From Nitrospiraceae bacterium (GTDB lineage Bacteria; Nitrospirota; Nitrospiria; Nitrospirales; Nitrospiraceae): a stretch of 63,810 nt of DNA. Position 1 is the first letter of the stretch. Each line of letters opens with the position of its first letter. The translations under genes were made by a program, and so were the position numbers. Shown here one piece after another: positions 1 to 63,810 of the stretch. The notes beneath the pieces are model-generated. The model ran no database searches. It saw nothing but the letters and a program-made list of their open reading frames with translations, and was not told the DNA's origin. Location of the stretch: the NCBI GenBank assembly GCA_013140715.1, contig JABFSG010000025.1, positions 1-63,810 on the forward strand, given 5' to 3'.

Positions 1-172
1 GCGTCATCGCGCAACCGGCACACATGGGATGCTCTTCGAGAATTTCCTTGAAGCTTCCCATTTGGGAAACCGTAATTTTCTTTCCGAACGGGCCATGTTC
101 AACCATGTCCCGATATTCTTTGGGCATAAACTTCTCGAATCCGCCGGAGAATTTTACATAGTCGAGACTCAT
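1..172 (-). CDS. 2-oxoacid:ferredoxin oxidoreductase, beta (TPP-binding) subunit, N-terminal fragment
   Basis: The gene runs off the left edge, and about 57 N-terminal residues are visible. It starts at the ATG at 172 with the ribosome site AGGGAGG about 6 bases upstream. The product begins MSLDYVKFSGGFEKFM and ends at the edge in HPMCAGCAMT, a CxxC segment placed as in the thiamine-pyrophosphate subunit of pyruvate or 2-oxoglutarate:ferredoxin oxidoreductases. These enzymes interconvert a 2-oxoacid plus CoA with acyl-CoA plus CO2 using ferredoxin, and the five-subunit form serves the reverse TCA cycle in Nitrospira. Pyruvate versus 2-oxoglutarate specificity cannot be decided from this fragment. 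The family call comes from recalled homology to the N-terminus. Confidence 0.7.
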   Translation of the reverse strand, partial: MSLDYVKFSGGFEKFMPKEYRDMVEHGPFGKKITVSQMGSFKEILEEHPMCAGCAMT

Positions 173-305
173 TGGAACACCTCCCTATACCGTTTTAACG
201 GAATTCTATTGCCTATCAAAAAATACAGTTATGTAACAAAACCGCGTGAACTCGAGGATGATTGAGTGGCACTGACTCGCACATAACTCATCGACACGAC
301 GGTGC

Positions 306-335
306 ATGGTAGCAAAGCCTAAAAAAGACTGTCAA
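306..335 (-). promoter_or_regulatory. Sigma-70 type promoter for the oxidoreductase gene
   Basis: On the minus strand a perfect -35 TTGACA (330-335) is followed by an 18-base spacer and the -10 TACCAT (306-311). Transcription would start near 299, leaving a leader of about 125 bases before the ATG at 172. Confidence 0.55.
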
Positions 336-546
336 TGAGAAACGTCGATACACCTTCGAATCGCACACAGCTCGTAAGATATTATAACTTCCTGATAATC
401 AACGCAACTTCTCATAGGGCCCACCATGCCAGAAAGAAGACCCAGCACTGTCCAAGCCAGTAGGCCATTTGCCCTAACGACTTGCGTTTCACGATGGTCT
501 CGCACTTAACGGATAGGCTGTCGTATCCCGGCATTGGAAAGAGAGA

Positions 547-575
547 TTGATGATTTCAGAAAACCTGTCTAGACT
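547..575 (+). promoter_or_regulatory. Possible promoter for the MetV-like gene
   Basis: TTGATG (547-552), a 17-base spacer and TAGACT (570-575) precede the ATG at 584 so closely that the transcript would be leaderless or nearly so. The match is moderate and may be chance. Confidence 0.3.
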
Positions 576-583
576 AGGACCCC

Positions 584-832
584 ATGTCGACACACGTTAT
601 CATACTGGGGGAAGACGAAGCCGCTCAGCATACCGGTGGAGTCCACAAGCGCCCCCCGATTCCTGACAATACACTCAAAGCCGAGTGCCCGAAGTTCATG
701 AGCCATGGCCCCTGCGGAGGCGTGCGTAAAGGAGGCCTCTGTGAGGTATATCCCGAAATGGCTTGCCCCTGGGTGACCCTCTACATTCAATTGGAAAAAA
801 TCGGCCAAGTGGAGTGGATGAAACAAATCTAG
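584..832 (+). CDS. MetV-like methylenetetrahydrofolate reductase C-terminal family protein
   Basis: This 82-residue protein has the cysteine motif CPKFMSHGPCGGVRKGGLCE followed by Y-P-E-M-A-C-P-W. That matches the MTHFR C-terminal zinc-binding family that includes MetV of acetogens (family knowledge). MetV partners MetF in the reduction of methylene- to methyl-tetrahydrofolate. Here it stands apart from metF, which lies about 9 kb away on the other strand. It is shorter than acetogen MetV (about 200 residues) and is little more than the cysteine domain. queF starts 20 bases after its stop, so the two may share a transcript. I am confident of the family. The partnership with MetF is inference. 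Confidence 0.75.
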   Translation: MSTHVIILGEDEAAQHTGGVHKRPPIPDNTLKAECPKFMSHGPCGGVRKGGLCEVYPEMACPWVTLYIQLEKIGQVEWMKQI

Positions 833-852
833 AAAGACGTGAGGGGTCAGAG

Positions 853-1272
853 GTGAGGGGTAAGGGGCCAACAAAGAAACAGCGGACCACGAAGCTGGGG
901 TATAACGAACGGCATGCCAAGAGCGGCATTACGTCTCCACTGCCGGCTATCGAAACATTCCCGAACCAATACAAGGGCTACGAAATCACCATCGAGATTC
1001 CCGAATATACCGCGATCTGCCCAAAGACCGGCCTTCCAGACTTCGGCGTCATCACCTTGCACTACATGCCGGACAAAGAATGTTTGGAACTCAAGTCGTT
1101 GAAAATGTATCTCCATGCCTACAGAAATCTCGGGATCTTTTATGAGAATGCGGTCAACCGCATTCTGGAAGATATCGTGAAAGGCTGCCGACCTGTCTGG
1201 GCCAGAGTGACCGGCACCTTCGCCGCCCGCGGCGGGTTGTCCAGCAGGATTGAGGCGAAGTATCCGGCCTAG
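853..1272 (+). CDS. queF: NADPH-dependent 7-cyano-7-deazaguanine reductase QueF
   Basis: QueF reduces preQ0 to preQ1 in queuosine synthesis. The catalytic cysteine is C56 in AICPKTG and the aspartate is D63 in LPDFG. The QueF signature ELKSLKMY is at 79-86, and ARGG follows near 125-128. At 139 residues it is the short, unimodal form. No ATG is in frame before the conserved part. I chose the GTG at 853 because the protein then begins ahead of the usual T-x-LG segment and AGGGGTCAGAG lies just upstream. The start codon falls inside a G-rich repeat-like stretch (839-869) related to one at 12.06-12.17 kb. Confidence 0.92.
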   Translation: MRGKGPTKKQRTTKLGYNERHAKSGITSPLPAIETFPNQYKGYEITIEIPEYTAICPKTGLPDFGVITLHYMPDKECLELKSLKMYLHAYRNLGIFYENAVNRILEDIVKGCRPVWARVTGTFAARGGLSSRIEAKYPA

Positions 1273-1506
1273 ATTTGTCCTCCATCTCCCTCCGAGCACA
1301 ATTCTCCACCTTGTCCCAGTCCTGACAGCATCGCCTTACACAATCAACGGCATCATTCAACCCGCTGTTGGCCTCTTCAATTCATAGGCCTTTCCCTGTC
1401 CGTTCAGCCGGAACGACGCTTTAGTACCAACCGAAAACATCCGATGTGAAAGTATGGGACTCTCTCTGGTCTCGTCGATCGAGATCGGCCTGCATTCGTA
1501 TATTCG

Positions 1507-2052
1507 TTGCTTAAGACACTTAAGGAGTGCTCGGTGTTCTCCACCTCAGGATCCTATCGACAGCCCACGCGGCTGCGGAAGCCTGGAATCATGGTCGGTT
1601 GCCTCCGTGGGTGGTTCAAAATCATCGCGAGAACTGCTGGTGTGCAACATGACCATTCTCTGCCGTCGTCCAGAGGTCACGGAACTGAAGAACGTGCCGT
1701 CGTTGACGACTTGATCCGGCTGAGCCTCGATGATCTGATGAACATCAAGACGCCCCCCGCCTTCAAGAATGCGCAACCGCTCGTGCAAACAGCGTCCACT
1801 AACTTCGTTCTGACACAAGAAGCTATCCGACGAATGGGTATGGCCAGCATCCCGGAAGCACTCCGAATGGTCCCCGGCTATCAGGTCGCCCAACCCGGCT
1901 TCGACAAGTGGGCAGTTTCTTCTCACGGTTTTAACGAACGTGGTGCCAACAAACTACTCGTCTTGATCGACCGCCACAATCTCTACACCGTTCTCTTCTC
2001 AAACGTATACCGGGATATCCGAGGCACATTCTCACCCAAGGAGGCCGCATGA
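1507..2052 (+). pseudogene. Relic of a TonB-dependent receptor: plug domain only
   Basis: From about 1708 the frame reads LIRLSLDDLMNIKTP, then VLTQEAIRRMGMASIPEALRMVPG and later ANKLLVLIDR, a recognisable TonB receptor plug. After about 115 residues it stops just past the next gene's start, with no beta-barrel. The upstream part of the frame shows no convincing signal peptide or TonB box. Family residues are altered in places: the usual LIDGRSVYTPLF region reads LIDRHNLYTVLF. Its stop overlaps the FIST gene start, and the Shine-Dalgarno of that gene lies inside the relic. This looks like a receptor gene that lost its 3' end by deletion. The 230 bases before it (1273-1506) hold nothing I recognise. 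Confidence 0.75.
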
Positions 2053-3191
2053 AACTCTCAACCTTTACCTATTCGGACAGCAATCGGACCTCCGTCCCGA
2101 GCATCGGGGTCAAGAACCCAGACCGAACCCTGGTTGTCATGTTTGGCCCCTCTCGCTTGCTCGATGCGCCGACCCCAATTCAATCGGTCCTGGCTGCATA
2201 TCCAGGAGCCGCGGCCATTGGGTGCTCAAGCTCCGGAGAAATCTTCGGCACGCATATCCAGGACGACACATTGGTCGTCGCGCTCCTTCAATTCGACCAC
2301 ACAATAGTCCGAGCAGCCTCGGCTCCGGTCACAGATCCTGGAAAATCGTTCGAAGCCGCGCAATCCCTCGCGCACCAACTCATCGCCCCAGGGCTACGAG
2401 GGGTGCTCGTCCTCTCGGATGGACTGGGAGTGAACGGGAGCGAGCTCATCCGCGGACTCAACACTATACTTACAACAGACGTGGTAGTGAGCGGAGGTCT
2501 CGCCGGAGACGGCGACCGATTCAAACGGACGTGGGTCGTCAAAGACGGTCTTCCCGTTGGGGGGCATGTGACGGCGGTCGGACTGTATGGAGCTGCCGTC
2601 CGGCTCACTCACGGGTCCAAGGGTGGATGGGATCTCTTTGGACCAGAGCGGCTCATCACACGTTCACAGGGGAACGTCTTGTATGAGCTTAACCACAAGC
2701 CGGCGCTCCAGCTCTACAAAGATTACCTCGGTGAGCTCGCGAGTGGACTTCCCGGCACAGCACTGCATTTCCCCCTCTCTATCCGACAGAAACAGGAAGA
2801 TGCCAAACGCCTTGTTCGTACCATTCTCGGCATCGACCACGCGGCGCAATCCCTCACTTTCGCCGGCGATATGCCGGAGGGCGCCTATGCCCAATTCATG
2901 CGGGCAAATTTCGATCGCTTGATACAAGGCGCATCGGATGCGGCGACCTTAGCCACACCGATCAACACAGACTCTGCCCCCACACTCTCCATCGCCATCA
3001 GTTGCGTCGGACGCCGAATAGTCCTCGGCCAACGCACCGAAGAGGAAGTCGAAGCCACATTCGATGTCTTGCCGAAGGGCGTTCAACAGATCGGATTTTA
3101 CTCATATGGAGAAATCTCCCCTTACTCCACCGGACAATGCGACCTGCATAATCAGACGATGACATTGACCACCATCTCTGAGGCCGCCTGA
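2049..3191 (+). CDS. FIST domain sensory protein
   Basis: The product is 380 residues with a FIST N domain (about 25-215, including AIGCSSSGEIFG and the segment VSGGLAGDGDRFKRTWVV) and a C-terminal FIST_C domain (about 220-360, ending FYSYGEISP). FIST proteins are thought to bind small ligands, possibly amino acids, and to work beside signalling proteins. Ribosome site AAGGAGG precedes the ATG at 2049. The hybrid kinase begins 9 bases after the stop, so the two are almost certainly one operon and likely one sensory path. The ligand is unknown. Confidence 0.88.
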   Translation: MKLSTFTYSDSNRTSVPSIGVKNPDRTLVVMFGPSRLLDAPTPIQSVLAAYPGAAAIGCSSSGEIFGTHIQDDTLVVALLQFDHTIVRAASAPVTDPGKSFEAAQSLAHQLIAPGLRGVLVLSDGLGVNGSELIRGLNTILTTDVVVSGGLAGDGDRFKRTWVVKDGLPVGGHVTAVGLYGAAVRLTHGSKGGWDLFGPERLITRSQGNVLYELNHKPALQLYKDYLGELASGLPGTALHFPLSIRQKQEDAKRLVRTILGIDHAAQSLTFAGDMPEGAYAQFMRANFDRLIQGASDAATLATPINTDSAPTLSIAISCVGRRIVLGQRTEEEVEATFDVLPKGVQQIGFYSYGEISPYSTGQCDLHNQTMTLTTISEAA

Positions 3192-3199
3192 AACTGACG

Positions 3200-6100
3200 A
3201 TGCACCCGCTCTTGCAACGACAACTCAAACGCCTGACACTCGATTCCGAGTGCTGCCCGACAGACGTGGATGTTTGGCGGGCAATGCTTGAGCGGATCAG
3301 TCAGAGCTACGCAGAAGGGGACCAAGGCCGCACGCTGCTGGAACAATCCCTCGATGTGACGTCGCGGGAGATGCAGGGGTTGTACGAAGAACTCCGCTGC
3401 TCCAGCGAGACAGAGCTCGCGAAGGAACGAAACAAACTCGAGGCGGTCCTACACTCACTCGGAGACGGCCTGTGCGTCGTCGACGGGCAGTGGAAAATCC
3501 TCATCATGAACCCACAGGCCGAAATCCTTCTCAATGCTCCACTCGCTCAACTAAAGGGCCAGCCCATATACCAACCCCTCTCCTCCGAGCCCGAAATATT
3601 CCGCAGCGGATGCCTGATCGCTGGCGTATCGATTCCATCACTTGCCTTGGGCATGTCCTATCGAACCGAGGGCGGCGTCATCTTGAGCCAAGACGGCCGA
3701 TCGATTCCCATTTCCTTGACTGTCACACCGGTCTCACACGAAGGTATGATCGACGGCGCCGTGTTGATGTTTCGAGACATTTCGGACAAGAAACGGATGG
3801 AAGCACAGCAAGCTGAGAATGCCGCCTTGCTCTGCCGCGTGCAAGCGGGGCTTCTCGAACTGGCGACCAATGCGGATATCTACCGGGGACACCGCACCGA
3901 AGCCTTTCAAACGATTTCGCGGGTTGCGTCACAACGCCTCATGACAGATCGAGCCAGCATCTGGTTTTTTACCGAAGATCAAGCCGCCATTCGCTGCGCC
4001 AACCTCTACGAACAGCAGACCGATCGTCATTCAAGCGGAATCGAGCTTCCCGCAACCAGCTTTCCACTATATTTCTCAGAACTTGCACGAGAGAGCGTCA
4101 TCGCGGCGAATGAGGCCCAGACTGATGCCAGGACCTCTGAATTTACGGACAGCTACTTAGCCCCATTGGGCATCACCTCTATGCTGGATGTCCCCATCCG
4201 GTCGGAAGGCAAGATGGTCGGCGTCATTTGCCATGAGCACATCGGCCCACCCCGACAGTGGAAGCTGGAAGAAGTGCAATTTGCAACGTCGGTCGCCAAT
4301 ACCATCTCTCTCGTCCTTGAAGCTGCCGATCGACGTAAAGCCGAACTTGAGACTGAACGCTCGAAGAATTTTCTCAATTCCGTGATCGAAAATCTTCCCA
4401 TCATGGTATTCGTCAAAGACACCGAACACCTCCGGTTCGTACGATGGAACAAGGCTGCGGAAGACCTGACCGGGCTTACGCGAGAGTCCGTCCTCGGAAA
4501 ATCGGATCACGACTTCTTTCCTCAGAACGAAGCAGCCTTCTTCACACAGAAAGATCGTGACGTCATCGAGTCACGATGTCTACAAGACATCCCGGAAGAA
4601 CCCATTGCCACAGTTCACCGTGGCACCCGGATCCTCCATACACGCAAGATTCCCATCTTCAATGCAGCGGGCCAACCTGAATACCTCTTGGGGATTTCCG
4701 AAGACATTACCGAACGGAAGCACGGTGAAGAGGCCCTCCACAAAGCCAAGGAGGCCGCCGAAGCAGCGAGCGTCGCCAAATCGCAGTTCCTCGCCAACAT
4801 GAGCCACGAAATCCGCACGCCCATGAATGGGGTCCTCGGCATGGCTGAACTGTTGCTCCATACCTCGTTGACCGACAAGCAACGGCACCTGGCCGACAGT
4901 GTGCACCGGTCCGGCACCACCCTCCTCAGCATCATCAACGACATTTTGGATTTCTCAAAGATCGAAGCCGGCAAGCTGGAGCTCGAACAGGTGGAGTTCG
5001 AGCTCCGGGAGACGATTGAAGAGGCCGTCAATCTGTTTGCCGAACCAGCCGGACGGAAAGGGTTGGACTTGATCTGTTTTCTCCCGGATGAGATCCCTGA
5101 CCGTGCCATCGGTGATCCGGTCCGGCTCCGCCAGGTGCTCTTGAACTTGGTGGGTAATGCCGTGAAGTTCACGCGACGCGGCGAGGTCACGGTGTGGCTC
5201 CACCTCTTGGCGCAGAACGCGCGGACCCTGACGTTGAAATGCGCCGTCACCGATACCGGCATCGGCATTACCCAAGAAGCCCAAGCTGGGCTGTTCACCG
5301 CCTTTTCCCAGGCCGACGGGTCCACCACCCGGCGATTCGGCGGCACAGGGCTCGGCTTGTCGATCGTGAAACAGCTCGTGCAGCTCATGGGGGGAGAGGT
5401 CGGGATCACCAGTATGCCAGGGCAGGGCTCGACCTTCTGGTTCACCGTCCAGCTTGGCTGTGCCGCGCCACGGGATGACAGCCACTCCACGCCCGAGCAG
5501 TTTCTGCGCGGCCTACGGGTGCTCATTGTCGACGACCATCCCACGAATCTCTTTGTGCTGCACGCACATCTCACCGCCTGGGGGGCCGAGGTACTCAGCA
5601 CCGACAGCGGCGCCACGGCGTTGGAACGCTTGACACAGGCGGCCCACACCGCCACTCCCATCGACCTAGCCCTGCTCGACCTGTGCATACCCGATATGGA
5701 CGGCCTCAGGCTCGCCCGCGCCATTAAGGCGGATCCCCTCCTCCGCCGCGTCGATCTCCTGGCCCTCAGCTCGGGGGAACGCGATGCCCCTAGTGAGACA
5801 ACCGCCGATCTCAGCTTCGTGGCGTGGCTCCAGAAACCGGTGCGCCAATCGACGTTGCTCACCTGTCTGCGCCGTTATCGCCAAGGCTCTATCCCGGAGC
5901 CGACCGTAGGCGCGTCGCCTCCCCTCACGCCTCCCACACTCACCACCCAGGTGCTCCTGGTCGAAGACAATCCGGTCAACCGCGAGGTGGCGACGGGGCT
6001 GCTCGAACTGCTTGGCTGCCACGTGGACAGCGCGGAAGATGGTCGGCAGGCCCTTGAGCTCTCCGCCACCGGCGCCTATGACGTCATCCTCATGGACTGC

Positions 6101-6781
6101 CAGATGCCGATCATGGATGGGTTCACGGCGACCTCCCGCATACGCGAGCGGGAACGACAAACACAGGCGGCGCGCATTCCAATCATTGCGCTGACGGCCA
6201 ATGCCATGGAGGGAGACCGGGAAAAATGCTTGAACGCCGGGATGGACGACTATCTCACCAAACCGTTCACTCAAGCCCAGCTGAAGGAGTTATTGAATCG
6301 TTGGCTCAGTCAGCGTGGCCCTGCCTCGTCACAAAGAACCCCGGAAACAGCGTCGGTCGAGGCCGCGCCTGAGTCCTCAGCACCAACCGTTCAAGCGGAA
6401 CAGGTCGAACCGACAGACGTGGTCGATTACACGGCCTGGGAACCCATCCGGCTGCTGAAGCGACCGGGACATCCCGACCCTCTCGTAAAGTTGCTGGCCA
6501 TATACCTGGAGGATTCCCGGCTACTGGTTGGTCAATTGCGCCAGGCCATCGAATCGAACGATCCGTCAACGCTCCACGCTGTGGCGCACCGCCTCAAATC
6601 CAGCAGCGCTGCTCTGGGCGCCTTGACCGTCGCGGCCAGATGTAAAGAACTCGAAGCCTTGGGCCGCGATCATCGAATCGATGATGCCCCGGACCGCTTT
6701 CGGCATTTGGAACGGGATTTCGACGCCGTCTGCTCCGTCTTTCAAACTGCCATCAACAAGGAGACGTCCCCTGAACGCTGA
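3200..6781 (+). CDS. Hybrid sensor histidine kinase (PAS-GAF-PAS-HisKA-HATPase-REC-REC-HPt)
   Basis: This 1193-residue multidomain kinase has no obvious membrane segment. In order it has a first PAS domain (about 75-200), a GAF domain (about 225-375) and a second PAS domain (about 395-510). HisKA follows with phospho-acceptor H536 in [12 protein letters not shown]. The ATPase domain has the G-box [13 protein letters not shown]. The first receiver has D827 ([11 protein letters not shown]), the second has D966 ([12 protein letters not shown]), and an HPt domain carries H1130 ([15 protein letters not shown]). This is a BarA-like layout with a full phosphorelay in one chain. Its neighbours suggest FIST-sensed input. 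The downstream partner regulator gene is a pseudogene, so the output target is not in the window. Confidence 0.95.
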
Positions 6782-7508
6782 TTCTCAGAAAACTCCCCTC
6801 GCCTTGGTTGTAGACGACGACCCGGTGATGAGAATGCTGGCATGCGCAGCGCTTCGAACACTTCCAGAGGGAGGGCACACTCCTGTTCTGATTATGACCG
6901 GTCTGGATGATTACGGCTCCATCACACAGGCCTAAGATGCCGGTGCCACCGACTTCCTGACCAAACCGCTGAATGGACTGCTGATCACACACCGCGTCCG
7001 ATAGATCGTGCGGTCGAGCCGAGTCTTGCAAGAATTGCGAGCCTGCCAAGTGAGCCTGGCCCAGGCTCGCGATGCAGCGCTCGAAGGGACACGCCTCAAG
7101 TTGGAATTTCTTGCCACCGTGAACCACGAAATCCTGACGCCCATGAACGGTGTCCTGGGCAAGACCGAACTACTTCTCGACACGTCCCTGATGCTGAACA
7201 ACGTGACTATACCGACACGACTCGCACCTCGGACGAAAGGCTCCTCTTGATCATCAACGACATGCTCGATTTTTTCGAAGTTCGACTCCGGCAACTTGCA
7301 GCTGGAGATCACTGATTTCGACGTGAATCGGCTGCTCAAAGATAATGCCGGCCTGTTTCAACCACGTGCGCATGTCAGAAACGTGACATTGTCCTGCCTG
7401 ATCCAAACAGAGGGACCGACATGGCTGCGCGGAGACTCCGTCCGATTGCGCCAGATTCTGAGCCATCTGCTGAATAACGCCCTCACATTTACCGCCCAAG
7501 CAAAATAG
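6771..7508 (+). pseudogene. Decayed response regulator/histidine kinase gene
   Basis: AAGGAG (6758-6763) precedes CTG at 6771, a probable mutated start that overlaps the kinase stop. The frame reads LALVVDDDPVMRMLACAAL, then jumps to LPEGGHTPVLIMTG, so the part of the receiver with the phospho-acceptor aspartate is missing. TAA at 6933 interrupts ITQA-DAGATDFLTKP, and another stop follows HRVR. A kinase H-box follows with two changes ([10 protein letters not shown], normally [10 protein letters not shown]). A frame change near 7250 leads into an N-box-like region, LRQILSHLLNNAL, which ends in a stop at 7508. With several stops, a deletion and a frameshift, this is a relic. It was once probably the cognate regulator/kinase of the operon. 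Confidence 0.85.
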
Positions 7509-7663
7509 ACGTCTCTCTCCACGATCGAACTGGCCGAACCCATCATGCTGAGCCGCCTTGAGCAGGGCATAGAACATATTGCCGCGCATCGTCCTTCGAC
7601 CCTCGTCTTGTTTTTTGGGATCGTGCAGGATAGGCTCCCCTTGTCCTGGAAAACCATACCTTC

Positions 7664-8485
7664 ATGGCTACATACGCAATCGGCGATGTGCAGGGATGCC
7701 ATGAAGCCCTGCAACGCTTGGTCCAACAGATTCAATTCGACCCGACATCCGATCGCCTCTGGTTCGTCGGCGATCTGGTCAACCGCGGACCGGATTCGCT
7801 CAAGGTCCTCCGTTATATTAAAAATCTTGGAAACTCGGCTGTCGTCGTGTTGGGCAACCACGACTTGTTTTTACTGGCCGTTGCCGAAGGCATTGCAACA
7901 TTGCGCCCGGAAGACACGTTGCACGCAATTCTTGCGGCGCCAGATCGTGAGGCATTGCTTGGCTGGTTACGCCGACAACGGCTTCTCTACCGCGAAAACC
8001 GATTCGTCCTCGTTCATGCAGGTCTGCTCCCACAGTGGTCGATCGATGAGGCTGAGGGGCTGGCTCGCGAAGTTGAAACGAAGCTGCACGGTCCCGCTTA
8101 CAAGGACGTGCTCCGCGCCCTGTATCCCAGCAAGCACTTACAGTGGTCTTCGACGCTGACCGGGCCGACCAGACTGGCCACTATCATGAAAGTACTTACA
8201 AGAATCCGGGCCTGTTCAGCTGAAGGCTTGATGGAGTCGTCATACTCCGGGCCGCCGGACCATATCCCTGCAGGCTTTCTTCCATGGTTTCGAATTGAGA
8301 ATCCCGAGCGAGGGGACACGACCATCGTCTGCGGACACTGGGCCTCACTGGGACTCTATTGCGACGAACATCTCCTGGCCATCGATAGCGGTTGCGTGTG
8401 GGGGAAACAGCTCACAGCCATGCGATTGGAGGACCGAAAGGTCTTTCAAGTCGGCTGTAACAATTTGGAGCGTTGTGGTGACTGA
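7664..8485 (+). CDS. apaH: Bis(5'-nucleosyl)-tetraphosphatase, symmetrical (ApaH)
   Basis: ApaH hydrolyses Ap4A to two ADP in the cytoplasm and can also decap Np4-capped RNA. The 273-residue protein has the calcineurin-type metal motifs IGDVQGCHE (D8, H13), GDLVNRGP (D37) and LGNHD (N65, H66). C-terminal CGHW and DSGCVWG are typical of the family. Length matches the usual 270-280. The next gene (DUF309) overlaps its end, so they are translationally coupled. Confidence 0.95.
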   Translation: MATYAIGDVQGCHEALQRLVQQIQFDPTSDRLWFVGDLVNRGPDSLKVLRYIKNLGNSAVVVLGNHDLFLLAVAEGIATLRPEDTLHAILAAPDREALLGWLRRQRLLYRENRFVLVHAGLLPQWSIDEAEGLAREVETKLHGPAYKDVLRALYPSKHLQWSSTLTGPTRLATIMKVLTRIRACSAEGLMESSYSGPPDHIPAGFLPWFRIENPERGDTTIVCGHWASLGLYCDEHLLAIDSGCVWGKQLTAMRLEDRKVFQVGCNNLERCGD

Positions 8486-8978
8486 ACCGGAACCACCCAA
8501 TCCCAACTGGCCCCGTTACTCTCGGCACCCATTCCCACCCTATCGTTTTCTGCCGGGCCTGACACCGCATCCACGACGAAATCCCCTTGGCCATTCCTAT
8601 GGCCAACTAGAACCGAAACCAACGCCGTTCCCCGCCGATCAATGGCAAAGCTCTGAAGACTATCGGTATGGAATCGACCTCTACAACTTCTCCTATTGGT
8701 GGGAATGTCACGAGGTCTTCGAGGGACTATGGCACGCGGTAGGACACAGCAGCGAGCAGGGAAACTTTTTCCAGGCCCTCATTCAACTCGCCGCTGCAAA
8801 TCTCAAAGACTTTCTTGGTAACCGAACAGCGGCACAGAACCTCTATCGCAGCGGCATCATGCGATTGCAAGATGTTCCTCCTTCCTATCTTGGTATCGAT
8901 GTGCTCCGCCTAACCAAAGAGCTGCAAGCGCGCCTGATCAGTCCCGGCGCACATGCTCCACTTATCGCTTTAGGTTAA
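8478..8978 (+). CDS. DUF309 domain protein
   Basis: The product is 166 residues if it starts at the GTG at 8478. Another GTG lies directly before it at 8475, and GGAG at 8467-8470 fits either. The N-terminal 50 residues are proline-rich. The DUF309 core follows: YNFSYWWECHEVFEGLW, with the family's H-x3-E pair, then a helical region FFQALIQLAAANLKDF. DUF309 proteins are small helical proteins of unknown role with a possible metal site. It overlaps the end of apaH, which suggests joint expression. Confidence 0.85.
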   Translation: MTEPEPPNPNWPRYSRHPFPPYRFLPGLTPHPRRNPLGHSYGQLEPKPTPFPADQWQSSEDYRYGIDLYNFSYWWECHEVFEGLWHAVGHSSEQGNFFQALIQLAAANLKDFLGNRTAAQNLYRSGIMRLQDVPPSYLGIDVLRLTKELQARLISPGAHAPLIALG

Positions 8979-9112
8979 TGTAAAAAGGACCAAGTTTCCG
9001 AACAAGGCCACAGCGTTTGAAGAAGGCTGAGGTTAAGCGTTGAAGATTTTCTTCAATAGTCTGCAAGAATATCGATGATCCATACCTCTGGGGAACTTAG
9101 GAGAATGCTCAC

Positions 9113-9239
9113 GCAGGCTGCTCAAAAAGGTCATCCAACGAGGCCGCAGGTGAGAAAGAACCGGAGGCGTACCCTCTGGGGTACGTTGAGGATTCTTTCG
9201 ACCCGAGAACGAAGTTGGAGGCCTTTTTCAGCAGCCCGC
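9113..9239. repeat. Palindromic repeat family 1, copy a
   Basis: The outer arms GCAGGCTGCTCAAAAAGG and CCTTTTTCAGCAGCCCGC form an imperfect inverted repeat. Inside are pairing segments TCCAAC/GTTGGA and a central GGCGTAC/GTACGTTG. The right edge lies on the panB stop codon. It separates the convergent DUF309 gene and panB and could act as a two-way terminator. Related copies are at 22110, 25477 and 60121. The 134 bases before it (8979-9112) hold only a small hairpin near 9039-9056. Confidence 0.8.
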
Positions 9240-10027
9240 TAGTGGTAGGATTCGGAGTCGCTGGGAAACTTACCCTGCTCAACCTCTTCCTTATAACGAC
9301 GTAGCGCTTGTAATGCATCCGCCTTGAGGTGAGCGTAGGGCTTCACAAACTTCGGCACGAAATCATCGAATAGTCCGAGCAGATCATAGAGGACAAGAAC
9401 CTGGCCATCGCAGTGCGGGCCGGCGCCGATTCCGATAGTGGGAATGGACACTTGTTCCGTAACAGTTTTGGCCAACTCGGCAGGAATCGCTTCGAGCACG
9501 ATCCCGAAGGCGCCGGCTGCTTCAAGCACCTTGGCATCATTGAGCAACGCCAGCGCACGATCCGATTCTTTCCCTTGCACTTTGTAACCACCGTACCGAT
9601 GAACGGACTGCGGCGTCATGCCGAGGTGCCCCATGACCGGAATGCCGATACCGGTCATCGCGGCCACCTGATCGGCCACAGCCGCGCCCCCCTCCAACTT
9701 GACTGCCTGAGCACCGGCCTGCAGAAATCGTCCTGCATTGCGAAGCGCATCTTCCCGGCTGATCTGATAAGACATGAACGGCATATCGCCGATGACAAGC
9801 GCTCGTTGGGCGGCTCCTGCCACAAGTTTGGTGTGATAGAGCATGTCTTCCATCGTCACCGAGAGCGTATTGGCCTTCCCCTGCACGACGACTCCCAGTG
9901 AATCCCCGACCAGAATCGTTTCGATACCGGCCTGCTCGAGAATGCGTGTGAACAGCGCATCGTAGGCTGTGACGACGATGAGTTTCTTCTTCTCACGCTT
10001 GTGTCGTTGAAATTCAGTAATCGTCAT
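9239..10027 (-). CDS. panB: 3-methyl-2-oxobutanoate hydroxymethyltransferase (PanB)
   Basis: PanB transfers a hydroxymethyl group from methylene-tetrahydrofolate to 2-oxoisovalerate, the first step of pantothenate synthesis. The 262-residue product has the family motifs VTAYDALFTRIL, VGDSLGVV, VKLEGG, MGHLGMTPQSV and IGIGAGPHCDGQVLV. I placed the start at the ATG at 10027, which shares one base with the metF stop. A longer frame upstream lies in metF. The overlap with metF links two users of the C1-folate pool in one operon. Confidence 0.95.
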   Translation of the reverse strand: MTITEFQRHKREKKKLIVVTAYDALFTRILEQAGIETILVGDSLGVVVQGKANTLSVTMEDMLYHTKLVAGAAQRALVIGDMPFMSYQISREDALRNAGRFLQAGAQAVKLEGGAAVADQVAAMTGIGIPVMGHLGMTPQSVHRYGGYKVQGKESDRALALLNDAKVLEAAGAFGIVLEAIPAELAKTVTEQVSIPTIGIGAGPHCDGQVLVLYDLLGLFDDFVPKFVKPYAHLKADALQALRRYKEEVEQGKFPSDSESYH

Positions 10028-10917
10028 TAACCCACTTCCGCCTTGGTAATAATGTCGGCCAACCGGTGCGTAGCCTTGATCGCCATGATATGAACCCCGT
10101 CGCAATAGGGCTTCACCGCCTTGATGGTCCGCACCGCGATGTCCACCCCCGCATCCTCCGCGCGCTCGGGACCGGCAGCCCTGAGTTCGTCGATCATCTC
10201 TTGGGGAACCGATACGCCGGGAATGTTCGCGTTCATGAACTCCGCCATCTTGGCGTTCCGGAGGACAAGAATACCAGCCAACACCTTGGCCTTGAAGGGA
10301 CGCACGGCCTGCATAAAGGAGGCAAACTGTTCCGGATGGTAGATTGCCTGGGTCTGGAAAAACTGGGCGCCGGCCTTCACCTTCACTTCAAACTTGGCGA
10401 GCATCGGGCCCAGCGGATCTGCCTCCGGAGTCACCGCAGCGCCAATCGTAAACTGCGTCGCACCATCCAATTTGTTCCCGACAAGGTCCCGTCCATTGTT
10501 AAGTTCTTGTACGAGCTGCATGACTTGAACAGAGTCCAAATCGTAAACGGGCTTCGCTTCTTTGTGATCTCCAACCGTCGGATAGTCTCCCGTGAGGCAG
10601 AGAATGTTGCGGATACCGAGCATGGAGGCGCCCATAAGGTCCGACTGCATCGCGATACGATTGCGATCGCGACAGGTCATTTGCATGACAGGATCATGGC
10701 CGAGTTCATAGAGGAGTCGGCAGACGGACAGGGACCCGGCCCGCACAATGGCGGCTGTGTTGTCCGTCACGTTGACCCCATGCACCCGCCCCACCAACTG
10801 CTTGGCATTCTCCAACACACCGGAGATGTTGGTGCCCTTGGGAGGATTGTACTCAATCGTGACAGCGAACTGTCCCTGATCGAGCACATCTCGCAATCGC
10901 CTCGGCTCCCGACTCAT
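10027..10917 (-). CDS. metF: Methylenetetrahydrofolate reductase (MetF, acetogen-like type)
   Basis: This 296-residue TIM-barrel flavoprotein reduces 5,10-methylene- to 5,10-methyl-tetrahydrofolate. Visible family segments are TIEYNPPKGTN near the start, VNVTDN, CRDRNR and LCLTGDYP, with GAQFFQTQAIYHPEQF further on. The style resembles the MetF of acetogens, which works with MetV, and a MetV-like gene lies at 584-832. panB overlaps its stop, and folD lies 125 bases upstream on the same strand, so folate C1 metabolism is clustered. The electron donor cannot be read from the sequence. Confidence 0.92.
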   Translation of the reverse strand: MSREPRRLRDVLDQGQFAVTIEYNPPKGTNISGVLENAKQLVGRVHGVNVTDNTAAIVRAGSLSVCRLLYELGHDPVMQMTCRDRNRIAMQSDLMGASMLGIRNILCLTGDYPTVGDHKEAKPVYDLDSVQVMQLVQELNNGRDLVGNKLDGATQFTIGAAVTPEADPLGPMLAKFEVKVKAGAQFFQTQAIYHPEQFASFMQAVRPFKAKVLAGILVLRNAKMAEFMNANIPGVSVPQEMIDELRAAGPERAEDAGVDIAVRTIKAVKPYCDGVHIMAIKATHRLADIITKAEVG

Positions 10918-10958
10918 CTTCTTTCCATACCCCCTTACACTTCACCTGCTGTTGTAGG

Positions 10959-11040
10959 AGGATTGGGGGTTCCCTACTGCACGCATTGACCGAGCACATT
11001 CTGATCGTGCGCGGGCAGCGAGCAAGGGAGCCCTCATCCT
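10959..11040. repeat. Palindromic repeat family 2, copy a
   Basis: The arms AGGATTGGGGGTTCCCT and AGGGAGCCCTCATCCT pair imperfectly around a core that includes CCGAGCACATTCTGATCGTGC. It lies between metF and folD and ends two bases from the folD stop codon. The core is shared with copies at 26739, 60861 and 63099. A terminator or processing hairpin is the simplest role. Confidence 0.75.
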
Positions 11041-11041
11041 T

Positions 11042-11902
11042 CTACAACATCTTCGCCATTCTCTTCGCAGACTCCACCGTGTTGTCCAGCAACATCGCGA
11101 TCGTCATCGGCCCGACACCGCCCGGCACAGGACTGATCCAGCCTGCCTTTTGACTGACCAGTTCAAAGTCCACGTCGCCGACGACTTTCCCATCGGGGAG
11201 CCGGTTCGTCCCGACATCGATCACAATTGCCCCCTCGCGCACCATGTCGGCCGTGACAAACTTGGCTTTCCCAATTGCGACCAGCAGCAACTCGGCTTCG
11301 CGACAGACCGCCGGCAAATCCTTCGTCTTGGAATGACAAATCGTCACCGTAGCGTTGCGTTGGAGCAACATCAGCGCCAGCGGCTTGCCGACGATGTTAC
11401 TCCGACCCAATACGACAGCACGCTTGCCTTCGATACTCACACCGGTGGATTCGATCATCTTGATGACGCCCTTCGGCGTGCAGGCTTCAAATACGGGATG
11501 CCCCTCAACAAGTCGGCCGAAATTATACGGATGAAACCCGTCTGCGTCCTTGTCGGGAGACACAGCTTCGAGTACGACTTTGCTGTCGATATGCTTCGGG
11601 AGCGGCAATTGAACCAATATCCCGTGGATCCTGGGATCGGCGTTTTCTTTTTGGATCAACGCCAGCAGCTCTGCCTGCGTCGTACTCGCCGGCAATTTGT
11701 GATCATCGATATAGATGCCCGCCGCATCACAGGCTTTCTGCTTGCTCTTCACATAGAGATGCGAGGCGGGATCGTCGCCCACCAGGATGGTCGCCAGACC
11801 GGGCTTCATCCCGGTCTTAGCCAAGACCGCCGCAGATTCGGCCACCAACCCTTCACGTACCTTCAATGCCAATGCTTTACCGTCGATCAATCGTGCTGCC
11901 AC
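11042..11902 (-). CDS. folD: Methylenetetrahydrofolate dehydrogenase / methenyltetrahydrofolate cyclohydrolase (FolD)
   Basis: FolD interconverts methylene-, methenyl- and 10-formyl-tetrahydrofolate with NADP(H). The product is about 286 residues, the usual length. Motifs are YVKSKQKACDAAGI (catalytic lysine region), GILVQLPLPKHID, DGFHP, the cofactor loop VVLGRSNIVGKP and the C-terminal PVPGGVGPMTIAML. I chose the GTG at 11902 because GGAGGGAA lies 5 bases before it. A GTG four codons upstream (11914) is possible. It is probably expressed with metF and panB downstream, although repeat copy 2a could end some transcripts. Confidence 0.95.
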   Translation of the reverse strand: MAARLIDGKALALKVREGLVAESAAVLAKTGMKPGLATILVGDDPASHLYVKSKQKACDAAGIYIDDHKLPASTTQAELLALIQKENADPRIHGILVQLPLPKHIDSKVVLEAVSPDKDADGFHPYNFGRLVEGHPVFEACTPKGVIKMIESTGVSIEGKRAVVLGRSNIVGKPLALMLLQRNATVTICHSKTKDLPAVCREAELLLVAIGKAKFVTADMVREGAIVIDVGTNRLPDGKVVGDVDFELVSQKAGWISPVPGGVGPMTIAMLLDNTVESAKRMAKML

Positions 11903-11920
11903 AATTCCCTCCACTCATGA

Positions 11921-11996
11921 CAAGGTTAAGGCTAAGGTTGAGGCTGAGCGAGAGCAACCAGAACAACCATTCACTCAGCCTTGACCTCAACCTTGA
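11921..11996. repeat. Low-complexity stem-loop upstream of folD
   Basis: A run built from AAGG-(T/C)T units (11921-11948) is followed after about 25 bases by its approximate reverse complement (11974-11996, with CTCAGCCTTGACCTCAACC). It can fold into a long hairpin just upstream of the folD start. A similar single-sided motif, GGCTGAGGTTAAGCGTTGAAG, occurs near 9027-9047. Confidence 0.65.
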
Positions 11997-12055
11997 CCTG
12001 TATTCGGAGTCGGCACCATAGCAGGGGATTTTTGATCAAGTCAACGACCCTCCAA

Positions 12056-12170
12056 GAGGTGAGGCGTCAGGGGTGAAAGCGTGAAGCGAGGGACTTGGGA
12101 ATCTGATGTTGATCGCTGCCCTGCCTACTCTTTTATCCCTTACCCCTCACGTCCGTTCACGCCTCACGTC
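12056..12170. repeat. Low-complexity inverted repeat (GTGAGGGGT type)
   Basis: GAGGTGAGGCGTCAGGGGTG at the left and TTACCCCTCACG with CACGCCTCACG at the right are inverted versions of the same G-rich motif. The same motif, single-sided, lies at 839-869 around the queF start. No gene is visible here. Together with the hairpin at 11921 it fills the 339-base gap between folD and the next gene. Confidence 0.6.
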
Positions 12171-12176
12171 CTTTTC

Positions 12177-12206
12177 TTGACAGGCTCTTCGCTCGACAGC
12201 TACGAT
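12177..12206 (+). promoter_or_regulatory. Promoter of the beta-propeller/PilZ operon
   Basis: TTGACA (12177-12182), an 18-base spacer and TACGAT (12201-12206). Transcription would begin near 12213, about 30 bases before the GTG at 12242. Confidence 0.5.
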
Positions 12207-12241
12207 GGATTCGTCAACCACCATCGATAGCCATCGAGCCT

Positions 12242-13276
12242 GTGAGCAGAACCTCCTCCGTGATGTCCCTTCTGACACGCATCATCCGCCATCCAGCAAC
12301 CTGGCTTATCTGGATCATCTCTCTCGTGATCGTCAGCCCGCTCGGCGCTCAGATCACTGTGACCGAGCTCCAATCTCCCTATAGCTTTGTAAACGATCCC
12401 CTTGATAAGGGCTATTTCATCTCAAGCGTCAACGGAGAACCGGAGACGGCCGATAACAACGGATTCATCACCAAACTCGATCCCAATGGCAAGCTCCTGA
12501 ATCTCAAATTCATCCAGGGAGGGAAGGGAGACGTCATCCTCCATGCCCCCAAAGGCATGGCCGTGGTGGAACACGTGCTCTATGTGGCCGATCTCAACAC
12601 ACTGCGGGGCTTTGACACCACCACCGGTGCACCGGTCCTGACACTCACCATCCGATCACCCGCGACCTCACCATCTGAGCCGCAGCAGGCATCCCTGAGC
12701 GACGTGACCTTCGATGGCAAGGGCCACCTCTATTGCTCCGATCAGAAAGCCAATACAATTTACCGCATCGATCTGGCCACCCAGACCCTTTCCATACTCG
12801 TCACAAACCTCGCCCTCGCTGGCCCGACCGGCCTTGTCGTCCATCCCAAGTCCGGCCAGCTCATTGCGGTGAGCTGGGACAAAGGCAAGATCTCCGAGGT
12901 CTCGCCGGAAGGCGTAGTGACGGAACTCTTCTCCAACAGTTTTTTTTCCAGCCGCTTTCAGAATCTCCGGGGAGTGGATTTCGACCGCTGGGGCAATATG
13001 TACGTGTCGGATTTTACGACGGGGAAAGTCTGGCGCATGAGCTGGGACAAGCGATTTCAGGTCATTGCCGAATTTTTGCCCTCACCGGGAGACCTCAGCA
13101 TCGACCGTGCCAACAACCTTATCCTTGTTCCGTTTGAGTTGGCCCATGCGGCTGAAATGAACGGGCTTGAAACGCCCAGCAGCGGAAAGTCCAAACAAGA
13201 AAAACGGACCTTGGCGGACTACGGATTTATCCCCCCACCGCCGAAGCCGGCGCCGGAAGGATCAACAAAAAAATGA
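12242..13276 (+). CDS. Exported NHL/SMP-30-like beta-propeller protein
   Basis: The product is 344 residues. An N-terminal hydrophobic stretch (WLIWIISLVIVSPLGAQ, about residues 20-36) looks like a signal peptide. The rest has repeated beta-propeller units of the type D-x-x-G-N/H-x-Y-V/C-(S/A)-D: FDGKGHLYCSDQKANTIYRI and FDRWGNMYVSDFTTGKVWRM, plus LYVADLNTLRGF and a weaker IDRANNLILVPF. Such NHL-like propellers bind ligands or act as sugar-lactone lactonases, but no catalytic set is identifiable. The tail is proline- and lysine-rich. The start may be the GTG at 12242 or the ATG at 12263; neither has a strong ribosome site. Its stop overlaps the next start (ATGA). Confidence 0.75.
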   Translation: MSRTSSVMSLLTRIIRHPATWLIWIISLVIVSPLGAQITVTELQSPYSFVNDPLDKGYFISSVNGEPETADNNGFITKLDPNGKLLNLKFIQGGKGDVILHAPKGMAVVEHVLYVADLNTLRGFDTTTGAPVLTLTIRSPATSPSEPQQASLSDVTFDGKGHLYCSDQKANTIYRIDLATQTLSILVTNLALAGPTGLVVHPKSGQLIAVSWDKGKISEVSPEGVVTELFSNSFFSSRFQNLRGVDFDRWGNMYVSDFTTGKVWRMSWDKRFQVIAEFLPSPGDLSIDRANNLILVPFELAHAAEMNGLETPSSGKSKQEKRTLADYGFIPPPPKPAPEGSTKK

Positions 13277-13968
13277 GCCACTGCGCCTACTGCACACAAC
13301 GGAAAGGCAAGCGGCCCTGTCCCGCCTTGGCAGGGTTGATCTGCAGCCAATGTTGCGGCGAACATCGAATCGTGCGGGTCTCATGCCCGGCCGATTGCGT
13401 CTATCTCGAATCAGGAAGCGACTATCAACAAAAACGGCTGGCGGTTCAATTCATGCCCCTACGCCGCGAGTTCTATCGCGAACTGACGGAGCTGGGCGGT
13501 GAAAAATCCGTGGCCCTGTTCAACCTGGTTGAAGTGGTGACCTTCGGTTACTTCCAGAGACGCCACGACGGGCAGGATGCAGAAGTCGTGGCAGCGCTGC
13601 AGGCCTTGCGACGAACGCTCAGCCCTCTCCATGTGCCTGCCGCACCGATGCCGGTCTTTGCCGAATATCTGGGGAAAGAATACGACACGTTCAAGAAACA
13701 GAATCCAGAGCAGATTGCCGATATCTCAGCCGCGCCTGAAATACTGGACCGTGCGATCTCGTTCGTCTCACGATTCTCAGGCACGGGCTTCCAATCGCAG
13801 CGGTTCCTCGGCGGACTCATTGGCTATGTGCGGGCTTACCATCCGGACATCGCTGAATACCTGACCAAACAACGTGAACCGGGCCACATCATCTTGCCGG
13901 GACAGCAATTCATGCCGCCCCCGGAGCCTGAAACCCACACCCATGGCCCGGGGTGTCATCACCATTGA
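13273..13968 (+). CDS. Protein with an eight-cysteine N-terminal metal site and His-rich tail
   Basis: This 231-residue protein is of unknown function. Eight cysteines fall in the first 42 residues (C4, C7, C16, C24, C27, C28, C38, C42), in the frame CxxC-x8-C-x7-C-x2-CC-x9-C-x3-CxYLE, which suggests one or two zinc or Fe-S sites. The middle (60-200) is predicted mostly helical, with no motif I know. The last ten residues are GPGCHHH preceded by HTH, a metal-binding-looking tail. It is coupled to the propeller gene by an ATGA overlap and followed 36 bases later by a PilZ gene. I recall similar CP-x3-C-YL proteins in delta-proteobacteria, without an assigned role. Confidence 0.7.
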   Translation: MSHCAYCTQRKGKRPCPALAGLICSQCCGEHRIVRVSCPADCVYLESGSDYQQKRLAVQFMPLRREFYRELTELGGEKSVALFNLVEVVTFGYFQRRHDGQDAEVVAALQALRRTLSPLHVPAAPMPVFAEYLGKEYDTFKKQNPEQIADISAAPEILDRAISFVSRFSGTGFQSQRFLGGLIGYVRAYHPDIAEYLTKQREPGHIILPGQQFMPPPEPETHTHGPGCHHH

Positions 13969-14004
13969 CGGGTCACCGCTCCCGAAAACTGCGGGCGGCA
14001 CATT

Positions 14005-14328
14005 ATGAGCGCAGAGAAAGAGCACAAAATCAGAAAAGCGCGCCGAGTGGAGTTACGCTGTGTCCTGGGATTTGCTTCCGGAGAGATCGAAGGCGACGCC
14101 ACTATCACAAATATCTCGACCTCAGGCTGTCGAGCCGAATCGGACGTCAATATGGCGGAAGGGCTCGATGTTCAGCTCTCGATTCATCTCCCCGACCAGT
14201 CACCCCCGGTGAAAGTCGAACGAGCCTCCGTCCGTTGGGTCTCAGGCCGTGCCTTTGGCCTGAATTTCATTCTGATCTTCCCCTCTGAACGGGCGCGCTT
14301 GCGCACGTTCATCGAAAAACTCAGATAG
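14005..14328 (+). CDS. PilZ domain protein
   Basis: The product is 107 residues and is essentially a single PilZ domain. The c-di-GMP motifs are near the N-terminus: basic KARRVEL (an RxxxR-like site, about 11-17) and ITNISTSGCR (N/D-x-S-x-x-G, about 35-44). The C-terminus FGLNFILIFPSERARLRTFI is typical. It would bind cyclic di-GMP and pass the signal to a partner. It is the last gene of a three-gene operon with the propeller and Cys-rich proteins, which could be its targets (inference). Confidence 0.85.
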   Translation: MSAEKEHKIRKARRVELRCVLGFASGEIEGDATITNISTSGCRAESDVNMAEGLDVQLSIHLPDQSPPVKVERASVRWVSGRAFGLNFILIFPSERARLRTFIEKLR

Positions 14329-14351
14329 AGTGCCCCCCTGCGACCCCGCTC

Positions 14352-14993
14352 TTATTCAACAATCGTGACCGTCATTTCAATTCGCTCGTTCGGCAAGTCC
14401 TGACTGTTTTTTGCCAGGCCCACGATCTTATCGGCAATTCCAAGACCTCTGATCACTTCGCCGAACGCCGTGTATTTTCCATCGAGAAAAGGGGACTGTT
14501 CGACGACAATGAAAAACTGCGACCCAGCTGTGTCGGGCTCGTTCGCCCGCGCCATCGACACAATGCCGCGCTTGTGTGGCACGTCGCTGAACTCTGCCTT
14601 CAAGAAGATTGGATTGCCCTTTTCATCTTTCGGCCCACCCTGTCCATAGGTGTCCTTGCGCAGCGAGTTCTTGGTATTGGGGTCACCGCCCTGAATCATA
14701 AAACCTGGAATCACCCGGTGAAAGATCGTTCCGTCGTAGAAGCCTGACTTGGCCAGCTTGATAAAGTTTCCGACATGATTCGGCGCTATGTCCGGATACA
14801 GCTTGATCTGCATGTCTCCGAACTTCGTCTTAATAATAGCTTTGGGGCCGAGGCTTGGCGGAAGAATCGCCGGTTTTACGTCGGCCTTTCCTCCGCAACC
14901 AGTGAGTAGACCGATCCCCAACAGCACTCCGCACAGTATGAAACTTCTTATGGCAGCCGAATCACAGGCCATCACCCTCCAAACCGGCATCAT
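14352..14993 (-). CDS. Cyclophilin-type peptidyl-prolyl isomerase, lipoprotein
   Basis: This 213-residue cyclophilin catalyses cis-trans isomerisation of X-Pro bonds. The N-terminus carries a lipoprotein signal, FILCGVLLGIGLLTGC, with the lipobox LTGC at about residue 30-33, so it should be membrane-anchored in the periplasm. The catalytic-core motif FHRVIPGFMIQGGDP is followed by MARANEPDTAGSQFFI. It begins directly after the stop of a close paralog (14994-15605), and the pair is a tandem duplication. This copy has a longer loop (GPKDEKGNPIFL) than its partner. Confidence 0.92.
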   Translation of the reverse strand: MMPVWRVMACDSAAIRSFILCGVLLGIGLLTGCGGKADVKPAILPPSLGPKAIIKTKFGDMQIKLYPDIAPNHVGNFIKLAKSGFYDGTIFHRVIPGFMIQGGDPNTKNSLRKDTYGQGGPKDEKGNPIFLKAEFSDVPHKRGIVSMARANEPDTAGSQFFIVVEQSPFLDGKYTAFGEVIRGLGIADKIVGLAKNSQDLPNERIEMTVTIVE

Positions 14994-15605
14994 TTACTCG
15001 ACCACCACGACCGTCATATCTGCCCGTTCCGTCGGAAGATCGCGGCTGTTCCTTGGCAAACTGACAATCTTATCCACCACCTCCATTCCCTTCACCACCT
15101 CGCCAAAAACCGTATATTGCCCATCGAGAAAGTTCGAGTCCTTGACGACAATGAAGAACTGCGAGCCGGCGCTGTTCGGATCGTTTGTACGTGCCATGGA
15201 GAGAATCCCTCGCTTGTGAGGAATGTCGTTGAACTCGGCTTTGAGGCGCTGGCTAGGCCCCCCCTGGCCATAGGTCTCGGGCTTATTCAGATCTTTGGTG
15301 TTGGGATCGCCGCCCTGAATCATGAAGCCTGGAATCACCCGATGAAAGATCGTGCCGTTATAGAAGCCGGATTTCGCCAATGCGATGAAATTCTCAACGT
15401 GCTTGGGAGCCTTCTCGGGAAAGAAGACGATCTCGATGTCGCCAAATTTTGTTTTGAGAGTGGCCTTGGGTCCTTTCACCCCTTCTGCTTTTCCCGCCGG
15501 AGCCTTGTCGGCTGCCCAGAGGGCGCCTGCCCCCAGCAACAGACTTGCACCAAGCACGACGGTCGCGGCCACCATTTGTACGAAGATTCGTCTCTGCATC
15601 ATCAC
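14994..15605 (-). CDS. Cyclophilin-type peptidyl-prolyl isomerase, secreted
   Basis: The product is 203 residues. An N-terminal signal, VQMVAATVVLGASLLLGAGA, ends in LWA-A, with no lipobox cysteine, so it is probably a soluble periplasmic protein. The core motifs are FHRVIPGFMIQGGDP and MARTNDPNSAGSQFFIVV. It is the paralog of the adjacent downstream gene, which is a lipoprotein form. The two are head-to-tail with no gap, and the arrangement suggests recent duplication with divergence in anchoring. A gap of 56 bases separates it from rnc. Confidence 0.92.
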   Translation of the reverse strand: MMMQRRIFVQMVAATVVLGASLLLGAGALWAADKAPAGKAEGVKGPKATLKTKFGDIEIVFFPEKAPKHVENFIALAKSGFYNGTIFHRVIPGFMIQGGDPNTKDLNKPETYGQGGPSQRLKAEFNDIPHKRGILSMARTNDPNSAGSQFFIVVKDSNFLDGQYTVFGEVVKGMEVVDKIVSLPRNSRDLPTERADMTVVVVE

Positions 15606-15661
15606 CCTCCCTGGAATAATAACTGGTCTCTTTGCGAAGTCATCCTACCATAGCGATCGAA

Positions 15662-16369
15662 TCAAGCCCCTAGCTGTTGGAGAGCCTGCTTCGCCGCCTG
15701 TTGCTCTGCTTCCTTCTTGCTTCGTCCAGACCCAGCGCCGACAACTTCTCCCCGAATCGACAGTTCTACCTCGAACAGCTTCTGATGATCCGGTCCTGCT
15801 TCCCGGACAGTCGTATAACGCGGCAATGTATCATGCCGCTTTTGGCACCACTCCTGAAACTGAGTCTTGTAGTCGCCTGCTCCAGGCAGCTCCTGTTGCG
15901 CGGCAATATGCCCAAGCTTCTCTGAGAAAATGTGGCGCGTCACCCTGCGGCTTGCCTCGAATCCTCCGTCAAGATGAACCGCTGCAAGCACCGCCTCCAA
16001 CGCATCGGCCAACAATGAATCTTTCTCGCGCCCCTTCGACCGGTCTTCTCCGCGCCCAAGCTTGAGATGCTCCCCGAGCCCGAGCTTGCGGGCCACCTGC
16101 GCCAATGATGCCTCACTCACCAACTGGGCTTTCAGCTTCGAGAGGGCCCCCTCCGAAGATTGCGGCAACACGGAAGCCAGATACTCGCTGATCACAAGCG
16201 ACAACACCGCATCGCCCAAAAATTCGAGCCGTTCGTTATGTTGGGACGAAGCTGATTTTTGTTCGTTGACGAGAGAGGAGTGGGTCAAGGCCTCTTCAAG
16301 TAAGGCGAGAACCTTGAATCGATAATCTAACGAAGATTGGAGCGAGTCGGCGGAGGAAACCGAAGTCAT
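15662..16369 (-). CDS. rnc: Ribonuclease III
   Basis: This 235-residue double-strand-specific endoribonuclease processes rRNA and structured mRNA. The catalytic signature NERLEFLGDAVLSL lies at about 44-57. A second acidic site follows in DSLLADALEAVLAAVHLDGG. The C-terminal dsRNA-binding domain (about 160-233) ends KKEAEQQAAKQALQQL. It is the tail of the fabD-fabG-acpP-fabF transcript, a gene order shared by many bacteria (fabF-rnc). Confidence 0.96.
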   Translation of the reverse strand: MTSVSSADSLQSSLDYRFKVLALLEEALTHSSLVNEQKSASSQHNERLEFLGDAVLSLVISEYLASVLPQSSEGALSKLKAQLVSEASLAQVARKLGLGEHLKLGRGEDRSKGREKDSLLADALEAVLAAVHLDGGFEASRRVTRHIFSEKLGHIAAQQELPGAGDYKTQFQEWCQKRHDTLPRYTTVREAGPDHQKLFEVELSIRGEVVGAGSGRSKKEAEQQAAKQALQQLGA

Positions 16370-16399
16370 AGTGGCGAGTATATCCCTCGCACAAACTTG

Positions 16400-17650
16400 T
16401 TACGCCTCGGGCTTTTTAAAGAGGAGACAGGCATTAACCCCACCGAATCCAAAAGAATTCGACAACGCCACTGTCACTGCAGCCGGTCTGGCCTTATGCG
16501 GGATATAGTCCAGGTCGCAAGCAGGATCAGGATGATCCAGGTTGATCGTCGGAGGGAGTATCCCGTGGTGCAACGCCAAAACGCTGAACACCGCTTCAAT
16601 CCCACCGGCCGCCCCAAGTAAATGGCCGGTCATCGACTTAGTTGAACTGACCGGAATGCGATAGGCCTGCTCACCGAACACCTGCTTGATGGCCTTGGTT
16701 TCAATCGCGTCCGCCATCGTCGAGGTGCCATGCGCGTTGATATACCCGACCTGCTCCTTGCCGATGCCGGCATCCTTAAGCGCCAGTTCCATGCACCGGA
16801 CCGCACCTTCGCCCTCCTCGGACGGAGCGGTAATATGATAGGCATCGCTGTTCATGCCATAGCCGATGAGCTCGGCATAGATCCGAACGCCACGCCGACG
16901 CGCGTGCTCCAGTTCTTCCAAGACTACGACTCCCGCGCCTTCGCCCAGCACAAACCCGTCGCGATCCTTATCGAACGGCCGGCTCGCTTTCGTTGGGTCA
17001 TTGTTACGAAACGACAAGGCCTTCGACGCAGCAAACCCTGCAACCCCCAACGGGGTAATGGCAGCTTCCGCTCCGCCCGCAACCATGACGTCGGCATCGC
17101 CTGCTTGAATCAAGCGGTACGCATCGCCGATACAGTGATTGCCCGTCGCACAGGCGGTGACCGCGCAGGAGTTCGGCCCCTTGGCACCCAGTCTGATCGC
17201 CACCTGCCCGGAAGCCAGGTTGATGATGGTCATCGGAATGAAAAACGGCGAGACACGCCCGGGGCCTTTCTCCTGCAGAATCTTATGGTAGTGCTCGATC
17301 GAGCCAAGCCCCCCGATACCGGACCCGATATAGACACCGACCCTTGTCGCCTCTTCCGGCGCCACGGTAAACCCTGCATCATCCACAGCCAGATGGGCCG
17401 CGCCCACGGCATAATGGATGAACGTATCCATCTTTTTGATTTCCTTTTTTTCGATGAACTGAGCCGGATCGAAATCTTTGACTTCACCGGCAATCTGAGC
17501 ATCGTACGCAGCAGGGTCGAATTTTGTGATGCGACCGATGCCGGACTCGCCGGCACAAATAGCCTTCCAGGTCTTGTCGACACCGATTCCCAGAGGCGTA
17601 ATCAGCCCCAGACCCGTCACCACAATCCGCCTGGTCGAGCGAGGACTCAT
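16400..17650 (-). CDS. fabF: 3-oxoacyl-[acyl-carrier-protein] synthase II (FabF)
   Basis: FabF condenses malonyl-ACP with acyl-ACP in fatty-acid elongation. The 416-residue thiolase-fold protein has the active-site cysteine C167 in [10 protein letters not shown] and the histidines H307 (NAHGTST) and H343 ([12 protein letters not shown]). Length is typical (410-415). It lies 15 bases after acpP, which supplies its carrier. All catalytic residues are present. Confidence 0.97.
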
Positions 17651-17665
17651 CGCATCCTGCGACCG

Positions 17666-17923
17666 CTAGGCCTTTTCCTTAATGTAGTCCAGCGCTTTCC
17701 CGACCGTCAGAATCTTTTCTGCATCTTCGTCTGGGATCTCGATGCCGAACTCTTCTTCGAGGGCCATCACCAACTCAACCGTATCGAGCGAGTCGGCGCC
17801 AAGGTCTTCCACGAAACTGGCTTCCGGCGTCACCTCATCCTCTTCAACTCCAAGCTGTTCACCGATAATTTTCTTTACCCGCTCATCCACAGTGCCCATC
17901 GCTTTTCCTGCCTCCTTTCCCAT
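17666..17923 (-). CDS. acpP: Acyl carrier protein
   Basis: ACP carries growing acyl chains on phosphopantetheine attached to the serine of GADSLD (S45 here). The acidic four-helix sequence closely matches E. coli AcpP from [15 protein letters not shown] onward. Two starts are possible. The ATG at 17923 has an excellent AAGGAGGAGG a few bases upstream. The ATG at 17899 gives the N-terminus usual in the family and has AAGGAGG 11 bases upstream. The longer form adds eight residues, MGKEAGKA. Confidence 0.95.
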
Positions 17924-17987
17924 CCTGCCTCCTCCTTATAGCTGCGAACCTGCCGCAGCATCATACAATATTCCGTTCACAGAGTCG

Positions 17988-18734
17988 TCAAGTCATCAAC
18001 ATCCCACCGTTCACGTGCAAGACATGCCCTGTGATGTAGGCTGCCTCGTCCGACACGAGAAAACGCACCGCCGACGCAATATCGGCCGCGGTGCCCAATC
18101 GTCCCAATGGGATTTGCTTCTGCAGTGTCTCTTTTACCTCCGCCGATAATCCCTTCGTCATGGCCGTATCGATGAATCCTGGCGCAACGGCGTTCACCGT
18201 GACAGCGCGGCTGGCATATTCACGCGCAACCGTCTTGGTCAATCCGATCACCGCCGCTTTGGATGCCGCGTAATTCGCCTGACCCACATTACCCATCACT
18301 CCGACAATCGATGCGATGTTGACGATGCGACCATACCGCTGCTTCGTCATCGAGAGCAAGACGGCTTTGATACAATTGAACGTCCCGTTCAAATTGACTT
18401 GCAACACGAGATTCCAGTCTTCCTCCTTCATCCGCAACAAGAGCCCGTCGCGCGTAATCCCGGCATTATTCACTAAAATGTCGACCTTCCCCCATTCCTT
18501 CAGCACCTGATCGACCATCGCTTTGGTATCGGTTGCATCCGCCACGTTGACCTTGACATTCAGCGCCTTGCGCCCCAACTGCTCCACTGCCGCAACCGTG
18601 TCCTTCGACCGGCTCGGATCGAGATCGGCCACCACAATATCAGCCCCGGACTGAGCCAGCGCTTCCGCAATCGCCCGACCGATCCCTTGCGCCGCTCCGG
18701 TCACTATCGCAACTTTACCTTGAAGAGACATCAC
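17988..18734 (-). CDS. fabG: 3-oxoacyl-[acyl-carrier-protein] reductase (FabG)
   Basis: This short-chain dehydrogenase reduces 3-oxoacyl-ACP with NADPH. The cofactor motif is VTGAAQGIGRAIA (11-23), NNAG is at 89-92, and the catalytic set is S142, Y155 and K159 (YAASK). The C-terminus YITGHVLHVNGGMLMT is family-typical. Length 248 matches. It lies between fabD and acpP in the usual fab order. The start could be M1 or M2. Confidence 0.96.
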   Translation of the reverse strand: MMSLQGKVAIVTGAAQGIGRAIAEALAQSGADIVVADLDPSRSKDTVAAVEQLGRKALNVKVNVADATDTKAMVDQVLKEWGKVDILVNNAGITRDGLLLRMKEEDWNLVLQVNLNGTFNCIKAVLLSMTKQRYGRIVNIASIVGVMGNVGQANYAASKAAVIGLTKTVAREYASRAVTVNAVAPGFIDTAMTKGLSAEVKETLQKQIPLGRLGTAADIASAVRFLVSDEAAYITGHVLHVNGGMLMT

Positions 18735-18797
18735 AACTCCGTTAATCGCTAAACGTTATTCGTTAAACATTCCGACAACACCGTTTCATGTTTCACA

Positions 18798-19751
18798 TTA
18801 TACCGTCCTCAGGGTCGCCTCGAGCGACTTAGGATCGTTGACGTTCAGCGTCACTGCTTCCGGCAGGATCCGTCGGATCAGGCCGCTCAAAACCGTTCCA
18901 GGACCGACTTCGACGAAGGTCTTCACCCCCATCATGGACATGGTTCTCACCGTATCTTCCCAGAGCACGGAAGAAGGAAGTTGCCGTATCAAGGACGCCT
19001 GGATATCGCCGGCCTTCGTAATCGCTTTCGCTTCCGCATTATTGACCAATGGCACCTTGAGATCAGACCAGGCGATGGCGGCCAATTCGCCCGCGAGTCG
19101 ATCCGCCGCCTTCTGCATCAGAGGTGTATGCACCGGTACACTGACAGGGAGAGGAATCGCCTTCTTACACCCTTTAGTCTTTGCCAATTCAATAGCCCGT
19201 TCCACGGCGGCCTTTTCTCCGGCAATCACAATCTGCCCAGGAGAATTGAAGTTTGCCGCAGCCACGACTCCGACAGATGAGGCCTCCCGGCAGACATCTT
19301 TCACCACGTCTACTGTGAGACCGAGTAGCGCAGCGACAAGCCCCGTCCCTGGCGGGACCGCTTCGGCCATATACCGGCCCCGCTTCTGCACGATCCCGAC
19401 CGCATCACGATACGTCATTCCCTCAGCGGCGACAAGAGCCGAATATTCACCGAGGCTGTGACCGGCCACTGCAATCGGAGTAATACCCCGTGGCTTCAAT
19501 GCCTGGAGCGCGGCCATGCTGCTCACCAGCAAGGCAGGCTGAGTATATTCCGTCAGATTCAACTGTTCTGCCGGCCCTTCAAAACACAGAGCGGCAATGT
19601 CATATCCCAGCACCGACGAGGCTTCTTCATAGAGACTCCGAATAGTGGGCTGGGCCTCCAGCAGCGCTCTTCCCATCCCAACCGACTGAGACCCCTGGCC
19701 TGGGAAGACCAGCCCGATGCCGGATGAGTTGGTTGATTGGAGAATCGCCAT
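18798..19751 (-). CDS. fabD: Malonyl-CoA:ACP transacylase (FabD)
   Basis: FabD moves malonate from CoA to ACP. The nucleophile is S99 in GHSLGEYSA and the partner histidine is H208 in VPVHTPLM. FPGQGSQSVGMG (16-27) is the usual N-terminal motif. Length is 317. It is the first gene after a promoter candidate at 19844-19872 and heads fabD-fabG-acpP-fabF-rnc. Confidence 0.96.
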   Translation of the reverse strand: MAILQSTNSSGIGLVFPGQGSQSVGMGRALLEAQPTIRSLYEEASSVLGYDIAALCFEGPAEQLNLTEYTQPALLVSSMAALQALKPRGITPIAVAGHSLGEYSALVAAEGMTYRDAVGIVQKRGRYMAEAVPPGTGLVAALLGLTVDVVKDVCREASSVGVVAAANFNSPGQIVIAGEKAAVERAIELAKTKGCKKAIPLPVSVPVHTPLMQKAADRLAGELAAIAWSDLKVPLVNNAEAKAITKAGDIQASLIRQLPSSVLWEDTVRTMSMMGVKTFVEVGPGTVLSGLIRRILPEAVTLNVNDPKSLEATLRTV

Positions 19752-19843
19752 GCTACCGAAGTGATTGCACGAGGCTACCGGTTGCTTGCATCATCGAAAT
19801 ATTCACAGCTGGAGAGGGCGCGCGCGCCGTTCCTGCGTGGTTA

Positions 19844-19872
19844 GATATCGTCGAATTTCCTTTGAATGTCAA
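19844..19872 (-). promoter_or_regulatory. Promoter candidate for fabD-fabG-acpP-fabF-rnc
   Basis: A perfect TTGACA (19867-19872) on the minus strand, a 17-base spacer and GATATC (19844-19849). It lies in the 220-base gap between fabH and fabD, about 90 bases before the fabD start. The -35 is strong and the -10 weak. Confidence 0.45.
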
Positions 19873-19971
19873 CGGGAAAAAGTTCCAGGGACGTTGTCAG
19901 CCATAAGCCATCAGCACGCAACTCCAACTTCCAAGTCTGAACTGGCAACTGACTGTCGATCGCTTCCTCCG

Positions 19972-20946
19972 CTACCACCTGATGAGCGCGGACGCCCAGG
20001 TCAATCCGGCGCCGAAGGCCCCTAACATCACCAAACTTCCCTCTTTGATTCTTCCCTGCAGCACTGCCTCATCCAACGCAATGGGAATCGACGCGGCCGA
20101 CGTATTCCCGTACCGATCGAGATTCAACATCACCTTTTCCGGCGGAAGTCCGAGACGTTCGGACACTGCCTTGAGGATACGCACATTCGCCTGGTGGGGC
20201 ACATAGAGGTCGAGATCCTCAACGCGGAGATGATTTGCCGCCAAGGTCTCGCGCGCGACCTCTTCCAAGGTCCGAACCGCCACCTTAAAGGTCTCGTTTC
20301 CCCTCATCTTGATATACTGCATCCGCTCCGCCACGCCCTTTTCGGAAGGCGGCAAACGCGACCCTCCCCCCGGCACTGCGATCAATTCACAGAGGGCGCC
20401 ATCGGAACGAAGATGGGTCGAGAGGATGCCCCGGTCGTTCTCGCTCGCGCTGACGACTGCCGCCCCAGCCCCATCGCCGAACAAAATACAGGTATTGCGA
20501 TCGGTCCAGTCGGTAATCGCCGACATCACTTCCGATCCGACGATCAATACATGGCGCATGCCGGTTTTCACATAGGCATCCGCCACCGACAGCGCGTAGA
20601 CGAATCCGCAACAGGCAGCCGACAGATCGCAGGCAGCCGCGCGCGTCGCCCCCAGCTGATGTTGAATCAAACAGGCGGTGGCAGGAAGCGGATAATCGCC
20701 GGTGCAGGTGGCCAACAGAATCAGATCGAGATCGGCCGCACTCACCCCTGCGGCAATCAAGGCCCGCTCTGCCGCCTTCACCGCCAGATCCGAACAGGCC
20801 TCGCCCGGACCTGCCACATGTCGCTCACGGATCCCGGTTCGCTCGACAATCCATTCGTCCGATGTGGCTACCATCCGTTCGAGGTCGGCATTGGTCAGTA
20901 CCTTCGCCGGAACATAGGCCCCGGTTCCTGCAATACGGGCTCTCAT
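19972..20946 (-). CDS. fabH: 3-oxoacyl-[acyl-carrier-protein] synthase III (FabH)
   Basis: FabH starts fatty-acid synthesis by condensing acetyl-CoA (or another primer) with malonyl-ACP. The catalytic triad is C112 (LSAACCGF), H251 (PHQANVRI) and N281 (YGNTSAAS). Length is 324. It overlaps the end of plsX by 4 bases (ATGA type), coupling initiation of fatty-acid and phospholipid synthesis. Confidence 0.96.
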   Translation of the reverse strand: MRARIAGTGAYVPAKVLTNADLERMVATSDEWIVERTGIRERHVAGPGEACSDLAVKAAERALIAAGVSAADLDLILLATCTGDYPLPATACLIQHQLGATRAAACDLSAACCGFVYALSVADAYVKTGMRHVLIVGSEVMSAITDWTDRNTCILFGDGAGAAVVSASENDRGILSTHLRSDGALCELIAVPGGGSRLPPSEKGVAERMQYIKMRGNETFKVAVRTLEEVARETLAANHLRVEDLDLYVPHQANVRILKAVSERLGLPPEKVMLNLDRYGNTSAASIPIALDEAVLQGRIKEGSLVMLGAFGAGLTWASALIRW

Positions 20947-21968
20947 ACCGGCGCATCCTCGGTGGGTTTGGCTTGCGAGAGACTCTCTTCAATATCGCGT
21001 CGAATCAGTTCGTCGACGCGATGCTCCGCCAATCCCTTGGCTCGACGGATGGCATTCTTAATCGCCTTGGCGGACGAACGACCGTGGCAGATCATGGTAA
21101 TACCATTGACTCCCAGAAGCGGCGCTCCGCCGAATTCCGCGTAATCGATTTTCTTCTTCAAGTTGAGAAGCGGTTTGGCAATGAGCGGGTAGGCTAAGCG
21201 GCCGAAGAAGGAGCCGGAGATCTCCTTTAGTAGTAACTTCTTAATCGTATCGGCCACCCCTTCGGAGATCTTCAGCGCGACATTTCCAATAAAGCCGTCG
21301 CACACCACCACATCGGTGGCCCCACTATATACGTCGCGGCCCTCGACATTGCCGATAAAATTGAGCGAACTCGCCTTGAGGAGCTTGAACGCCTCCTTCG
21401 TGACCTCATTTCCTTTACTGTCCTCTTCCCCGATACTCAACAACCCGACACGGGGATTGGGCTTCCCAAAGAGATATTTTCCATACTCATTCCCCATGAT
21501 GGCGAATTGGGCCAGGTGCTGTGCGGTACAGTCCACATTCGCCCCCACATCCAACATGATCGCCGTACCGGTCAGAGTCGGCAGACTCGTTGCGATCGCC
21601 GGACGTTCAACACCCTTCGTCAGGCCGAGCACAAAGAATGACGCCACCATGCTGGCGCCGGTATTCCCGGGACTGACCACGGCGCTTGCCTCGCCGCTCT
21701 TGACCAATTCCGTAGCAATCCAGATAGAGGAGTCGCGTTTCTTGCGGGCCACAGCAGCAGGCGATTCGTGCATTTCGACAACTTGCGAGGCATGTCGAAT
21801 GGATATGCGGGAGTCCGTACAACCGAGACGGCGACATTCGGCAGTGAGAATGGTCTCGTCACCGACCAGCAGCACTTCGACATCGCATTCCTGGGCAGCC
21901 TGGAGAGCCCCTTCAATGACTGGAGCCGGTCCATGGTCAGAGCCCATGGCATCAAGCGCAATCTTCAT
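20943..21968 (-). CDS. plsX: Phosphate acyltransferase PlsX
   Basis: PlsX makes acyl-phosphate from acyl-ACP for the PlsY route of phospholipid synthesis. The N-terminus MKIALDAMGSDHGPAPVIEG is diagnostic, so I start at 21968 rather than at a longer in-frame GTG/ATG upstream. Other family segments are SPGNTGASM, MLDVGANVDC and VVCDGFIGNVALK. Length is about 341, as usual. The start lacks a clear ribosome site. A palindromic repeat separates it from rpmF upstream, although rpmF-plsX-fabH is a common single operon. Confidence 0.95.
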   Translation of the reverse strand: MKIALDAMGSDHGPAPVIEGALQAAQECDVEVLLVGDETILTAECRRLGCTDSRISIRHASQVVEMHESPAAVARKKRDSSIWIATELVKSGEASAVVSPGNTGASMVASFFVLGLTKGVERPAIATSLPTLTGTAIMLDVGANVDCTAQHLAQFAIMGNEYGKYLFGKPNPRVGLLSIGEEDSKGNEVTKEAFKLLKASSLNFIGNVEGRDVYSGATDVVVCDGFIGNVALKISEGVADTIKKLLLKEISGSFFGRLAYPLIAKPLLNLKKKIDYAEFGGAPLLGVNGITMICHGRSSAKAIKNAIRRAKGLAEHRVDELIRRDIEESLSQAKPTEDAPV

Positions 21969-22109
21969 AGCAACTGAGTGTTTCGTAAAAGATGACGTCT
22001 CGGTGGTGACACAAGACGAGTAGCGCGTCACCACGCGACATGCGGCAGGAGTTTAGAGTAGTAAGGTGCTCGACGCAACAGGCAAAGGGGCCCATCACGA
22101 CACTATTTA

Positions 22110-22233
22110 GCAGGCTGCTCAAAAAGGCCGTCCAGCAAGGCCGCAGCGCGCGAAGAGGCGAGGCGTACGTTTCGGTACGTTGAGCCTCTGAGCGATGCGA
22201 GAACGAAGCTGGCGGACTTTTTCAGCAGCCTGC
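22110..22233. repeat. Palindromic repeat family 1, copy b
   Basis: The outer arms are GCAGGCTGCTCAAAAAGG and CTTTTTCAGCAGCCTGC. Inner pairs are GTCCAGC/GCTGGCGGAC, and the core is GGCGTACGTTTCGGTACGTTG. It lies downstream of rpmF, 3 bases from its stop codon, and upstream of plsX. Compared with copy a the inner arm has changed from CCAAC/GTTGG to CCAGC/GCTGG, keeping the pairing. Confidence 0.85.
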
Positions 22234-22236
22234 CGG

Positions 22237-22422
22237 CTAGGACTCTTCGACCTGGATGACGGCCTTACCCTTGTAGGTCCCGCAATTCAAACAGGTGTAA
22301 TGCGGCAGCTTCAGTTCGTGGCACTGAGGACAAACGGACATGCCTGGCGGCGCGATACGCAGTTTTTGTGTGCGTCGTTTATCGCGTCGTTCTCGTGAAT
22401 GTTTATGTTTCGGATTTGGCAT
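22237..22422 (-). CDS. rpmF: Large ribosomal subunit protein bL32
   Basis: The product is 61 residues. The N-terminus MPNPKHKHSRERRDKRRT is typical, and a four-cysteine zinc ribbon follows (CPQCHE and CLNCGTYKGK), so this is the zinc-binding form. It follows the yceD-like gene and precedes plsX, the standard order. Confidence 0.97.
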   Translation of the reverse strand: MPNPKHKHSRERRDKRRTQKLRIAPPGMSVCPQCHELKLPHYTCLNCGTYKGKAVIQVEES

Positions 22423-22459
22423 GGCAACTGTTTCTCACTTTCAATAGCAGGCGGTCACG

Positions 22460-23080
22460 CTAGGACGCTGACGATCCACCGGGCTTGCGGTTTATGGCTT
22501 GGATGACTCGAACTCTCGGGATCGGTAATTCCTCGGCACACTGACAGGGTCCCTCATTCAAATTTTTGCCGCATCGCGCACAAAGCCCCAAACAGTCGTC
22601 GCTGCAGAGGGGCTGCATCGGCACGGACAGAATGATGTGTTCACGCAACATGGGAGCCAGTTCCAGCTGATTGCCTTGATACTGGTACTGATCGTCCGGC
22701 TCCTCTTCCGGTTCAGCCTCTACAACCTTTGCGCTCGTCTTTCGTGAATCGACCCGCTTCGGATGACGCGGCGCCGACTTGGGCTCCGGAACGAAGGCCG
22801 CCCGCACAGAAAAAGCCAGTGGATCCTCATACTTTTTCAGGCATCGTACGCATTCTCGGACGATCGTGCCTTCCAACACTCCCGTCACGGCGACCAGCCC
22901 TTCGACGTTGGTCAGGTCCAGACTCACAGCCAGCGGTCCCAAAATGACGGCATCATCCTCGGAGAGGCCGAGATCTTCAGCCGTCGCCTCGCCGACCAGC
23001 GAAAGCCCATCGACAGTTATGTCGGCCAGCAGCGGCCTAAGCAATTCCATCGCGGCACCTACCTGCATTCCCATCCCCAA
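22460..23080 (-). CDS. DUF177 / YceD family protein
   Basis: The 206-residue product belongs to the YceD family, which is linked to 23S rRNA accumulation in E. coli. It has the family's cysteine pair in the middle (VRECVRCLKKYEDPL) and a C-terminal cysteine cluster (PLCSDDCLGLCARCGKNLNEGPCQC), more cysteines than most relatives and possibly a metal site. A charged, disordered-looking insert (about 115-145) lies between them. Position directly before rpmF is the usual one. The start at 23080 is followed by other in-frame methionines (residues 3, 5 and 11). Confidence 0.88.
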   Translation of the reverse strand: MGMGMQVGAAMELLRPLLADITVDGLSLVGEATAEDLGLSEDDAVILGPLAVSLDLTNVEGLVAVTGVLEGTIVRECVRCLKKYEDPLAFSVRAAFVPEPKSAPRHPKRVDSRKTSAKVVEAEPEEEPDDQYQYQGNQLELAPMLREHIILSVPMQPLCSDDCLGLCARCGKNLNEGPCQCAEELPIPRVRVIQAINRKPGGSSAS

Positions 23081-23088
23081 CGCGATCG

Positions 23089-23349
23089 TTATCGCTCTTC
23101 AGCAAAACTGATGAGAGCGATGTGCCGAGCCCGCTTGACGGCGGCCGTCAATTCGCGCTGGTGCCTCATACAATTGCCGGAAATACGCCGCGGGACGATC
23201 CGACCCCGCTCAGTCAAAAAACTCCTCAACAACCCGACATCCTTAAAATCGATCGCTCCCTGGTCGATACAAAATCGGCAGGGCCGACGGCGTTGGAAAA
23301 ACCGACCCCCGCCTCCGCCGTCTCGGTCGCCACTCTGTTCACGCTCCAT
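23089..23349 (-). CDS. rpsR: Small ribosomal subunit protein bS18
   Basis: The product is 86 residues. A glycine/acid-rich N-terminus is followed by the S18 core: [49 protein letters not shown]. The CxxC plus later Cys/His pattern marks the zinc-type S18. It normally follows rpsF and ssb, and here a 196-base gap with a stem-loop separates it from ssb. Confidence 0.97.
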
Positions 23350-23370
23350 AAACCCTCTCCCTATGTGTTA

Positions 23371-23536
23371 GCAGGCTGTGGGAAAAATCTGCCAGCTTGT
23401 CTTGTTCGTCTGGCCTGTCTGGTCTATTCGGTCTGTCGCGTTTTTTGGTTTGTCTTGTTTGTTTGGTTAGACGAAACTAACCAGCTGAACAAAATTCACC
23501 AGATAAACAAAACAAACCAGATGAACCAGACAGACC
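23371..23536. repeat. Low-complexity stem-loop between ssb and rpsR
   Basis: Repeated GTCTGGTCT and TTGTTTG-like units (23394-23470) face repeated CCAGA and AACAAA units (23477-23536). The centre is a perfect hairpin, TGGTTAG/CTAACCA with loop ACGAAA, and the outside pairs GGTCTGTC with GACAGACC. A small extra hairpin, GCAG...CTGC, begins at 23371. It sits inside the rpsF-ssb-rpsR operon. Confidence 0.75.
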
Positions 23537-23545
23537 GGGCTTCGC

Positions 23546-23950
23546 TCAGACGTGCTCTTCCGGTTCATATCCGGCGTCATCATGCGCCGGCGCTTCAAAC
23601 CCGCCGCCACCTCCGCCATCCTGGCGTTTCGGCATAAACGTAACTGTCTGAGCGACCACCTCGTGTTTGCTGCGCTTCTGGCCGTCTTCTGTTTCCCACC
23701 GGCGCTGCTGCAGCCGCCCATCGACGATGATTCCGTTTCCTTTGCTCAGATACTGTCCGCAATGTTCCGCCTGCTTGCCGAATACAACGATATCGACAAA
23801 GCAGACCTCTTCTTTCAATTCCTCGCCCTGCTTGTATCGCCGGCTGACCGCAAGACCTAAACTGGCCACCGGTGTCCCGTTCGGCGTATACCGCAGCTCC
23901 GGATTCCTCGTGAGGTTCCCGAGGAGGATGACTTTATTAAAGCCTGCCAC
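23546..23950 (-). CDS. ssb: Single-stranded DNA-binding protein
   Basis: The product is 134 residues. The OB fold begins FNKVILLGNLTRNPELRYTPNG and includes VCFVDIVVFGKQAEHCGQYL and KGNGIIVDGRLQ. A glycine-rich linker and a short acidic tail follow. The final residues YEPEEHV are not the canonical DDDIPF tip of SSB, so partner binding may differ. The start is the GTG at 23950, with GAGGAG 8 bases upstream. It overlaps the end of rpsF by 14 bases. Confidence 0.94.
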   Translation of the reverse strand: MAGFNKVILLGNLTRNPELRYTPNGTPVASLGLAVSRRYKQGEELKEEVCFVDIVVFGKQAEHCGQYLSKGNGIIVDGRLQQRRWETEDGQKRSKHEVVAQTVTFMPKRQDGGGGGGFEAPAHDDAGYEPEEHV

Positions 23951-24284
23951 CGGCAAACTCCTCCGAAATCGCCTCACGCGGCCGTGGCGGCACCAGTTCT
24001 TTTTTGAGATGGACGGTCAAGAACTTGATGATCGAATCTTCCAGCCGGTAGGACCGCTCCAATTCACCGACCGTGATATTGGGCGCCCTGAAATAGAAGT
24101 ACCCGTAGGTGCCTTTGCGCTCTCGCTTCACCTCGTAGGCAAGCTTCTTCTTACCCCAGTTTTCCGACTTGATGAACTGTGCGCCGGTCTTTTCTGCCAC
24201 AGCCTTCATCTTCTCGATCAAGGCAGTCGTCTCCTGGTCGGAGATAGACGCACGAATAATGAACAGAGACTCGTAGAGCTCCAT
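23937..24284 (-). CDS. rpsF: Small ribosomal subunit protein bS6
   Basis: The product is 115 residues from the ATG at 24284, which has AGGAGGA 7 bases upstream. It begins MELYESLFIIRASIS and includes ENWGKKKLAYEV, KGTYGYFYF and the C-terminal VHLKKELVPPRPR. It heads the rpsF-ssb-rpsR operon. In many bacteria the S6:S18 pair binds its own leader. A hairpin lies just before the ribosome site here, but I do not see the known S6:S18 consensus. Confidence 0.96.
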   Translation of the reverse strand: MELYESLFIIRASISDQETTALIEKMKAVAEKTGAQFIKSENWGKKKLAYEVKRERKGTYGYFYFRAPNITVGELERSYRLEDSIIKFLTVHLKKELVPPRPREAISEEFAGGRL

Positions 24285-24309
24285 GCAGCAATCCTCCTGG
24301 ACAAAGGCC

Positions 24310-24325
24310 CCCAATCAAGATTGGG
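24310..24325 (-). promoter_or_regulatory. Leader hairpin before rpsF
   Basis: CCCAAT and ATTGGG pair around a 4-base loop in the rpsF leader, between the promoter and the ribosome site. It could take part in autoregulation by S6/S18. This is inference only. Confidence 0.3.
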
Positions 24326-24370
24326 AGCGAGGTGTAGGCGCCTCTATATGAGGCTCAAAGAACGGTGGAC

Positions 24371-24398
24371 GGTATCACAGCCCTTCAGAGCCTGTCAA
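24371..24398 (-). promoter_or_regulatory. Promoter of rpsF-ssb-rpsR
   Basis: A perfect TTGACA (24393-24398), a 16-base spacer and GATACC (24371-24376) preceded by TGT, an extended -10 look. It is about 87 bases before the rpsF ATG. The rest of the gap to 24622 holds nothing I recognise. Confidence 0.5.
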
Positions 24399-24622
24399 CG
24401 AACAAGCCTTCAGGCTACCGGCATTTGAAAAATGGCGCAGGGTGAAATGCCGGGCGGGACCCCGTCGCTCCGGTGAAGCCCGCTAAGAACCACAGGCCAC
24501 TAGTTGTAGAGATACCAATGCGGTTATTTATTGTAGGAGAGAGCGATTCAAAGGGAAACGGGATCAGGCCTCCGTTTCGTAATTCTGATTGTCTCAATAG
24601 GAGCATCTGCTAACATTCAAGA

Positions 24623-25456
24623 ATGTCCACTTATGGTTTCTCTCTATCGACTAGAACAGCAGTGGCTTTGCTAATGGTCATGACGGCGCTCCCCCTTGTT
24701 GGCCTCTTACTGTATCTCTTCCTTGGTTCGCCCGACACAAAGGTCTACCTTGTATCTCTCTTGTATGGCGTACTTTTCGTCATTTCATTGGTCTTGCTGC
24801 TTCGCTTCTATGCGAGAACTCGCGATCATATAGTTGCCTCAGAAGAAGGGCTTACCTACCATCCACACGCCGGCGACCCCCTTTCGATTTCATGGAGCCA
24901 GGTCGCAGATCTGAGGCCTCATACTCTAAGAAATCGTTATGATGTAGTAGATCATCAAGGTCAGCGGTTACTCACGATAAGTTATGATCTTGAGAAGATT
25001 GACGATCTGGCCGAAATCATATGCAAAAAACTTCAGGATGCTACGCCGGACAAGCACCTTACCTACCATGCAAAACGGTCTGGGGGGATAATTGTACTGT
25101 GGTTGATTCCTCTAGTTTTGTTCCCGATACCATTTATAGGCCTTACCCCTCGAACCCTGGTCCTATTGCTTCTTCTACTAATACTCGTAATATGGGTGCT
25201 CTTCTTTGAAATTCGTCGCATAAAGATCGACTCTCAAGGCCTCACAATCGAATATCTGCTGCGAAGGGATCGACTTGGCTTTCATGAAGTACAAGAAGTA
25301 AAACTTCAAGATGAAGGTTATACCATCAAAATCGAACGCAAAGGTCAGAAGTCTTTGAAGATTAGCTGGCGGCGAGACGGCGATGTCTCGAGGCTCCATA
25401 AAACAATCGACGAGAATTGGCAGGCATTCATTCAGGAAAGACAGACGAATGCATAA
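24623..25456 (+). CDS. Membrane protein with four predicted TM segments and two PH-like parts
   Basis: The product is 277 residues of unknown function. Two hydrophobic hairpins (about 12-35 and 40-62; about 153-172 and 176-195) are each followed by a soluble part of beta-strand character (about 63-150 and 198-270). The two halves read alike (E-E-G-L-T-Y near 73 and D-S-Q-G-L-T-I near 203), as in duplicated bacterial PH-domain (YdbT/YokE-like) proteins. The gene stands alone between blocks on the other strand. Its codon use looks more AT-rich than the neighbours, which hints at transfer. No ribosome site decides the start. Confidence 0.6.
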   Translation: MSTYGFSLSTRTAVALLMVMTALPLVGLLLYLFLGSPDTKVYLVSLLYGVLFVISLVLLLRFYARTRDHIVASEEGLTYHPHAGDPLSISWSQVADLRPHTLRNRYDVVDHQGQRLLTISYDLEKIDDLAEIICKKLQDATPDKHLTYHAKRSGGIIVLWLIPLVLFPIPFIGLTPRTLVLLLLLLILVIWVLFFEIRRIKIDSQGLTIEYLLRRDRLGFHEVQEVKLQDEGYTIKIERKGQKSLKISWRRDGDVSRLHKTIDENWQAFIQERQTNA

Positions 25457-25476
25457 CGGATAGCGACGGAACTCCC

Positions 25477-25602
25477 GCAGGCTGCTCAAAAAGGCGGATA
25501 ACAAGGCCGCAGGGAGCGCGGCGACTGAGGCGTACCCTTGCGGTACGTCGCAAGGAGACGGGCGACTGAGAACGCAGTGAGCCGCCTTTTTCAGCAGCCT
25601 GC
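25477..25602. repeat. Palindromic repeat family 1, copy c
   Basis: The arms are GCAGGCTGCTCAAAAAGGCG and CGCCTTTTTCAGCAGCCTGC, and the core is GGCGTACCCTTGCGGTACGTC. It lies between the convergent membrane-protein gene and ychF, and its last base is the first base of the ychF stop codon complement. Its arms are the best-matched of the four copies. Confidence 0.88.
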
Positions 25603-26693
25603 TAGACGTTGAAGCGGAAATAGACAATATCCGCTTCTTTAATGACGTAATCCTTGCCTTCGAGCCGAAACAGCCCCTTCTCCTTCACCTTCGCTTCCGA
25701 TCCGCAGGCCATCAGATCGTCGTAGTGATAGATCTCGGCACGGATGAAGCCTCTCTCCATGTCGGAGTGAATCTTGCCGGCTGCTTGTGGCGCCTTCATG
25801 CCTTTGGGAATCGGCCAGGCCCGCGACTCGATTTCTCCTGCAGTGAAGAAGGTGATGATGTTCAGCAACGTGTAGGCTTCACGGGTCAGCCGGACAAGGC
25901 CCGATTCCGTGAGCCCCATTTCCTTGAGAAAGTCCATCCGCTCACTCTCAGGGAGAGTGGACAGCTCCGCTTCGAGTTGGCCACAAATCGTCACCACCCG
26001 CGCGCCTCGTTTGTCGGCAAACTCACGAACCGCCTTGACCATCGCCTCGTCGGCGCTTGCCTGCTCCGACACATTGGCCACAAAGAGCACCGGCTTCGCC
26101 GCCAGCAATTGACATTCATCGAGTACCACGCGCTCTTCAGGAGTGTATGTCAGATTGCCCAGCCATTCGCCCTTGTCCAGTAATCCAACCAGTTTATCGA
26201 TGAAGGCCAGCTCAAACGCGGCTTTTTTGTCGCCTGCCCGAACTTTCTTTTCCGTCTTTTGCTTTCGCCGATCGAGTGTGTCCAGATCGGCCAACAGCAA
26301 TTCTGTTTCAATGATACCGATATCACGGAGAGGATTTACCGCTCCGCTGACATGCACGACATCCGTTCCTTGGAAACAGCGAACGACATGGAGCAGCGCA
26401 TCGACTTCCCGGATGTGGCCGAGAAACTGATTGCCGAGCCCCTCGCCCTTGCTCGCCCCTTCCACCAAACCGGCAATGTCGCGAACCTCCAGCGTGCTGA
26501 ACGTCGTCTTCTTCGATTTGAAGAGATCGGTCAGGACCCCGAGCCGCGGATCAGGCACCAGGGCGATGCCGGTATTGGGATCGACCGTCGCGAAGGGATA
26601 ATTTGCCGCCAACGCACCACTGCCAGTGAGCGCGTTGAAGACGGTGGTCTTTCCCACATTCGGCAACCCGATCATTCCACAACAGAGTCCCAT
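25602..26693 (-). CDS. ychF: Redox-regulated ATPase YchF (Obg/OLA1 family)
   Basis: This 363-residue P-loop protein of the Obg family hydrolyses ATP rather than GTP and associates with ribosomes. The N-terminal P-loop is GLPNVGKTTVFNAL, with DIAGLV (switch) following. The C-terminal TGS-like domain ends in GKDYVIKEADIVYFRFNV. It forms a common pair with pth upstream. The 122-base gap to pth holds repeat copy 2b. Confidence 0.95.
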   Translation of the reverse strand: MGLCCGMIGLPNVGKTTVFNALTGSGALAANYPFATVDPNTGIALVPDPRLGVLTDLFKSKKTTFSTLEVRDIAGLVEGASKGEGLGNQFLGHIREVDALLHVVRCFQGTDVVHVSGAVNPLRDIGIIETELLLADLDTLDRRKQKTEKKVRAGDKKAAFELAFIDKLVGLLDKGEWLGNLTYTPEERVVLDECQLLAAKPVLFVANVSEQASADEAMVKAVREFADKRGARVVTICGQLEAELSTLPESERMDFLKEMGLTESGLVRLTREAYTLLNIITFFTAGEIESRAWPIPKGMKAPQAAGKIHSDMERGFIRAEIYHYDDLMACGSEAKVKEKGLFRLEGKDYVIKEADIVYFRFNV

Positions 26694-26738
26694 TGCTCCC
26701 CTCCTCGCTCCTCTACCGTGCAGAAAGCTTTATTCACA

Positions 26739-26833
26739 GGGGCGGAGCCAGATTGACTCTGACTGCGCGCGTCCACCGAGCACATTCCGATTGTGCGCGG
26801 TGCGCGAGCAAGGAGTCAGCCTGGCTGCGCCCC
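26739..26833. repeat. Palindromic repeat family 2, copy b (overlaps the pth 3' end)
   Basis: The arms GGGGCGGAGCCAGATTGACTC and GAGTCAGCCTGGCTGCGCC pair around CCGAGCACATTCCGATTGTGCGC. The right 18 bases are inside pth and encode its last residues, EGAQPG and stop. The core GCGCGCGTCCA-CGAGCAC is shared with copies 2a and 2c. Confidence 0.82.
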
Positions 26834-27412
26834 TTCATCTTCTCCAAGCTTCTCCCGCACATTAAACTGATTCATCGCCACGTCTGTTCCCCGGTAGACC
26901 AGACATTCCAACGATTCGACGGCTCGGTCGAGACAAGGGTTCAACACCTCAAGCTCTTCCTTCGTGAATGGCTGCAACACATAGTCCGCCGAGTCCTGAC
27001 GAGGCGCCGGTCGGCCGATTCCGATCTTCACCCGCACAAACTGAGCGGTTCCGATCGCCTCGATCACCGACTTGATCCCATTGTGGCCCCCATGCCCGCC
27101 AGCTTGTTTGATCCGGAGACGCCCCAGATCGAGGTCAAGGTCGTCATGGACAAGAATCAAGTCGTCGGTGGTCAGCGAATACTCGCGCAGAAGGCCTTTG
27201 AGTGGAGGACCAGTGACGTTCATCCAGTCGAGGGTGCCGGCAAGTTCGAGGAGTTCCGACCCAAGCCGTCCCGATCCACGTTGAGCGACGCCGCGCTTGG
27301 CGAGACGGATGGACCACCGAGCCGCAGCCCGCTCGATGACCCACATACCGGCGTTGTGGCGGGTTGGGGCATAGGCAGCGCCAGGGTTGCCCAGCCCAAC
27401 GATGAGGCGCAA
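26816..27412 (-). CDS. pth: Peptidyl-tRNA hydrolase
   Basis: Pth frees tRNA from peptidyl-tRNA dropped by ribosomes. The 198-residue protein has the catalytic histidine H19 in APTRHNAG, LVHDDLDLDLGRLR (catalytic Asp region), GGHGGHNGIKS and RVKIGIGRP. The C-terminal tail is encoded in a palindromic repeat. It lies 2 bases downstream of rplY, an order found widely (rplY-pth-ychF). Confidence 0.95.
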   Translation of the reverse strand: MRLIVGLGNPGAAYAPTRHNAGMWVIERAAARWSIRLAKRGVAQRGSGRLGSELLELAGTLDWMNVTGPPLKGLLREYSLTTDDLILVHDDLDLDLGRLRIKQAGGHGGHNGIKSVIEAIGTAQFVRVKIGIGRPAPRQDSADYVLQPFTKEELEVLNPCLDRAVESLECLVYRGTDVAMNQFNVREKLGEDEGAQPG

Positions 27413-27414
27413 GG

Positions 27415-28200
27415 TTACTTCTTCTTTTCTGCTTCTTTCTTCTCAGCTTTTGGCGCTGCAGCGCCTTTCTTATCGCCGCCCTTCGCATCGGCAGCCCCAG
27501 CGGCCGCTCCGGCTTTGGCTGCATCGCCGCCCTCAGGAGCCTCACCGGCCACTTTACCCTTCGCGGCCACTTCCGGCTCTTTCCCTGCATCAGGCGCGGC
27601 TGCCCCGCTTGCGAGGAGCGACTCAAGCTTGGCTTCTGTCATCGGAGCTGCCACACTCACGACCATCTGTTCAGGATCGTCGAGATAGCGGATTCCCTCG
27701 CGCGCAGCCAGGTCTTTCAGGTGAAGACCCTGCGCAATGGCAAGGCCCGAGGCATCGACTTCGATGAAGTCCGGCAGCACACCGGGTAGGCACTCGATAT
27801 GCAACTCACGCATATTGTGGTGAAGAACGCCACCTTCTTTGACACCGGCCGGCACTCCACCGGTCAAATGCAGCGGCACCTTCACGCGAATCGGCTTGTC
27901 CATCGAGATTTCGAACAGATCCGCATGCAACACATTCCCTTCGACCGGATCGACCTGAAAATCACGCAATAGCGCCGTTCGATTCGGTTTGGACTTCGCG
28001 CCAGCCAGAGTGAGCGATACGAGCGCGGCTCCTCCCGCCTGTGCCTTCAAAATCTTGACCAGACTATCCGGCTCAATCGTTAAAAGCAGACACTCGCCCT
28101 GCCCATACAACACGCCGGGAACCTTACCCTCTCGCCGCAGCTGGCGCGCCGCACCTTTCCCCGTCTTCTCTCTCACTGTGACTGCTAGTTCGAACTTCAT
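27415..28200 (-). CDS. rplY: Large ribosomal subunit protein bL25, Ctc/TL5 form with long tail
   Basis: The product is 261 residues. The N-terminal L25 domain binds 5S rRNA (about 1-95; EKTGKGAARQLRREGKVPGVLYG). A second beta domain follows (about 96-185; IRVKVPLHLTGGVPAGVKEGG). The tail (about 186-261) is rich in Ala, Lys, Gly and Glu and ends in KKEAEKKK. It is longer than most TL5 proteins, and such low-complexity tails are common in this phylum as I recall. It lies between prs and pth. Confidence 0.93.
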   Translation of the reverse strand: MKFELAVTVREKTGKGAARQLRREGKVPGVLYGQGECLLLTIEPDSLVKILKAQAGGAALVSLTLAGAKSKPNRTALLRDFQVDPVEGNVLHADLFEISMDKPIRVKVPLHLTGGVPAGVKEGGVLHHNMRELHIECLPGVLPDFIEVDASGLAIAQGLHLKDLAAREGIRYLDDPEQMVVSVAAPMTEAKLESLLASGAAAPDAGKEPEVAAKGKVAGEAPEGGDAAKAGAAAGAADAKGGDKKGAAAPKAEKKEAEKKK

Positions 28201-28250
28201 GGTGCTCCTCCGCCCCCTTCTTCCCTTGTCTTCAGATGCCTCAGTGCAAA

Positions 28251-29192
28251 TTAGGCAAATAATGAACTGACCGACTCATCTTCATGGATACGCCTGATTG
28301 CCTCTCCCAACAATGGAGCGATCGATAATTGATGTAACTTCGGGCAGATCAGCTCTTTACCCCGTAAGGGGATCGAATTGGTCACAATGACTTGCTTGAG
28401 ACAGGATTGCTGGATCCGCTCCAATGCCGGTCCAGTGAGCACCGCATGGGTACAGGCGGTCCACACTTCCCGAGCCCCGCGATCCATGCAGGCCTGCGCC
28501 CCCTTCACAATGGTGCCGGCCGTGTCGATCATGTCATCCAGCAAGAGCGCGCTCTTCCCTGCGACGTCGCCGATGATGTTCATAATTGCCGTCTGATTGG
28601 GTCCTTCACGCCGCTTGTCGATAATCGCCAAGCTCGCATCAAGCCGCTTTGCAAAGGCGCGAGCCCGCTCGACTCCGCCTGCGTCCGGCGAGACCACGAC
28701 CAGGTCGCTTACTTGTTTTTTTGTAATGTAGTCCAACAACACAGGCAATGCGTAGAGGTGGTCTACCGGCACATTGAAAAATCCCTGGATCTGTCCCGCA
28801 TGGAGGTCCATCGTCAGCACCCGATCGGTGCCGGCTGTGCTGATGAGATCGGCCACGAGTTTTGCCGAAATCGGCACACGAGGCTGATCCTTACGATCCT
28901 GGCGAGCGTAGCCGAAATAGGGGATGACTGCGGTGATCCGCTGTGCGGAGGATCGCTTGAGCGCGTCGATAATAATCAGCAACTCCATCAGGGAGTCGTT
29001 AACCGGCTGGCAACTCGACTGCACCACGAATATGTCGCCGCCGCGTACATTCTCCTCGATCTTGACTCGAATTTCACCGTCGCTGAAAGACCCGACCGTC
29101 GCCTCACCGAGCTTGGTCCCGAGATAGGCACAAATCTCATGGGCCAGGGCCGGATTCGCGTTGCCAGAGAATATCTTGAGATCTCCGCTCAT
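28251..29192 (-). CDS. prs: Ribose-phosphate pyrophosphokinase
   Basis: Prs makes PRPP from ribose 5-phosphate and ATP. The 313-residue protein has [26 protein letters not shown], the metal site [26 protein letters not shown] and the PRPP loop [12 protein letters not shown]. It heads prs-rplY-pth-ychF, with a promoter candidate at 29339-29368. Confidence 0.97.
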
Positions 29193-29338
29193 CGATTCCT
29201 CAGAGGGTGCTTGGATGCAACAGTCTAGCGTTCGGTTTCGTCTATGGTTCGTCTCGACGGCGGGCGTCGGTGGGCGTAATTCAAACCCGCCTACCTACAT
29301 TCACTGCGCGCTGTTGAGGAAGCCAACTAAGGGGGCAA

Positions 29339-29368
29339 ACTCTAACGGAATGCACGGGGACTTGTCAA
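29339..29368 (-). promoter_or_regulatory. Promoter candidate for prs-rplY-pth-ychF
   Basis: TTGACA (29363-29368), an 18-base spacer and TAGAGT (29339-29344) on the minus strand, between ispE and prs. It leaves a leader of about 140 bases. No tRNA is visible in this gap. Confidence 0.5.
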
Positions 29369-29396
29369 CCGAGTCGCGGCCTATCGGTGGCCGTTG

Positions 29397-30305
29397 CTAT
29401 CGCCAGACAAGTGGACCTGAACAGGTGGGAACCACAAATGTTTTCATCCCATTTTCGTTCACAAACTGAGCCTGGGCCAGGCGAGCGCGCGCCTCATCTG
29501 CGAACAGTCCGAACACCGTCGCCCCACTTCCGGACAATAAGGCGATCTCGGCTCCGTGATCCAGCAAACTCCGTTTGATCTCCCGAAGCTTCTCATGTGT
29601 TGCGAACACCGGCGCTTCGAAATCGTTTTCTGCCGTGGCAACCAGTTGCGCCCAGCTCACCCGTGATTGCCGACCGAGTTCTTGCTGAACCGTCGATAAC
29701 GGTGTCACGGCCGTTCTGGTAACAGCCAATTCTTGATAGGCCCACTTGGTATTGACCCCAAACCCAGGATTGACAAGGACGACCCATCGGACTCCTTCGA
29801 CAACGATCGGCTGCACTGTTTCTCCCCGGCCTGCCACATACGCCGAAGGAGCAAAGAGAAAAAATGGCACATCGCTCCCTAACGATTGTCCGATATCAGC
29901 CATCTGCGCCGGAGACCACTCCAGCTGTAACAGCCGGTTCAGCCCAATGATAGTGGCTGCCGCATCGCTACTCCCACCGCCAAGGCCTGCTCCCATCGGA
30001 ATACGCTTGCGCAACTCGATATCCAGTCCGATCGATTGCCGGGCGTGCGCCAACACCACCGTTGCCGCACGATAGACGAGGTTACTCTGGTCCGCAGCCA
30101 GCTGCGCCGCATCGCATCTCAACTGAATATCCTGCCGGTCGGCGCATAGCCTGATCTGCACCTCATCCTCGAGGGCGACGGTCTGCATGATCGACCAAAG
30201 ATTGTGGAATCCGTCGGGGCGGCGGTCGAGGATACGCAGGATCACGTTGATTTTTGCGGGAGCAAAGACGGTGATCTCGGATGCACTTGGCTGGGAACTA
30301 ATCAC
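29397..30305 (-). CDS. ispE: 4-diphosphocytidyl-2-C-methyl-D-erythritol kinase (IspE)
   Basis: IspE phosphorylates CDP-methylerythritol in the MEP isoprenoid pathway. The GHMP kinase motif PMGAGLGGGSSDAAA is at about 106-120. The N-terminus has APAKINVILRILDRRPDGFH, and a C-terminal GSGATVFGLF is present. Length is 302. It overlaps the end of the sigma-54 regulator gene by 8 bases, an unusual neighbour for a metabolic gene. Confidence 0.95.
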   Translation of the reverse strand: MISSQPSASEITVFAPAKINVILRILDRRPDGFHNLWSIMQTVALEDEVQIRLCADRQDIQLRCDAAQLAADQSNLVYRAATVVLAHARQSIGLDIELRKRIPMGAGLGGGSSDAAATIIGLNRLLQLEWSPAQMADIGQSLGSDVPFFLFAPSAYVAGRGETVQPIVVEGVRWVVLVNPGFGVNTKWAYQELAVTRTAVTPLSTVQQELGRQSRVSWAQLVATAENDFEAPVFATHEKLREIKRSLLDHGAEIALLSGSGATVFGLFADEARARLAQAQFVNENGMKTFVVPTCSGPLVWR

Positions 30306-31680
30306 GGCCTCCCTTGATGGCGTACTTTTCTAATCGATAGCGGAAGGATCGCGTATTCAGTCTCAGCAACCGTGCGGCTTTTTTCTTCACCCACATGGCC
30401 CGTTCGAGCGCCTTCAGCAGCAGGTCTTTTTCTATGCCGTTGATAAGCTCTTCCAAATCCAGCCCGTCTTCAGGCAGATCGGTGGGCAGGCCCTGCTGCT
30501 GTGGAGTCACAGCACGGTGAAGCCAGCCCCGGATGTCCTGATCCGTCACAGGAGCGCCGGCGGAAAACGTAACCACTCGCTCGATCAGATTTTCAAGCTC
30601 ACGAACGTTGCCGCGCCACTCATGGCCCAGCAACACATGCATCGCTTCCGATGTCAATACAGGAGCCGGCTTGCCGCTCTCCTGCGAAAACTTTCCGAGA
30701 AAATGGTTCACGAGGAGCGGGATATCTCCCGTTCGAAGCCGCAACGGTGGAAGCCGAATCGGGATCACATCCAGGCGATAGTACAGGTCTTCACGAAACG
30801 AGCCGTCCGCCACAGCCTTTTCAAGATCCCTATTGGTCGCAGCCACGATGCGCACATCGACCTTGACATCCTGGTTGCCGCCTACGCGCCGGAACTCTCG
30901 TTCCTGAATCACCCGCAGCAGCTTCACTTGAATCGTCGGCGTCGTATCGCCGATTTCATCCAGGAAAATCGTGCCGCCGTTGGCGACTTCGAACAGGCCC
31001 GCCTTATTGGCCATCGCGCCGGTAAAGGACCCCTTCATATGCCCGAAGAGTTCGCTTTCGAGTAACGTCTCCGGTACGGCGCTGCAATTCACCGCCACAA
31101 AAGGCATCGAGCTTCGGGCGCTGTTATAGTGGATCGCACGGGCCACCAGCTCTTTTCCCGTTCCACTTTCCCCGCAAATCAGCACATTGCTCTTGGCGTC
31201 CGAAACTTGGCGCACTACGTTGAACACCTTCTGCATACTCTCGCTTTGGCCGACGAGTTGCGCAAACGACGATTGGCTCGCCATTTCACGCTTGAGGAGA
31301 ATGTTCTCCGTCGAAAGACGCCGCTTCTCCAGAGCATTTCGAATGATCAACTGCACTTCATCGACCTGGAACGGCTTGGTCAGGTAGTCGTACGCACCCT
31401 GCTTCATGGCATCCACCGCCGAGTCCGCAGTGGCAAACGCCGTAATGACGAGGACCACGGTTTCAGGAGCCGAAGACTTCACCGCCTTCAAGACTGCCAT
31501 GCCGTCGGCCTTCGGCATACGGAGGTCTGTAATGACAAGGTCGAAAATTTCTTTGTTTATCTGGCCGATGGCCTCTTCGCCGTCCGACGCTTCGGTCACG
31601 ACATAGCCCGCGCGTTTGAGCATGATGCTCAACACTTCACGCAGGCCTCTCTCATCATCGACAACTAAGATCTTTTCCAC
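30298..31680 (-). CDS. pilR: Sigma-54-dependent response regulator (NtrC/PilR type)
   Basis: The product is 460 residues. The receiver domain has phospho-acceptor D52 (VITDLRMPKADG). The AAA+ domain has Walker A GESGTGKE at 170-177 and the sigma-54 loop GSFTGA at 217-222 (Ser in place of the usual Ala). A C-terminal Fis-type helix-turn-helix ends with KKAARLLRLNTRSFRYRLEKY. It overlaps the partner kinase gene by 16 bases. With pilC beyond, PilR is the likely identity, controlling sigma-54 pilin promoters. Another NtrC-like role is possible. Confidence 0.88.
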   Translation of the reverse strand: MEKILVVDDERGLREVLSIMLKRAGYVVTEASDGEEAIGQINKEIFDLVITDLRMPKADGMAVLKAVKSSAPETVVLVITAFATADSAVDAMKQGAYDYLTKPFQVDEVQLIIRNALEKRRLSTENILLKREMASQSSFAQLVGQSESMQKVFNVVRQVSDAKSNVLICGESGTGKELVARAIHYNSARSSMPFVAVNCSAVPETLLESELFGHMKGSFTGAMANKAGLFEVANGGTIFLDEIGDTTPTIQVKLLRVIQEREFRRVGGNQDVKVDVRIVAATNRDLEKAVADGSFREDLYYRLDVIPIRLPPLRLRTGDIPLLVNHFLGKFSQESGKPAPVLTSEAMHVLLGHEWRGNVRELENLIERVVTFSAGAPVTDQDIRGWLHRAVTPQQQGLPTDLPEDGLDLEELINGIEKDLLLKALERAMWVKKKAARLLRLNTRSFRYRLEKYAIKGGRD

Positions 31681-33362
31681 GGTGTCCGCCCCTCATGCCA
31701 TAATCGCACGCCGGCTTCCCCTGAACGCGGCATACAGACGACAAATCTCGATCCTTGGCGCTCCTGACTTTCGACTTTAATCCACCCCCCGTGCAGATCG
31801 ACGATGCGATGCACGGCGGCAAGACCCAGTCCAGAGCCTTCCTTCTTCGTCGTAAAAAATGGAAGAAAGATCTTGTCCAGGTTCTGCCTCGGGATACCTT
31901 CCCCTGTGTCCTGGAAGGCGATTTCAATGACGTCGCCCTTGCGTTCACCGGCATCGACATGGCGGCAGCTCGTCGAGATCGTCAACTGCCCACCCTCAGG
32001 CATCGCTTCAAACGCGTTCGTCGCCATATTCCACAAGACTTGCCGGAACTGATCCTGATCGACCAGTGCCGTCAGCGCCCCGCTTGCCAAAGAAGTGACG
32101 ATTTTAATCTTGGAACGAGTTCGCGCTTCATGTTGAACGAGATCGAGCGTCTCGGCAAGTACTTTATTAAGATCACGTTCCACAAGATTGAGCGCCGGGG
32201 GACGAGCATACTGAAGAAATTCGGTGATAATGTTGTCGAGCCTGGTGGCCTCCCGAATCGCAATATCCATCAACCGGCGATTGGTCTCGTCTTCTATGGC
32301 GTCTTTCCGAAGCATTTGCATGGCACCGGCCAGTGCGCCAAGCGGATTCCGGATCTCATGGGCCATCCCGGCGGACATTTCACCCAAGCTTGCCAGCCAA
32401 TCCTTGCGGCGCATCTCCTCTTCGAGGTCCCGAATTTGCGTGAGATCTTTGAACACGCCAACCAAGCCCGCCTGCTTCCCCTGCTCGTGCAATGGCGAAA
32501 GAGTCATACCGAGAATCAGGCGATTCCCATCCGCGCGCTTACACTCCACCTCGAATCGCGTCGTCGTAGACACCGCGCCCTTGAGTTGTTCCTCTGATTG
32601 TTCGCTGGGATGCCAGTTGAAGACTTCGCGCCAGGGACGCCCGGCCACATGTGCGATCGTATATCCCGTCGCTTCCTGCGCCGCCGGATTGAACGACGTG
32701 ATACAGCCCATGGCATCTGCCGTAAACACGCCGCTGCTGATGCTGTGAACGATATTCTCATGAAAGACTTGGAGTCGAGTCAATCCCTGTTCCTTCTCGC
32801 GAAGCGATCGATCCGCCTGCTGAAGCTGTTCGGCTAAGGTTCCGCCTAGTATTCCAACGACAAGAAGGGCGAGGGCGTAGACCCCGAATGTCTGAAATGT
32901 TTCAGGCAAATTCAGCCGACTCGGCGGCATCCACCCCCACCCATCGAAAAGGCCATAGAGTTGAATGTTCGTTAAGAGCCCGAACAAAATAATGCAGAAA
33001 CAGGCAGTAAGCAGCCCCACTCGCCGACGGGGAACGAGACTGGCGACGGCCACCGTCATCACATACAACACCGCGAAGGGACTCTCGATCCCCCCTGTCC
33101 TCGTAATCAGCACAGTTTCAAGAAAAAAGTCGATCGCCACCTGGGCCCAAAACAGCACCGTGAGGGCCGATAGCGAGGTGAGCGCACGGAGCAGAATGGC
33201 AGAAGGGATCGTCAGAACGTAGGTGACAATAATCAGGGTATAAAACGTTTCGACCCGCCCGCCATTCCCAACTTGAAAAACAAGAGACAGGCCGAGCATC
33301 AGGGTCACAAGGGCCATCCGAAGCCCCATGATCCAATAGAGTCTTGTGCGCAGATTATTCAT
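31665..33362 (-). CDS. pilS: Membrane sensor histidine kinase (PilS type)
   Basis: The product is 565 residues. About six membrane segments lie in residues 12-175, then a coiled segment, a PAS domain (about 200-310), HisKA with H335 (GEMSAGMAHEIRNPLG) and a HATPase domain with N449 and GSGLGLAAVHRIVDLHGG (about 509-526). The layout fits PilS, the membrane kinase that monitors pilin and phosphorylates PilR. It precedes and overlaps the regulator gene. The pilC gene lies 180 bases upstream on the same strand. Confidence 0.88.
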   Translation of the reverse strand: MNNLRTRLYWIMGLRMALVTLMLGLSLVFQVGNGGRVETFYTLIIVTYVLTIPSAILLRALTSLSALTVLFWAQVAIDFFLETVLITRTGGIESPFAVLYVMTVAVASLVPRRRVGLLTACFCIILFGLLTNIQLYGLFDGWGWMPPSRLNLPETFQTFGVYALALLVVGILGGTLAEQLQQADRSLREKEQGLTRLQVFHENIVHSISSGVFTADAMGCITSFNPAAQEATGYTIAHVAGRPWREVFNWHPSEQSEEQLKGAVSTTTRFEVECKRADGNRLILGMTLSPLHEQGKQAGLVGVFKDLTQIRDLEEEMRRKDWLASLGEMSAGMAHEIRNPLGALAGAMQMLRKDAIEDETNRRLMDIAIREATRLDNIITEFLQYARPPALNLVERDLNKVLAETLDLVQHEARTRSKIKIVTSLASGALTALVDQDQFRQVLWNMATNAFEAMPEGGQLTISTSCRHVDAGERKGDVIEIAFQDTGEGIPRQNLDKIFLPFFTTKKEGSGLGLAAVHRIVDLHGGWIKVESQERQGSRFVVCMPRSGEAGVRLWHEGRTPWKRS

Positions 33363-33542
33363 GGATGGAAGACCGCCGAGAGAGAAGGATACCCGCAGAA
33401 TACGAGGAGAGATCTGGCTTGTTCATTCTCCTCTGACTTTGGCGCCGGACACCCTGGCCTCGCACATGCTTGAGGCGCTGAATGGCTCGAGCGGAAAGAT
33501 TTCAGGCCCAATTCCGTGAGAAAGCTGGATGAACCAACAGCC

Positions 33543-34790
33543 TTATCCGATTGCAGACGCCATTTTAAATATCGGGAGATACATCGCGATCACGATAAAA
33601 CCAATCACAACCCCTAAGAACACCATCATCGCCGGCTCAAGCAACGCCGTCAGCGAGGCAACCGCCTGATCGACTTCGTCTTCGTAAAAGTCTGCAATCT
33701 TCCCCAACATCGAATCCAGTGCGCCAGTCGATTCACCGACGGCGATCATATGCGTCACCATCTTCGGGAATACTCCGCTTGCCGCCAGGGGGTCGGCAAT
33801 GGTCTTCCCGCCGCTGATACTCTGGCGAGCGCTGATCAACGTCTCTTCAATAACTTTATTGCCCGACGTTTTTGCACAGATGGTCATCCCATCGAGTAAT
33901 GGGACCCCGCTGGAGAGCAACGTCCCAAGCGTACGGGTAAACTTGGCCACAGAGGCTTTTCTGATCAAATCTCCCACCACTGGCAACTTGAGAAGCAGCG
34001 TATCAATGACCTTCCTCCCTTGAACGGTCCCATAGTATTTCTTAATCCCGAAGATAGCCCCCACAATAGCCCCAAGAATGACATACCAGTACGCGATAAA
34101 GAAGTTACTGATGTCGATAACGATTTGCGTAGGGCCAGGCAACGCCACTTTCCCGCCTGACAACTCAAGAAACATCTTCGCAAAGATAGGAATGACAAAA
34201 AGCATGAGAATGGTGATAACGGCAACGGCGACCCCCATGATCGTCATTGGATAGACCATGGCAGACTTGATCTGCCCTTTGAGCTTCATCGCTTTTTCGA
34301 TGTATTGTGCGAGACGCGTCAAGATCGTATCCAGCAGACCGCCCACCTCACCCGCATGCACCAAGTTGACGTACAGATCGTCGAAGACTTTGGGAAAACG
34401 CCTCAAGGCATCCGAAAAAGTCGAACCTGCCTCCACTTGAGTCTTTACTTCCCCGATCGTCTCTCGGAGCACTTTATTCTCCGACTGGGTCGAGAGGATT
34501 TCGAGGCACTGCACCAAGGGCAACCCCGCATTGATCATCGTGCCGAATTGTCGTGTAAATACAACCAGATCTTTATCCGTGAGTCCGGATCCAAAACTTA
34601 ACTTGAATCCGGCCGCGCCACCTTTCTTCTCTTCGAGGCTGGTGACGACAACGCTCTGCTTACGGAGTTGATCCACCGCCTCATCGCGGGTTTTCGCGTT
34701 CAGTTCCCCCTTCTTGACGGCGCCAGATCTGGTTCGTCCGACATACGCAAAGGTGCCCATACGCGACATTCCGCCCTTCGATGTGGCCAT
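33543..34790 (-). CDS. pilC: Type IV pilus inner-membrane platform protein PilC
   Basis: The 415-residue protein has two T2SSF domains (about 75-200 and 280-400), each with the hydrophobic helices of the family: VYPMTIMGVAVAVITILMLF and MMVFLGVVIGFIVIAMYLPIF. FTRQFGTMINAGLPLVQCLE and TLGTLLSSGVPLLDGM are the signature segments. The soluble N-terminus (FAYVGRTRSGAVKKGEL) is as in PilC/GspF. PilC links the assembly ATPase to the pilus base. No pilB, pilT or pilin gene is in this window. The start may be M1, M8 or M11. Confidence 0.93.
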   Translation of the reverse strand: MATSKGGMSRMGTFAYVGRTRSGAVKKGELNAKTRDEAVDQLRKQSVVVTSLEEKKGGAAGFKLSFGSGLTDKDLVVFTRQFGTMINAGLPLVQCLEILSTQSENKVLRETIGEVKTQVEAGSTFSDALRRFPKVFDDLYVNLVHAGEVGGLLDTILTRLAQYIEKAMKLKGQIKSAMVYPMTIMGVAVAVITILMLFVIPIFAKMFLELSGGKVALPGPTQIVIDISNFFIAYWYVILGAIVGAIFGIKKYYGTVQGRKVIDTLLLKLPVVGDLIRKASVAKFTRTLGTLLSSGVPLLDGMTICAKTSGNKVIEETLISARQSISGGKTIADPLAASGVFPKMVTHMIAVGESTGALDSMLGKIADFYEDEVDQAVASLTALLEPAMMVFLGVVIGFIVIAMYLPIFKMASAIG

Positions 34791-34918
34791 CGGCCTGGCC
34801 GGTTGTAAGCTGAGAGGAATCCCTACCAGGCGAGTCTACTGACCACCCCCAAACCTGTCAAACAAAAGCACGATCTTCGCGCAGGTGACGAGGCACAGAG
34901 GCTCAAGCACACAGCGCC

Positions 34919-35455
34919 TCAGCTGTTGATCGCACTCGGAGGCCGAACGCCTCGGTAGAGATAATGGAAACCGGATAATAGCGTGAAGGAAACCATGCCC
35001 AGTAAGAGAGGCAGCAGAAGGGTGAGATCGATTTGACGGGAACTCAGGAATATCACCAACACGACATAGGACAGTTGGAGAAACGTGGTGCCCTTGCCCA
35101 AGAAGGTAGGGGTAAGATCCAGGCGATACTCGGCGAAATGCGCCACCGCCGTTCCCATCAACAGTATCACGTCTCGGCTGACCACAAGGATGGTGACCCA
35201 TGACGGAATCAAATGAATCATCGAGAGCGTGATGAACCCGGAAGTGAGAAGCAGCTTATCGGCCAGCGGGTCCAACACGGCTCCGAGGCGAGTATGTTGA
35301 TTCTTGACACGGGCGATCGCCCCGTCGAGGGCATCGGTAAGTCCGGCTACAATTAGAACGATAAGGGCTTCGGTAAATCTGCTGTAAATGAGTAACCCAA
35401 TGTAGCAGGGGATGAGGAGAATACGGAGAATGGTCAAACTGTTGGGGATATTCAT
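34919..35455 (-). CDS. pgsA: CDP-diacylglycerol-glycerol-3-phosphate 3-phosphatidyltransferase
   Basis: The product is 178 residues. It catalyses the first step of phosphatidylglycerol synthesis at the inner membrane. The CDP-alcohol phosphotransferase motif is complete: D-A-L-DG-AIAR followed by G-AVLD-PLAD. It starts MNIPNSLTILRILLIP and has five or six hydrophobic helices. A strong promoter lies 40 bases upstream. Confidence 0.93.
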   Translation of the reverse strand: MNIPNSLTILRILLIPCYIGLLIYSRFTEALIVLIVAGLTDALDGAIARVKNQHTRLGAVLDPLADKLLLTSGFITLSMIHLIPSWVTILVVSRDVILLMGTAVAHFAEYRLDLTPTFLGKGTTFLQLSYVVLVIFLSSRQIDLTLLLPLLLGMVSFTLLSGFHYLYRGVRPPSAINS

Positions 35456-35492
35456 ATATTCAGAAACACAGAGCCCACCACGGCGGGGGGAA

Positions 35493-35521
35493 ATGATAGG
35501 AGGGCATTACCCAGTTGTCAA
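35493..35521 (-). promoter_or_regulatory. Strong promoter of pgsA
   Basis: A perfect TTGACA (35516-35521), a 17-base spacer and TATCAT (35493-35498, 5 of 6). It is back to back with the plus-strand promoter at 35526-35554. Confidence 0.7.
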
Positions 35522-35525
35522 CGGC

Positions 35526-35554
35526 TTGCAGTCATTTGGATGCCACCCTATAAT
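35526..35554 (+). promoter_or_regulatory. Promoter of the small gene at 35597
   Basis: TTGCAG (35526-35531), a 17-base spacer and a perfect TATAAT (35549-35554). Transcription would begin near 35561. It lies 4 bases from the divergent pgsA promoter, so the two -35 boxes nearly touch and may share control. Confidence 0.6.
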
Positions 35555-35596
35555 GAGGATGCTGAACCTTTCCAGTCGATTCTCAGGGAGGAATTC

Positions 35597-35914
35597 ATGA
35601 GTTCACTTCCATTGCTCTTCAAAAAAGAAGGGCTCGTTGAAAAGCACCAGGTTGAAGGGGTCGACCCAAGCGACCGGTATTTCAATCGAACCGTCCTCGT
35701 CAATCGAACACCATCGGGCTACTCTGCCAAGGTCATGTATGAAGCCCTGACCGTTGAGGGGCACTCGCACCCGACCATACCAGCTTCGGTACAAGAACTC
35801 ATCGAGTCAATGCAGGGATTCGGTTTCAGTAAACTGAGAACCAGAGCCAACTTTAAAGGCACAAAGTATCTCGCTGAAAAAGAAACCTGGATCGATTACC
35901 AAGATCCGTCCTAG
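35597..35914 (+). CDS. Small conserved-looking protein of unknown function
   Basis: The product is 105 residues from the ATG at 35597, which has GGGAGGAATTC directly upstream. It has no signal peptide, membrane segment or cysteine. It is mixed alpha/beta and rich in charged residues. Segments such as SDRYFNRTVLVNRTPSGYSAK and FGFSKLRTRANFKGTKYLAE look like a folded domain, but I cannot name the family. It is monocistronic, with its own promoter and a convergent neighbour 8 bases away. Confidence 0.65.
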   Translation: MSSLPLLFKKEGLVEKHQVEGVDPSDRYFNRTVLVNRTPSGYSAKVMYEALTVEGHSHPTIPASVQELIESMQGFGFSKLRTRANFKGTKYLAEKETWIDYQDPS

Positions 35915-35921
35915 TCCCCCG

Positions 35922-37079
35922 CTATCCTGCCGACAGATACTCCTGGTAGACCAGATTGTGAATCAGCGGGCGGAAGGTCTTTATCTTCTCATTCCTTCGG
36001 CTCGGATGTACTCTGTTAGATAACAGCACCACCTCCAATTCGCGCAACGGATCGATCCACAACGACGTCCCGGTATAACCGAGATGTCCGAACGACCGCT
36101 CCGAAAAACAAGACCCTGACGACGATAGCGCCGACGGAGTGTCCCACCCCAAGGCCCAACTCGATTGAGCGGCAGAGTCTTGACGGATCGTAAACTGCCG
36201 GACAAGCTTTTCGTCCAAAATCGATTCTTTTCCATGATAGCCACGGAGCCACGCTCCGGAGACAGCCAACACCGACTCGGCGGTCCCGAATAGCCCCGCA
36301 TGACCCGCGACGCCACCCAACATTGCGGCATTTTCGTCGTGGACCTCCCCATGTAAATATCGATGTCGCCACTCGTCCCACTCAGTCGGGGCTACTTGTG
36401 ATGGGTCAACCTTCTGATGTGTAACAGCCTGTTGCGTACTCTCTGATATGGGGCAAAACGTCAGTGGGTCGGCCCCTAGTGGACGGAGAATGGTTTCTGT
36501 GCACCACAGATCTAGCGCCATTCCGCTCAGATGTTCTACCAGAAATCCTAATAGGATGAATCCGAGGTCGCTATAGACGCTGCGCTCTCCGCACGTATAG
36601 ATCAGCGGTTCGTCGCGAATCAATTGCAACACACGTTGTTTAACCAGGCGATTTTCGCCGGAGAGCCCGGGAACGATACCTTGCGCATCAAACCGCTCGT
36701 AGAACGGCCGCCACCCCGGCAGGCCTGAACGATGGGTCACGAGATCTCGCACTGTTACCAATCCGATCGGCGCTCCTTCAAGTTCGACCAATACCCGTTG
36801 CACGGGATCCTCAAGACCTATCTTGCCTCGCTGAATCAAAAGCAATACAGACGTGACCGTCGCCAACGGTTTTGTGAGAGAAGCGAGGTCATACAGAGTG
36901 GTGGGTTGCACCGGAAGGCCAGGCGGCTCCGACGACAGTCGTCCAGCCACAGCCACACATTGCAGATCGCCACCCAAACGCACCGCCAACTGGGCGCCAG
37001 GAAACACACCGTCGTCAACGGCCGATTGCAGTGCCTCCTGAATAATGTGAGGGGTATCCATCGGCAACACACCTGTCAT
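35922..37079 (-). CDS. Serine beta-lactamase-fold hydrolase
   Basis: The product is about 385 residues of the class C beta-lactamase/esterase/D-peptidase family (PF00144). The nucleophile motif is S67-L-T-K70, the tyrosine motif is Y169-S-D, and a C-terminal HLGYTGTSLW replaces KTG. THRSGLPGW is also typical. No clear signal peptide is visible, so it may be cytoplasmic. The open frame begins at a TTG at 37112. I prefer the ATG at 37079, but the ATG at 37061 is also possible. The position next to divIVA and the cell-wall genes hints at peptidoglycan-related work, but the substrate is unknown. Confidence 0.82.
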   Translation of the reverse strand: MTGVLPMDTPHIIQEALQSAVDDGVFPGAQLAVRLGGDLQCVAVAGRLSSEPPGLPVQPTTLYDLASLTKPLATVTSVLLLIQRGKIGLEDPVQRVLVELEGAPIGLVTVRDLVTHRSGLPGWRPFYERFDAQGIVPGLSGENRLVKQRVLQLIRDEPLIYTCGERSVYSDLGFILLGFLVEHLSGMALDLWCTETILRPLGADPLTFCPISESTQQAVTHQKVDPSQVAPTEWDEWRHRYLHGEVHDENAAMLGGVAGHAGLFGTAESVLAVSGAWLRGYHGKESILDEKLVRQFTIRQDSAAQSSWALGWDTPSALSSSGSCFSERSFGHLGYTGTSLWIDPLRELEVVLLSNRVHPSRRNEKIKTFRPLIHNLVYQEYLSAG

Positions 37080-37155
37080 GAGAGTGAAATCTGCCGGAGG
37101 CGGGCGGTGCAAACCAAAACCCTATCGCACAACAAAGACCGATCAGGTCGATAGG

Positions 37156-37668
37156 TCACAAAGCCGGGCTCGATTCTCCTTCAAGTTTCTCTTCCGATGC
37201 GGCAGCTGCGTCATTCAGCGCTTCCCGTTCTTCCACCTCGAACAGACGCTCGAACATCCGCAATGACGCGCGCAACCGTTCAATCATCAGCAATCGCTGC
37301 TTCTGAAGCGACGAAATGTCGCGCTGCGTATCCGTGAGCTCGACCCTGGCCTGATGGATCAACTCGCCGGCCTTCAACTCAGCCTCCTTAATGACAAGAT
37401 CCGCTTCCCGATGAGCGTTCCGCTTCACATCTTCTGCCAGCGATTGAGCAGACATGAGAGTATTCGACAATGTCGCTTCCGCCCGCTTCAACTCAGCGAG
37501 TTGCTGTTCCAGAAATATGATCTTTTCCCGCTGAACTGCATTGTCTCGATTCAATGTTTCGACAGTCTGTGCCAATTCTTCAAGAAAGCGATTGACCTCT
37601 TCTTTGTCGTACCCACGCATGGTGACCTTGAACACCATTTGCTGGATATCGAGCGGTGTAATTCTCAT
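37156..37668 (-). CDS. divIVA: DivIVA domain protein
   Basis: The product is about 170 residues. The N-terminal membrane-binding motif reads MRITPLDIQQ then MRGYDKEEVNRFLEEL, as in DivIVA. The rest is a long coiled coil (about 30-150) with an acidic tail. DivIVA binds curved membrane at poles or septa and recruits partners. I chose the ATG at 37668 because the family N-terminus starts there and GGGGGA lies 4 bases upstream. The ATG at 37686 is possible. It is downstream of yggT, as in many dcw-linked clusters. Confidence 0.9.
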   Translation of the reverse strand: MRITPLDIQQMVFKVTMRGYDKEEVNRFLEELAQTVETLNRDNAVQREKIIFLEQQLAELKRAEATLSNTLMSAQSLAEDVKRNAHREADLVIKEAELKAGELIHQARVELTDTQRDISSLQKQRLLMIERLRASLRMFERLFEVEEREALNDAAAASEEKLEGESSPAL

Positions 37669-37687
37669 GGCATCCCCCATGGTCATC

Positions 37688-37984
37688 TCAGTTCATCCTC
37701 ATGGCAAATTCTTTGAGTGACTGCACAACGGCAATTTGCAGAAAGGTAATGATCAATATCGCAATGATCGGTGACACATCCATCCCGATCCGCAGCCCAA
37801 TCATCCGACGAATCGGCGCCAAGACCGGCTCGGTCGCCCTATTCAGAAATTGCACAATCGGATTCCATGGATCAGGGTTAACCCACGAAATCAAGGCACG
37901 AGCGATGATCACCCACATATAGAGCCATAACACATAGTCGAGGATGGTCGCCACCGCTGAAAGAGCATTGCCTGCAACGAACAT
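37688..37984 (-). CDS. YggT family membrane protein
   Basis: The product is 98 residues with two hydrophobic hairpin segments: ATILDYVLWLYMWVIIARAL and VSPIIAILIITFLQIAVVQS. The motif between them is SWVNPDPWNPIVQFLNRATEPVLAPIRR. YggT proteins occur near proC and divIVA and have been linked to osmotic stress and division. It shares one base with the proC stop. Confidence 0.92.
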   Translation of the reverse strand: MFVAGNALSAVATILDYVLWLYMWVIIARALISWVNPDPWNPIVQFLNRATEPVLAPIRRMIGLRIGMDVSPIIAILIITFLQIAVVQSLKEFAMRMN

Positions 37985-38802
37985 CAGAGCCCCAATTCCT
38001 TCGAACGCGAGGTGGCTGCTTCGACCGCAGCCATCAACGCAGCACGAAACCCCTTCTGCTCGAGCTGATGCAGTCCGGCAATGGTCGTGCCTCCGGGCGA
38101 CGCCACCCGATCTTTCAATTGAGCGGGGTGCACTCCCGACTCGAGCACCAATCGAGCCGACCCGAACACAGTCTGAGCGGCAAGGAGTTCGGCCGTCTGC
38201 CTCGGCAAGCCCATCATGACCCCTCCATCTGCCAGCGCCTCGATAGCCTGAAATACATAGGCAGGACCGCTGCCGCTCAATCCTGTCACCGCATCCATGA
38301 GCCGCTCCTCTACCACCACTACCTTGCCGACCGTTTCAAATATCGTTCGAGCCAGCCGAGCATCATCGTCCGAAACCCCGGCGCCTGTCGCAAGCGCGGT
38401 CATACCCTCTCGAACCAATGCCGGAGTATTCGGCATCGCCCGGACCACGCGTGCAGCCCCCTGCGTCAGTTCGCCAATCGTCCGAATTGTCACTCCCGCC
38501 ACAATAGATATCACAAGCGCATGGGCCAGGCTTGAACCGATCTCACGGAGCACGGCAGGGAGCGTCTGAGGCTTTACCGCCAAGACGATCACGTCCGGCC
38601 AGGCAACAGCCTCACGATTGGCAGAACCAACCCGAACGCCAAACTGACTTTTTAAGCGATCGCGGCGCTCGGCAACGGGATCTGTGGCCCATATCGACTC
38701 AGCAGAACAGACCCGTCCCGCGAGAAGACCGCCGATCATGGCCTCAGCCATCTGGCCTCCTCCAATGAATGTGATCTTGCTCGCAATCGTTGAACTAGCC
38801 AC
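37984..38802 (-). CDS. proC: Pyrroline-5-carboxylate reductase (ProC)
   Basis: ProC reduces pyrroline-5-carboxylate to proline with NAD(P)H. The 272-residue protein has FIGGGQMAEAMIGG (cofactor loop), RVVRAMPNTPALVREGMT and the C-terminal SPGGTTIAGLHQLE. It starts at the GTG at 38802 with AAGGAG 9 bases upstream. It is adjacent to yggT, the usual neighbour. The yggS gene normally found next to it is absent. Confidence 0.96.
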   Translation of the reverse strand: MASSTIASKITFIGGGQMAEAMIGGLLAGRVCSAESIWATDPVAERRDRLKSQFGVRVGSANREAVAWPDVIVLAVKPQTLPAVLREIGSSLAHALVISIVAGVTIRTIGELTQGAARVVRAMPNTPALVREGMTALATGAGVSDDDARLARTIFETVGKVVVVEERLMDAVTGLSGSGPAYVFQAIEALADGGVMMGLPRQTAELLAAQTVFGSARLVLESGVHPAQLKDRVASPGGTTIAGLHQLEQKGFRAALMAAVEAATSRSKELGL

Positions 38803-39146
38803 CCCACACTCCTTGATTAGCTATGCCGAATCGCGCCATCGCGACCTTCTTTTCAACTTCAACCGGATTCTCGCTCGACAGGCCCACCGCGAATCCCTTC
38901 AGGGAAATGGCATTGAACGGTTGCATGAGCAGCCGATGCAACTCACCTAGGCAAAGCGAATATGACGAATCTGTTCCAGAGCGCTACGTATGAGGTTGAA
39001 TCAACCCGCTTTCTGCACCCAGCCGCCTATCTTCAGAATCATCACACCTGAGCAGTCACAGCCGAAGCACTGCTCACCGGAAATTCAAAACTATTGTACC
39101 CAAACTGTCGGATAAATGTCAGCGCGCACACCGGGACCAATTCCTA
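38803..39146. other. Intergenic region between pgeF and proC where yggS would be expected
   Basis: This gap of 344 bases has no convincing gene. On the minus strand an open stretch ends at 38795, overlapping the proC start. It encodes about 43 residues from the ATG at 38926 (begins MQPFNAISLKGFAVGLSS). It has no ribosome site I trust, and I could not match it to yggS. Two small methionine-led frames near 39037 are too short to call. Confidence 0.4.
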
Positions 39147-39884
39147 TCAGTGAGAGAGCAGAGTAATCCCGCTGACCATCGTTCCATTCACGCGGCCTTC
39201 CCGTCGATAGGAATAAAAGAGCTGGTCATGGCAAATCGTACAGAGGTTCACGGCTGAAATAGAGGGCCTAGGGACACCTTCTCCCTCCACTTGCCGACGG
39301 ATCAAGGCCTTGAGGTCCAGCCGAGCCTTGTTCCCTCGATAGTCCTGCACAACCGACTCCCAGCCAGGCAATCCCTTCCGAAGCTGATCAAGCACCGGCT
39401 CGTCCACTTCATAACAGCAGGGACCGGCCGAGGGTCCGATACTGACTCGCAGATCCGACTGCCTCGATCCAAATTTGGCCGCCATCAGAGTCATCGTCTT
39501 CGGCACAATCTCTGCCACTGCCCCCCGCCAGCCTGCATGAATCGCCGCCACGATACCCCGGCGTACGTCATGCATGAGAATAGGAACACAATCCGCCGTT
39601 CGCACTGCTACCGTCACACCCGGCTGATCGGTTACCAAGGCATCCCACCCGCCTAGGAACTGATCCGATTCGGCGAGCGGACGGTCCAGCACTAACGCAT
39701 CGGTCCCATGCACTTGCTTGACAGACAGCAGCCAACCGCGCCCCTGCACCCCGGACTGACGGACCGGGACGCCTACGTCAAGTGCCAGAGAGTCCGCATG
39801 GCTGCGCGTACCAAAGAAGTGTCGGACGCCGTCGCGCGCAGAGGCAAAGGCAGGAACCGTGATGACCTCTATGCCCATGTCCAT
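39147..39884 (-). CDS. pgeF: PgeF/YfiH family (laccase domain, LACC1-like) protein
   Basis: The product is 245 residues. The multicopper-like fold has HFFGTRSHADSL at the start, KQVHGTDALVLD, ADCVPILMHD, IHAGWRGAVAEI and GPSAGPCCYEVDEPVL, with C-terminal CTICHDQLFYSYRREG. Relatives remove wrongly placed L-Ser from UDP-MurNAc-Ser in E. coli or act on purine nucleosides. The position next to ftsZ and the mur genes favours the peptidoglycan editing role (inference). Confidence 0.92.
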   Translation of the reverse strand: MDMGIEVITVPAFASARDGVRHFFGTRSHADSLALDVGVPVRQSGVQGRGWLLSVKQVHGTDALVLDRPLAESDQFLGGWDALVTDQPGVTVAVRTADCVPILMHDVRRGIVAAIHAGWRGAVAEIVPKTMTLMAAKFGSRQSDLRVSIGPSAGPCCYEVDEPVLDQLRKGLPGWESVVQDYRGNKARLDLKALIRRQVEGEGVPRPSISAVNLCTICHDQLFYSYRREGRVNGTMVSGITLLSH

Positions 39885-39922
39885 ACTCCGTTGCGATTAG
39901 TCTCCACTACAGACCTATCGGC

Positions 39923-41101
39923 TCAGTCGGCCTGCTTACGCAGGAATGTCGGTACGTCCCATTCATCGTCGACCACCGCCGCAGTCCTCTCCATCGACTC
40001 TCTCGCCTCTCCCATTCGCCGCAAGAAGGTCGGACGATCGAGATCTTTCATGGGCCGTTCCGCATATGACCGCTCGCCCATCGTCTGTTGTCCAGCGCGG
40101 GACGTCCGAGCCGCAGCCACGGGAACCTGTGAAGACTGCTCCGTCGATTCAAATCCGGTGGCAATCACCGTCACGACCAGGTCATCGCCCATATCGGGGT
40201 TGATCACCTGTCCGACAATGATATTGGCTTCAGGATCGGCCGTTTGCTGGACGATCGTAGCCGCTTCCTCGATCTCATGCAGCGACATGTTGGGGCCGCC
40301 GGTAATGTTCAGCAGTACGCCACGTGCGCCCTCCACGCTCCCTTCCTCCAACAACGGACTACAGATCGCCTTTTGCGCCGCTTCAATCGCCCGATTCGTC
40401 CCACGCGCCACCCCCATGCCCATCACGGCACGCCCCGTATGCGACATCACGGTGCGCACGTCGGCAAAGTCCACATTCACATGGCCGGTGGTCGTGATCA
40501 CATCCGCGATCCCTTGGATGGCCTGCCGCAGGACGTCATCGGCGACCTTGAAGGCTTCGAGCAGAGGCGTCGCCTTGTCGACGATGCCGAGCAACCGCTG
40601 ATTCGGAATCACGAGCAACGTATCTACATGACGACGAAGATCGCGAATCCCCTCGTCCGCATGAATCATCCGGCGATGACCTTCGTATGAGAACGGCTTC
40701 GTCACGACTCCGACCGTCAAGATCCCGAGTTCGCGCGCGATACTTGCCACGATCGGCGCGGCGCCTGTCCCAGTTCCACCGCCCATCCCCGCAGTCACAA
40801 AGACCATGTCGGCGCCCTCAAGACACTCCCGAATCTGATCTTTGCTTTCCAGCGCAGAGTCTTTTCCCACTTCCGGCTTCGCCCCGGCGCCGAGCCCTCT
40901 GGTCCTCTCAGGACCCAGTTGAACCTTGTACGATGCACGCGACCGATCCAACGCCTGCAGATCAGTATTCGCCGCGATGAAATCGACCCGCGCCAATCCG
41001 GACATGATCATGGTGTTCAGGGCGTTGCACCCGGCGCCACCGACACCGATCACTTTGATCCGAACAGGGGATACGACATCCTCTTCAAATGAAAACATCA
41101 A
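39923..41101 (-). CDS. ftsZ: Cell division protein FtsZ
   Basis: This 392-residue tubulin homologue forms the division ring. The GTP-binding motifs are [12 protein letters not shown] and [13 protein letters not shown]. After a variable linker (about 318-375) the C-terminal tip is [14 protein letters not shown], the conserved peptide that binds FtsA. It follows ftsA by 51 bases. The linker includes Arg/Met-rich low-complexity residues. Confidence 0.97.
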
Positions 41102-41152
41102 GACACCTCCCTTGATAGAATCCGCGTCGCGGTCATCCGCGTCGCAGAATGG

Positions 41153-42397
41153 TTAAAAAAACTCGAACATCCAGGACTTCATACGATCGAATACCTTGTG
41201 CAACGGCCTCCCGCTCCGCAGACCGGCCGTGGCCATTTCCTCGGCATGGTGCCGGGCATGGAGCAACAAGCCGACACCCGTGGCGTGCATGGGATTACTG
41301 ACAATGTCGCGAAGCCCTCCGATCCCGCTGGGCGCGCCGCGACGGGCCGGAAGATTCAAGACCTGCTCGGCCGCATCAGGCATCCCTTCCAACAACGACG
41401 TTCCACCCGTAATCACCACCCCCGCCCCCAACATGCCTTCGTAGCCGGCGCGCGTGATTTCCCGACGCACCAACTCAAAGATCTCTTCGACACGAGGCTC
41501 AAGAATCTCCGCAAGGTCACGACGGGAAAATGTGCGCGCAGGACGATCTCCCACCGACGGAACCTCCACCGTTTCGTGGCCCTGCACCAATCCTGTTCGG
41601 GCGATCCCACGATGCAACTTGATCTTTTCGGCTTCGGTCTGAGATGTCAGCAACCCGATTGCCAGATCCTTCGTCAGATTCTGCCCGCCGATCGGCAAGA
41701 CCGCCGAGTGCCTGATGCTTCCATCGAGAAAAATCGCAAGGTCGGTCGTTCCACCACCCAGATCGACCATGACAACCCCCAGATCACGCTCTTCCTGGCT
41801 GAGGACTGCCTCACTCGAAGCCAACGGCTGCAGCACCATATCCACGACGTCAAGCCCCGCGCGATTCACACATTTGATGATGTTCTGCGCCGATGTCACA
41901 GCGCCTGTAATCACATGCACATTGACTTCTAGACGGTTACCGGAGAGACCCAACGGCTCCCGAACCCCCTCCTGTCCATCCACCATGAACTCCCGAGGCA
42001 GCACGTGAAGAATCCGTCGTTCATGGGGGATAACCGCCAGAGTCCTCGCACTCTCGATCGCACGATGGATATCTTCCCGTGTAACTTCCGCTTTCTTGAG
42101 CGCTACGACTCCTTTGCAATTCTCGGCTGAGATATGGCTGCCGGCGATGCCGGTATAGACGGAATTGATCTGCACCGCCGCCATGAGCTCGGCCTCTTCG
42201 ACCGCCTTCTTGATGGATTCCACGGTGCTCTCGATATCGACCACCACGCCTTTTCGGAGCCCGCGAGACGGGCTCGACCCGACCCCGATGATGTTGAGCA
42301 TGCCCTCATCGGTGATTTCCGAAACGATGGCGCAGATCTTCGTCGTCCCGATATCCAACCCGACAAGAATATGATCACGCTTCGGCACAGTCCTCAC
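41153..42397 (-). CDS. ftsA: Cell division protein FtsA
   Basis: This 414-residue actin-fold protein tethers FtsZ to the membrane. Motifs are VGLDIGTTKICAIV (phosphate 1), MVDLGGGTTDLAIF and VVITGGTSLLEGM. The C-terminus FDRMKSWMFEFF is the amphipathic membrane-targeting helix. It overlaps ftsQ by 4 bases, in the standard ftsQ-ftsA-ftsZ order. Confidence 0.97.
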   Translation of the reverse strand: MRTVPKRDHILVGLDIGTTKICAIVSEITDEGMLNIIGVGSSPSRGLRKGVVVDIESTVESIKKAVEEAELMAAVQINSVYTGIAGSHISAENCKGVVALKKAEVTREDIHRAIESARTLAVIPHERRILHVLPREFMVDGQEGVREPLGLSGNRLEVNVHVITGAVTSAQNIIKCVNRAGLDVVDMVLQPLASSEAVLSQEERDLGVVMVDLGGGTTDLAIFLDGSIRHSAVLPIGGQNLTKDLAIGLLTSQTEAEKIKLHRGIARTGLVQGHETVEVPSVGDRPARTFSRRDLAEILEPRVEEIFELVRREITRAGYEGMLGAGVVITGGTSLLEGMPDAAEQVLNLPARRGAPSGIGGLRDIVSNPMHATGVGLLLHARHHAEEMATAGLRSGRPLHKVFDRMKSWMFEFF

Positions 42398-43263
42398 ACC
42401 CCTTCTCGCACAATGACACGATTGTCATAACGCAGATCGATCTCGCTGATCTCGCGCTTCCGACCATCGATTGAAGCAGTCTTGAACGACGATCTGACTT
42501 TCTGGAACCGTTCCCACTGGTCGACCAGAGAGTCGTCGCCGAATTGAAAACGCACCCCATTCGCAGACGCCACCACATTCGAAGAATTCGTGAGATCGAT
42601 TTCAACCCGCCCATCGAAGGTGTTGGCAATGAGCTTGGCCAAAACGACCCCGGACTGAATGGCATTGCGGACCCGTGGCTCGCCGAGTTGAAGGGACTGA
42701 GGATCCAGCCCGGTCAACAAGGCCAGTGTCCGGTCATCCTGTCTGCCCAGCTTGGCAAGAAGATAGCCGTTCTCATCGCTCAACCAATGGTCCACGCCGG
42801 CCCGAACAATAACCGACGGCGTGCGCTCTACGACTGTGACAGACAGCAGATGCGGCGGCCTGCGTTCGACGGTTGCCTCTTTGATCCAGGCATGTCTCCG
42901 TACCCGCTCTGCAAGAAATGCCGTACTGACTTGATGGAGTCCCATGCCGGGTTTTAAGACCAGCCGCTCCAATATTTCTTGCTTCGTCACATGGTGGACA
43001 CCCTCAACCTCTACCGCGCGGATTTCCAGCCAGCTTTGAAGAACCGGCCCCATCTCTCGCACGACGACAGTCAAACCCCACGCTACCACCGCAAGACCAA
43101 CGATCCATTTCCCCAGACGCAACACACGCCGCCCCCGGGAAACGAGTCTTTCTCGGCGCGCCTGTTGGCGCTGATCCGATACCTGACCGGCACGCGCACC
43201 CTTCCATTGGTTCAGCCGAGGGCCGACTGCCTTCACCGCTCGCTTCCGCCAAAACACCTTCAT
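42394..43263 (-). CDS. ftsQ: Cell division protein FtsQ
   Basis: This 289-residue bitopic protein has a basic N-terminus, a membrane segment (about 52-72, IVGLAVVAWGLTVVV), a POTRA domain (IRAVEVEGVHHVTKQEIL to TVERRPPHLLSVTVVERTP) and the FtsQ domain. FtsQ scaffolds FtsB/FtsL at the septum. It overlaps ddl and ftsA by 4 bases each. Confidence 0.94.
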   Translation of the reverse strand: MKVFWRKRAVKAVGPRLNQWKGARAGQVSDQRQQARRERLVSRGRRVLRLGKWIVGLAVVAWGLTVVVREMGPVLQSWLEIRAVEVEGVHHVTKQEILERLVLKPGMGLHQVSTAFLAERVRRHAWIKEATVERRPPHLLSVTVVERTPSVIVRAGVDHWLSDENGYLLAKLGRQDDRTLALLTGLDPQSLQLGEPRVRNAIQSGVVLAKLIANTFDGRVEIDLTNSSNVVASANGVRFQFGDDSLVDQWERFQKVRSSFKTASIDGRKREISEIDLRYDNRVIVREGV

Positions 43264-44270
43264 GCCATGCCGCCTTCCCCTGACGGACGATCGAAGCGGG
43301 CTGCACGGACGAGCGCGGACTCGAGAATTCGTTCGGTCAATTCGTCATAGTCAATCCCGGCCTGCGCTGCCGCCATCGGCAACAAACTTGTTTCGGTCAT
43401 ACCAGGCACCGTATTGATCTCCAACACAACAGGACGGCCGCGCGGTGTGATACGGAAATCGACTCGAACCGCGCCTTCACAACCCAGCACCTCATAGGTG
43501 CGTAGCGCCAAACTCCGAATCTTCCGGGTCACCGATGCCGTCAACGGCGCAGGACAGAGATACTGCGTTTTCCCCGACTCATATTTCGCTGAAAAGTCGT
43601 AAAAGCCTCCCGGCGCTACAATTTCTACGGCCGGGAGCACCAGTGGAGAAGCGTTGCGCCTCCCAATAATCGGCACCGTGACTTCATGTCCCGGGATATA
43701 GGCCTCGACCAGGGCGTCCACATCGTAGCGATGTGCCAGGGCCAGGGCCTCACGCCATTGCGACGGCTTCCGCACGATAGAGACCCCGATTGTGGACCCT
43801 TGCGACGCCGGCTTCACCACGACAGGCCAGCGTAATTTCGCCGCCTTCATCACAGTGGCGCTTAAGACCTTCTCTCCACGCTTTACAACCATGCCGGCAG
43901 GCACAGGAATGTGCGCTGACGTCAAGAGAGTTTTTGTGGTTGCTTTATGCATGCCGATCGCACTGGCCTGGATGCCGGACCCGGAATAGGGAATTCCCAG
44001 GGTGTCCAGGAATCCTTGAATCGCGCCATCTTCACCGCCCGGTCCGTGCAACGCGAGGAATACCAACTCGACCTTCTGCTCGTGCAAGTCCTGAAAGAGC
44101 GTCGATCCGACATCGATGGCTACCGCGTTGTAGCCACAACGGACCAACGATCGGTGCACTGCTGCACCAGTCCGTAGAGACACCTCGCGCTCGGCTGATC
44201 GCCCGCCCATCAACACCCCGATACGGGCATGGGTCAGGAGGGGCCGCTCTGTCGGACGGGGCTCGCTCAT
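43260..44270 (-). CDS. ddl: D-alanine-D-alanine ligase
   Basis: This 336-residue ATP-grasp enzyme makes D-Ala-D-Ala for the cell-wall stem peptide. Motifs are GVLMGGRSAEREVSLRTG, LHGPGGEDGAIQGFL, VVKPASQGSTIGVSIV and the C-terminal LEINTVPGMTETSLLP. It lies between murB and ftsQ, as in many dcw clusters. Confidence 0.96.
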   Translation of the reverse strand: MSEPRPTERPLLTHARIGVLMGGRSAEREVSLRTGAAVHRSLVRCGYNAVAIDVGSTLFQDLHEQKVELVFLALHGPGGEDGAIQGFLDTLGIPYSGSGIQASAIGMHKATTKTLLTSAHIPVPAGMVVKRGEKVLSATVMKAAKLRWPVVVKPASQGSTIGVSIVRKPSQWREALALAHRYDVDALVEAYIPGHEVTVPIIGRRNASPLVLPAVEIVAPGGFYDFSAKYESGKTQYLCPAPLTASVTRKIRSLALRTYEVLGCEGAVRVDFRITPRGRPVVLEINTVPGMTETSLLPMAAAQAGIDYDELTERILESALVRAARFDRPSGEGGMA

Positions 44271-44274
44271 ACCG

Positions 44275-45225
44275 TTACGTCTTTCCTACGATTTTGAGTT
44301 CAAGGTCCAACCGCACACCGGCCCGGCGACGGATCGCGCTGCGGACCTTTCCAATCAACGCCGTCACGTCCGCTGCGCGCGCCTGCCCACGATTCACCAT
44401 GAAGTTGGCATGCTTCATCGACACTTCCGCATCCCCGACACGTGCCCCCTTCAGCCCGGCCGCTTCGATCAATCGGCCGGCGGAATCGCTCGGAGGATTC
44501 TTGAACACACAGCCGGCACTCGGCAGCGCAAGCGGCTGCGTGTCCCGACGATAGTGGAGGTAGTCCTTGACGACACGCTCTATCTCCGATCGAATCCCCT
44601 GTCGCAACTGAACCCATACCCCCACGACAACACCAGGTGGCAGCAAGGCCCGGCGATACTCGAACTTCACTTGGGCTGCCGGGACGTCTACAACCTGCCC
44701 TTTCATATTCACCATGCGAACGGCCTTAACCGAGTCCTTCATTTCTCCGAGCTTCGTACCGGCGTTCATCACTACACAGCCGGCCACAGTCCCTGGAATT
44801 CCCGCAGCCCATTCCAATCCCGCAAGGGAGTGGCGAATGGCATACCCTATCAATGTCGGCATGCCGACTCCTCCTTCGGCATAGAGAACGGAATCAGGTT
44901 CTTCCCTAATTTTTCGCAACCCAGCCAGATTCATCACGATGCCGCGAATTCCCCCATCTCGAATAAGCAGATTCGTCCCGCCCAAAACGAAGAACGGGAC
45001 CTTGCGTGCGCGCGCCTGCCGGACCAGCAGACAGACATCTTCAGTATCAGCCGGCTCAACCAACACATCTGCCGGCCCGCCGATCCTGAACGAGGTGTAG
45101 ACCCGTAACGGAGCCTGGAACGACACGCCTCCCCGGAAACCGGCCACCGCAGCGAGTAAATCGGTCTTCGTGAATTGCCCATGAACCTTCGCAACTGTCG
45201 CAACACGTCGGCTACCTCGCTTCAT
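44275..45225 (-). CDS. murB: UDP-N-acetylenolpyruvoylglucosamine reductase (MurB)
   Basis: This 316-residue FAD enzyme reduces UDP-GlcNAc-enolpyruvate to UDP-MurNAc. FAD segments include TSFRIGGPADVLVEP, FVLGGGTNLL-like FFVLGGTNLLI (one glycine fewer), GIPGTVAGCVVMNAGTKLGEM and PSAGCVFKNP. The type is that common outside gamma-proteobacteria. It lies directly between murC and ddl. Confidence 0.96.
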   Translation of the reverse strand: MKRGSRRVATVAKVHGQFTKTDLLAAVAGFRGGVSFQAPLRVYTSFRIGGPADVLVEPADTEDVCLLVRQARARKVPFFVLGGTNLLIRDGGIRGIVMNLAGLRKIREEPDSVLYAEGGVGMPTLIGYAIRHSLAGLEWAAGIPGTVAGCVVMNAGTKLGEMKDSVKAVRMVNMKGQVVDVPAAQVKFEYRRALLPPGVVVGVWVQLRQGIRSEIERVVKDYLHYRRDTQPLALPSAGCVFKNPPSDSAGRLIEAAGLKGARVGDAEVSMKHANFMVNRGQARAADVTALIGKVRSAIRRRAGVRLDLELKIVGKT

Positions 45226-45229
45226 GACA

Positions 45230-46621
45230 TCATGTGGCGGAGTTCAATCGGGCCAACAAACCAATCCCTGCCTTCCAAATATCCCCCGCCCCTAACGTAA
45301 TGACGAGATCACCCGATTTCAGGTGGGGCAGCACCTGATCCACCAACATGTCTTTTTGTTCCACAAAGGTCACAGAAGGATGGCCCGTCCCACGAACAAT
45401 GTCGGCCAGCCTGGCTCCCGATACCCCGGGAATCGGTTGCTCTCCCGCCGCATAGATGTCCGCCAAGAACAGCAGATCCGATTGGTCGAACGCCTTCGCA
45501 AAGTCCTCCAGTAAGTCTCGCGTTCTGGTATAGCGATGCGGCTGAAACAGCACCACCAACCGCCGGTCTCCCCACCCTTGCTTCGCTGCAGCCAAGGTGG
45601 CCTTGATCTCAGTCGGATGGTGCCCGTAGTCGTCCACGACCATGATCCCACCGGCCTCCCCTCGCAGATGAAAGCGGCGTTCAACCCCGCTATAGGCCGC
45701 TAGCGCTTTCCTGATGAGGTCAACCGGCACATCCAATTCGATACCGATCGCAATCGCCACGAGTGCGTTAGAGACATTGTGTCGGCCTGGCACCGCCAGG
45801 CGGAACGGGCCCAAATTGCGCCCACGGTACTGGGCCCGGAACTCGGCGCCCCATTGGTTCAAATTAATTTCTGTCGCAAAAAAATCAGGCACAATGCCCT
45901 CACGCTCACTCAGTCCATAGGTCTGATAGCGTTTTACAATGTTCGGGAAAAGTGCCCTGAGCCGGTCGTCGTCGGCACACAACACCGCCAACCCATAGAA
46001 CGGCACCTTATTGATAAACTCGAGAAAGCACTCGTTGATGCGTTCCATACTGCCGTAATGATCGAGATGTTCCCGGTCGAGGTTTGTCACCGCGACAATC
46101 GTCGGAGACAGACGGAGAAACGACCCGTCGCTCTCATCGGCTTCCGCCACCAAAAGCTCGCCTCGCCCAAGGCGAGCATGACTCCCCAGCGCATTTACCT
46201 TCCCCCCGATCACCATCGTCGGATCCAACCCGCCCTGGGCCAACACATTGGCCACCATCGAGGTCGTCGTAGTTTTTCCGTGGGCTCCGGCAATGGCAAC
46301 CCCGAATTTTAACCGCATCAGCTCCGCAAGCATCTCGGCTCGAGGAATCACGGGAATCTGCTTTGCCTTAGCCGCCACGACCTCGGGGTTCTGCGCCGAC
46401 ACGGCGGAAGAGATGACCACCACTTGCGCTTCCCCAACGTTCGATTCCTGATGGCCGACAAAGATGCGCCCACCAAGCTCTTGTAATCTCCTCGTCGTAT
46501 CGGAAGACTGCAGGTCTGATCCCGTCACTTTGTAGCCCATCGTCAACAGCACCTCGGCGATGCCGCTCATCCCCGATCCCCCGATTCCGACTAAGTGAAT
46601 CTGTTGCGTCTTGCGAAACAT
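45230..46621 (-). CDS. murC: UDP-N-acetylmuramate-L-alanine ligase (MurC)
   Basis: MurC adds L-Ala to UDP-MurNAc. The product is 463 residues from the ATG at 46621 (MFRKTQQIHLVGIGGSGMSG), which has GGAGTAAGG about 6 bases upstream. A longer frame to 46726 overlaps murG and is unlikely. The ATP loop GAHGKTTTTSMV, EADESDGSFL and DDYGHHPTEIKATL are present. The 67 bases between murG and murC are the widest gap inside the mur run before mraY/murF. Confidence 0.95.
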   Translation of the reverse strand: MFRKTQQIHLVGIGGSGMSGIAEVLLTMGYKVTGSDLQSSDTTRRLQELGGRIFVGHQESNVGEAQVVVISSAVSAQNPEVVAAKAKQIPVIPRAEMLAELMRLKFGVAIAGAHGKTTTTSMVANVLAQGGLDPTMVIGGKVNALGSHARLGRGELLVAEADESDGSFLRLSPTIVAVTNLDREHLDHYGSMERINECFLEFINKVPFYGLAVLCADDDRLRALFPNIVKRYQTYGLSEREGIVPDFFATEINLNQWGAEFRAQYRGRNLGPFRLAVPGRHNVSNALVAIAIGIELDVPVDLIRKALAAYSGVERRFHLRGEAGGIMVVDDYGHHPTEIKATLAAAKQGWGDRRLVVLFQPHRYTRTRDLLEDFAKAFDQSDLLFLADIYAAGEQPIPGVSGARLADIVRGTGHPSVTFVEQKDMLVDQVLPHLKSGDLVITLGAGDIWKAGIGLLARLNSAT

Positions 46622-46688
46622 CGTCGCGCGCCTTACTCCACCGACCGGTGAATACGACTGTGGTCTCTGTCCACGCTGCTCAATACCA

Positions 46689-47813
46689 TTAGACTCCTGC
46701 CGCTCCAACAGAGCGATTGGCATCATGATGGCCCCCCATGAGTAGATAACACTCGCGAACGATCGCCTCGGCTGCGTCGATTCGCCTCATTGATAGACTG
46801 GCTGTCCCCATGGCCCGCAATCGTTCTGGGCTCCCGAGAATACCTGCGATTGTGAGACCCAAAGCTGATCCCGTGAGTCTGGATTGCGGGAGCAGCACAG
46901 CAGCCCCGGCTGCTTCCATCACCTTGGCGTTCTGCGTTTGATGATCATAAATCGCCGACGGCAGCGGAATCAGGATAGCTGGCTTCCCGCAAGCCGTAAG
47001 CTCAGCCACTGTCATGGCGCCGGCTCTGGCGACGACCAGGTCCGCCCCCCGCAGTACTGCCGGCATATCGTAGAGAAACGGCACGGCTCGAACCTGTGCC
47101 TCGATGCCGGCACGACGATAGGCCTCAACCACTCGCGCATGATCAGACTCGCCGGTCTGATGGGTGACCGTGAGCTGTGACAATTGCCTCATCAATTCAG
47201 GCAACGCTTCCATCACCACCGTATTGACTGCCTTCGCCCCCTGGCTCCCGCCAAAAATCAAGAGATGAAACGGCTTCGACTTCTCCTGACCCTGGGGGCG
47301 GCCCTCTAAAAATGCCTTGCGGATCGGAGTCCCCACCACACGGACCCTGGAATGATCGAACGAATCAGCCGACGACTCGAATGCGAGAAAAACTCGTTGC
47401 GCGAACGGCCCCACCGCTTTGTTGGCCATGCCAGGATTCGCATTCGGCTCAAGTATCACGCGCATCACTCCGGTCAATGCGGCAGCGAGTACCATCATCG
47501 GGCTCGTATACCCACCGACTCCGATAACCAAATCCACCCGTCTCATTTTCAATATCCGCAAGCACTGCCATAAACTGACCGGCATCGCACACAAGCCTGC
47601 CACTGCCCCCCACAGCCCCTTGCCCATCACCGGCTTGGCATTGATCAAGGCCAGATCGAGTCCCTCATGGGCAAGCACGTTAGACTCAAGCCCTCGCGCG
47701 GTCCCCACGAACAGTACCCGGTTTGCGGGATCGCGCAGAAGAAACTCTCGCGCCAAAGCCACGGCCGGATAGAGATGGCCTCCGGTCCCTCCCGCTGCAA
47801 TGACAATCATCAT
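46689..47813 (-). CDS. murG: Undecaprenyldiphospho-muramoylpentapeptide beta-N-acetylglucosaminyltransferase (MurG)
   Basis: MurG adds GlcNAc to lipid I, giving lipid II. The product is about 374 residues. It starts at MMIVIAAGGTGGHLYPAVAL, where the ATG at 47813 or 47810 overlaps the ftsW stop. Other motifs are LFVGTARGLES, GGYTSPMM, LLIFGGSQGAKAVN and the UDP-GlcNAc site ARAGAMTVAELTACGKPAILIP. A much longer open frame to 49181 exists but is the antisense-frame shadow of ftsW. Confidence 0.95.
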   Translation of the reverse strand: MMIVIAAGGTGGHLYPAVALAREFLLRDPANRVLFVGTARGLESNVLAHEGLDLALINAKPVMGKGLWGAVAGLCAMPVSLWQCLRILKMRRVDLVIGVGGYTSPMMVLAAALTGVMRVILEPNANPGMANKAVGPFAQRVFLAFESSADSFDHSRVRVVGTPIRKAFLEGRPQGQEKSKPFHLLIFGGSQGAKAVNTVVMEALPELMRQLSQLTVTHQTGESDHARVVEAYRRAGIEAQVRAVPFLYDMPAVLRGADLVVARAGAMTVAELTACGKPAILIPLPSAIYDHQTQNAKVMEAAGAAVLLPQSRLTGSALGLTIAGILGSPERLRAMGTASLSMRRIDAAEAIVRECYLLMGGHHDANRSVGAAGV

Positions 47814-49006
47814 TCGTAATCCAACCCACCACGTCCACCTCGAGGCCCACCGGCATGCCGGTCGCGAGAAATACTGAGCAAGATTCCCACCCCAATCAGG
47901 CTGACAACCAGCGAGGACCCTCCGTAGCTGACGAACGGCAGGGTCAGACCCTTCGTCGGCAAGAGCCCCGTCACCACCGCTGCGTTGACTAATGCCTGGC
48001 CGCCGATCAACAGGGTGATGCCCATGCCCAGATACCGGCCGAACGGCACGCGAGCCCGTGCGGCAATTTGAAACCCCCGCCACACAAAAAATACAAACAG
48101 CAGAATCACAATGGCAGTCCCGATGAACCCCAGCTCTTCCCCGACCAGCGCCAGCACAAAATCTGTATGCGCCTCCGGGAGAAAGTAGAGTTTCTGTTTG
48201 CCTTCTCCCAATCCCACTCCGAACGGCCCGCCGCTTCCGAAGGCCAGGAAGGACTGCGTGATCTGAAACCCGGCGTCCGACGCGTCCTTCCATGGAGCGA
48301 GAAACGTCATGAGCCGTTGACGCCGATAACTCGAACCAAGGACCAGCGCCAGCACGACCGGAATAGCGCAGAGGCCCAGAGCCAGAAGATGGGATACCCG
48401 CGCCCCTGCGAGGAAACACATCCCGACCGTCACCAATCCCAGAACCACAACCGTTCCCAAGTCCGGTTCGAGCAACACCAACCCGCTCAGCAAGCCCATC
48501 ACAATCAGGGCCGGCAGAAGACCATCGCGAAACAGCGTGATCTTGTCTCCTTTTCTGGTCAGATAGGCCGCCATATAAATGACAGCCACAAGCTTGACCA
48601 TTTCTGCCGGTTGAACCGAGAAGAGCCCCATCGGCAGCCATCGCCGCGCTCCCTTCGCCGCCACCCCAAGTGACGGCACCAACACCATGACGAGCAAAAG
48701 CAACATGCATGCCAGCATCGGAATAGAGAGTTTCTTCCATAACGTGTAGTCGATTCGCGACGTGAGCTGCATCAACAGAAAACCGACTCCCAACCAAGCC
48801 ACCTGCCGCTTCAGAAAAAATCCAGGATCCTGGAACCGGTTGCCCGCCACAATGGCGCTGGCACTGAACACCATGACAAGCCCCACCAGAGCCAGGATCA
48901 TGGTGACTGCCAGCAACGTATGGTCCGCTGCCACCCGTTGCTTGCCCGATCGCTGACTGGCCTGGGACCATGGAAGCGAAAGAGTCCCTGCTGATCGATG
49001 TGCCAT
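47810..49006 (-). CDS. ftsW: Peptidoglycan glycosyltransferase FtsW
   Basis: This 398-residue SEDS-family polymerase has about ten membrane helices. Segments are VGLVMVFSASAIV, LEPDLGTVVVLGLV, QITQSFLAFGSGGPFGVGLG and the C-terminal GLLPTKGLTLPFVSYGGSSLV. FtsW polymerises lipid II at the septum with FtsI. It ends overlapping murG. Confidence 0.96.
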   Translation of the reverse strand: MAHRSAGTLSLPWSQASQRSGKQRVAADHTLLAVTMILALVGLVMVFSASAIVAGNRFQDPGFFLKRQVAWLGVGFLLMQLTSRIDYTLWKKLSIPMLACMLLLLVMVLVPSLGVAAKGARRWLPMGLFSVQPAEMVKLVAVIYMAAYLTRKGDKITLFRDGLLPALIVMGLLSGLVLLEPDLGTVVVLGLVTVGMCFLAGARVSHLLALGLCAIPVVLALVLGSSYRRQRLMTFLAPWKDASDAGFQITQSFLAFGSGGPFGVGLGEGKQKLYFLPEAHTDFVLALVGEELGFIGTAIVILLFVFFVWRGFQIAARARVPFGRYLGMGITLLIGGQALVNAAVVTGLLPTKGLTLPFVSYGGSSLVVSLIGVGILLSISRDRHAGGPRGGRGGLDYE

Positions 49007-49038
49007 TGCTCAGAACCGCCCCTCCCATTCCTTGCACG

Positions 49039-50448
49039 TCACGCAGGTAAGGCATGGACCAATGCCTTGAATTGACGACCCCGGTCTTGATAGTCGGTAA
49101 ACATGTCGAAGCTGGCACAGGCCGGGGACAACAACACCACATCCCCCGGGGATGCGCCCTGCGCCGCATCACCCACCGCATCCTGCAACGTCGCCACCTC
49201 GGTCATTGTGGCGACACCAGCCCATGCCTGTCGCAACAGCGGCGCTGCTTCTCCGATCAGAATCACCTGCGTGACCCGTCGACTGATCGCCTGGGCAAGT
49301 CGAGAAAAATCTCCACCCTTATCCCGTCCACCGGCAATAAGCCAAATTGGCTGATCGATACTCTCCAGCGCTTTGAGTGTGGCATCGACATTTGTTCCCT
49401 TCGAATCGTTCACAAACCGAACGCCGCGACGCTCACGGACGATCTCAAGAGCATGTTCGAGCCCGGGAAACGTCGCGAGGACTCGACGAATCGAATCGAG
49501 AGGACATCCACACAACAGGGCATAGGTCGCGGCCGCCATGACGTTACCCACATTGTGATTACCGATGATGCGAATCTCGCTTCGACGACAAATCTCTTGC
49601 CGTATACCGGTAACCGTCGTCACGATCCGGTCGCCTTCGAGATAGGTTCCTCCGGACAAATCAGCGCCGATCTTCGACGTGGTCGTAAAGCCCAGGTGCT
49701 TCGCGCGGACTCGATGTCGCAACGTGGCCACGCGATCATCGTCGAGGTTGAACAGGGCGAAGTCTGACTCGGTAAGGTTCTCGAAAATCCGCTGTTTCGC
49801 CGCGATGTAGTCATCCAATGACTGATATCGGTCTTGGTGATCGACCGTCACATTGAGTAAGGACGCGACCCAGGGGTGGAACCGGTCGATCGTTTCAAGC
49901 TGAAAACTGGAAACCTCCACAACGAGATAGTCGTACGGACTCGGCTTCCCTGATTGACAGGCGCGAAGGTCTTCCACCGCCGCTTCGCTCAAGGCAATGC
50001 CCAAATTGCCGCCGACAAACGCCCGTTGACCGTGCTCAGCGAGAAATTTTCCGATCAAGGTCACAGTGGTGCTCTTGCCGTTGGTCCCGGTCACAGCAAG
50101 GAGCGGACTTCGGAGAAACTGCGAGGCCAGCTCCAGTTCACTGATCACCTTCACGCCACGCCGACGCACCGCTTCGAGCGAGGCTAGCCGATAGGGCACT
50201 CCGGGGCTGATCACGACCAGGTCTGCCTCACCGAGCGACGTTTCGTAATGCGCGCCGACAGTCACACCGACGTGGTCTCGGTCGATGGAGCCGAGGACCG
50301 ACGTCAGCTCCTCTGATTCTTTCCGATCGGCTACCGTGACTCGTGCGCCCGCCGTCTGAAGCAACCGGCAAGCCGCCACGCCGCTTCTGGCAAGCCCCAT
50401 GACCGTGACTCGTGCGCCGGCAAGTTCCACCGATGCTGCTCCCCTCAT
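49039..50448 (-). CDS. murD: UDP-N-acetylmuramoyl-L-alanine-D-glutamate ligase (MurD)
   Basis: MurD adds D-Glu. The 469-residue protein has the N-terminal [16 protein letters not shown] loop [18 protein letters not shown] and the ligase segments [10 protein letters not shown] and [16 protein letters not shown]. It precedes ftsW (32-base gap) and follows mraY by 4 bases. Confidence 0.96.
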
Positions 50449-50452
50449 GCCA

Positions 50453-51529
50453 TCACCGAAGCTTTAAGGTGCTCAGACTCAACAAGGCCAATAGGATGGC
50501 GATAATCCACAAACGCACGACGACCTTCGGCTCCTCCCACCCCTTCATCTCAAAGTGATGATGGATGGGCGCCATGAGAAAAATGCGTTTCCCGCGCGAC
50601 TTGAATGAGAGCACCTGAAAAATGACCGAGACCGCTTCAATCACGAACACTCCACCGACCATCAGAAGCAGCAATTCGTGCTTGCTGATCACCGCAACCG
50701 TGCCCAGCGCCGCTCCCAGAGGAAGCGAACCGACGTCTCCCATAAACACGGAAGCCGGATAGGTGTTGAACCACAGAAATCCCAGACTCGCCCCCAGGAT
50801 GGCTGCGGTGAATACCGCAAGTTCACCGGCTCCTTCGATATGTTGAATGAGCAGATAGTCCGACATGAGTCGATGGCCGGCGACATAGGCGACGATCGTA
50901 TAGGCCAAGGCCGTGATCATGACCGGTCCGATGGCTAACCCATCCAGACCATCGGTCAGATTGACAGCGTTGGAACTCCCGACAATCACCACGACGGCAA
51001 AGACGACGTAGAACCAGCCGAGATCAGGCACGACATTCTTAAAAAATGGGATGCTGAGCTTGGTTGAATAGCCGGGCAGGAAGTAGAGGACCAACGCAAT
51101 CGCCAAAGCAAGAGCCACTTGCGCCGCAAACTTCTGCCCCGCCGACAAGCCCTTCGACTGAGCCTTGGTGATTTTGAGATAGTCATCGGCAAATCCGATC
51201 GCTCCGAACCCCGCCATCGCGGCAATTACAAGCCAGACATAGGGCTTCGCGATGTCTGCCCAAAGGAGCGTCGAGAGAACCACGGCAAAGAGAATGAGAA
51301 TCCCGCCCATGGTGGGAGTCCCACTCTTCGCCAAATGGCGTTTGGGACCGTCGTCGCGGATCTGCTGCCCCAGCTTCAGGAGTTGCAACTTTTTGATCAC
51401 CTTCGGAGCCAGTACGAAGGCGATCAAAAACGCCGTCACAGCCGCATAGATGATCCGAAAGCTCAGATACCGAAAGACGTTCAAAAACGAATAATCCGTA
51501 TGAAAGGGATATAGCCAGTTATAGAGCAT
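50453..51529 (-). CDS. mraY: Phospho-N-acetylmuramoyl-pentapeptide transferase (MraY)
   Basis: MraY makes lipid I from UDP-MurNAc-pentapeptide and undecaprenyl phosphate. The 358-residue membrane protein has about ten helices. Signature segments are [35 protein letters not shown] and the C-terminal [19 protein letters not shown] 67-base gap separates it from murF. Confidence 0.97.
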
Positions 51530-51596
51530 GCCGTCTTTACCTTAAAAATAAGCCGGTCCGTTGGACCGACTCTTGCGCGGGCTTGGCACCGACTCC

Positions 51597-53051
51597 TTAC
51601 GAGGCTCGTTTAACGACCGCTCTCATCCCCGTCAGAACTTGTACAATCTGCTCCATTTTCATTCCGCGGGAGGCCTTCACCAACACCACATCACCTTGCC
51701 GTACAGTCCTCTTGAGGTGATCGGCTGCGGCAGCCGCATCAGCCACTTCCTCAATCTGCGAACCTGCCATCCCGCCCCTCCTGGCTCCCTCCGCAATGTC
51801 CCGACCCAACGTCCCGCAGACGATCAACCGCGACAACCCCTGTGCGGCAAGAAACTGTCCGACATCCCGGTGCATCCGCCCGGTCTCCGGACCGAGTTCC
51901 AACATATCTCCCAGCACGGCAACCCGTTCGCGCGCAGGACTCCACTCTGCCAGCAATTGAAGCGCCGCTTTCATCGAAGCGGGATTGGCGTTGTAGCAAT
52001 CGTTGATGATGTGGATGCCCTGGTGAGTCACGACCTGCGACCGCATCGCAGCAGGACGGAATCGGCCCAGCCCTTGGGCAATCATCGCACCGGACAGGCT
52101 CAACGCAGCGCCCGCCGCCGCCGCAGCAAGCGCATTGGTAACGTTGTGATTGCCATGCACCTTGATTCGAACAATCGTCGGGCGACTCTTTCCGGGCAGG
52201 TGCAAACGAAAGGTCGTTCCCAGGCGGGCATCAGACGTGACTCCGCTCGCACGAACATCGGCCATTTCTGAAAATCCGAAGGACATGACACGACATTGTG
52301 CACGCGCAGCAAGGTAACCAAAGTAAGGATCGTCGGCATTTAAAATTGCCGCACCATCGGCCGGAAGCATGTCCAACAATTCCGCCTTGGCCTGTGCCGA
52401 CCCCTCCATGCCTCCGAAGAACTCGAGATGATCGGGGCCAATATTCGTAATCACTCCTATCGTGGGCCTCACAATCTCACAGAGCCTGGTCGTCTGCCCT
52501 TCCTGATCCACTCCCAACTCAATGACGGCGGCGCGATGGCGAGCCGTAATCCGAAAGAGGGTAGCTGGCACACCGATCCGATTATTGAAATTCCCTTCGG
52601 TCTTCAAGACCGGCCACCGCTGGGCCAGCACCGCCGCCACCATATCTTTCGTCGTCGTCTTGCCGTTGCTTCCGGTCACCGCCACGACAGGGATATGAAA
52701 GCGGCTGCGATGGTGGGTCGCCAATTGTTGGTAGGCAAACAGCGGGTCACGCACTCCAAAGAGAAACGACACAGGTCGGTTGTCGACCCGGCGTACAGGT
52801 GCGTCGCTCGGAGGCAGGCGGTATTCATCGTGAACGATAGCCCCAACTGCGCCCCGATCGAGTACCTCCGGCACAAACTCATGTCCGTCATGCCGATCAC
52901 CCCGGAGTGCCACAAATAAATCACCACGGCGAATCGACCGGGAATCCGTGCTGATCTGTCTGATCCGGCGCTTTCCTGACAGAGAGTCCTGTCCCGAAAG
53001 AACTTTCACGCTGATAACTTCTCGTAACTCTTCGACCGTAAAGAGTCCCAT
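51597..53051 (-). CDS. murF: UDP-N-acetylmuramoyl-tripeptide-D-alanyl-D-alanine ligase (MurF)
   Basis: MurF adds D-Ala-D-Ala. The product is about 484 residues. I chose the ATG at 53051 (MGLFTVEELREV) because the family N-terminus begins there and GGGGA precedes it. The frame extends to a TTG at 53102 overlapping murE. The ATP loop is VTGSNGKTTTKDMVAAVL. Also present are DQEGQTTRLCEIVRPTIG and NDCYNANPASMKAAL. Confidence 0.95.
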   Translation of the reverse strand: MGLFTVEELREVISVKVLSGQDSLSGKRRIRQISTDSRSIRRGDLFVALRGDRHDGHEFVPEVLDRGAVGAIVHDEYRLPPSDAPVRRVDNRPVSFLFGVRDPLFAYQQLATHHRSRFHIPVVAVTGSNGKTTTKDMVAAVLAQRWPVLKTEGNFNNRIGVPATLFRITARHRAAVIELGVDQEGQTTRLCEIVRPTIGVITNIGPDHLEFFGGMEGSAQAKAELLDMLPADGAAILNADDPYFGYLAARAQCRVMSFGFSEMADVRASGVTSDARLGTTFRLHLPGKSRPTIVRIKVHGNHNVTNALAAAAAGAALSLSGAMIAQGLGRFRPAAMRSQVVTHQGIHIINDCYNANPASMKAALQLLAEWSPARERVAVLGDMLELGPETGRMHRDVGQFLAAQGLSRLIVCGTLGRDIAEGARRGGMAGSQIEEVADAAAAADHLKRTVRQGDVVLVKASRGMKMEQIVQVLTGMRAVVKRAS

Positions 53052-53092
53052 CGATTCCCCATCCTGCGCGGTTCCAACAGTGGCCTGGACTT

Positions 53093-54610
53093 TCACGCGC
53101 AATCCCGCAGTTGCTGAATCGCCTCGCGAGCCACCTCGCGATCGTCAAAATGAAATTTCTTGGTGCCGATGATTTGATAATCTTCATGGCCCTTGCCAGC
53201 AATAAGCACCATATCGCCGCGATGTGCCTCGCGGATGGCGGCGCCGATTGCCTCACGACGGTCCGATACCAAGTGATACTGCACATGCCTGCGGCGCGCG
53301 AGCGCATCGCGCACACCGACCTCGACCTCGCGCAGAATAGCCATTGGGTCCTCAGTTCGAGGGTTATCGGACGTCAACACCACCACGTCGCTGTACTCCA
53401 CGGCAGCGCGACCCATCTTCGGCCGCTTTCCTCGATCCCGATCGCCTCCACAACCGAACACGGTGATGATCCGCCCAGTCTTCAACTCTTGGGCTGCCGT
53501 CAGCAACCTGAGCAGGGCATCTTCTGTGTGGGCATAGTCGACAACAACGGTGAAATCTTGTCCGGAAGAGACCCGCTCGAAGCGGCCTGGGACGTTGGCG
53601 ATATGGGCGGTGGCGCGGCAGATTTGATCGGACGTCGCCCCTTCGTGCAGCGCCACTCCGATCGCCCCCAGTAAGTTGTAGACGTTATGCTCTCCGACCA
53701 ATCGGCTCTCGACGAGAAACGTGCCAGCGGGAGTCGCCGCGGTAAAGGTGGTCCCGGTAAGCGAAAGCTGTACTCGCTCCGCTCTAAGATCTGCCTGGTT
53801 CTGAATAGCATACCCCCAGACCGGCACAGAACAGGCTGCGCGAATCGCATTCCCGCGTGGATCGTCCATATTGACAATGGCTCGCTTCGCAATCTTCTGG
53901 CCCCCGCTCAACCCGGTAAATAGACGCAACTTCGCCTCAAAGTACTCATCCATCGTGCGATGAAAATCGAGATGATCCTGCGTGAGGTTCGTGAAGACCG
54001 CCACATCATATTCGCAGCCCGATGTCCGGTCTAAGGCCAAGGCATGAGATGACACTTCCATCACTGCATCGGTCAGCCTGCTTTCAACCATCTTTGCCAA
54101 GAGCTCTTGAAGATCGAGCGCGCCAGGCGTCGTATGAGAAGCAGGAAGAGTCTCCTGCCCAATCTGGTATCCCACCGTGCCGATCAACCCCACCTGTCGG
54201 CCAACCCCTTCCAGTAGGGCCTTGCAGAGATACGTCGTTGTCGTTTTCCCATTTGTGCCCGTCACACCGATCATCTTGAGATGGCTGGATGGATCTCCGT
54301 GAAACCGGCTCCCGAGAAGACCGAGCGCCTTACGCGAATCGGCCACCCGTATGAACGATGGCAGCCCGGTCGCGAGAGACTCCTGCGCAACCACCGCAAC
54401 CGCTCCGGCCTTGACCGCCTGCTCGATAAATTCATGACCATCGACCCGTTCGCCCTTGACGGCGACAAACAGGCTCCCGTCGGTCACGGCTCGCGAATCG
54501 TCGGTAATCCTCTGCACGAGACGATTTCCATCGCCTCGCTCTTCCAGCACCTCGACTTGCCCACGAAGCGCGTTGAGCAACTGCTTAACGGTGAGAAGTT
54601 CGCCTGCCAT
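53093..54610 (-). CDS. murE: UDP-N-acetylmuramoyl-L-alanyl-D-glutamate-2,6-diaminopimelate ligase (MurE)
   Basis: This 505-residue ligase adds the third stem residue. The P-loop is GVTGTNGKTTTT (115-126). The DNPR motif at 415-418 marks specificity for meso-diaminopimelate, so the peptidoglycan is the Gram-negative type. PGRFERV and VDYAHTEDALLRLL are also typical. It lies between ftsI and murF. Confidence 0.96.
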   Translation of the reverse strand: MAGELLTVKQLLNALRGQVEVLEERGDGNRLVQRITDDSRAVTDGSLFVAVKGERVDGHEFIEQAVKAGAVAVVAQESLATGLPSFIRVADSRKALGLLGSRFHGDPSSHLKMIGVTGTNGKTTTTYLCKALLEGVGRQVGLIGTVGYQIGQETLPASHTTPGALDLQELLAKMVESRLTDAVMEVSSHALALDRTSGCEYDVAVFTNLTQDHLDFHRTMDEYFEAKLRLFTGLSGGQKIAKRAIVNMDDPRGNAIRAACSVPVWGYAIQNQADLRAERVQLSLTGTTFTAATPAGTFLVESRLVGEHNVYNLLGAIGVALHEGATSDQICRATAHIANVPGRFERVSSGQDFTVVVDYAHTEDALLRLLTAAQELKTGRIITVFGCGGDRDRGKRPKMGRAAVEYSDVVVLTSDNPRTEDPMAILREVEVGVRDALARRRHVQYHLVSDRREAIGAAIREAHRGDMVLIAGKGHEDYQIIGTKKFHFDDREVAREAIQQLRDCA

Positions 54611-54616
54611 GGCTTC

Positions 54617-56335
54617 CTAGGAGTCCTTCATCGCTAGTGCGATTTTCACAGTGTCTTCCCTGGACACACCGAGATAGTTCAACACCTGCTCTCCGACCCG
54701 CTGAAAAACCGGCGCAGCCACCGCCCCGCCCCAGGCTTCGCCTTGCGGCTCATCAAGAATCACAATCATCGCTAAACGCGGAGATTCTGCCGGCACATAA
54801 CCGACAAATGACCCGATAAACTGCGTAGAGGAATAGGCGCCGGTTCGTGGATCGATCTTTTGTGCGGTCCCGGTCTTGCCCGCTACGCGGAACCCAGAAA
54901 TAGCCCCCTTCGCGCCAGTTCCATTCGTAACGACACCTTCCAACATCGTTGTCATCAATCTGGCGGTGTCCGGCGACACGACTCGTCGCCTCACTTGTGG
55001 AAGCACCTCCTTAAGCAAGCGACCCTTCTCATCCCGAATCTCGGATACGATGTAGGGCTTCATCATTACGCCCCCATTGGCAAGAGTCGCCATCGCCGAC
55101 ACCATCTGGAGAGGCGTCACCCCGACCTCTTGTCCCATCGAGATCGATGCCAGAGAACGGCGGCCCCAGTCTTTGGGAGCTTTCAATAATCCATTCACCT
55201 CACCCGGCAAATCGATCTCCGTACGTTGGCCGAATCCGAACGCCTGGAGATAGCGATAGAGCCGCTGCTCTCCAAGAGCCATTCCGGCTTTTGCAGCGCC
55301 GATGTTGCTGGATTTTTGGATCACCTCGGAAAACGTCATCCATCCCTGCTTCTCATGGTCGTGTATGGTTGTGTTTGCAATCACCATACGACCATTTTCA
55401 CCGAAAACCATGGAATCCGGCGTCATGACATTTTCTTCAAGTGCCGCTGCTGCAACGACAATTTTCATGGTCGATCCTGGCTCGTACGTGTCCGTCAGAG
55501 CGCGATTGCGCCATCGGTCCGGCGTCAATGCGGCAACGACATTCGGATCGAACCTGGGACTGACGGCCAGGGCAAGAACCGCACCAGAGCGTGGCTCCAT
55601 GACGATAATCGTTCCGGACTTGGCGCGGGAATGGGCGACTGCCTCTTCCAGCTCTTTTTCTGCAATGTATTGGACGACTTCATCTACTGTCAGCGTCAAA
55701 GCATGTCCCGGTGTCGCCGCTTGCTCGGCCAAACCCTTAGGAAACACCGTTCGCCCTAAGGCATCGCGCTGCAACACGGTGACACGCTTTTCTCCATGCA
55801 AATGCGAATCGTACCGGCGCTCAAGCCCCTCTAGCCCCTGGCCGTCCATCCCGGAAAACCCGATGACATGGGCCAGCAACGGACCCTTGGGATAAAACCG
55901 CCTTCCCTCCATCACCACTCCGATGCCATCCAGCGACAACTGCTCCAGCCGGCGACCCTGCTCAGGCTCGACTTTTCTCGCCAGCCATACGAAATTCTTG
56001 TCTTGCCGAAGCTTTCTCTCAAGCTCAGCGCTTCGAATGTTGAGCACCGGCGAAAGAGTGCGGGCAGCCGTCGACGGGCTCTCCAGCGACGCCGGCACAC
56101 CGAACACAGAGGGCACCTCCACATTCATCGCCAGCACTTTGCCGTGCCGATCCGAGACTACGCCTCTAGCTCCTTCGAACGACACGGTCTTTTGATGCTG
56201 CCGATCGGCCCTCGCTGTGAGTTCTGCCGCTTGAAGCACTTGTAGCGTGACCAAGCGGAACAGAATGATGCTGAACCCGCAGAGCAGCAGGAGGAGCAGC
56301 ACATAGCGGCGACCGCGAGAAGGGCCGGCAGTCAC
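54617..56335 (-). CDS. ftsI: Penicillin-binding protein FtsI (PBP3, class B)
   Basis: This 572-residue septal transpeptidase has one membrane segment (11-33), a pedestal domain, and a transpeptidase domain with S288-TMK, SSN (342-344) and KTGT (487-490). No PASTA domain follows. It crosslinks peptidoglycan at the division site with FtsW. It overlaps the ftsL end by 4 bases. Confidence 0.96.
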   Translation of the reverse strand: MTAGPSRGRRYVLLLLLLCGFSIILFRLVTLQVLQAAELTARADRQHQKTVSFEGARGVVSDRHGKVLAMNVEVPSVFGVPASLESPSTAARTLSPVLNIRSAELERKLRQDKNFVWLARKVEPEQGRRLEQLSLDGIGVVMEGRRFYPKGPLLAHVIGFSGMDGQGLEGLERRYDSHLHGEKRVTVLQRDALGRTVFPKGLAEQAATPGHALTLTVDEVVQYIAEKELEEAVAHSRAKSGTIIVMEPRSGAVLALAVSPRFDPNVVAALTPDRWRNRALTDTYEPGSTMKIVVAAAALEENVMTPDSMVFGENGRMVIANTTIHDHEKQGWMTFSEVIQKSSNIGAAKAGMALGEQRLYRYLQAFGFGQRTEIDLPGEVNGLLKAPKDWGRRSLASISMGQEVGVTPLQMVSAMATLANGGVMMKPYIVSEIRDEKGRLLKEVLPQVRRRVVSPDTARLMTTMLEGVVTNGTGAKGAISGFRVAGKTGTAQKIDPRTGAYSSTQFIGSFVGYVPAESPRLAMIVILDEPQGEAWGGAVAAPVFQRVGEQVLNYLGVSREDTVKIALAMKDS

Positions 56336-56667
56336 TCGCTTGCCCTCCCAGGTGAAACATGTTTTGCCAGACGAACTTGCTCAACGGGCAGGAGTGGAGG
56401 CCCCGGGACCTCTTCACGCTCATGCACCATCAGTACTTGGCCTTGCAGCGGCGGAACCAGCCCAAACCTTTCGGTCGCCACCTTCGCGATCCGCTCCGGA
56501 GACGTCAACGCAGAGAACTTTACTTGCAGCTGATCCCGTTCTCGTTCCAGCAATACTTTCTGCGTCTTCAATCGTTCGACGTGATAACCCAACCGAACGA
56601 CATCGACACGTTCCCACACAAATACGAAGATCAACATCACACCAGCCACAATCGTCAACATCTTCAT
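56332..56667 (-). CDS. ftsL: Cell division protein FtsL
   Basis: The product is 111 residues. An N-terminal membrane segment (about 3-21, MLTIVAGVMLIFVFVW) is followed by a leucine-rich coiled coil (LGYHVERLKTQKVLLERERDQLQ) and a short C-terminal region with ERIAKVATERFGLVPP. FtsL is part of the FtsQLB complex. Identification rests on position between rsmH and ftsI plus this layout. Its ATG overlaps the rsmH stop. Confidence 0.9.
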   Translation of the reverse strand: MKMLTIVAGVMLIFVFVWERVDVVRLGYHVERLKTQKVLLERERDQLQVKFSALTSPERIAKVATERFGLVPPLQGQVLMVHEREEVPGPPLLPVEQVRLAKHVSPGRASE

Positions 56668-57581
56668 GGCCGACCTCCCGTGAATGCCCGTTGAGCAGCC
56701 CGCAACTTGGCGCTACGGGATCGAGGATTCCTGTCCGACTCCTCGCTGGTGGGGACCTGCGGCCTCTTGGTCAGCACCATCAGTGCAGGATTGTCCTTGC
56801 CGGAAAGCGCCCGAAACGTGTGTTTGACAATCCGATCTTCAAGCGAATGGAATGAAATCACGCAGAGACGGCCGCCGGGAGACAAGACATCCACCGCATC
56901 GCGCAATGCCGGCTCCAGACAGTCGAGCTCTTGATTCACTGCAATGCGAAAGGCCTGAAACGTACGAGTGGCACAGTGAATACGACCATGCCGATAATTC
57001 GCAGGAACGGCTCCTTCGATTGCAGAGACCAACTCTTTTGTCGTTGCCAATGGCTGACGTTCACGCGCACGAACAATGGCACGCGCGATTCGCCGAGAAA
57101 ACCGCTCTTCGCCGAACTGAAAAATCGTGTCGGCCAACTGTGTTTCCGTCCATCGATTGATCAGACCAGCTGCTGTTCCACTCATGGATTGATCCATACG
57201 CATGTCCAACGGGCCATCCCCCCGAAAGCTAAAGCCGCGGGCTGGGTCTTCCAACTGCACGGACGAGACGCCGAGATCAAACAAAATTCCATCGACCTTC
57301 TCAATACCAATGGCAGCGAGATGCTGCTTCAGATCCACAAAATGACCGTGGCGAAGGATCGCACGGTCACCGAATCGCGCGAGCCTTTTCTGACTAGCTG
57401 CAATGGCCACCTCATCGCGGTCGAGCCCAATAAGTCTGCTTCCGGACCCACTTGCCTGGATGAGTTTTTCAGCATGCCCACTGTATCCCACCGTACAGTC
57501 AAGATAGGTTTGGTCTTCAGCTTGAATAAGCCAGAATAAAGCCTCTTCTGCCATTACTTCGGTATGTCCAGAAACCTCCAT
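56664..57581 (-). CDS. rsmH: 16S rRNA (cytosine1402-N4)-methyltransferase RsmH (MraW)
   Basis: The product is about 305 residues. It begins MEVSGHTEVMAEEALFWL, then the SAM site YLDCTVGYSGHAEKLIQ and LIGLDRDEVA. GILFDLGVSSVQLEDPARGFSF is the signature segment, and FRIAVNQEL and VISFHSLEDRIVK follow. I start at the ATG at 57581, although no ribosome site is visible. It is the first gene of the dcw transcript, read from the promoter at 57628-57655. In most bacteria mraZ would precede it, and here it does not. Confidence 0.95.
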   Translation of the reverse strand: MEVSGHTEVMAEEALFWLIQAEDQTYLDCTVGYSGHAEKLIQASGSGSRLIGLDRDEVAIAASQKRLARFGDRAILRHGHFVDLKQHLAAIGIEKVDGILFDLGVSSVQLEDPARGFSFRGDGPLDMRMDQSMSGTAAGLINRWTETQLADTIFQFGEERFSRRIARAIVRARERQPLATTKELVSAIEGAVPANYRHGRIHCATRTFQAFRIAVNQELDCLEPALRDAVDVLSPGGRLCVISFHSLEDRIVKHTFRALSGKDNPALMVLTKRPQVPTSEESDRNPRSRSAKLRAAQRAFTGGRP

Positions 57582-57593
57582 ACATTTACTGTA

Positions 57594-57617
57594 TCCAGAT
57601 ACACCCACTTTCTCCCA
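57594..57617 (-). promoter_or_regulatory. MraZ-type operator in the dcw leader
   Basis: On the minus strand TGGG occurs at 57614-57617 and 57604-57607, and TGGA at 57594-57597, exactly 10 bases apart. The text reads TGGGAGAAAG, then TGGGTGTATC, then TGGA. MraZ is known to bind TGGG-type boxes at this spacing (E. coli) and AAAGTGGG-type boxes (Mycoplasma); both forms are present. The boxes lie about +4 to +27 from the predicted start of transcription, as in E. coli. Confidence 0.65.
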
Positions 57618-57627
57618 CCAATGCGGC

Positions 57628-57655
57628 AGTATACACCGCAAATAAGACTTGTCAA
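57628..57655 (-). promoter_or_regulatory. Strong promoter of the dcw cluster
   Basis: A perfect TTGACA (57650-57655), a 16-base spacer and TATACT (57628-57633). It is the best match to the sigma-70 consensus in the window and lies about 45 bases before rsmH. It could drive 15 or more genes. Confidence 0.75.
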
Positions 57656-58021
57656 CAGGAAATTCATGGACTTATGAAGTTCTGGTTGTCGCTGATTTTT
57701 CTCTGATATCAAAAGGAATTCGGAACTGAGAGGGGTTATCGGTAGCCCTGTGGGGAGAAAATATTCCTGTTTTTGCTTGAACTCTACGGAGAGGCGTAGG
57801 AAGCCTCTAGCTGGCTACGGACAGAGAAACCCTAGAGGGTAAGCTGAAAACTTACTTCATTCATAGCGAAACGACTTCGCCTCTTGGCCACATAGTGAGC
57901 TGTGGCATGGATCTTGGTTACTGCATACACATAGTTCAGATAAAAATGACAGGGCATAACAGCAACCTCAAGGTTGGTGAGTTTCATTGACAAGAATTCA
58001 GCCTGGGCTGAGAATGGATTC
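57656..58021. other. Intergenic region between dcw promoter and repeat-protein gene
   Basis: These 366 bases are non-coding, more AT-rich than the rest. They hold a small hairpin (GGCGTAGGAAGCC, near 57792-57804) and a direct repeat of CCTCTAG/CCCTAGAGGG near 57803-57840. A plus promoter candidate lies at its right end. No gene was recognised. Confidence 0.5.
57987..58015 (+). promoter_or_regulatory. Promoter candidate for the repeat-protein gene
   Basis: A perfect TTGACA (57987-57992), a 17-base spacer and GAGAAT (58010-58015). Transcription would begin at about the ATG at 58022, giving a leaderless message. No other ribosome site is evident there. Confidence 0.35.
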
Positions 58022-59077
58022 ATGCGATCGTTCATAGCTGCCAAAATACTCTGTTTGATTGTGTTGATAGGAGGGATAGCCTTCACATTCAGCACCATGA
58101 CAGCCACCATGGCCCACGCGGCATCATCGCTCTACTGGTGCCCCGATCAAAAGGCCGATCGGCAATATTCAGCGAAGCAAGGACCAGGGTGCGTACCGCT
58201 TGTTGAGAAGGAAGAGACCAAGACATCGGACCAAGAAGGGGATGTACCCGCAGGCAACAAACCATTACACGACTTCAAGGTTGAAAACCTACAGAGTGAC
58301 GTATCGACATTTCTAAGCAAATATCGCAATTTCCTCGATTGCTGCAAAACCGACCTCACTGAACTTCAGCAGGTCGAAGAGATGGGAAAGGAAGTCGGAG
58401 ATCTACTCACATCCACGCAATCCAACATGTCGAATCATTCGATGGCCTCGCGCGGCATCATGCTCCGAGAAATGATTCCGACTGTCGCCAGAGCCCGCGC
58501 TGATCTCAAGAAGCTGCGCGCGACGCTCGAACGCATCGGCACTTCGACCAACATCCGCGACTCAGGAGACTTTGAAAGCTCAGGTCGGGAAACGCGCGCA
58601 ATCCGAGAAATGGAAGGATCGATTGAGACAGACATCCGTGCACCGAAGCTCTCGACCGGGCCAAAGACCGGGGCCAGCATCGGCAACACGCCGGCAGCAG
58701 GGCCGAGTATCGGAAAAACTCCGAAAACAGGCAACACGATCGGCGCAGAAGGCGTGACCGGGCAACACATCGGGGCCTCATCGAAAAACAGCCACGACAT
58801 CGGTAACTCGGGCCCGGCAGGATTTGGAATCGGCGCCACGGGCCGCGCGGGCCCTTCAATCGGCGAGTCTAGCCTCAATAGCGAATCGTCTTCGGCAGTC
58901 GGCTCGTCGCTGCAACGTTCCACTGTGGGATCGAGCCTCTCGGACTCAACGGTAGGATCGAGTTTCGGCGGCTCAAGTGTCGGCTCAAGCCTCGGAGAGT
59001 CTGCTGTCGGCTCGTCGTTCGGGTCGTCTTCGGTCGGTTCGACTATCCAGGAACGGAGCACCGGCCCGCAACCGTAA
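58022..59077 (+). CDS. Exported protein with exact 10- and 9-residue repeat tracts
   Basis: The product is 351 residues of unknown function. A signal peptide (about 1-33, ending AHA-A) is followed by a segment with a cysteine pair (YWCPDQKADRQY, C40; GPGCVPL, C57). A helical region (about 85-175) carries C107 and C108. Residues 217-286 hold seven 10-residue units with IG at the same place in each (TGASIGNTPA, AGPSIGKTPK, TGNTIGAEGV and so on). Residues 293-346 hold six 9-residue units VGSS(L/F)xxS(T/S/A). The repeats may form a beta-roll or stalk. The ATG at 58022 gives the signal peptide; the frame also opens at a TTG at 57974. Nothing nearby names a role. Confidence 0.8.
   Translation: MRSFIAAKILCLIVLIGGIAFTFSTMTATMAHAASSLYWCPDQKADRQYSAKQGPGCVPLVEKEETKTSDQEGDVPAGNKPLHDFKVENLQSDVSTFLSKYRNFLDCCKTDLTELQQVEEMGKEVGDLLTSTQSNMSNHSMASRGIMLREMIPTVARARADLKKLRATLERIGTSTNIRDSGDFESSGRETRAIREMEGSIETDIRAPKLSTGPKTGASIGNTPAAGPSIGKTPKTGNTIGAEGVTGQHIGASSKNSHDIGNSGPAGFGIGATGRAGPSIGESSLNSESSSAVGSSLQRSTVGSSLSDSTVGSSFGGSSVGSSLGESAVGSSFGSSSVGSTIQERSTGPQP
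58670..58879 (+). repeat. Seven in-frame 10-residue coding repeats
   Basis: Each 30-base unit encodes x-G-x-x-I-G-x4. The isoleucine-glycine pair recurs at residues 220, 230, 240, 250, 260, 270 and 280 of the exported protein without a single slip. The codons differ between units, so selection on the protein has maintained the phase rather than a recent DNA expansion. Confidence 0.85.
58898..59059 (+). repeat. Six in-frame 9-residue coding repeats
   Basis: Each 27-base unit encodes V-G-S-S/T-(L/F/I)-x-x-S-(T/S/A), beginning at residues 293, 302, 311, 320, 329 and 338. It directly follows the 10-residue tract, so the protein changes repeat period from 10 to 9. Confidence 0.85.
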
Positions 59078-59082
59078 TCCTC

Positions 59083-60102
59083 TCACTGGCTAGGGAGTAC
59101 AGTCGGTACTGACTCCCATGTCGTCCCTCGATTGTGACTCCTATATAAACCACTTCCGTTCGTCCCTGCATAGAACATGTTCGGATCGGTCGGACTCTGC
59201 ACGAGCGATCGGATGTTGAGCGTCGCAAGACCCGTATTCAGCGTACTCCAGGTCGCCCCGCCATCTTCGCTCCGATGGACACCCTCCCGACCAGCCAGAT
59301 AAATGACGCCATTTTTCGTACGGTCTAGGATCATTGAAAACAACATTTGGTCTTGCAGAGACTGTCCGATCCGCACCCAAGCCTTCCCGCCATCCATCGT
59401 CTTATAGAGTCCAGCCAACGTGGAAGCATAAACCGTATCAGGCTCAAACGGATCGACCAACACCGCTGTCACGCTGAGCGCACGCGACGATTTAATGATG
59501 TCGGGAGACACGAGACCATTGTTCACCTTTTCCCAGTGACCGGCCTCGTCGATCGTTTTGTACACGCCGCCGCTCGTACCCGCATATAAGATCGCCGGTC
59601 TCGTCGGATCCATACCCAATGTGACCACCATCAACACTTCCTTCATCCCTTCCATTTTCTTCACCCAATGCTCGCCGCCGTCTTTCGTTTCGGACACACC
59701 CATCGTCGTGGCGAGATAGATATGATTGTTGTCCGCCGGATCGAAGACAAACTGATTGACAACCGACGAGATCGTGGCATCGTCCAACCCCGAACGCATT
59801 GAAGCCCAGCGCTGCCCGCCATCGTGACTTTTAAAGACCGCATCGCCCTTCGTACCCGCGTAGACCGTGGCCGGATAGACTGGATCAACGGCCATCGAAA
59901 TCACGCGCGAATGGCTCATCCCTTTCGAGAGGTTTGCCCAAGTCTGCCCCCCATCGCGCGTCTTATAGATGTAGTCGTTCGTCGCGACATAGATGATGTC
60001 GGGATTCTTCGGATTGAGCTGGATGACGACAATGGGATCGCTGCGATTGCAGCCGGCGAGAGAGAGCGCCAAAAAAAGAGTGAGAATAAGAATTCTAGCC
60101 AT
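59083..60102 (-). CDS. Lipoprotein with seven Asp-box (BNR/sortilin-like) repeats
   Basis: The product is 339 residues from the ATG at 60102. A lipoprotein signal, ILTLFLALSLAGC, places the lipid-attached cysteine at residue 18. Seven Asp-box-like units follow: KTRDGGQTW, KSHDGGQRW, ETKDGGEHW, KTIDEAGHW, KTMDGGKAW, RSEDGGATW and RSHNRGTTW. Each is preceded by a strand such as TVYAGT or IYLAT. This is a seven-bladed propeller in the photosystem-stability-factor/sortilin style. Two boxes (4 and 7) are degenerate. It converges with the repeat protein, the genes 5 bases apart, with an inverted repeat GGGAGT/ACTCCC at 59092-59118. Confidence 0.85.
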   Translation of the reverse strand: MARILILTLFLALSLAGCNRSDPIVVIQLNPKNPDIIYVATNDYIYKTRDGGQTWANLSKGMSHSRVISMAVDPVYPATVYAGTKGDAVFKSHDGGQRWASMRSGLDDATISSVVNQFVFDPADNNHIYLATTMGVSETKDGGEHWVKKMEGMKEVLMVVTLGMDPTRPAILYAGTSGGVYKTIDEAGHWEKVNNGLVSPDIIKSSRALSVTAVLVDPFEPDTVYASTLAGLYKTMDGGKAWVRIGQSLQDQMLFSMILDRTKNGVIYLAGREGVHRSEDGGATWSTLNTGLATLNIRSLVQSPTDPNMFYAGTNGSGLYRSHNRGTTWESVPTVLPSQ

Positions 60103-60120
60103 GCACAAGACAAGGCCTTG

Positions 60121-60243
60121 CGGGATGGTCAAAAATGTCGTCCAGCGAGGCCGCAGCGAGTGAAGGCCCGAAGCGTACCCTTGCAGTACGTTGAGGGTCT
60201 GAACGATGCGAGAACAAAGCTGACGGCATTTTTCACCATCCCG
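60121..60243. repeat. Palindromic repeat family 1, copy d (diverged ends)
   Basis: The arms are CGGGATGGTCAAAAATG and CATTTTTCACCATCCCG, and the core is AGCGTACCCTTGCAGTACGTTG. The ends differ from the other copies (GCAGGCTGC) but still pair with each other, so both arms changed together. It lies between yajQ (stop 8 bases away) and the Asp-box gene. Confidence 0.85.
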
Positions 60244-60250
60244 TTACCGG

Positions 60251-60748
60251 TTAACGGTAGTTGGTGAACTGCAGATCAATCCCGAAATCCTTGCCCCTGA
60301 GAAATGACATAGCCGCCTGGAGGTCATCCTTGCTCTTACTCAGCATGCGCACCTGCTCGCCTTGAATCTGCGCCTGCACTTTTAGCTTGGACTCCTTGAT
60401 GGCCTTCGCCACTTCTTTGGCCTTATCCGCCGCAATCCCGCTTTGAATCTTTGCCACCTGGCGCACCGTCCCGCTCAGCGCCGGCTCCACGGTCCCATAG
60501 GTGAACGCCTTCAGCGAGACTCCGCGCTTCACACACTTGGTCTTGATGATGTCGTTCACCGCATTGAGCTTATATTCGTCGTCGGACAGCAGAACCAGTT
60601 CTTTTTCCTTTTCCTTCAACGTAATCTCCGTCTTCGAATCCTTGAAGTCGAAGCGCTGCTTAATCTCTTTCGTCGCCTGATCGACGACATTCTTCATCTC
60701 TTGCATATCCACTTCCGAAACGACATCGAACGAAAATTGCTCAGCCAC
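60251..60748 (-). CDS. yajQ: YajQ family nucleotide-binding protein
   Basis: The product is 165 residues of the YajQ (DUF520) family, with two RRM-like ferredoxin folds. Begins MAEQFSFDVVSEVDMQEMKN, contains IKQRFDFKDSKTEI, GVSLKAFTYG and FLRGKDFGIDLQFTNYR. Some members bind cyclic di-GMP and act as transcription partners. No regulator is adjacent. Family assignment is certain, function in this organism is not. Confidence 0.95.
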   Translation of the reverse strand: MAEQFSFDVVSEVDMQEMKNVVDQATKEIKQRFDFKDSKTEITLKEKEKELVLLSDDEYKLNAVNDIIKTKCVKRGVSLKAFTYGTVEPALSGTVRQVAKIQSGIAADKAKEVAKAIKESKLKVQAQIQGEQVRMLSKSKDDLQAAMSFLRGKDFGIDLQFTNYR

Positions 60749-60860
60749 GATCCCCTCCTCTCATCACTTCACCCATTATGCTTTTACGACAGACCAACCC
60801 GGTCAATCCTCAAATGTCCGTCTTGAACCTGAGTCTTCCAATTCTCCATACATCTCTAAA

Positions 60861-61012
60861 AGGGCGTGGCCGAGGTTGCCCTTTACTGCGCGCGTCCAAC
60901 GAGGGCCTTCTGAGGCCGCGCGTTGCGCGAGCACAGAAGATCATCAGGCTCCATCCCTTCCTCGTGCGCGTCCTGCGAGCAAAAAGGGCACCTGGCCACT
61001 CCCGCACGCCCT
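60861..61012. repeat. Palindromic repeat family 2, copy c
   Basis: The outer AGGGCGTG and CACGCCCT pair. Next are GGCCGAGGTTGCCCTTTACT (left) and AAAAAGGGCACCTGGCC (right). Inner segments are GCGCGCGTCCAACGAG and GTGCGCGTCCTGCGAGC. It ends at the cstA stop codon. The half-sites recur in inverse order in copy 2d, on the other side of cstA. Confidence 0.82.
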
Positions 61013-63026
61013 AACAACACCCTCCCCCCGGCAACTGTAACCGCTCCTCTTCATCCTGACGAATCGTCGTCCGCAACCTTCCCGGCGAACTCCCACCAGC
61101 CATCACCACCACCTCGCTGCTGGTGAAGGGCCGTTTCAAGACAAGATAGCCATACCACTGCCTGATACTATCGCCCAAGACGATCACGGCGAGCAAGGCC
61201 ACCATCGCCACCAGTCCTGCATCCAAATACAAGGCAAAGGCTTGCCCGCTGTCGGCAAGAGACGAGGCCTTGCTCACAAACATGCCGAACATCTCATAGG
61301 AGCCCATCAGGGTAACAGTCCCGACAAACAACATCGGCAACACCGTAATCCAGAGATATTGTGCCTTCTGCATCTTGATGAGCACCGTCGTCCCGATACA
61401 AAGGGCCAAGGTGCCGAGTAACTGATTCGCCGCCCCAAACATCGGCCAGAGAGTCGAGATACTGCCAGTGCCAATCAGATAGCCCCAGGCCCCCACGATC
61501 AGCCCACTGCTCAACGCGACGCCAGGCCACCAATTCATCTTTCGCAACGGAGCGTAGAAACGCCCGCCCATTTCCTGAATGAGATAGCGTCCTACACGTG
61601 TACCAGTGTCGATCGTCGTCAAGATGAACAGGGCCTCGAAGACCAATGCAAATTGATACCAATAGGCCATCAAGTCTGCCATACCAGGAAGCGCAGAAAA
61701 AATCGACGCCATGCCGACCGCCAACGATACGGCTCCTCCAGGCCGACCTGCCACATTTGTCTCGACGAGTTGCGAGAGCTCCTGAATCCGCGAAACAGGA
61801 AAACCCATCGCAGCCAGAGCCTCAGGCGAAAGCATGGTATTGATCGCCAGATAATCGCCGGGAATCAGCACAGAGGCTGCAATAAGCGCCATCACACCGA
61901 CAAAACTCTCCAGCAGCATCGCTCCATAGCCGACCGTGGCCTGGGATTCCTGTTCGATCATCTTCGGCGTCGTCCCGGAAGAGACCAGCGAGTGAAACCC
62001 TGAAATGGCTCCGCAGGCAATGGTGATAAAGAGAAAAGGAAAGAGCGTGCCGGGAATGATCGGTCCCCCTCCATTTGTAAAAATCGTCATGCGAGGCATC
62101 TCGATCGTCGGTGCCATAAGAATCACTCCCACCCCCAGCAACGCCACAACGCCGAGCTTCATAAAGGTGGAGAGATAGCCCCGAGGTACCAGGAGCATCC
62201 AGCCCGGCAAGACAGAGGCCAGAAACCCATAGCCTGCCAGCCCCCACACCAACGTCGTTCGCTCAAGCTCGAACCAGCCTGCGATTGAAGATTGAGCGAC
62301 CACTCGCCCAAAGATCACAACCGCGACCAAGAGCACCACGCCAAGCAGAGAGACTTCCGCCACCTGACCTGGCCGAAACCGTTGAAGATAGAAACCCATA
62401 AAGAGGCCGATCGGAATCGTCATTGCGATGGTGAAGGTACCCCAGGCATTGAGGTAGAGGGCGTTCACGACAGCAAAACCCAGCCCTGCCAGCGCCACGA
62501 TCACGATGAAAAGCACTGCCACCGCCGTTGCCGTGCCTGTGACAAGGCCCAGTTCATCGCGCGCAATTTCAGGAAGTGAGCGACCATTCCGCCGCATCGA
62601 CGCCACCAGGATGATGAAGTCCTGCACCGCCCCCGCCAATACCGCACCAATCACCAGCCAGAGAAAGCCAGGGAGAAAACCGAACTGCGCCGCCAACACC
62701 GGCCCAAGCAACGGCCCTGCCCCGGCAATCGCCGCGAAGTGATGGCCGAACAACACGTACTTATTGGTGGGATGAAAATTGACACCGTCATTCAACCGGA
62801 CCGCCGGAGTCACACGCTGGTCGTTCAGTTCAACAACGCGCTGCGAAATCCACCGGCCATAAAAGCGAAAGGCCAACACATAAATGCAGGCCGCTGCCAC
62901 GACCAGCCAAAGACCGTTTACTTTTTCGTTGGGATTGACGACACCGACAACATGGGCAAGAGCGAGAGCACCAAGGATGGCAAGAAAGGCCCACAGGACC
63001 AGCTTTAACGCCGACATGTGGGGCAT
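61011..63026 (-). CDS. cstA: Carbon starvation protein CstA (peptide transporter family)
   Basis: This is a large inner-membrane protein of about 671 residues with some 16 hydrophobic helices. Family segments are ILGALALAHVVG, RFYGRWISQRVVELND, ALLGPVLAAQFG-like LLGPVLAAQFGFLPG, GAVQDFIILVASMRRNGRSL and GFHSLVSSGTTPKMI. CstA members import peptides or pyruvate. I favour the ATG at 63026, with 63017 possible. An in-frame extension to 63140 lies within the leader and towards repeat copy 2d and is not real. Confidence 0.93.
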   Translation of the reverse strand: MPHMSALKLVLWAFLAILGALALAHVVGVVNPNEKVNGLWLVVAAACIYVLAFRFYGRWISQRVVELNDQRVTPAVRLNDGVNFHPTNKYVLFGHHFAAIAGAGPLLGPVLAAQFGFLPGFLWLVIGAVLAGAVQDFIILVASMRRNGRSLPEIARDELGLVTGTATAVAVLFIVIVALAGLGFAVVNALYLNAWGTFTIAMTIPIGLFMGFYLQRFRPGQVAEVSLLGVVLLVAVVIFGRVVAQSSIAGWFELERTTLVWGLAGYGFLASVLPGWMLLVPRGYLSTFMKLGVVALLGVGVILMAPTIEMPRMTIFTNGGGPIIPGTLFPFLFITIACGAISGFHSLVSSGTTPKMIEQESQATVGYGAMLLESFVGVMALIAASVLIPGDYLAINTMLSPEALAAMGFPVSRIQELSQLVETNVAGRPGGAVSLAVGMASIFSALPGMADLMAYWYQFALVFEALFILTTIDTGTRVGRYLIQEMGGRFYAPLRKMNWWPGVALSSGLIVGAWGYLIGTGSISTLWPMFGAANQLLGTLALCIGTTVLIKMQKAQYLWITVLPMLFVGTVTLMGSYEMFGMFVSKASSLADSGQAFALYLDAGLVAMVALLAVIVLGDSIRQWYGYLVLKRPFTSSEVVVMAGGSSPGRLRTTIRQDEEERLQLPGGGCC

Positions 63027-63098
63027 CCTAGCATAAAAGGGCGGAAGGACACCCCTGTCGGTCCGTTGCTCCTGGGCGCGTACGATCAGAAGGATGAG

Positions 63099-63196
63099 CA
63101 GGAAGCGGCCAGGTGCCCTTCTTGCTCGCAGAACGCGCACGGTGAAACGGTGCTCGTTCGATGCGCGCAGTAAAGAGCAGCCTTGGCCACTTCCTG
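63099..63196. repeat. Palindromic repeat family 2, copy d
   Basis: The arms are CAGGAAGCGGCCAGGTGCCC and GGCCACTTCCTG. Inside are TTGCTCGCAGAACGCGCACG and TGCGCGCAGTAAAGAGCAGC. It lies upstream of cstA and is in opposite orientation to copy 2c, so cstA is flanked by inverted copies. Confidence 0.78.
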
Positions 63197-63467
63197 CAAG
63201 AAAGGTTTAGGAAGGCAGAAAAGTCTCGCTTGATGGCCGCAGTCGGACCGATGGAGGTGCCCTGCCTAAAGGGACAACAATCAAGCTTGCAAGGGGCATT
63301 TATATGCTGATTCGACCTGTCATCCTTTAACAACCAGCTAATGCGAATATTAGGCTCTGATATACAGAAATGTGCCAGGGGCACGAGGGACTGGAAATCC
63401 CTTGTGCCCCACTCCGGCATGCAGTAAGTTCCACCTGATTCGGGCTGATATATTGGGGTAGAGTTTT
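63197..63467. other. Intergenic region before the DUF6602-like gene
   Basis: About 270 bases with no recognised gene. A minus-strand frame across 63350-63751 runs through the insertion-sequence border and has no support. A GGGGTAGAG ribosome site precedes the ATG at 63468. Confidence 0.4.
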
Positions 63468-63686
63468 ATGAATTTGCAGAAAAGCTTTGCTGAACGCGAA
63501 ACAGGACTTTCATCCAAGCTTCGCGAGAAGCAAGCAGCTATCGACGACCCCACGGGTAAGGGTAACGCCACAGAGAATGTTGTCGAAGAGCAGTTATTGC
63601 GACCCTTTCTTCCTCCGGGGTTCGATTGTGGAAAGGGAGCTATTATCAGTGCTGAGGACCCAACGATACAATCTCCGGCAATCTGA
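63468..63686 (+). pseudogene. DUF6602-like gene truncated by an insertion sequence
   Basis: The 72 residues begin MNLQKSFAERETGL and include AAIDDPTGKGNATENVVEEQ, then LLRPFLPPGFDCGKGAIIS and QSPAI. This matches, from memory, the N-terminus of DUF6602 proteins, which are often about 200-300 residues and found near restriction or defence genes. The frame ends in TGA at 63684-63686. Those three bases are the first bases of an IS3-family terminal repeat, so the gene is cut by the insertion. Its 3' part may lie beyond the right edge. Confidence 0.7.
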
Positions 63687-63810
63687 CCTCGGTCGTCAAT
63701 AGTGGACACCATGAATGACCGCCTCATGCCGCCGACTGCTGACGGCACCACTGTTGGACAAACGCCGCCGGGGAGAGATTGCCGAGCCTCGAATGCCGCC
63801 GCTGGCGGTT
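63684..63810 (-). mobile_element. IS3-family insertion sequence, right end (continues off the window)
   Basis: The left boundary as drawn begins TGACCTCGGTCGTCAATAGT, an IS3-like terminal repeat starting with TGA, and continues GGACACCATG. Transposase C-terminal coding follows on the minus strand. The other end and the target duplication are outside the window. Confidence 0.75.
63724..63810 (-). CDS. IS3-family transposase (OrfB), C-terminal 28 residues
   Basis: The partial minus-strand frame reads NRQRRHSRLGNLSPAAFVQQ and ends W-C-R-Q-Q-S-A-A-stop at 63724. RRHS-x-LG-x-LSPAAF is the characteristic C-terminus of IS3-type integrase-core transposases (the DDE domain itself is off the edge). 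Confidence 0.85.
   Translation of the reverse strand, partial: NRQRRHSRLGNLSPAAFVQQWCRQQSAA

Follow-up and report, generated by a model that had tools for sequence, protein, structure and literature searches.

A gene in the genome of a Nitrospiraceae bacterium encodes a 351-residue protein whose C-terminal tail consists of two exact amino acid repeats of different length. This locus raises the question of what keeps such repeats in register and what role a protein with this tail might have. The window analyzed is the whole 63,810 nucleotide stretch of contig JABFSG010000025.1. Nitrospira are major nitrite-oxidising and comammox bacteria. To our knowledge little is known of their attachment, aggregation and phage encounters.

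The features of the locus are as follows.

56664..57641, minus strand: rsmH (MraW), Pfam PF01795, a conserved neighbour and the first gene of a division and cell-wall cluster; divergent from the gene, with the order kept in most loci
57987..58015, plus strand: predicted sigma-70 promoter, TTGACA (57987-57992), spacer of 17, GAGAAT (58010-58015); near-consensus, with a conserved layout
58022..59077, plus strand: whole coding sequence, 351 amino acids plus stop, from the ATG at 58022 to the stop at 59077; dN/dS below 0.2 in every section, with third-position variation
58022..58120, plus strand: predicted signal peptide of residues 1-33, probably cleaved after AHA, as read from the sequence
58124..58201, plus strand: short N-terminal segment YWCPDQ...GPGCVPL with C40 (58139-58141) and C57 (58190-58192)
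58280..58639, plus strand: helical domain predicted by AlphaFold2, with an invariant CC pair at 58340-58345 (kept in 52/52)
58655..58864, plus strand: seven 10-residue units, each with an IG end; dN/dS 0.096
58850..58879, plus strand: GPSIGESSLN, the counterpart (by alignment and motif table) of the C-terminal motif G-x-x-[IV]-G-D-S-x-L-N in members without 9-residue units
58865..58897, plus strand: inter-array linker of 11 residues, ESSLNSESSSA, as read from the sequence
58898..59059, plus strand: six 9-residue units VGS[ST][LFI]xxSx, an extension limited to one gene clade; dN/dS 0.045
59083..60132, minus strand: BNR-propeller lipoprotein gene, Pfam PF15902, PF14870 and PF02012; a conserved, convergent neighbour, clustered in 27/30 loci

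Gene structure and repeat arrays

The distance from GAGAAT to the ATG is 6 bases and the expected transcription start falls on the ATG. The same promoter layout, usually with a spacer of 17 and a distance of 6, was found at 47 of 54 loci compared to 0.8% per locus in shuffled DNA, the related loci not being independent. A strict form of the pattern had four matches in the whole genome compared to one for the reversed control. A conserved leaderless mRNA is predicted across the family. An N-terminal extension from TTG 57974 is unlikely, as the apparent translated conservation is that of the conserved promoter and length changes break the frame. A frame or antisense artefact was ruled out by the third-codon-position variation. 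An antisense ORF of 208 aa (58435-59061) was without support.

The protein is predicted to be exported based on its signal peptide. Four cysteines follow the signal peptide (C40, C57, C107, and C108), confirming the original prediction, and all four are invariant in 52 of 52 family members. To judge from the sequence, the C40-C57 segment is probably a disulfide-stapled loop. No lipobox was read in the sequence and the first cysteine lies at residue 40, seven positions past the predicted cleavage site, so the protein does not classify as a bacterial lipoprotein. No outer-membrane anchor or known sorting signal was recognized in the 351 residues.

The seven units ending in IG are spaced exactly 10 residues apart. 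The 9-residue array is also in exact register, with units 1-5 starting with VGSS and unit 6 with VGST. When the tail was shuffled 20,000 times, in-phase runs of IG reached at most 3 compared to 7 observed, and those of VGS at most 2 compared to 6 observed. A chance origin of both arrays was rejected as shuffled tails never matched either. The in-phase 10- and 9-residue arrays first described are therefore real and far beyond chance, and the counts of seven and six units stand. The direct switch from one to the other does not, since the 11-residue linker intervenes, and the description of the 9-residue units as beginning with VGSS applies to the first five units and fails for the sixth.

Synonymous codons differ within and between repeat units. 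In a comparison across eight relatives, variation at codon positions 1, 2, and 3 was seen in 48, 35, and 125 of the 169 codons of the N-terminal part (dN/dS 0.166). The corresponding counts were 17, 17, and 60 of 70 codons for the 10-residue units (dN/dS 0.096) and 5, 5, and 44 of 54 codons for the 9-residue units (dN/dS 0.045). Constraint is highest in the repeats, which are under the strongest purifying selection in the protein. Recent copying of repeats is unlikely to be the cause of the likeness between units because the arrays have a dS similar to that of the other parts of the protein. The third-position variation and low dN/dS mean that selection on the protein was correctly proposed as what keeps the repeat phase.

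Family distribution and variation of the tail

The protein was present in 108 of 110 sampled Nitrospiraceae genomes and in 0 of 285 others of the phylum (395 genomes searched), the family being assigned from named records of the loci. With no occurrence elsewhere in the sampled phylum, the gene is a signature of the Nitrospiraceae. The same number of genomes was recovered with an N-terminal-domain profile built from 19 divergent members. There is usually one gene copy per genome, and no paralogues were found elsewhere in the genome of the window. Two paralogues, L046 and L057, lie away from the conserved locus; they show the same pattern of cysteines and have a clean tail with the 10-residue period, xPTGxxIG. 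Their neighbours differ with no common theme, and one adjoins an RND efflux system.

No family match to the protein was found in Pfam, NCBIfam, or PHROGs. The N-terminal-domain profile aligned to PDB 9y6s, a DUF4200 protein (E 0.0012; second chain E 0.087), which was read as chance helix similarity. Foldseek gave no match at E 0.001, and absence from its match list excludes nothing. Foldseek and the family searches gave no functional clue, and nothing on the protein family was found in literature searches. The family appears to be undescribed, in agreement with the original prediction.

The two Nitrospiraceae genomes without the gene (G161 and G165) are small at 1.7-1.8 Mb. A decayed remnant of the gene was found at the site in G165 (L071). 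A third small genome, G314 (L058), has a broken gene copy. Members of the family thus typically carry the gene, yet it is dispensable and is lost as genomes shrink, which argues against a core enzyme. No sign of an enzyme was found in the protein. In G161, a 1.8 Mb genome from the genus of the window, the site between rsmH and the BNR-propeller gene (L070 1446-2770) holds other, broken-looking ORFs instead. These look like pieces of an ORF for an exported beta-barrel protein of the outer membrane, apparently disrupted by a frameshift.

At the locus, members without 9-residue units have G-x-x-[IV]-G-D-S-x-[LF]-N, slightly varied, near the C-terminus, followed by one or two basic residues. An exact period of 10 was found in L041, L046, L048, and L057, of 13 in L042, L045, L047, and L051, and of 16 in L050 (observed autocorrelation reached by 0/400 shuffles in each case). 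A weak period-13 signal was seen in L052, L053, L054, and L043, where it was reached by 315, 36, 34, and 29 of 400 shuffles, respectively. The repeat period of the tail thus goes with the allele, and the layout with two periods is a single example of this variation among alleles. The window protein keeps the GPSIGESSLN motif and then continues into the 9-residue units. Many relatives have VGSSLQNR as the last of these units, which resembles a second copy of the terminal motif. The 9-residue block may be a later extension beyond an older terminus, perhaps formed when that ending was multiplied.

Loss of the repeats in close relatives had been set beforehand as a test of the original prediction. 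The outcome was mixed, as the 10-residue units are kept and the 9-residue units drop in number or are absent. Within the same genus their count falls to five in L007, L038, and L039 and to two in L015. The block is absent outside one gene clade.

Divergent alleles at a conserved locus

The gene sits between rsmH and the BNR-propeller lipoprotein gene in nearly all loci with enough sequence, and adjoins rsmH-ftsL-ftsI-murE in almost all loci. In several genera asnS intervenes between the gene and rsmH. Carriers of the 9-residue units form one clade in the gene tree (support 100/99). The tree of the neighbour does not group them and the neighbour data reject such a clade (p-AU 0.0028). With the gene data, a single clade was rejected for the set from genus g2 (2.7e-5) and for L040 with L048 (0.0105), but not at 0.05 for L042 with L050 (p-AU 0.076); these groups were chosen after viewing the trees, which makes the p-values optimistic. 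Tail architecture (10-residue compared to 13-residue layout) tracks the gene tree and not that of the neighbour.

The DNA alignments show where the divergence lies. Between L042 and L050, both of genus g4, the flanking blocks have 91.6 and 93.9% identity and just 92 bp of the gene aligns. Between L040 and L048 (g10) the flanks are 84% identical and 59 bp of the gene align. L053 and L054, which carry the same allele class, align straight through at 79.5%. The pattern is most simply explained by replacement of whole, strongly divergent alleles at a fixed locus, with the caveats of long branches and incongruent neighbours. Divergent alleles exchanged at one locus were thus found, one of the three within-genus gene tests falling short of 0.05.

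Fast divergence of one orthologue together with long-branch tree error could mimic allele replacement, the tail then being an ordinary low-complexity linker. The long branches in L050, L051, and L044 fit this alternative, as does the p-AU of 0.076 when L042 and L050 are held together. It is nevertheless improbable, as the other within-genus conflicts were rejected at 0.0105 and 2.7e-5, the tail layout agrees with the gene tree, and members of one allele class have a low dN/dS (0.05-0.17), unlike a fast-diverging gene.

In the comparison of L042 (2166-3373) with L050 the divergent block runs almost exactly between the ends of asnS and of the BNR-propeller gene, promoter included. This is as if promoter and gene move together. 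The BNR-propeller neighbour (59083-60132, minus strand) is itself incongruent. In the genus of the window the L031 and L033 versions are 78-81% identical and those of L036 and L037 92%.

Whole-allele exchange is usual for outward-facing proteins, as at surface-protein loci. The gene appears to be exchanged as an allelic cassette, set against the generally low recombination reported in population genomics of waterworks Nitrospira (PMC8751384). The same study reports positive selection on phage-related genes, which makes phage pressure a reasonable guess for the allele replacement, and only a guess.

Predicted structure and possible roles

AlphaFold2 predicted helices at residues 54-74, 79-102, 105-147, and 154-173 of the mature protein. 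The pLDDT was mostly 66-87 in the first three helices and 44-52 after, with block means up to 87. The tail in the whole-protein model had a pLDDT of about 30-39 with no strands or other secondary structure and, when predicted alone, a mean pLDDT of 44.5 and a pTM of 0.09; ten related sequences were used, making this weak evidence on the tail. The models suggest that the head is probably a helical bundle and that the tail is unstructured and probably flexible. The helical part resembles many three-helix bundles, with scores ordinary for such folds. Against spectrin-like three-helix bundles and CorA/ZntB cytoplasmic domains the best Z was 10.0 over 94 residues, a level common for helical bundles.

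The favoured reading, with a rough probability of 0.42, is tentatively that of an exported envelope or cell-surface protein displaying a repeated short motif on a flexible tail. It is favoured because purifying selection is strongest in the repeats, all four cysteines are invariant and the periods are allele-specific. It is also favoured because the divergent alleles lie between 84-94% identical flanks, the gene and neighbour trees conflict, the tail is predicted to be unstructured behind a helical head and the gene is dispensable in small genomes. The small cysteine-bearing head and the helical bundle would provide anchoring or self-assembly. The long flexible tail would present many in-phase copies of approximately G-x-x-[IV]-G-x-[ST] to a partner. 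Such binding would be multivalent and weak, and directed to a second envelope protein, a polysaccharide, or an adjacent surface. The protein would be exposed at the surface, where phages, predators, or partners may drive the replacement of alleles. Counting against a surface role, selection within an allele class is strongly purifying, whereas relaxed or positive selection is seen in many surface antigens, and no outer-membrane anchor, lipoprotein cysteine, or known sorting signal was recognized.

A beta-roll had been among the structures originally suggested for the tail. A beta-solenoid of this kind might form once the protein is secreted, perhaps requiring oligomerization or calcium, and serve as a stalk or flat binding face. 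The exact periods kept by selection fit such a fold, as do the two hydrophobic positions (V1 and L/F5) which recur in every 9-residue unit, and oligomeric solenoids can escape a single-chain AlphaFold2 prediction based on ten sequences. However, the 10-residue units have one hydrophobic residue each, the tail has low pLDDT both in the whole protein (31-39) and alone, with no strands, and the period changes within the chain and between alleles, which a continuous solenoid would tolerate poorly. The solenoid is considered unlikely.

Other bacteria have O-glycosylated periplasmic proteins with a Ser/Thr-rich low-complexity tail after a folded head. The tail studied here, rich in Ser, Thr, Pro, and Gly, could likewise carry O-linked glycans in the periplasm or at the surface, with the repeats as glycosylation sites. 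Its position behind a folded head and the conserved S/T positions of the 9-residue units are consistent with this. No glycosylation gene was found near the locus, however, and the exact spacing and conserved I/V-G pairs exceed what a carrier needs. A role as glycan carrier is likewise doubtful.

A more specific proposal is that the protein is a lineage-wide envelope component of nitrifiers whose tail acts as a multivalent display, and that its allele-specific period (9, 10, 13, or 16) sets partner specificity or blocks co-assembly of unlike alleles, whole alleles being traded between species at one locus under pressure from phages or competitors. This reading is rather improbable. A periplasmic accessory of cell-wall synthesis or division, suggested by the adjoining rsmH-ftsL-ftsI-murE cluster, is improbable, as the gene is divergent from the cluster with its own predicted promoter, has asnS in between in several genera and is lost or broken in small genomes that retain rsmH.

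If the protein displays its flexible tail on the cell surface it would be a candidate factor in recognition between strains, in floc formation, or in the entry of phages, and the differences in repeat period offer a ready set of natural variants. Exported, repetitive, and polymorphic proteins are already known as a general kind, and the allele-specific exact period is the unusual part. RTX nonapeptide calcium beta-rolls are also exported proteins with exact nine-residue repeats. The units here are VGSS[LF]xxS[ST], with no GGxGxDxUx, no calcium-binding Asp pattern and no Pfam match, and so do not classify as RTX. The midge antifreeze protein is a ten-residue solenoid and shares the ten-residue period, whereas here there is no cysteine in the repeats and no solenoid is predicted. 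Trimeric autotransporter adhesins of the YadA type differ in that no match to the YadA anchor was found in Pfam at E up to 10 and the repeat tail forms the C-terminal end of the chain here. PE_PGRS and other Gly-rich exported repeat proteins similarly have a Gly-rich repetitive tail behind a helical head and are found in one bacterial group. The head here is unrelated to theirs by sequence search, the units are regular rather than GGxGGx and there is usually one gene per genome. Polymorphic surface-protein loci share the fixed locus, conserved neighbours, and strongly divergent exchanged alleles. They differ from this locus, where surface exposure is presumed, in that here purifying selection is strong within an allele class and the exact repeat period is a trait of the allele.
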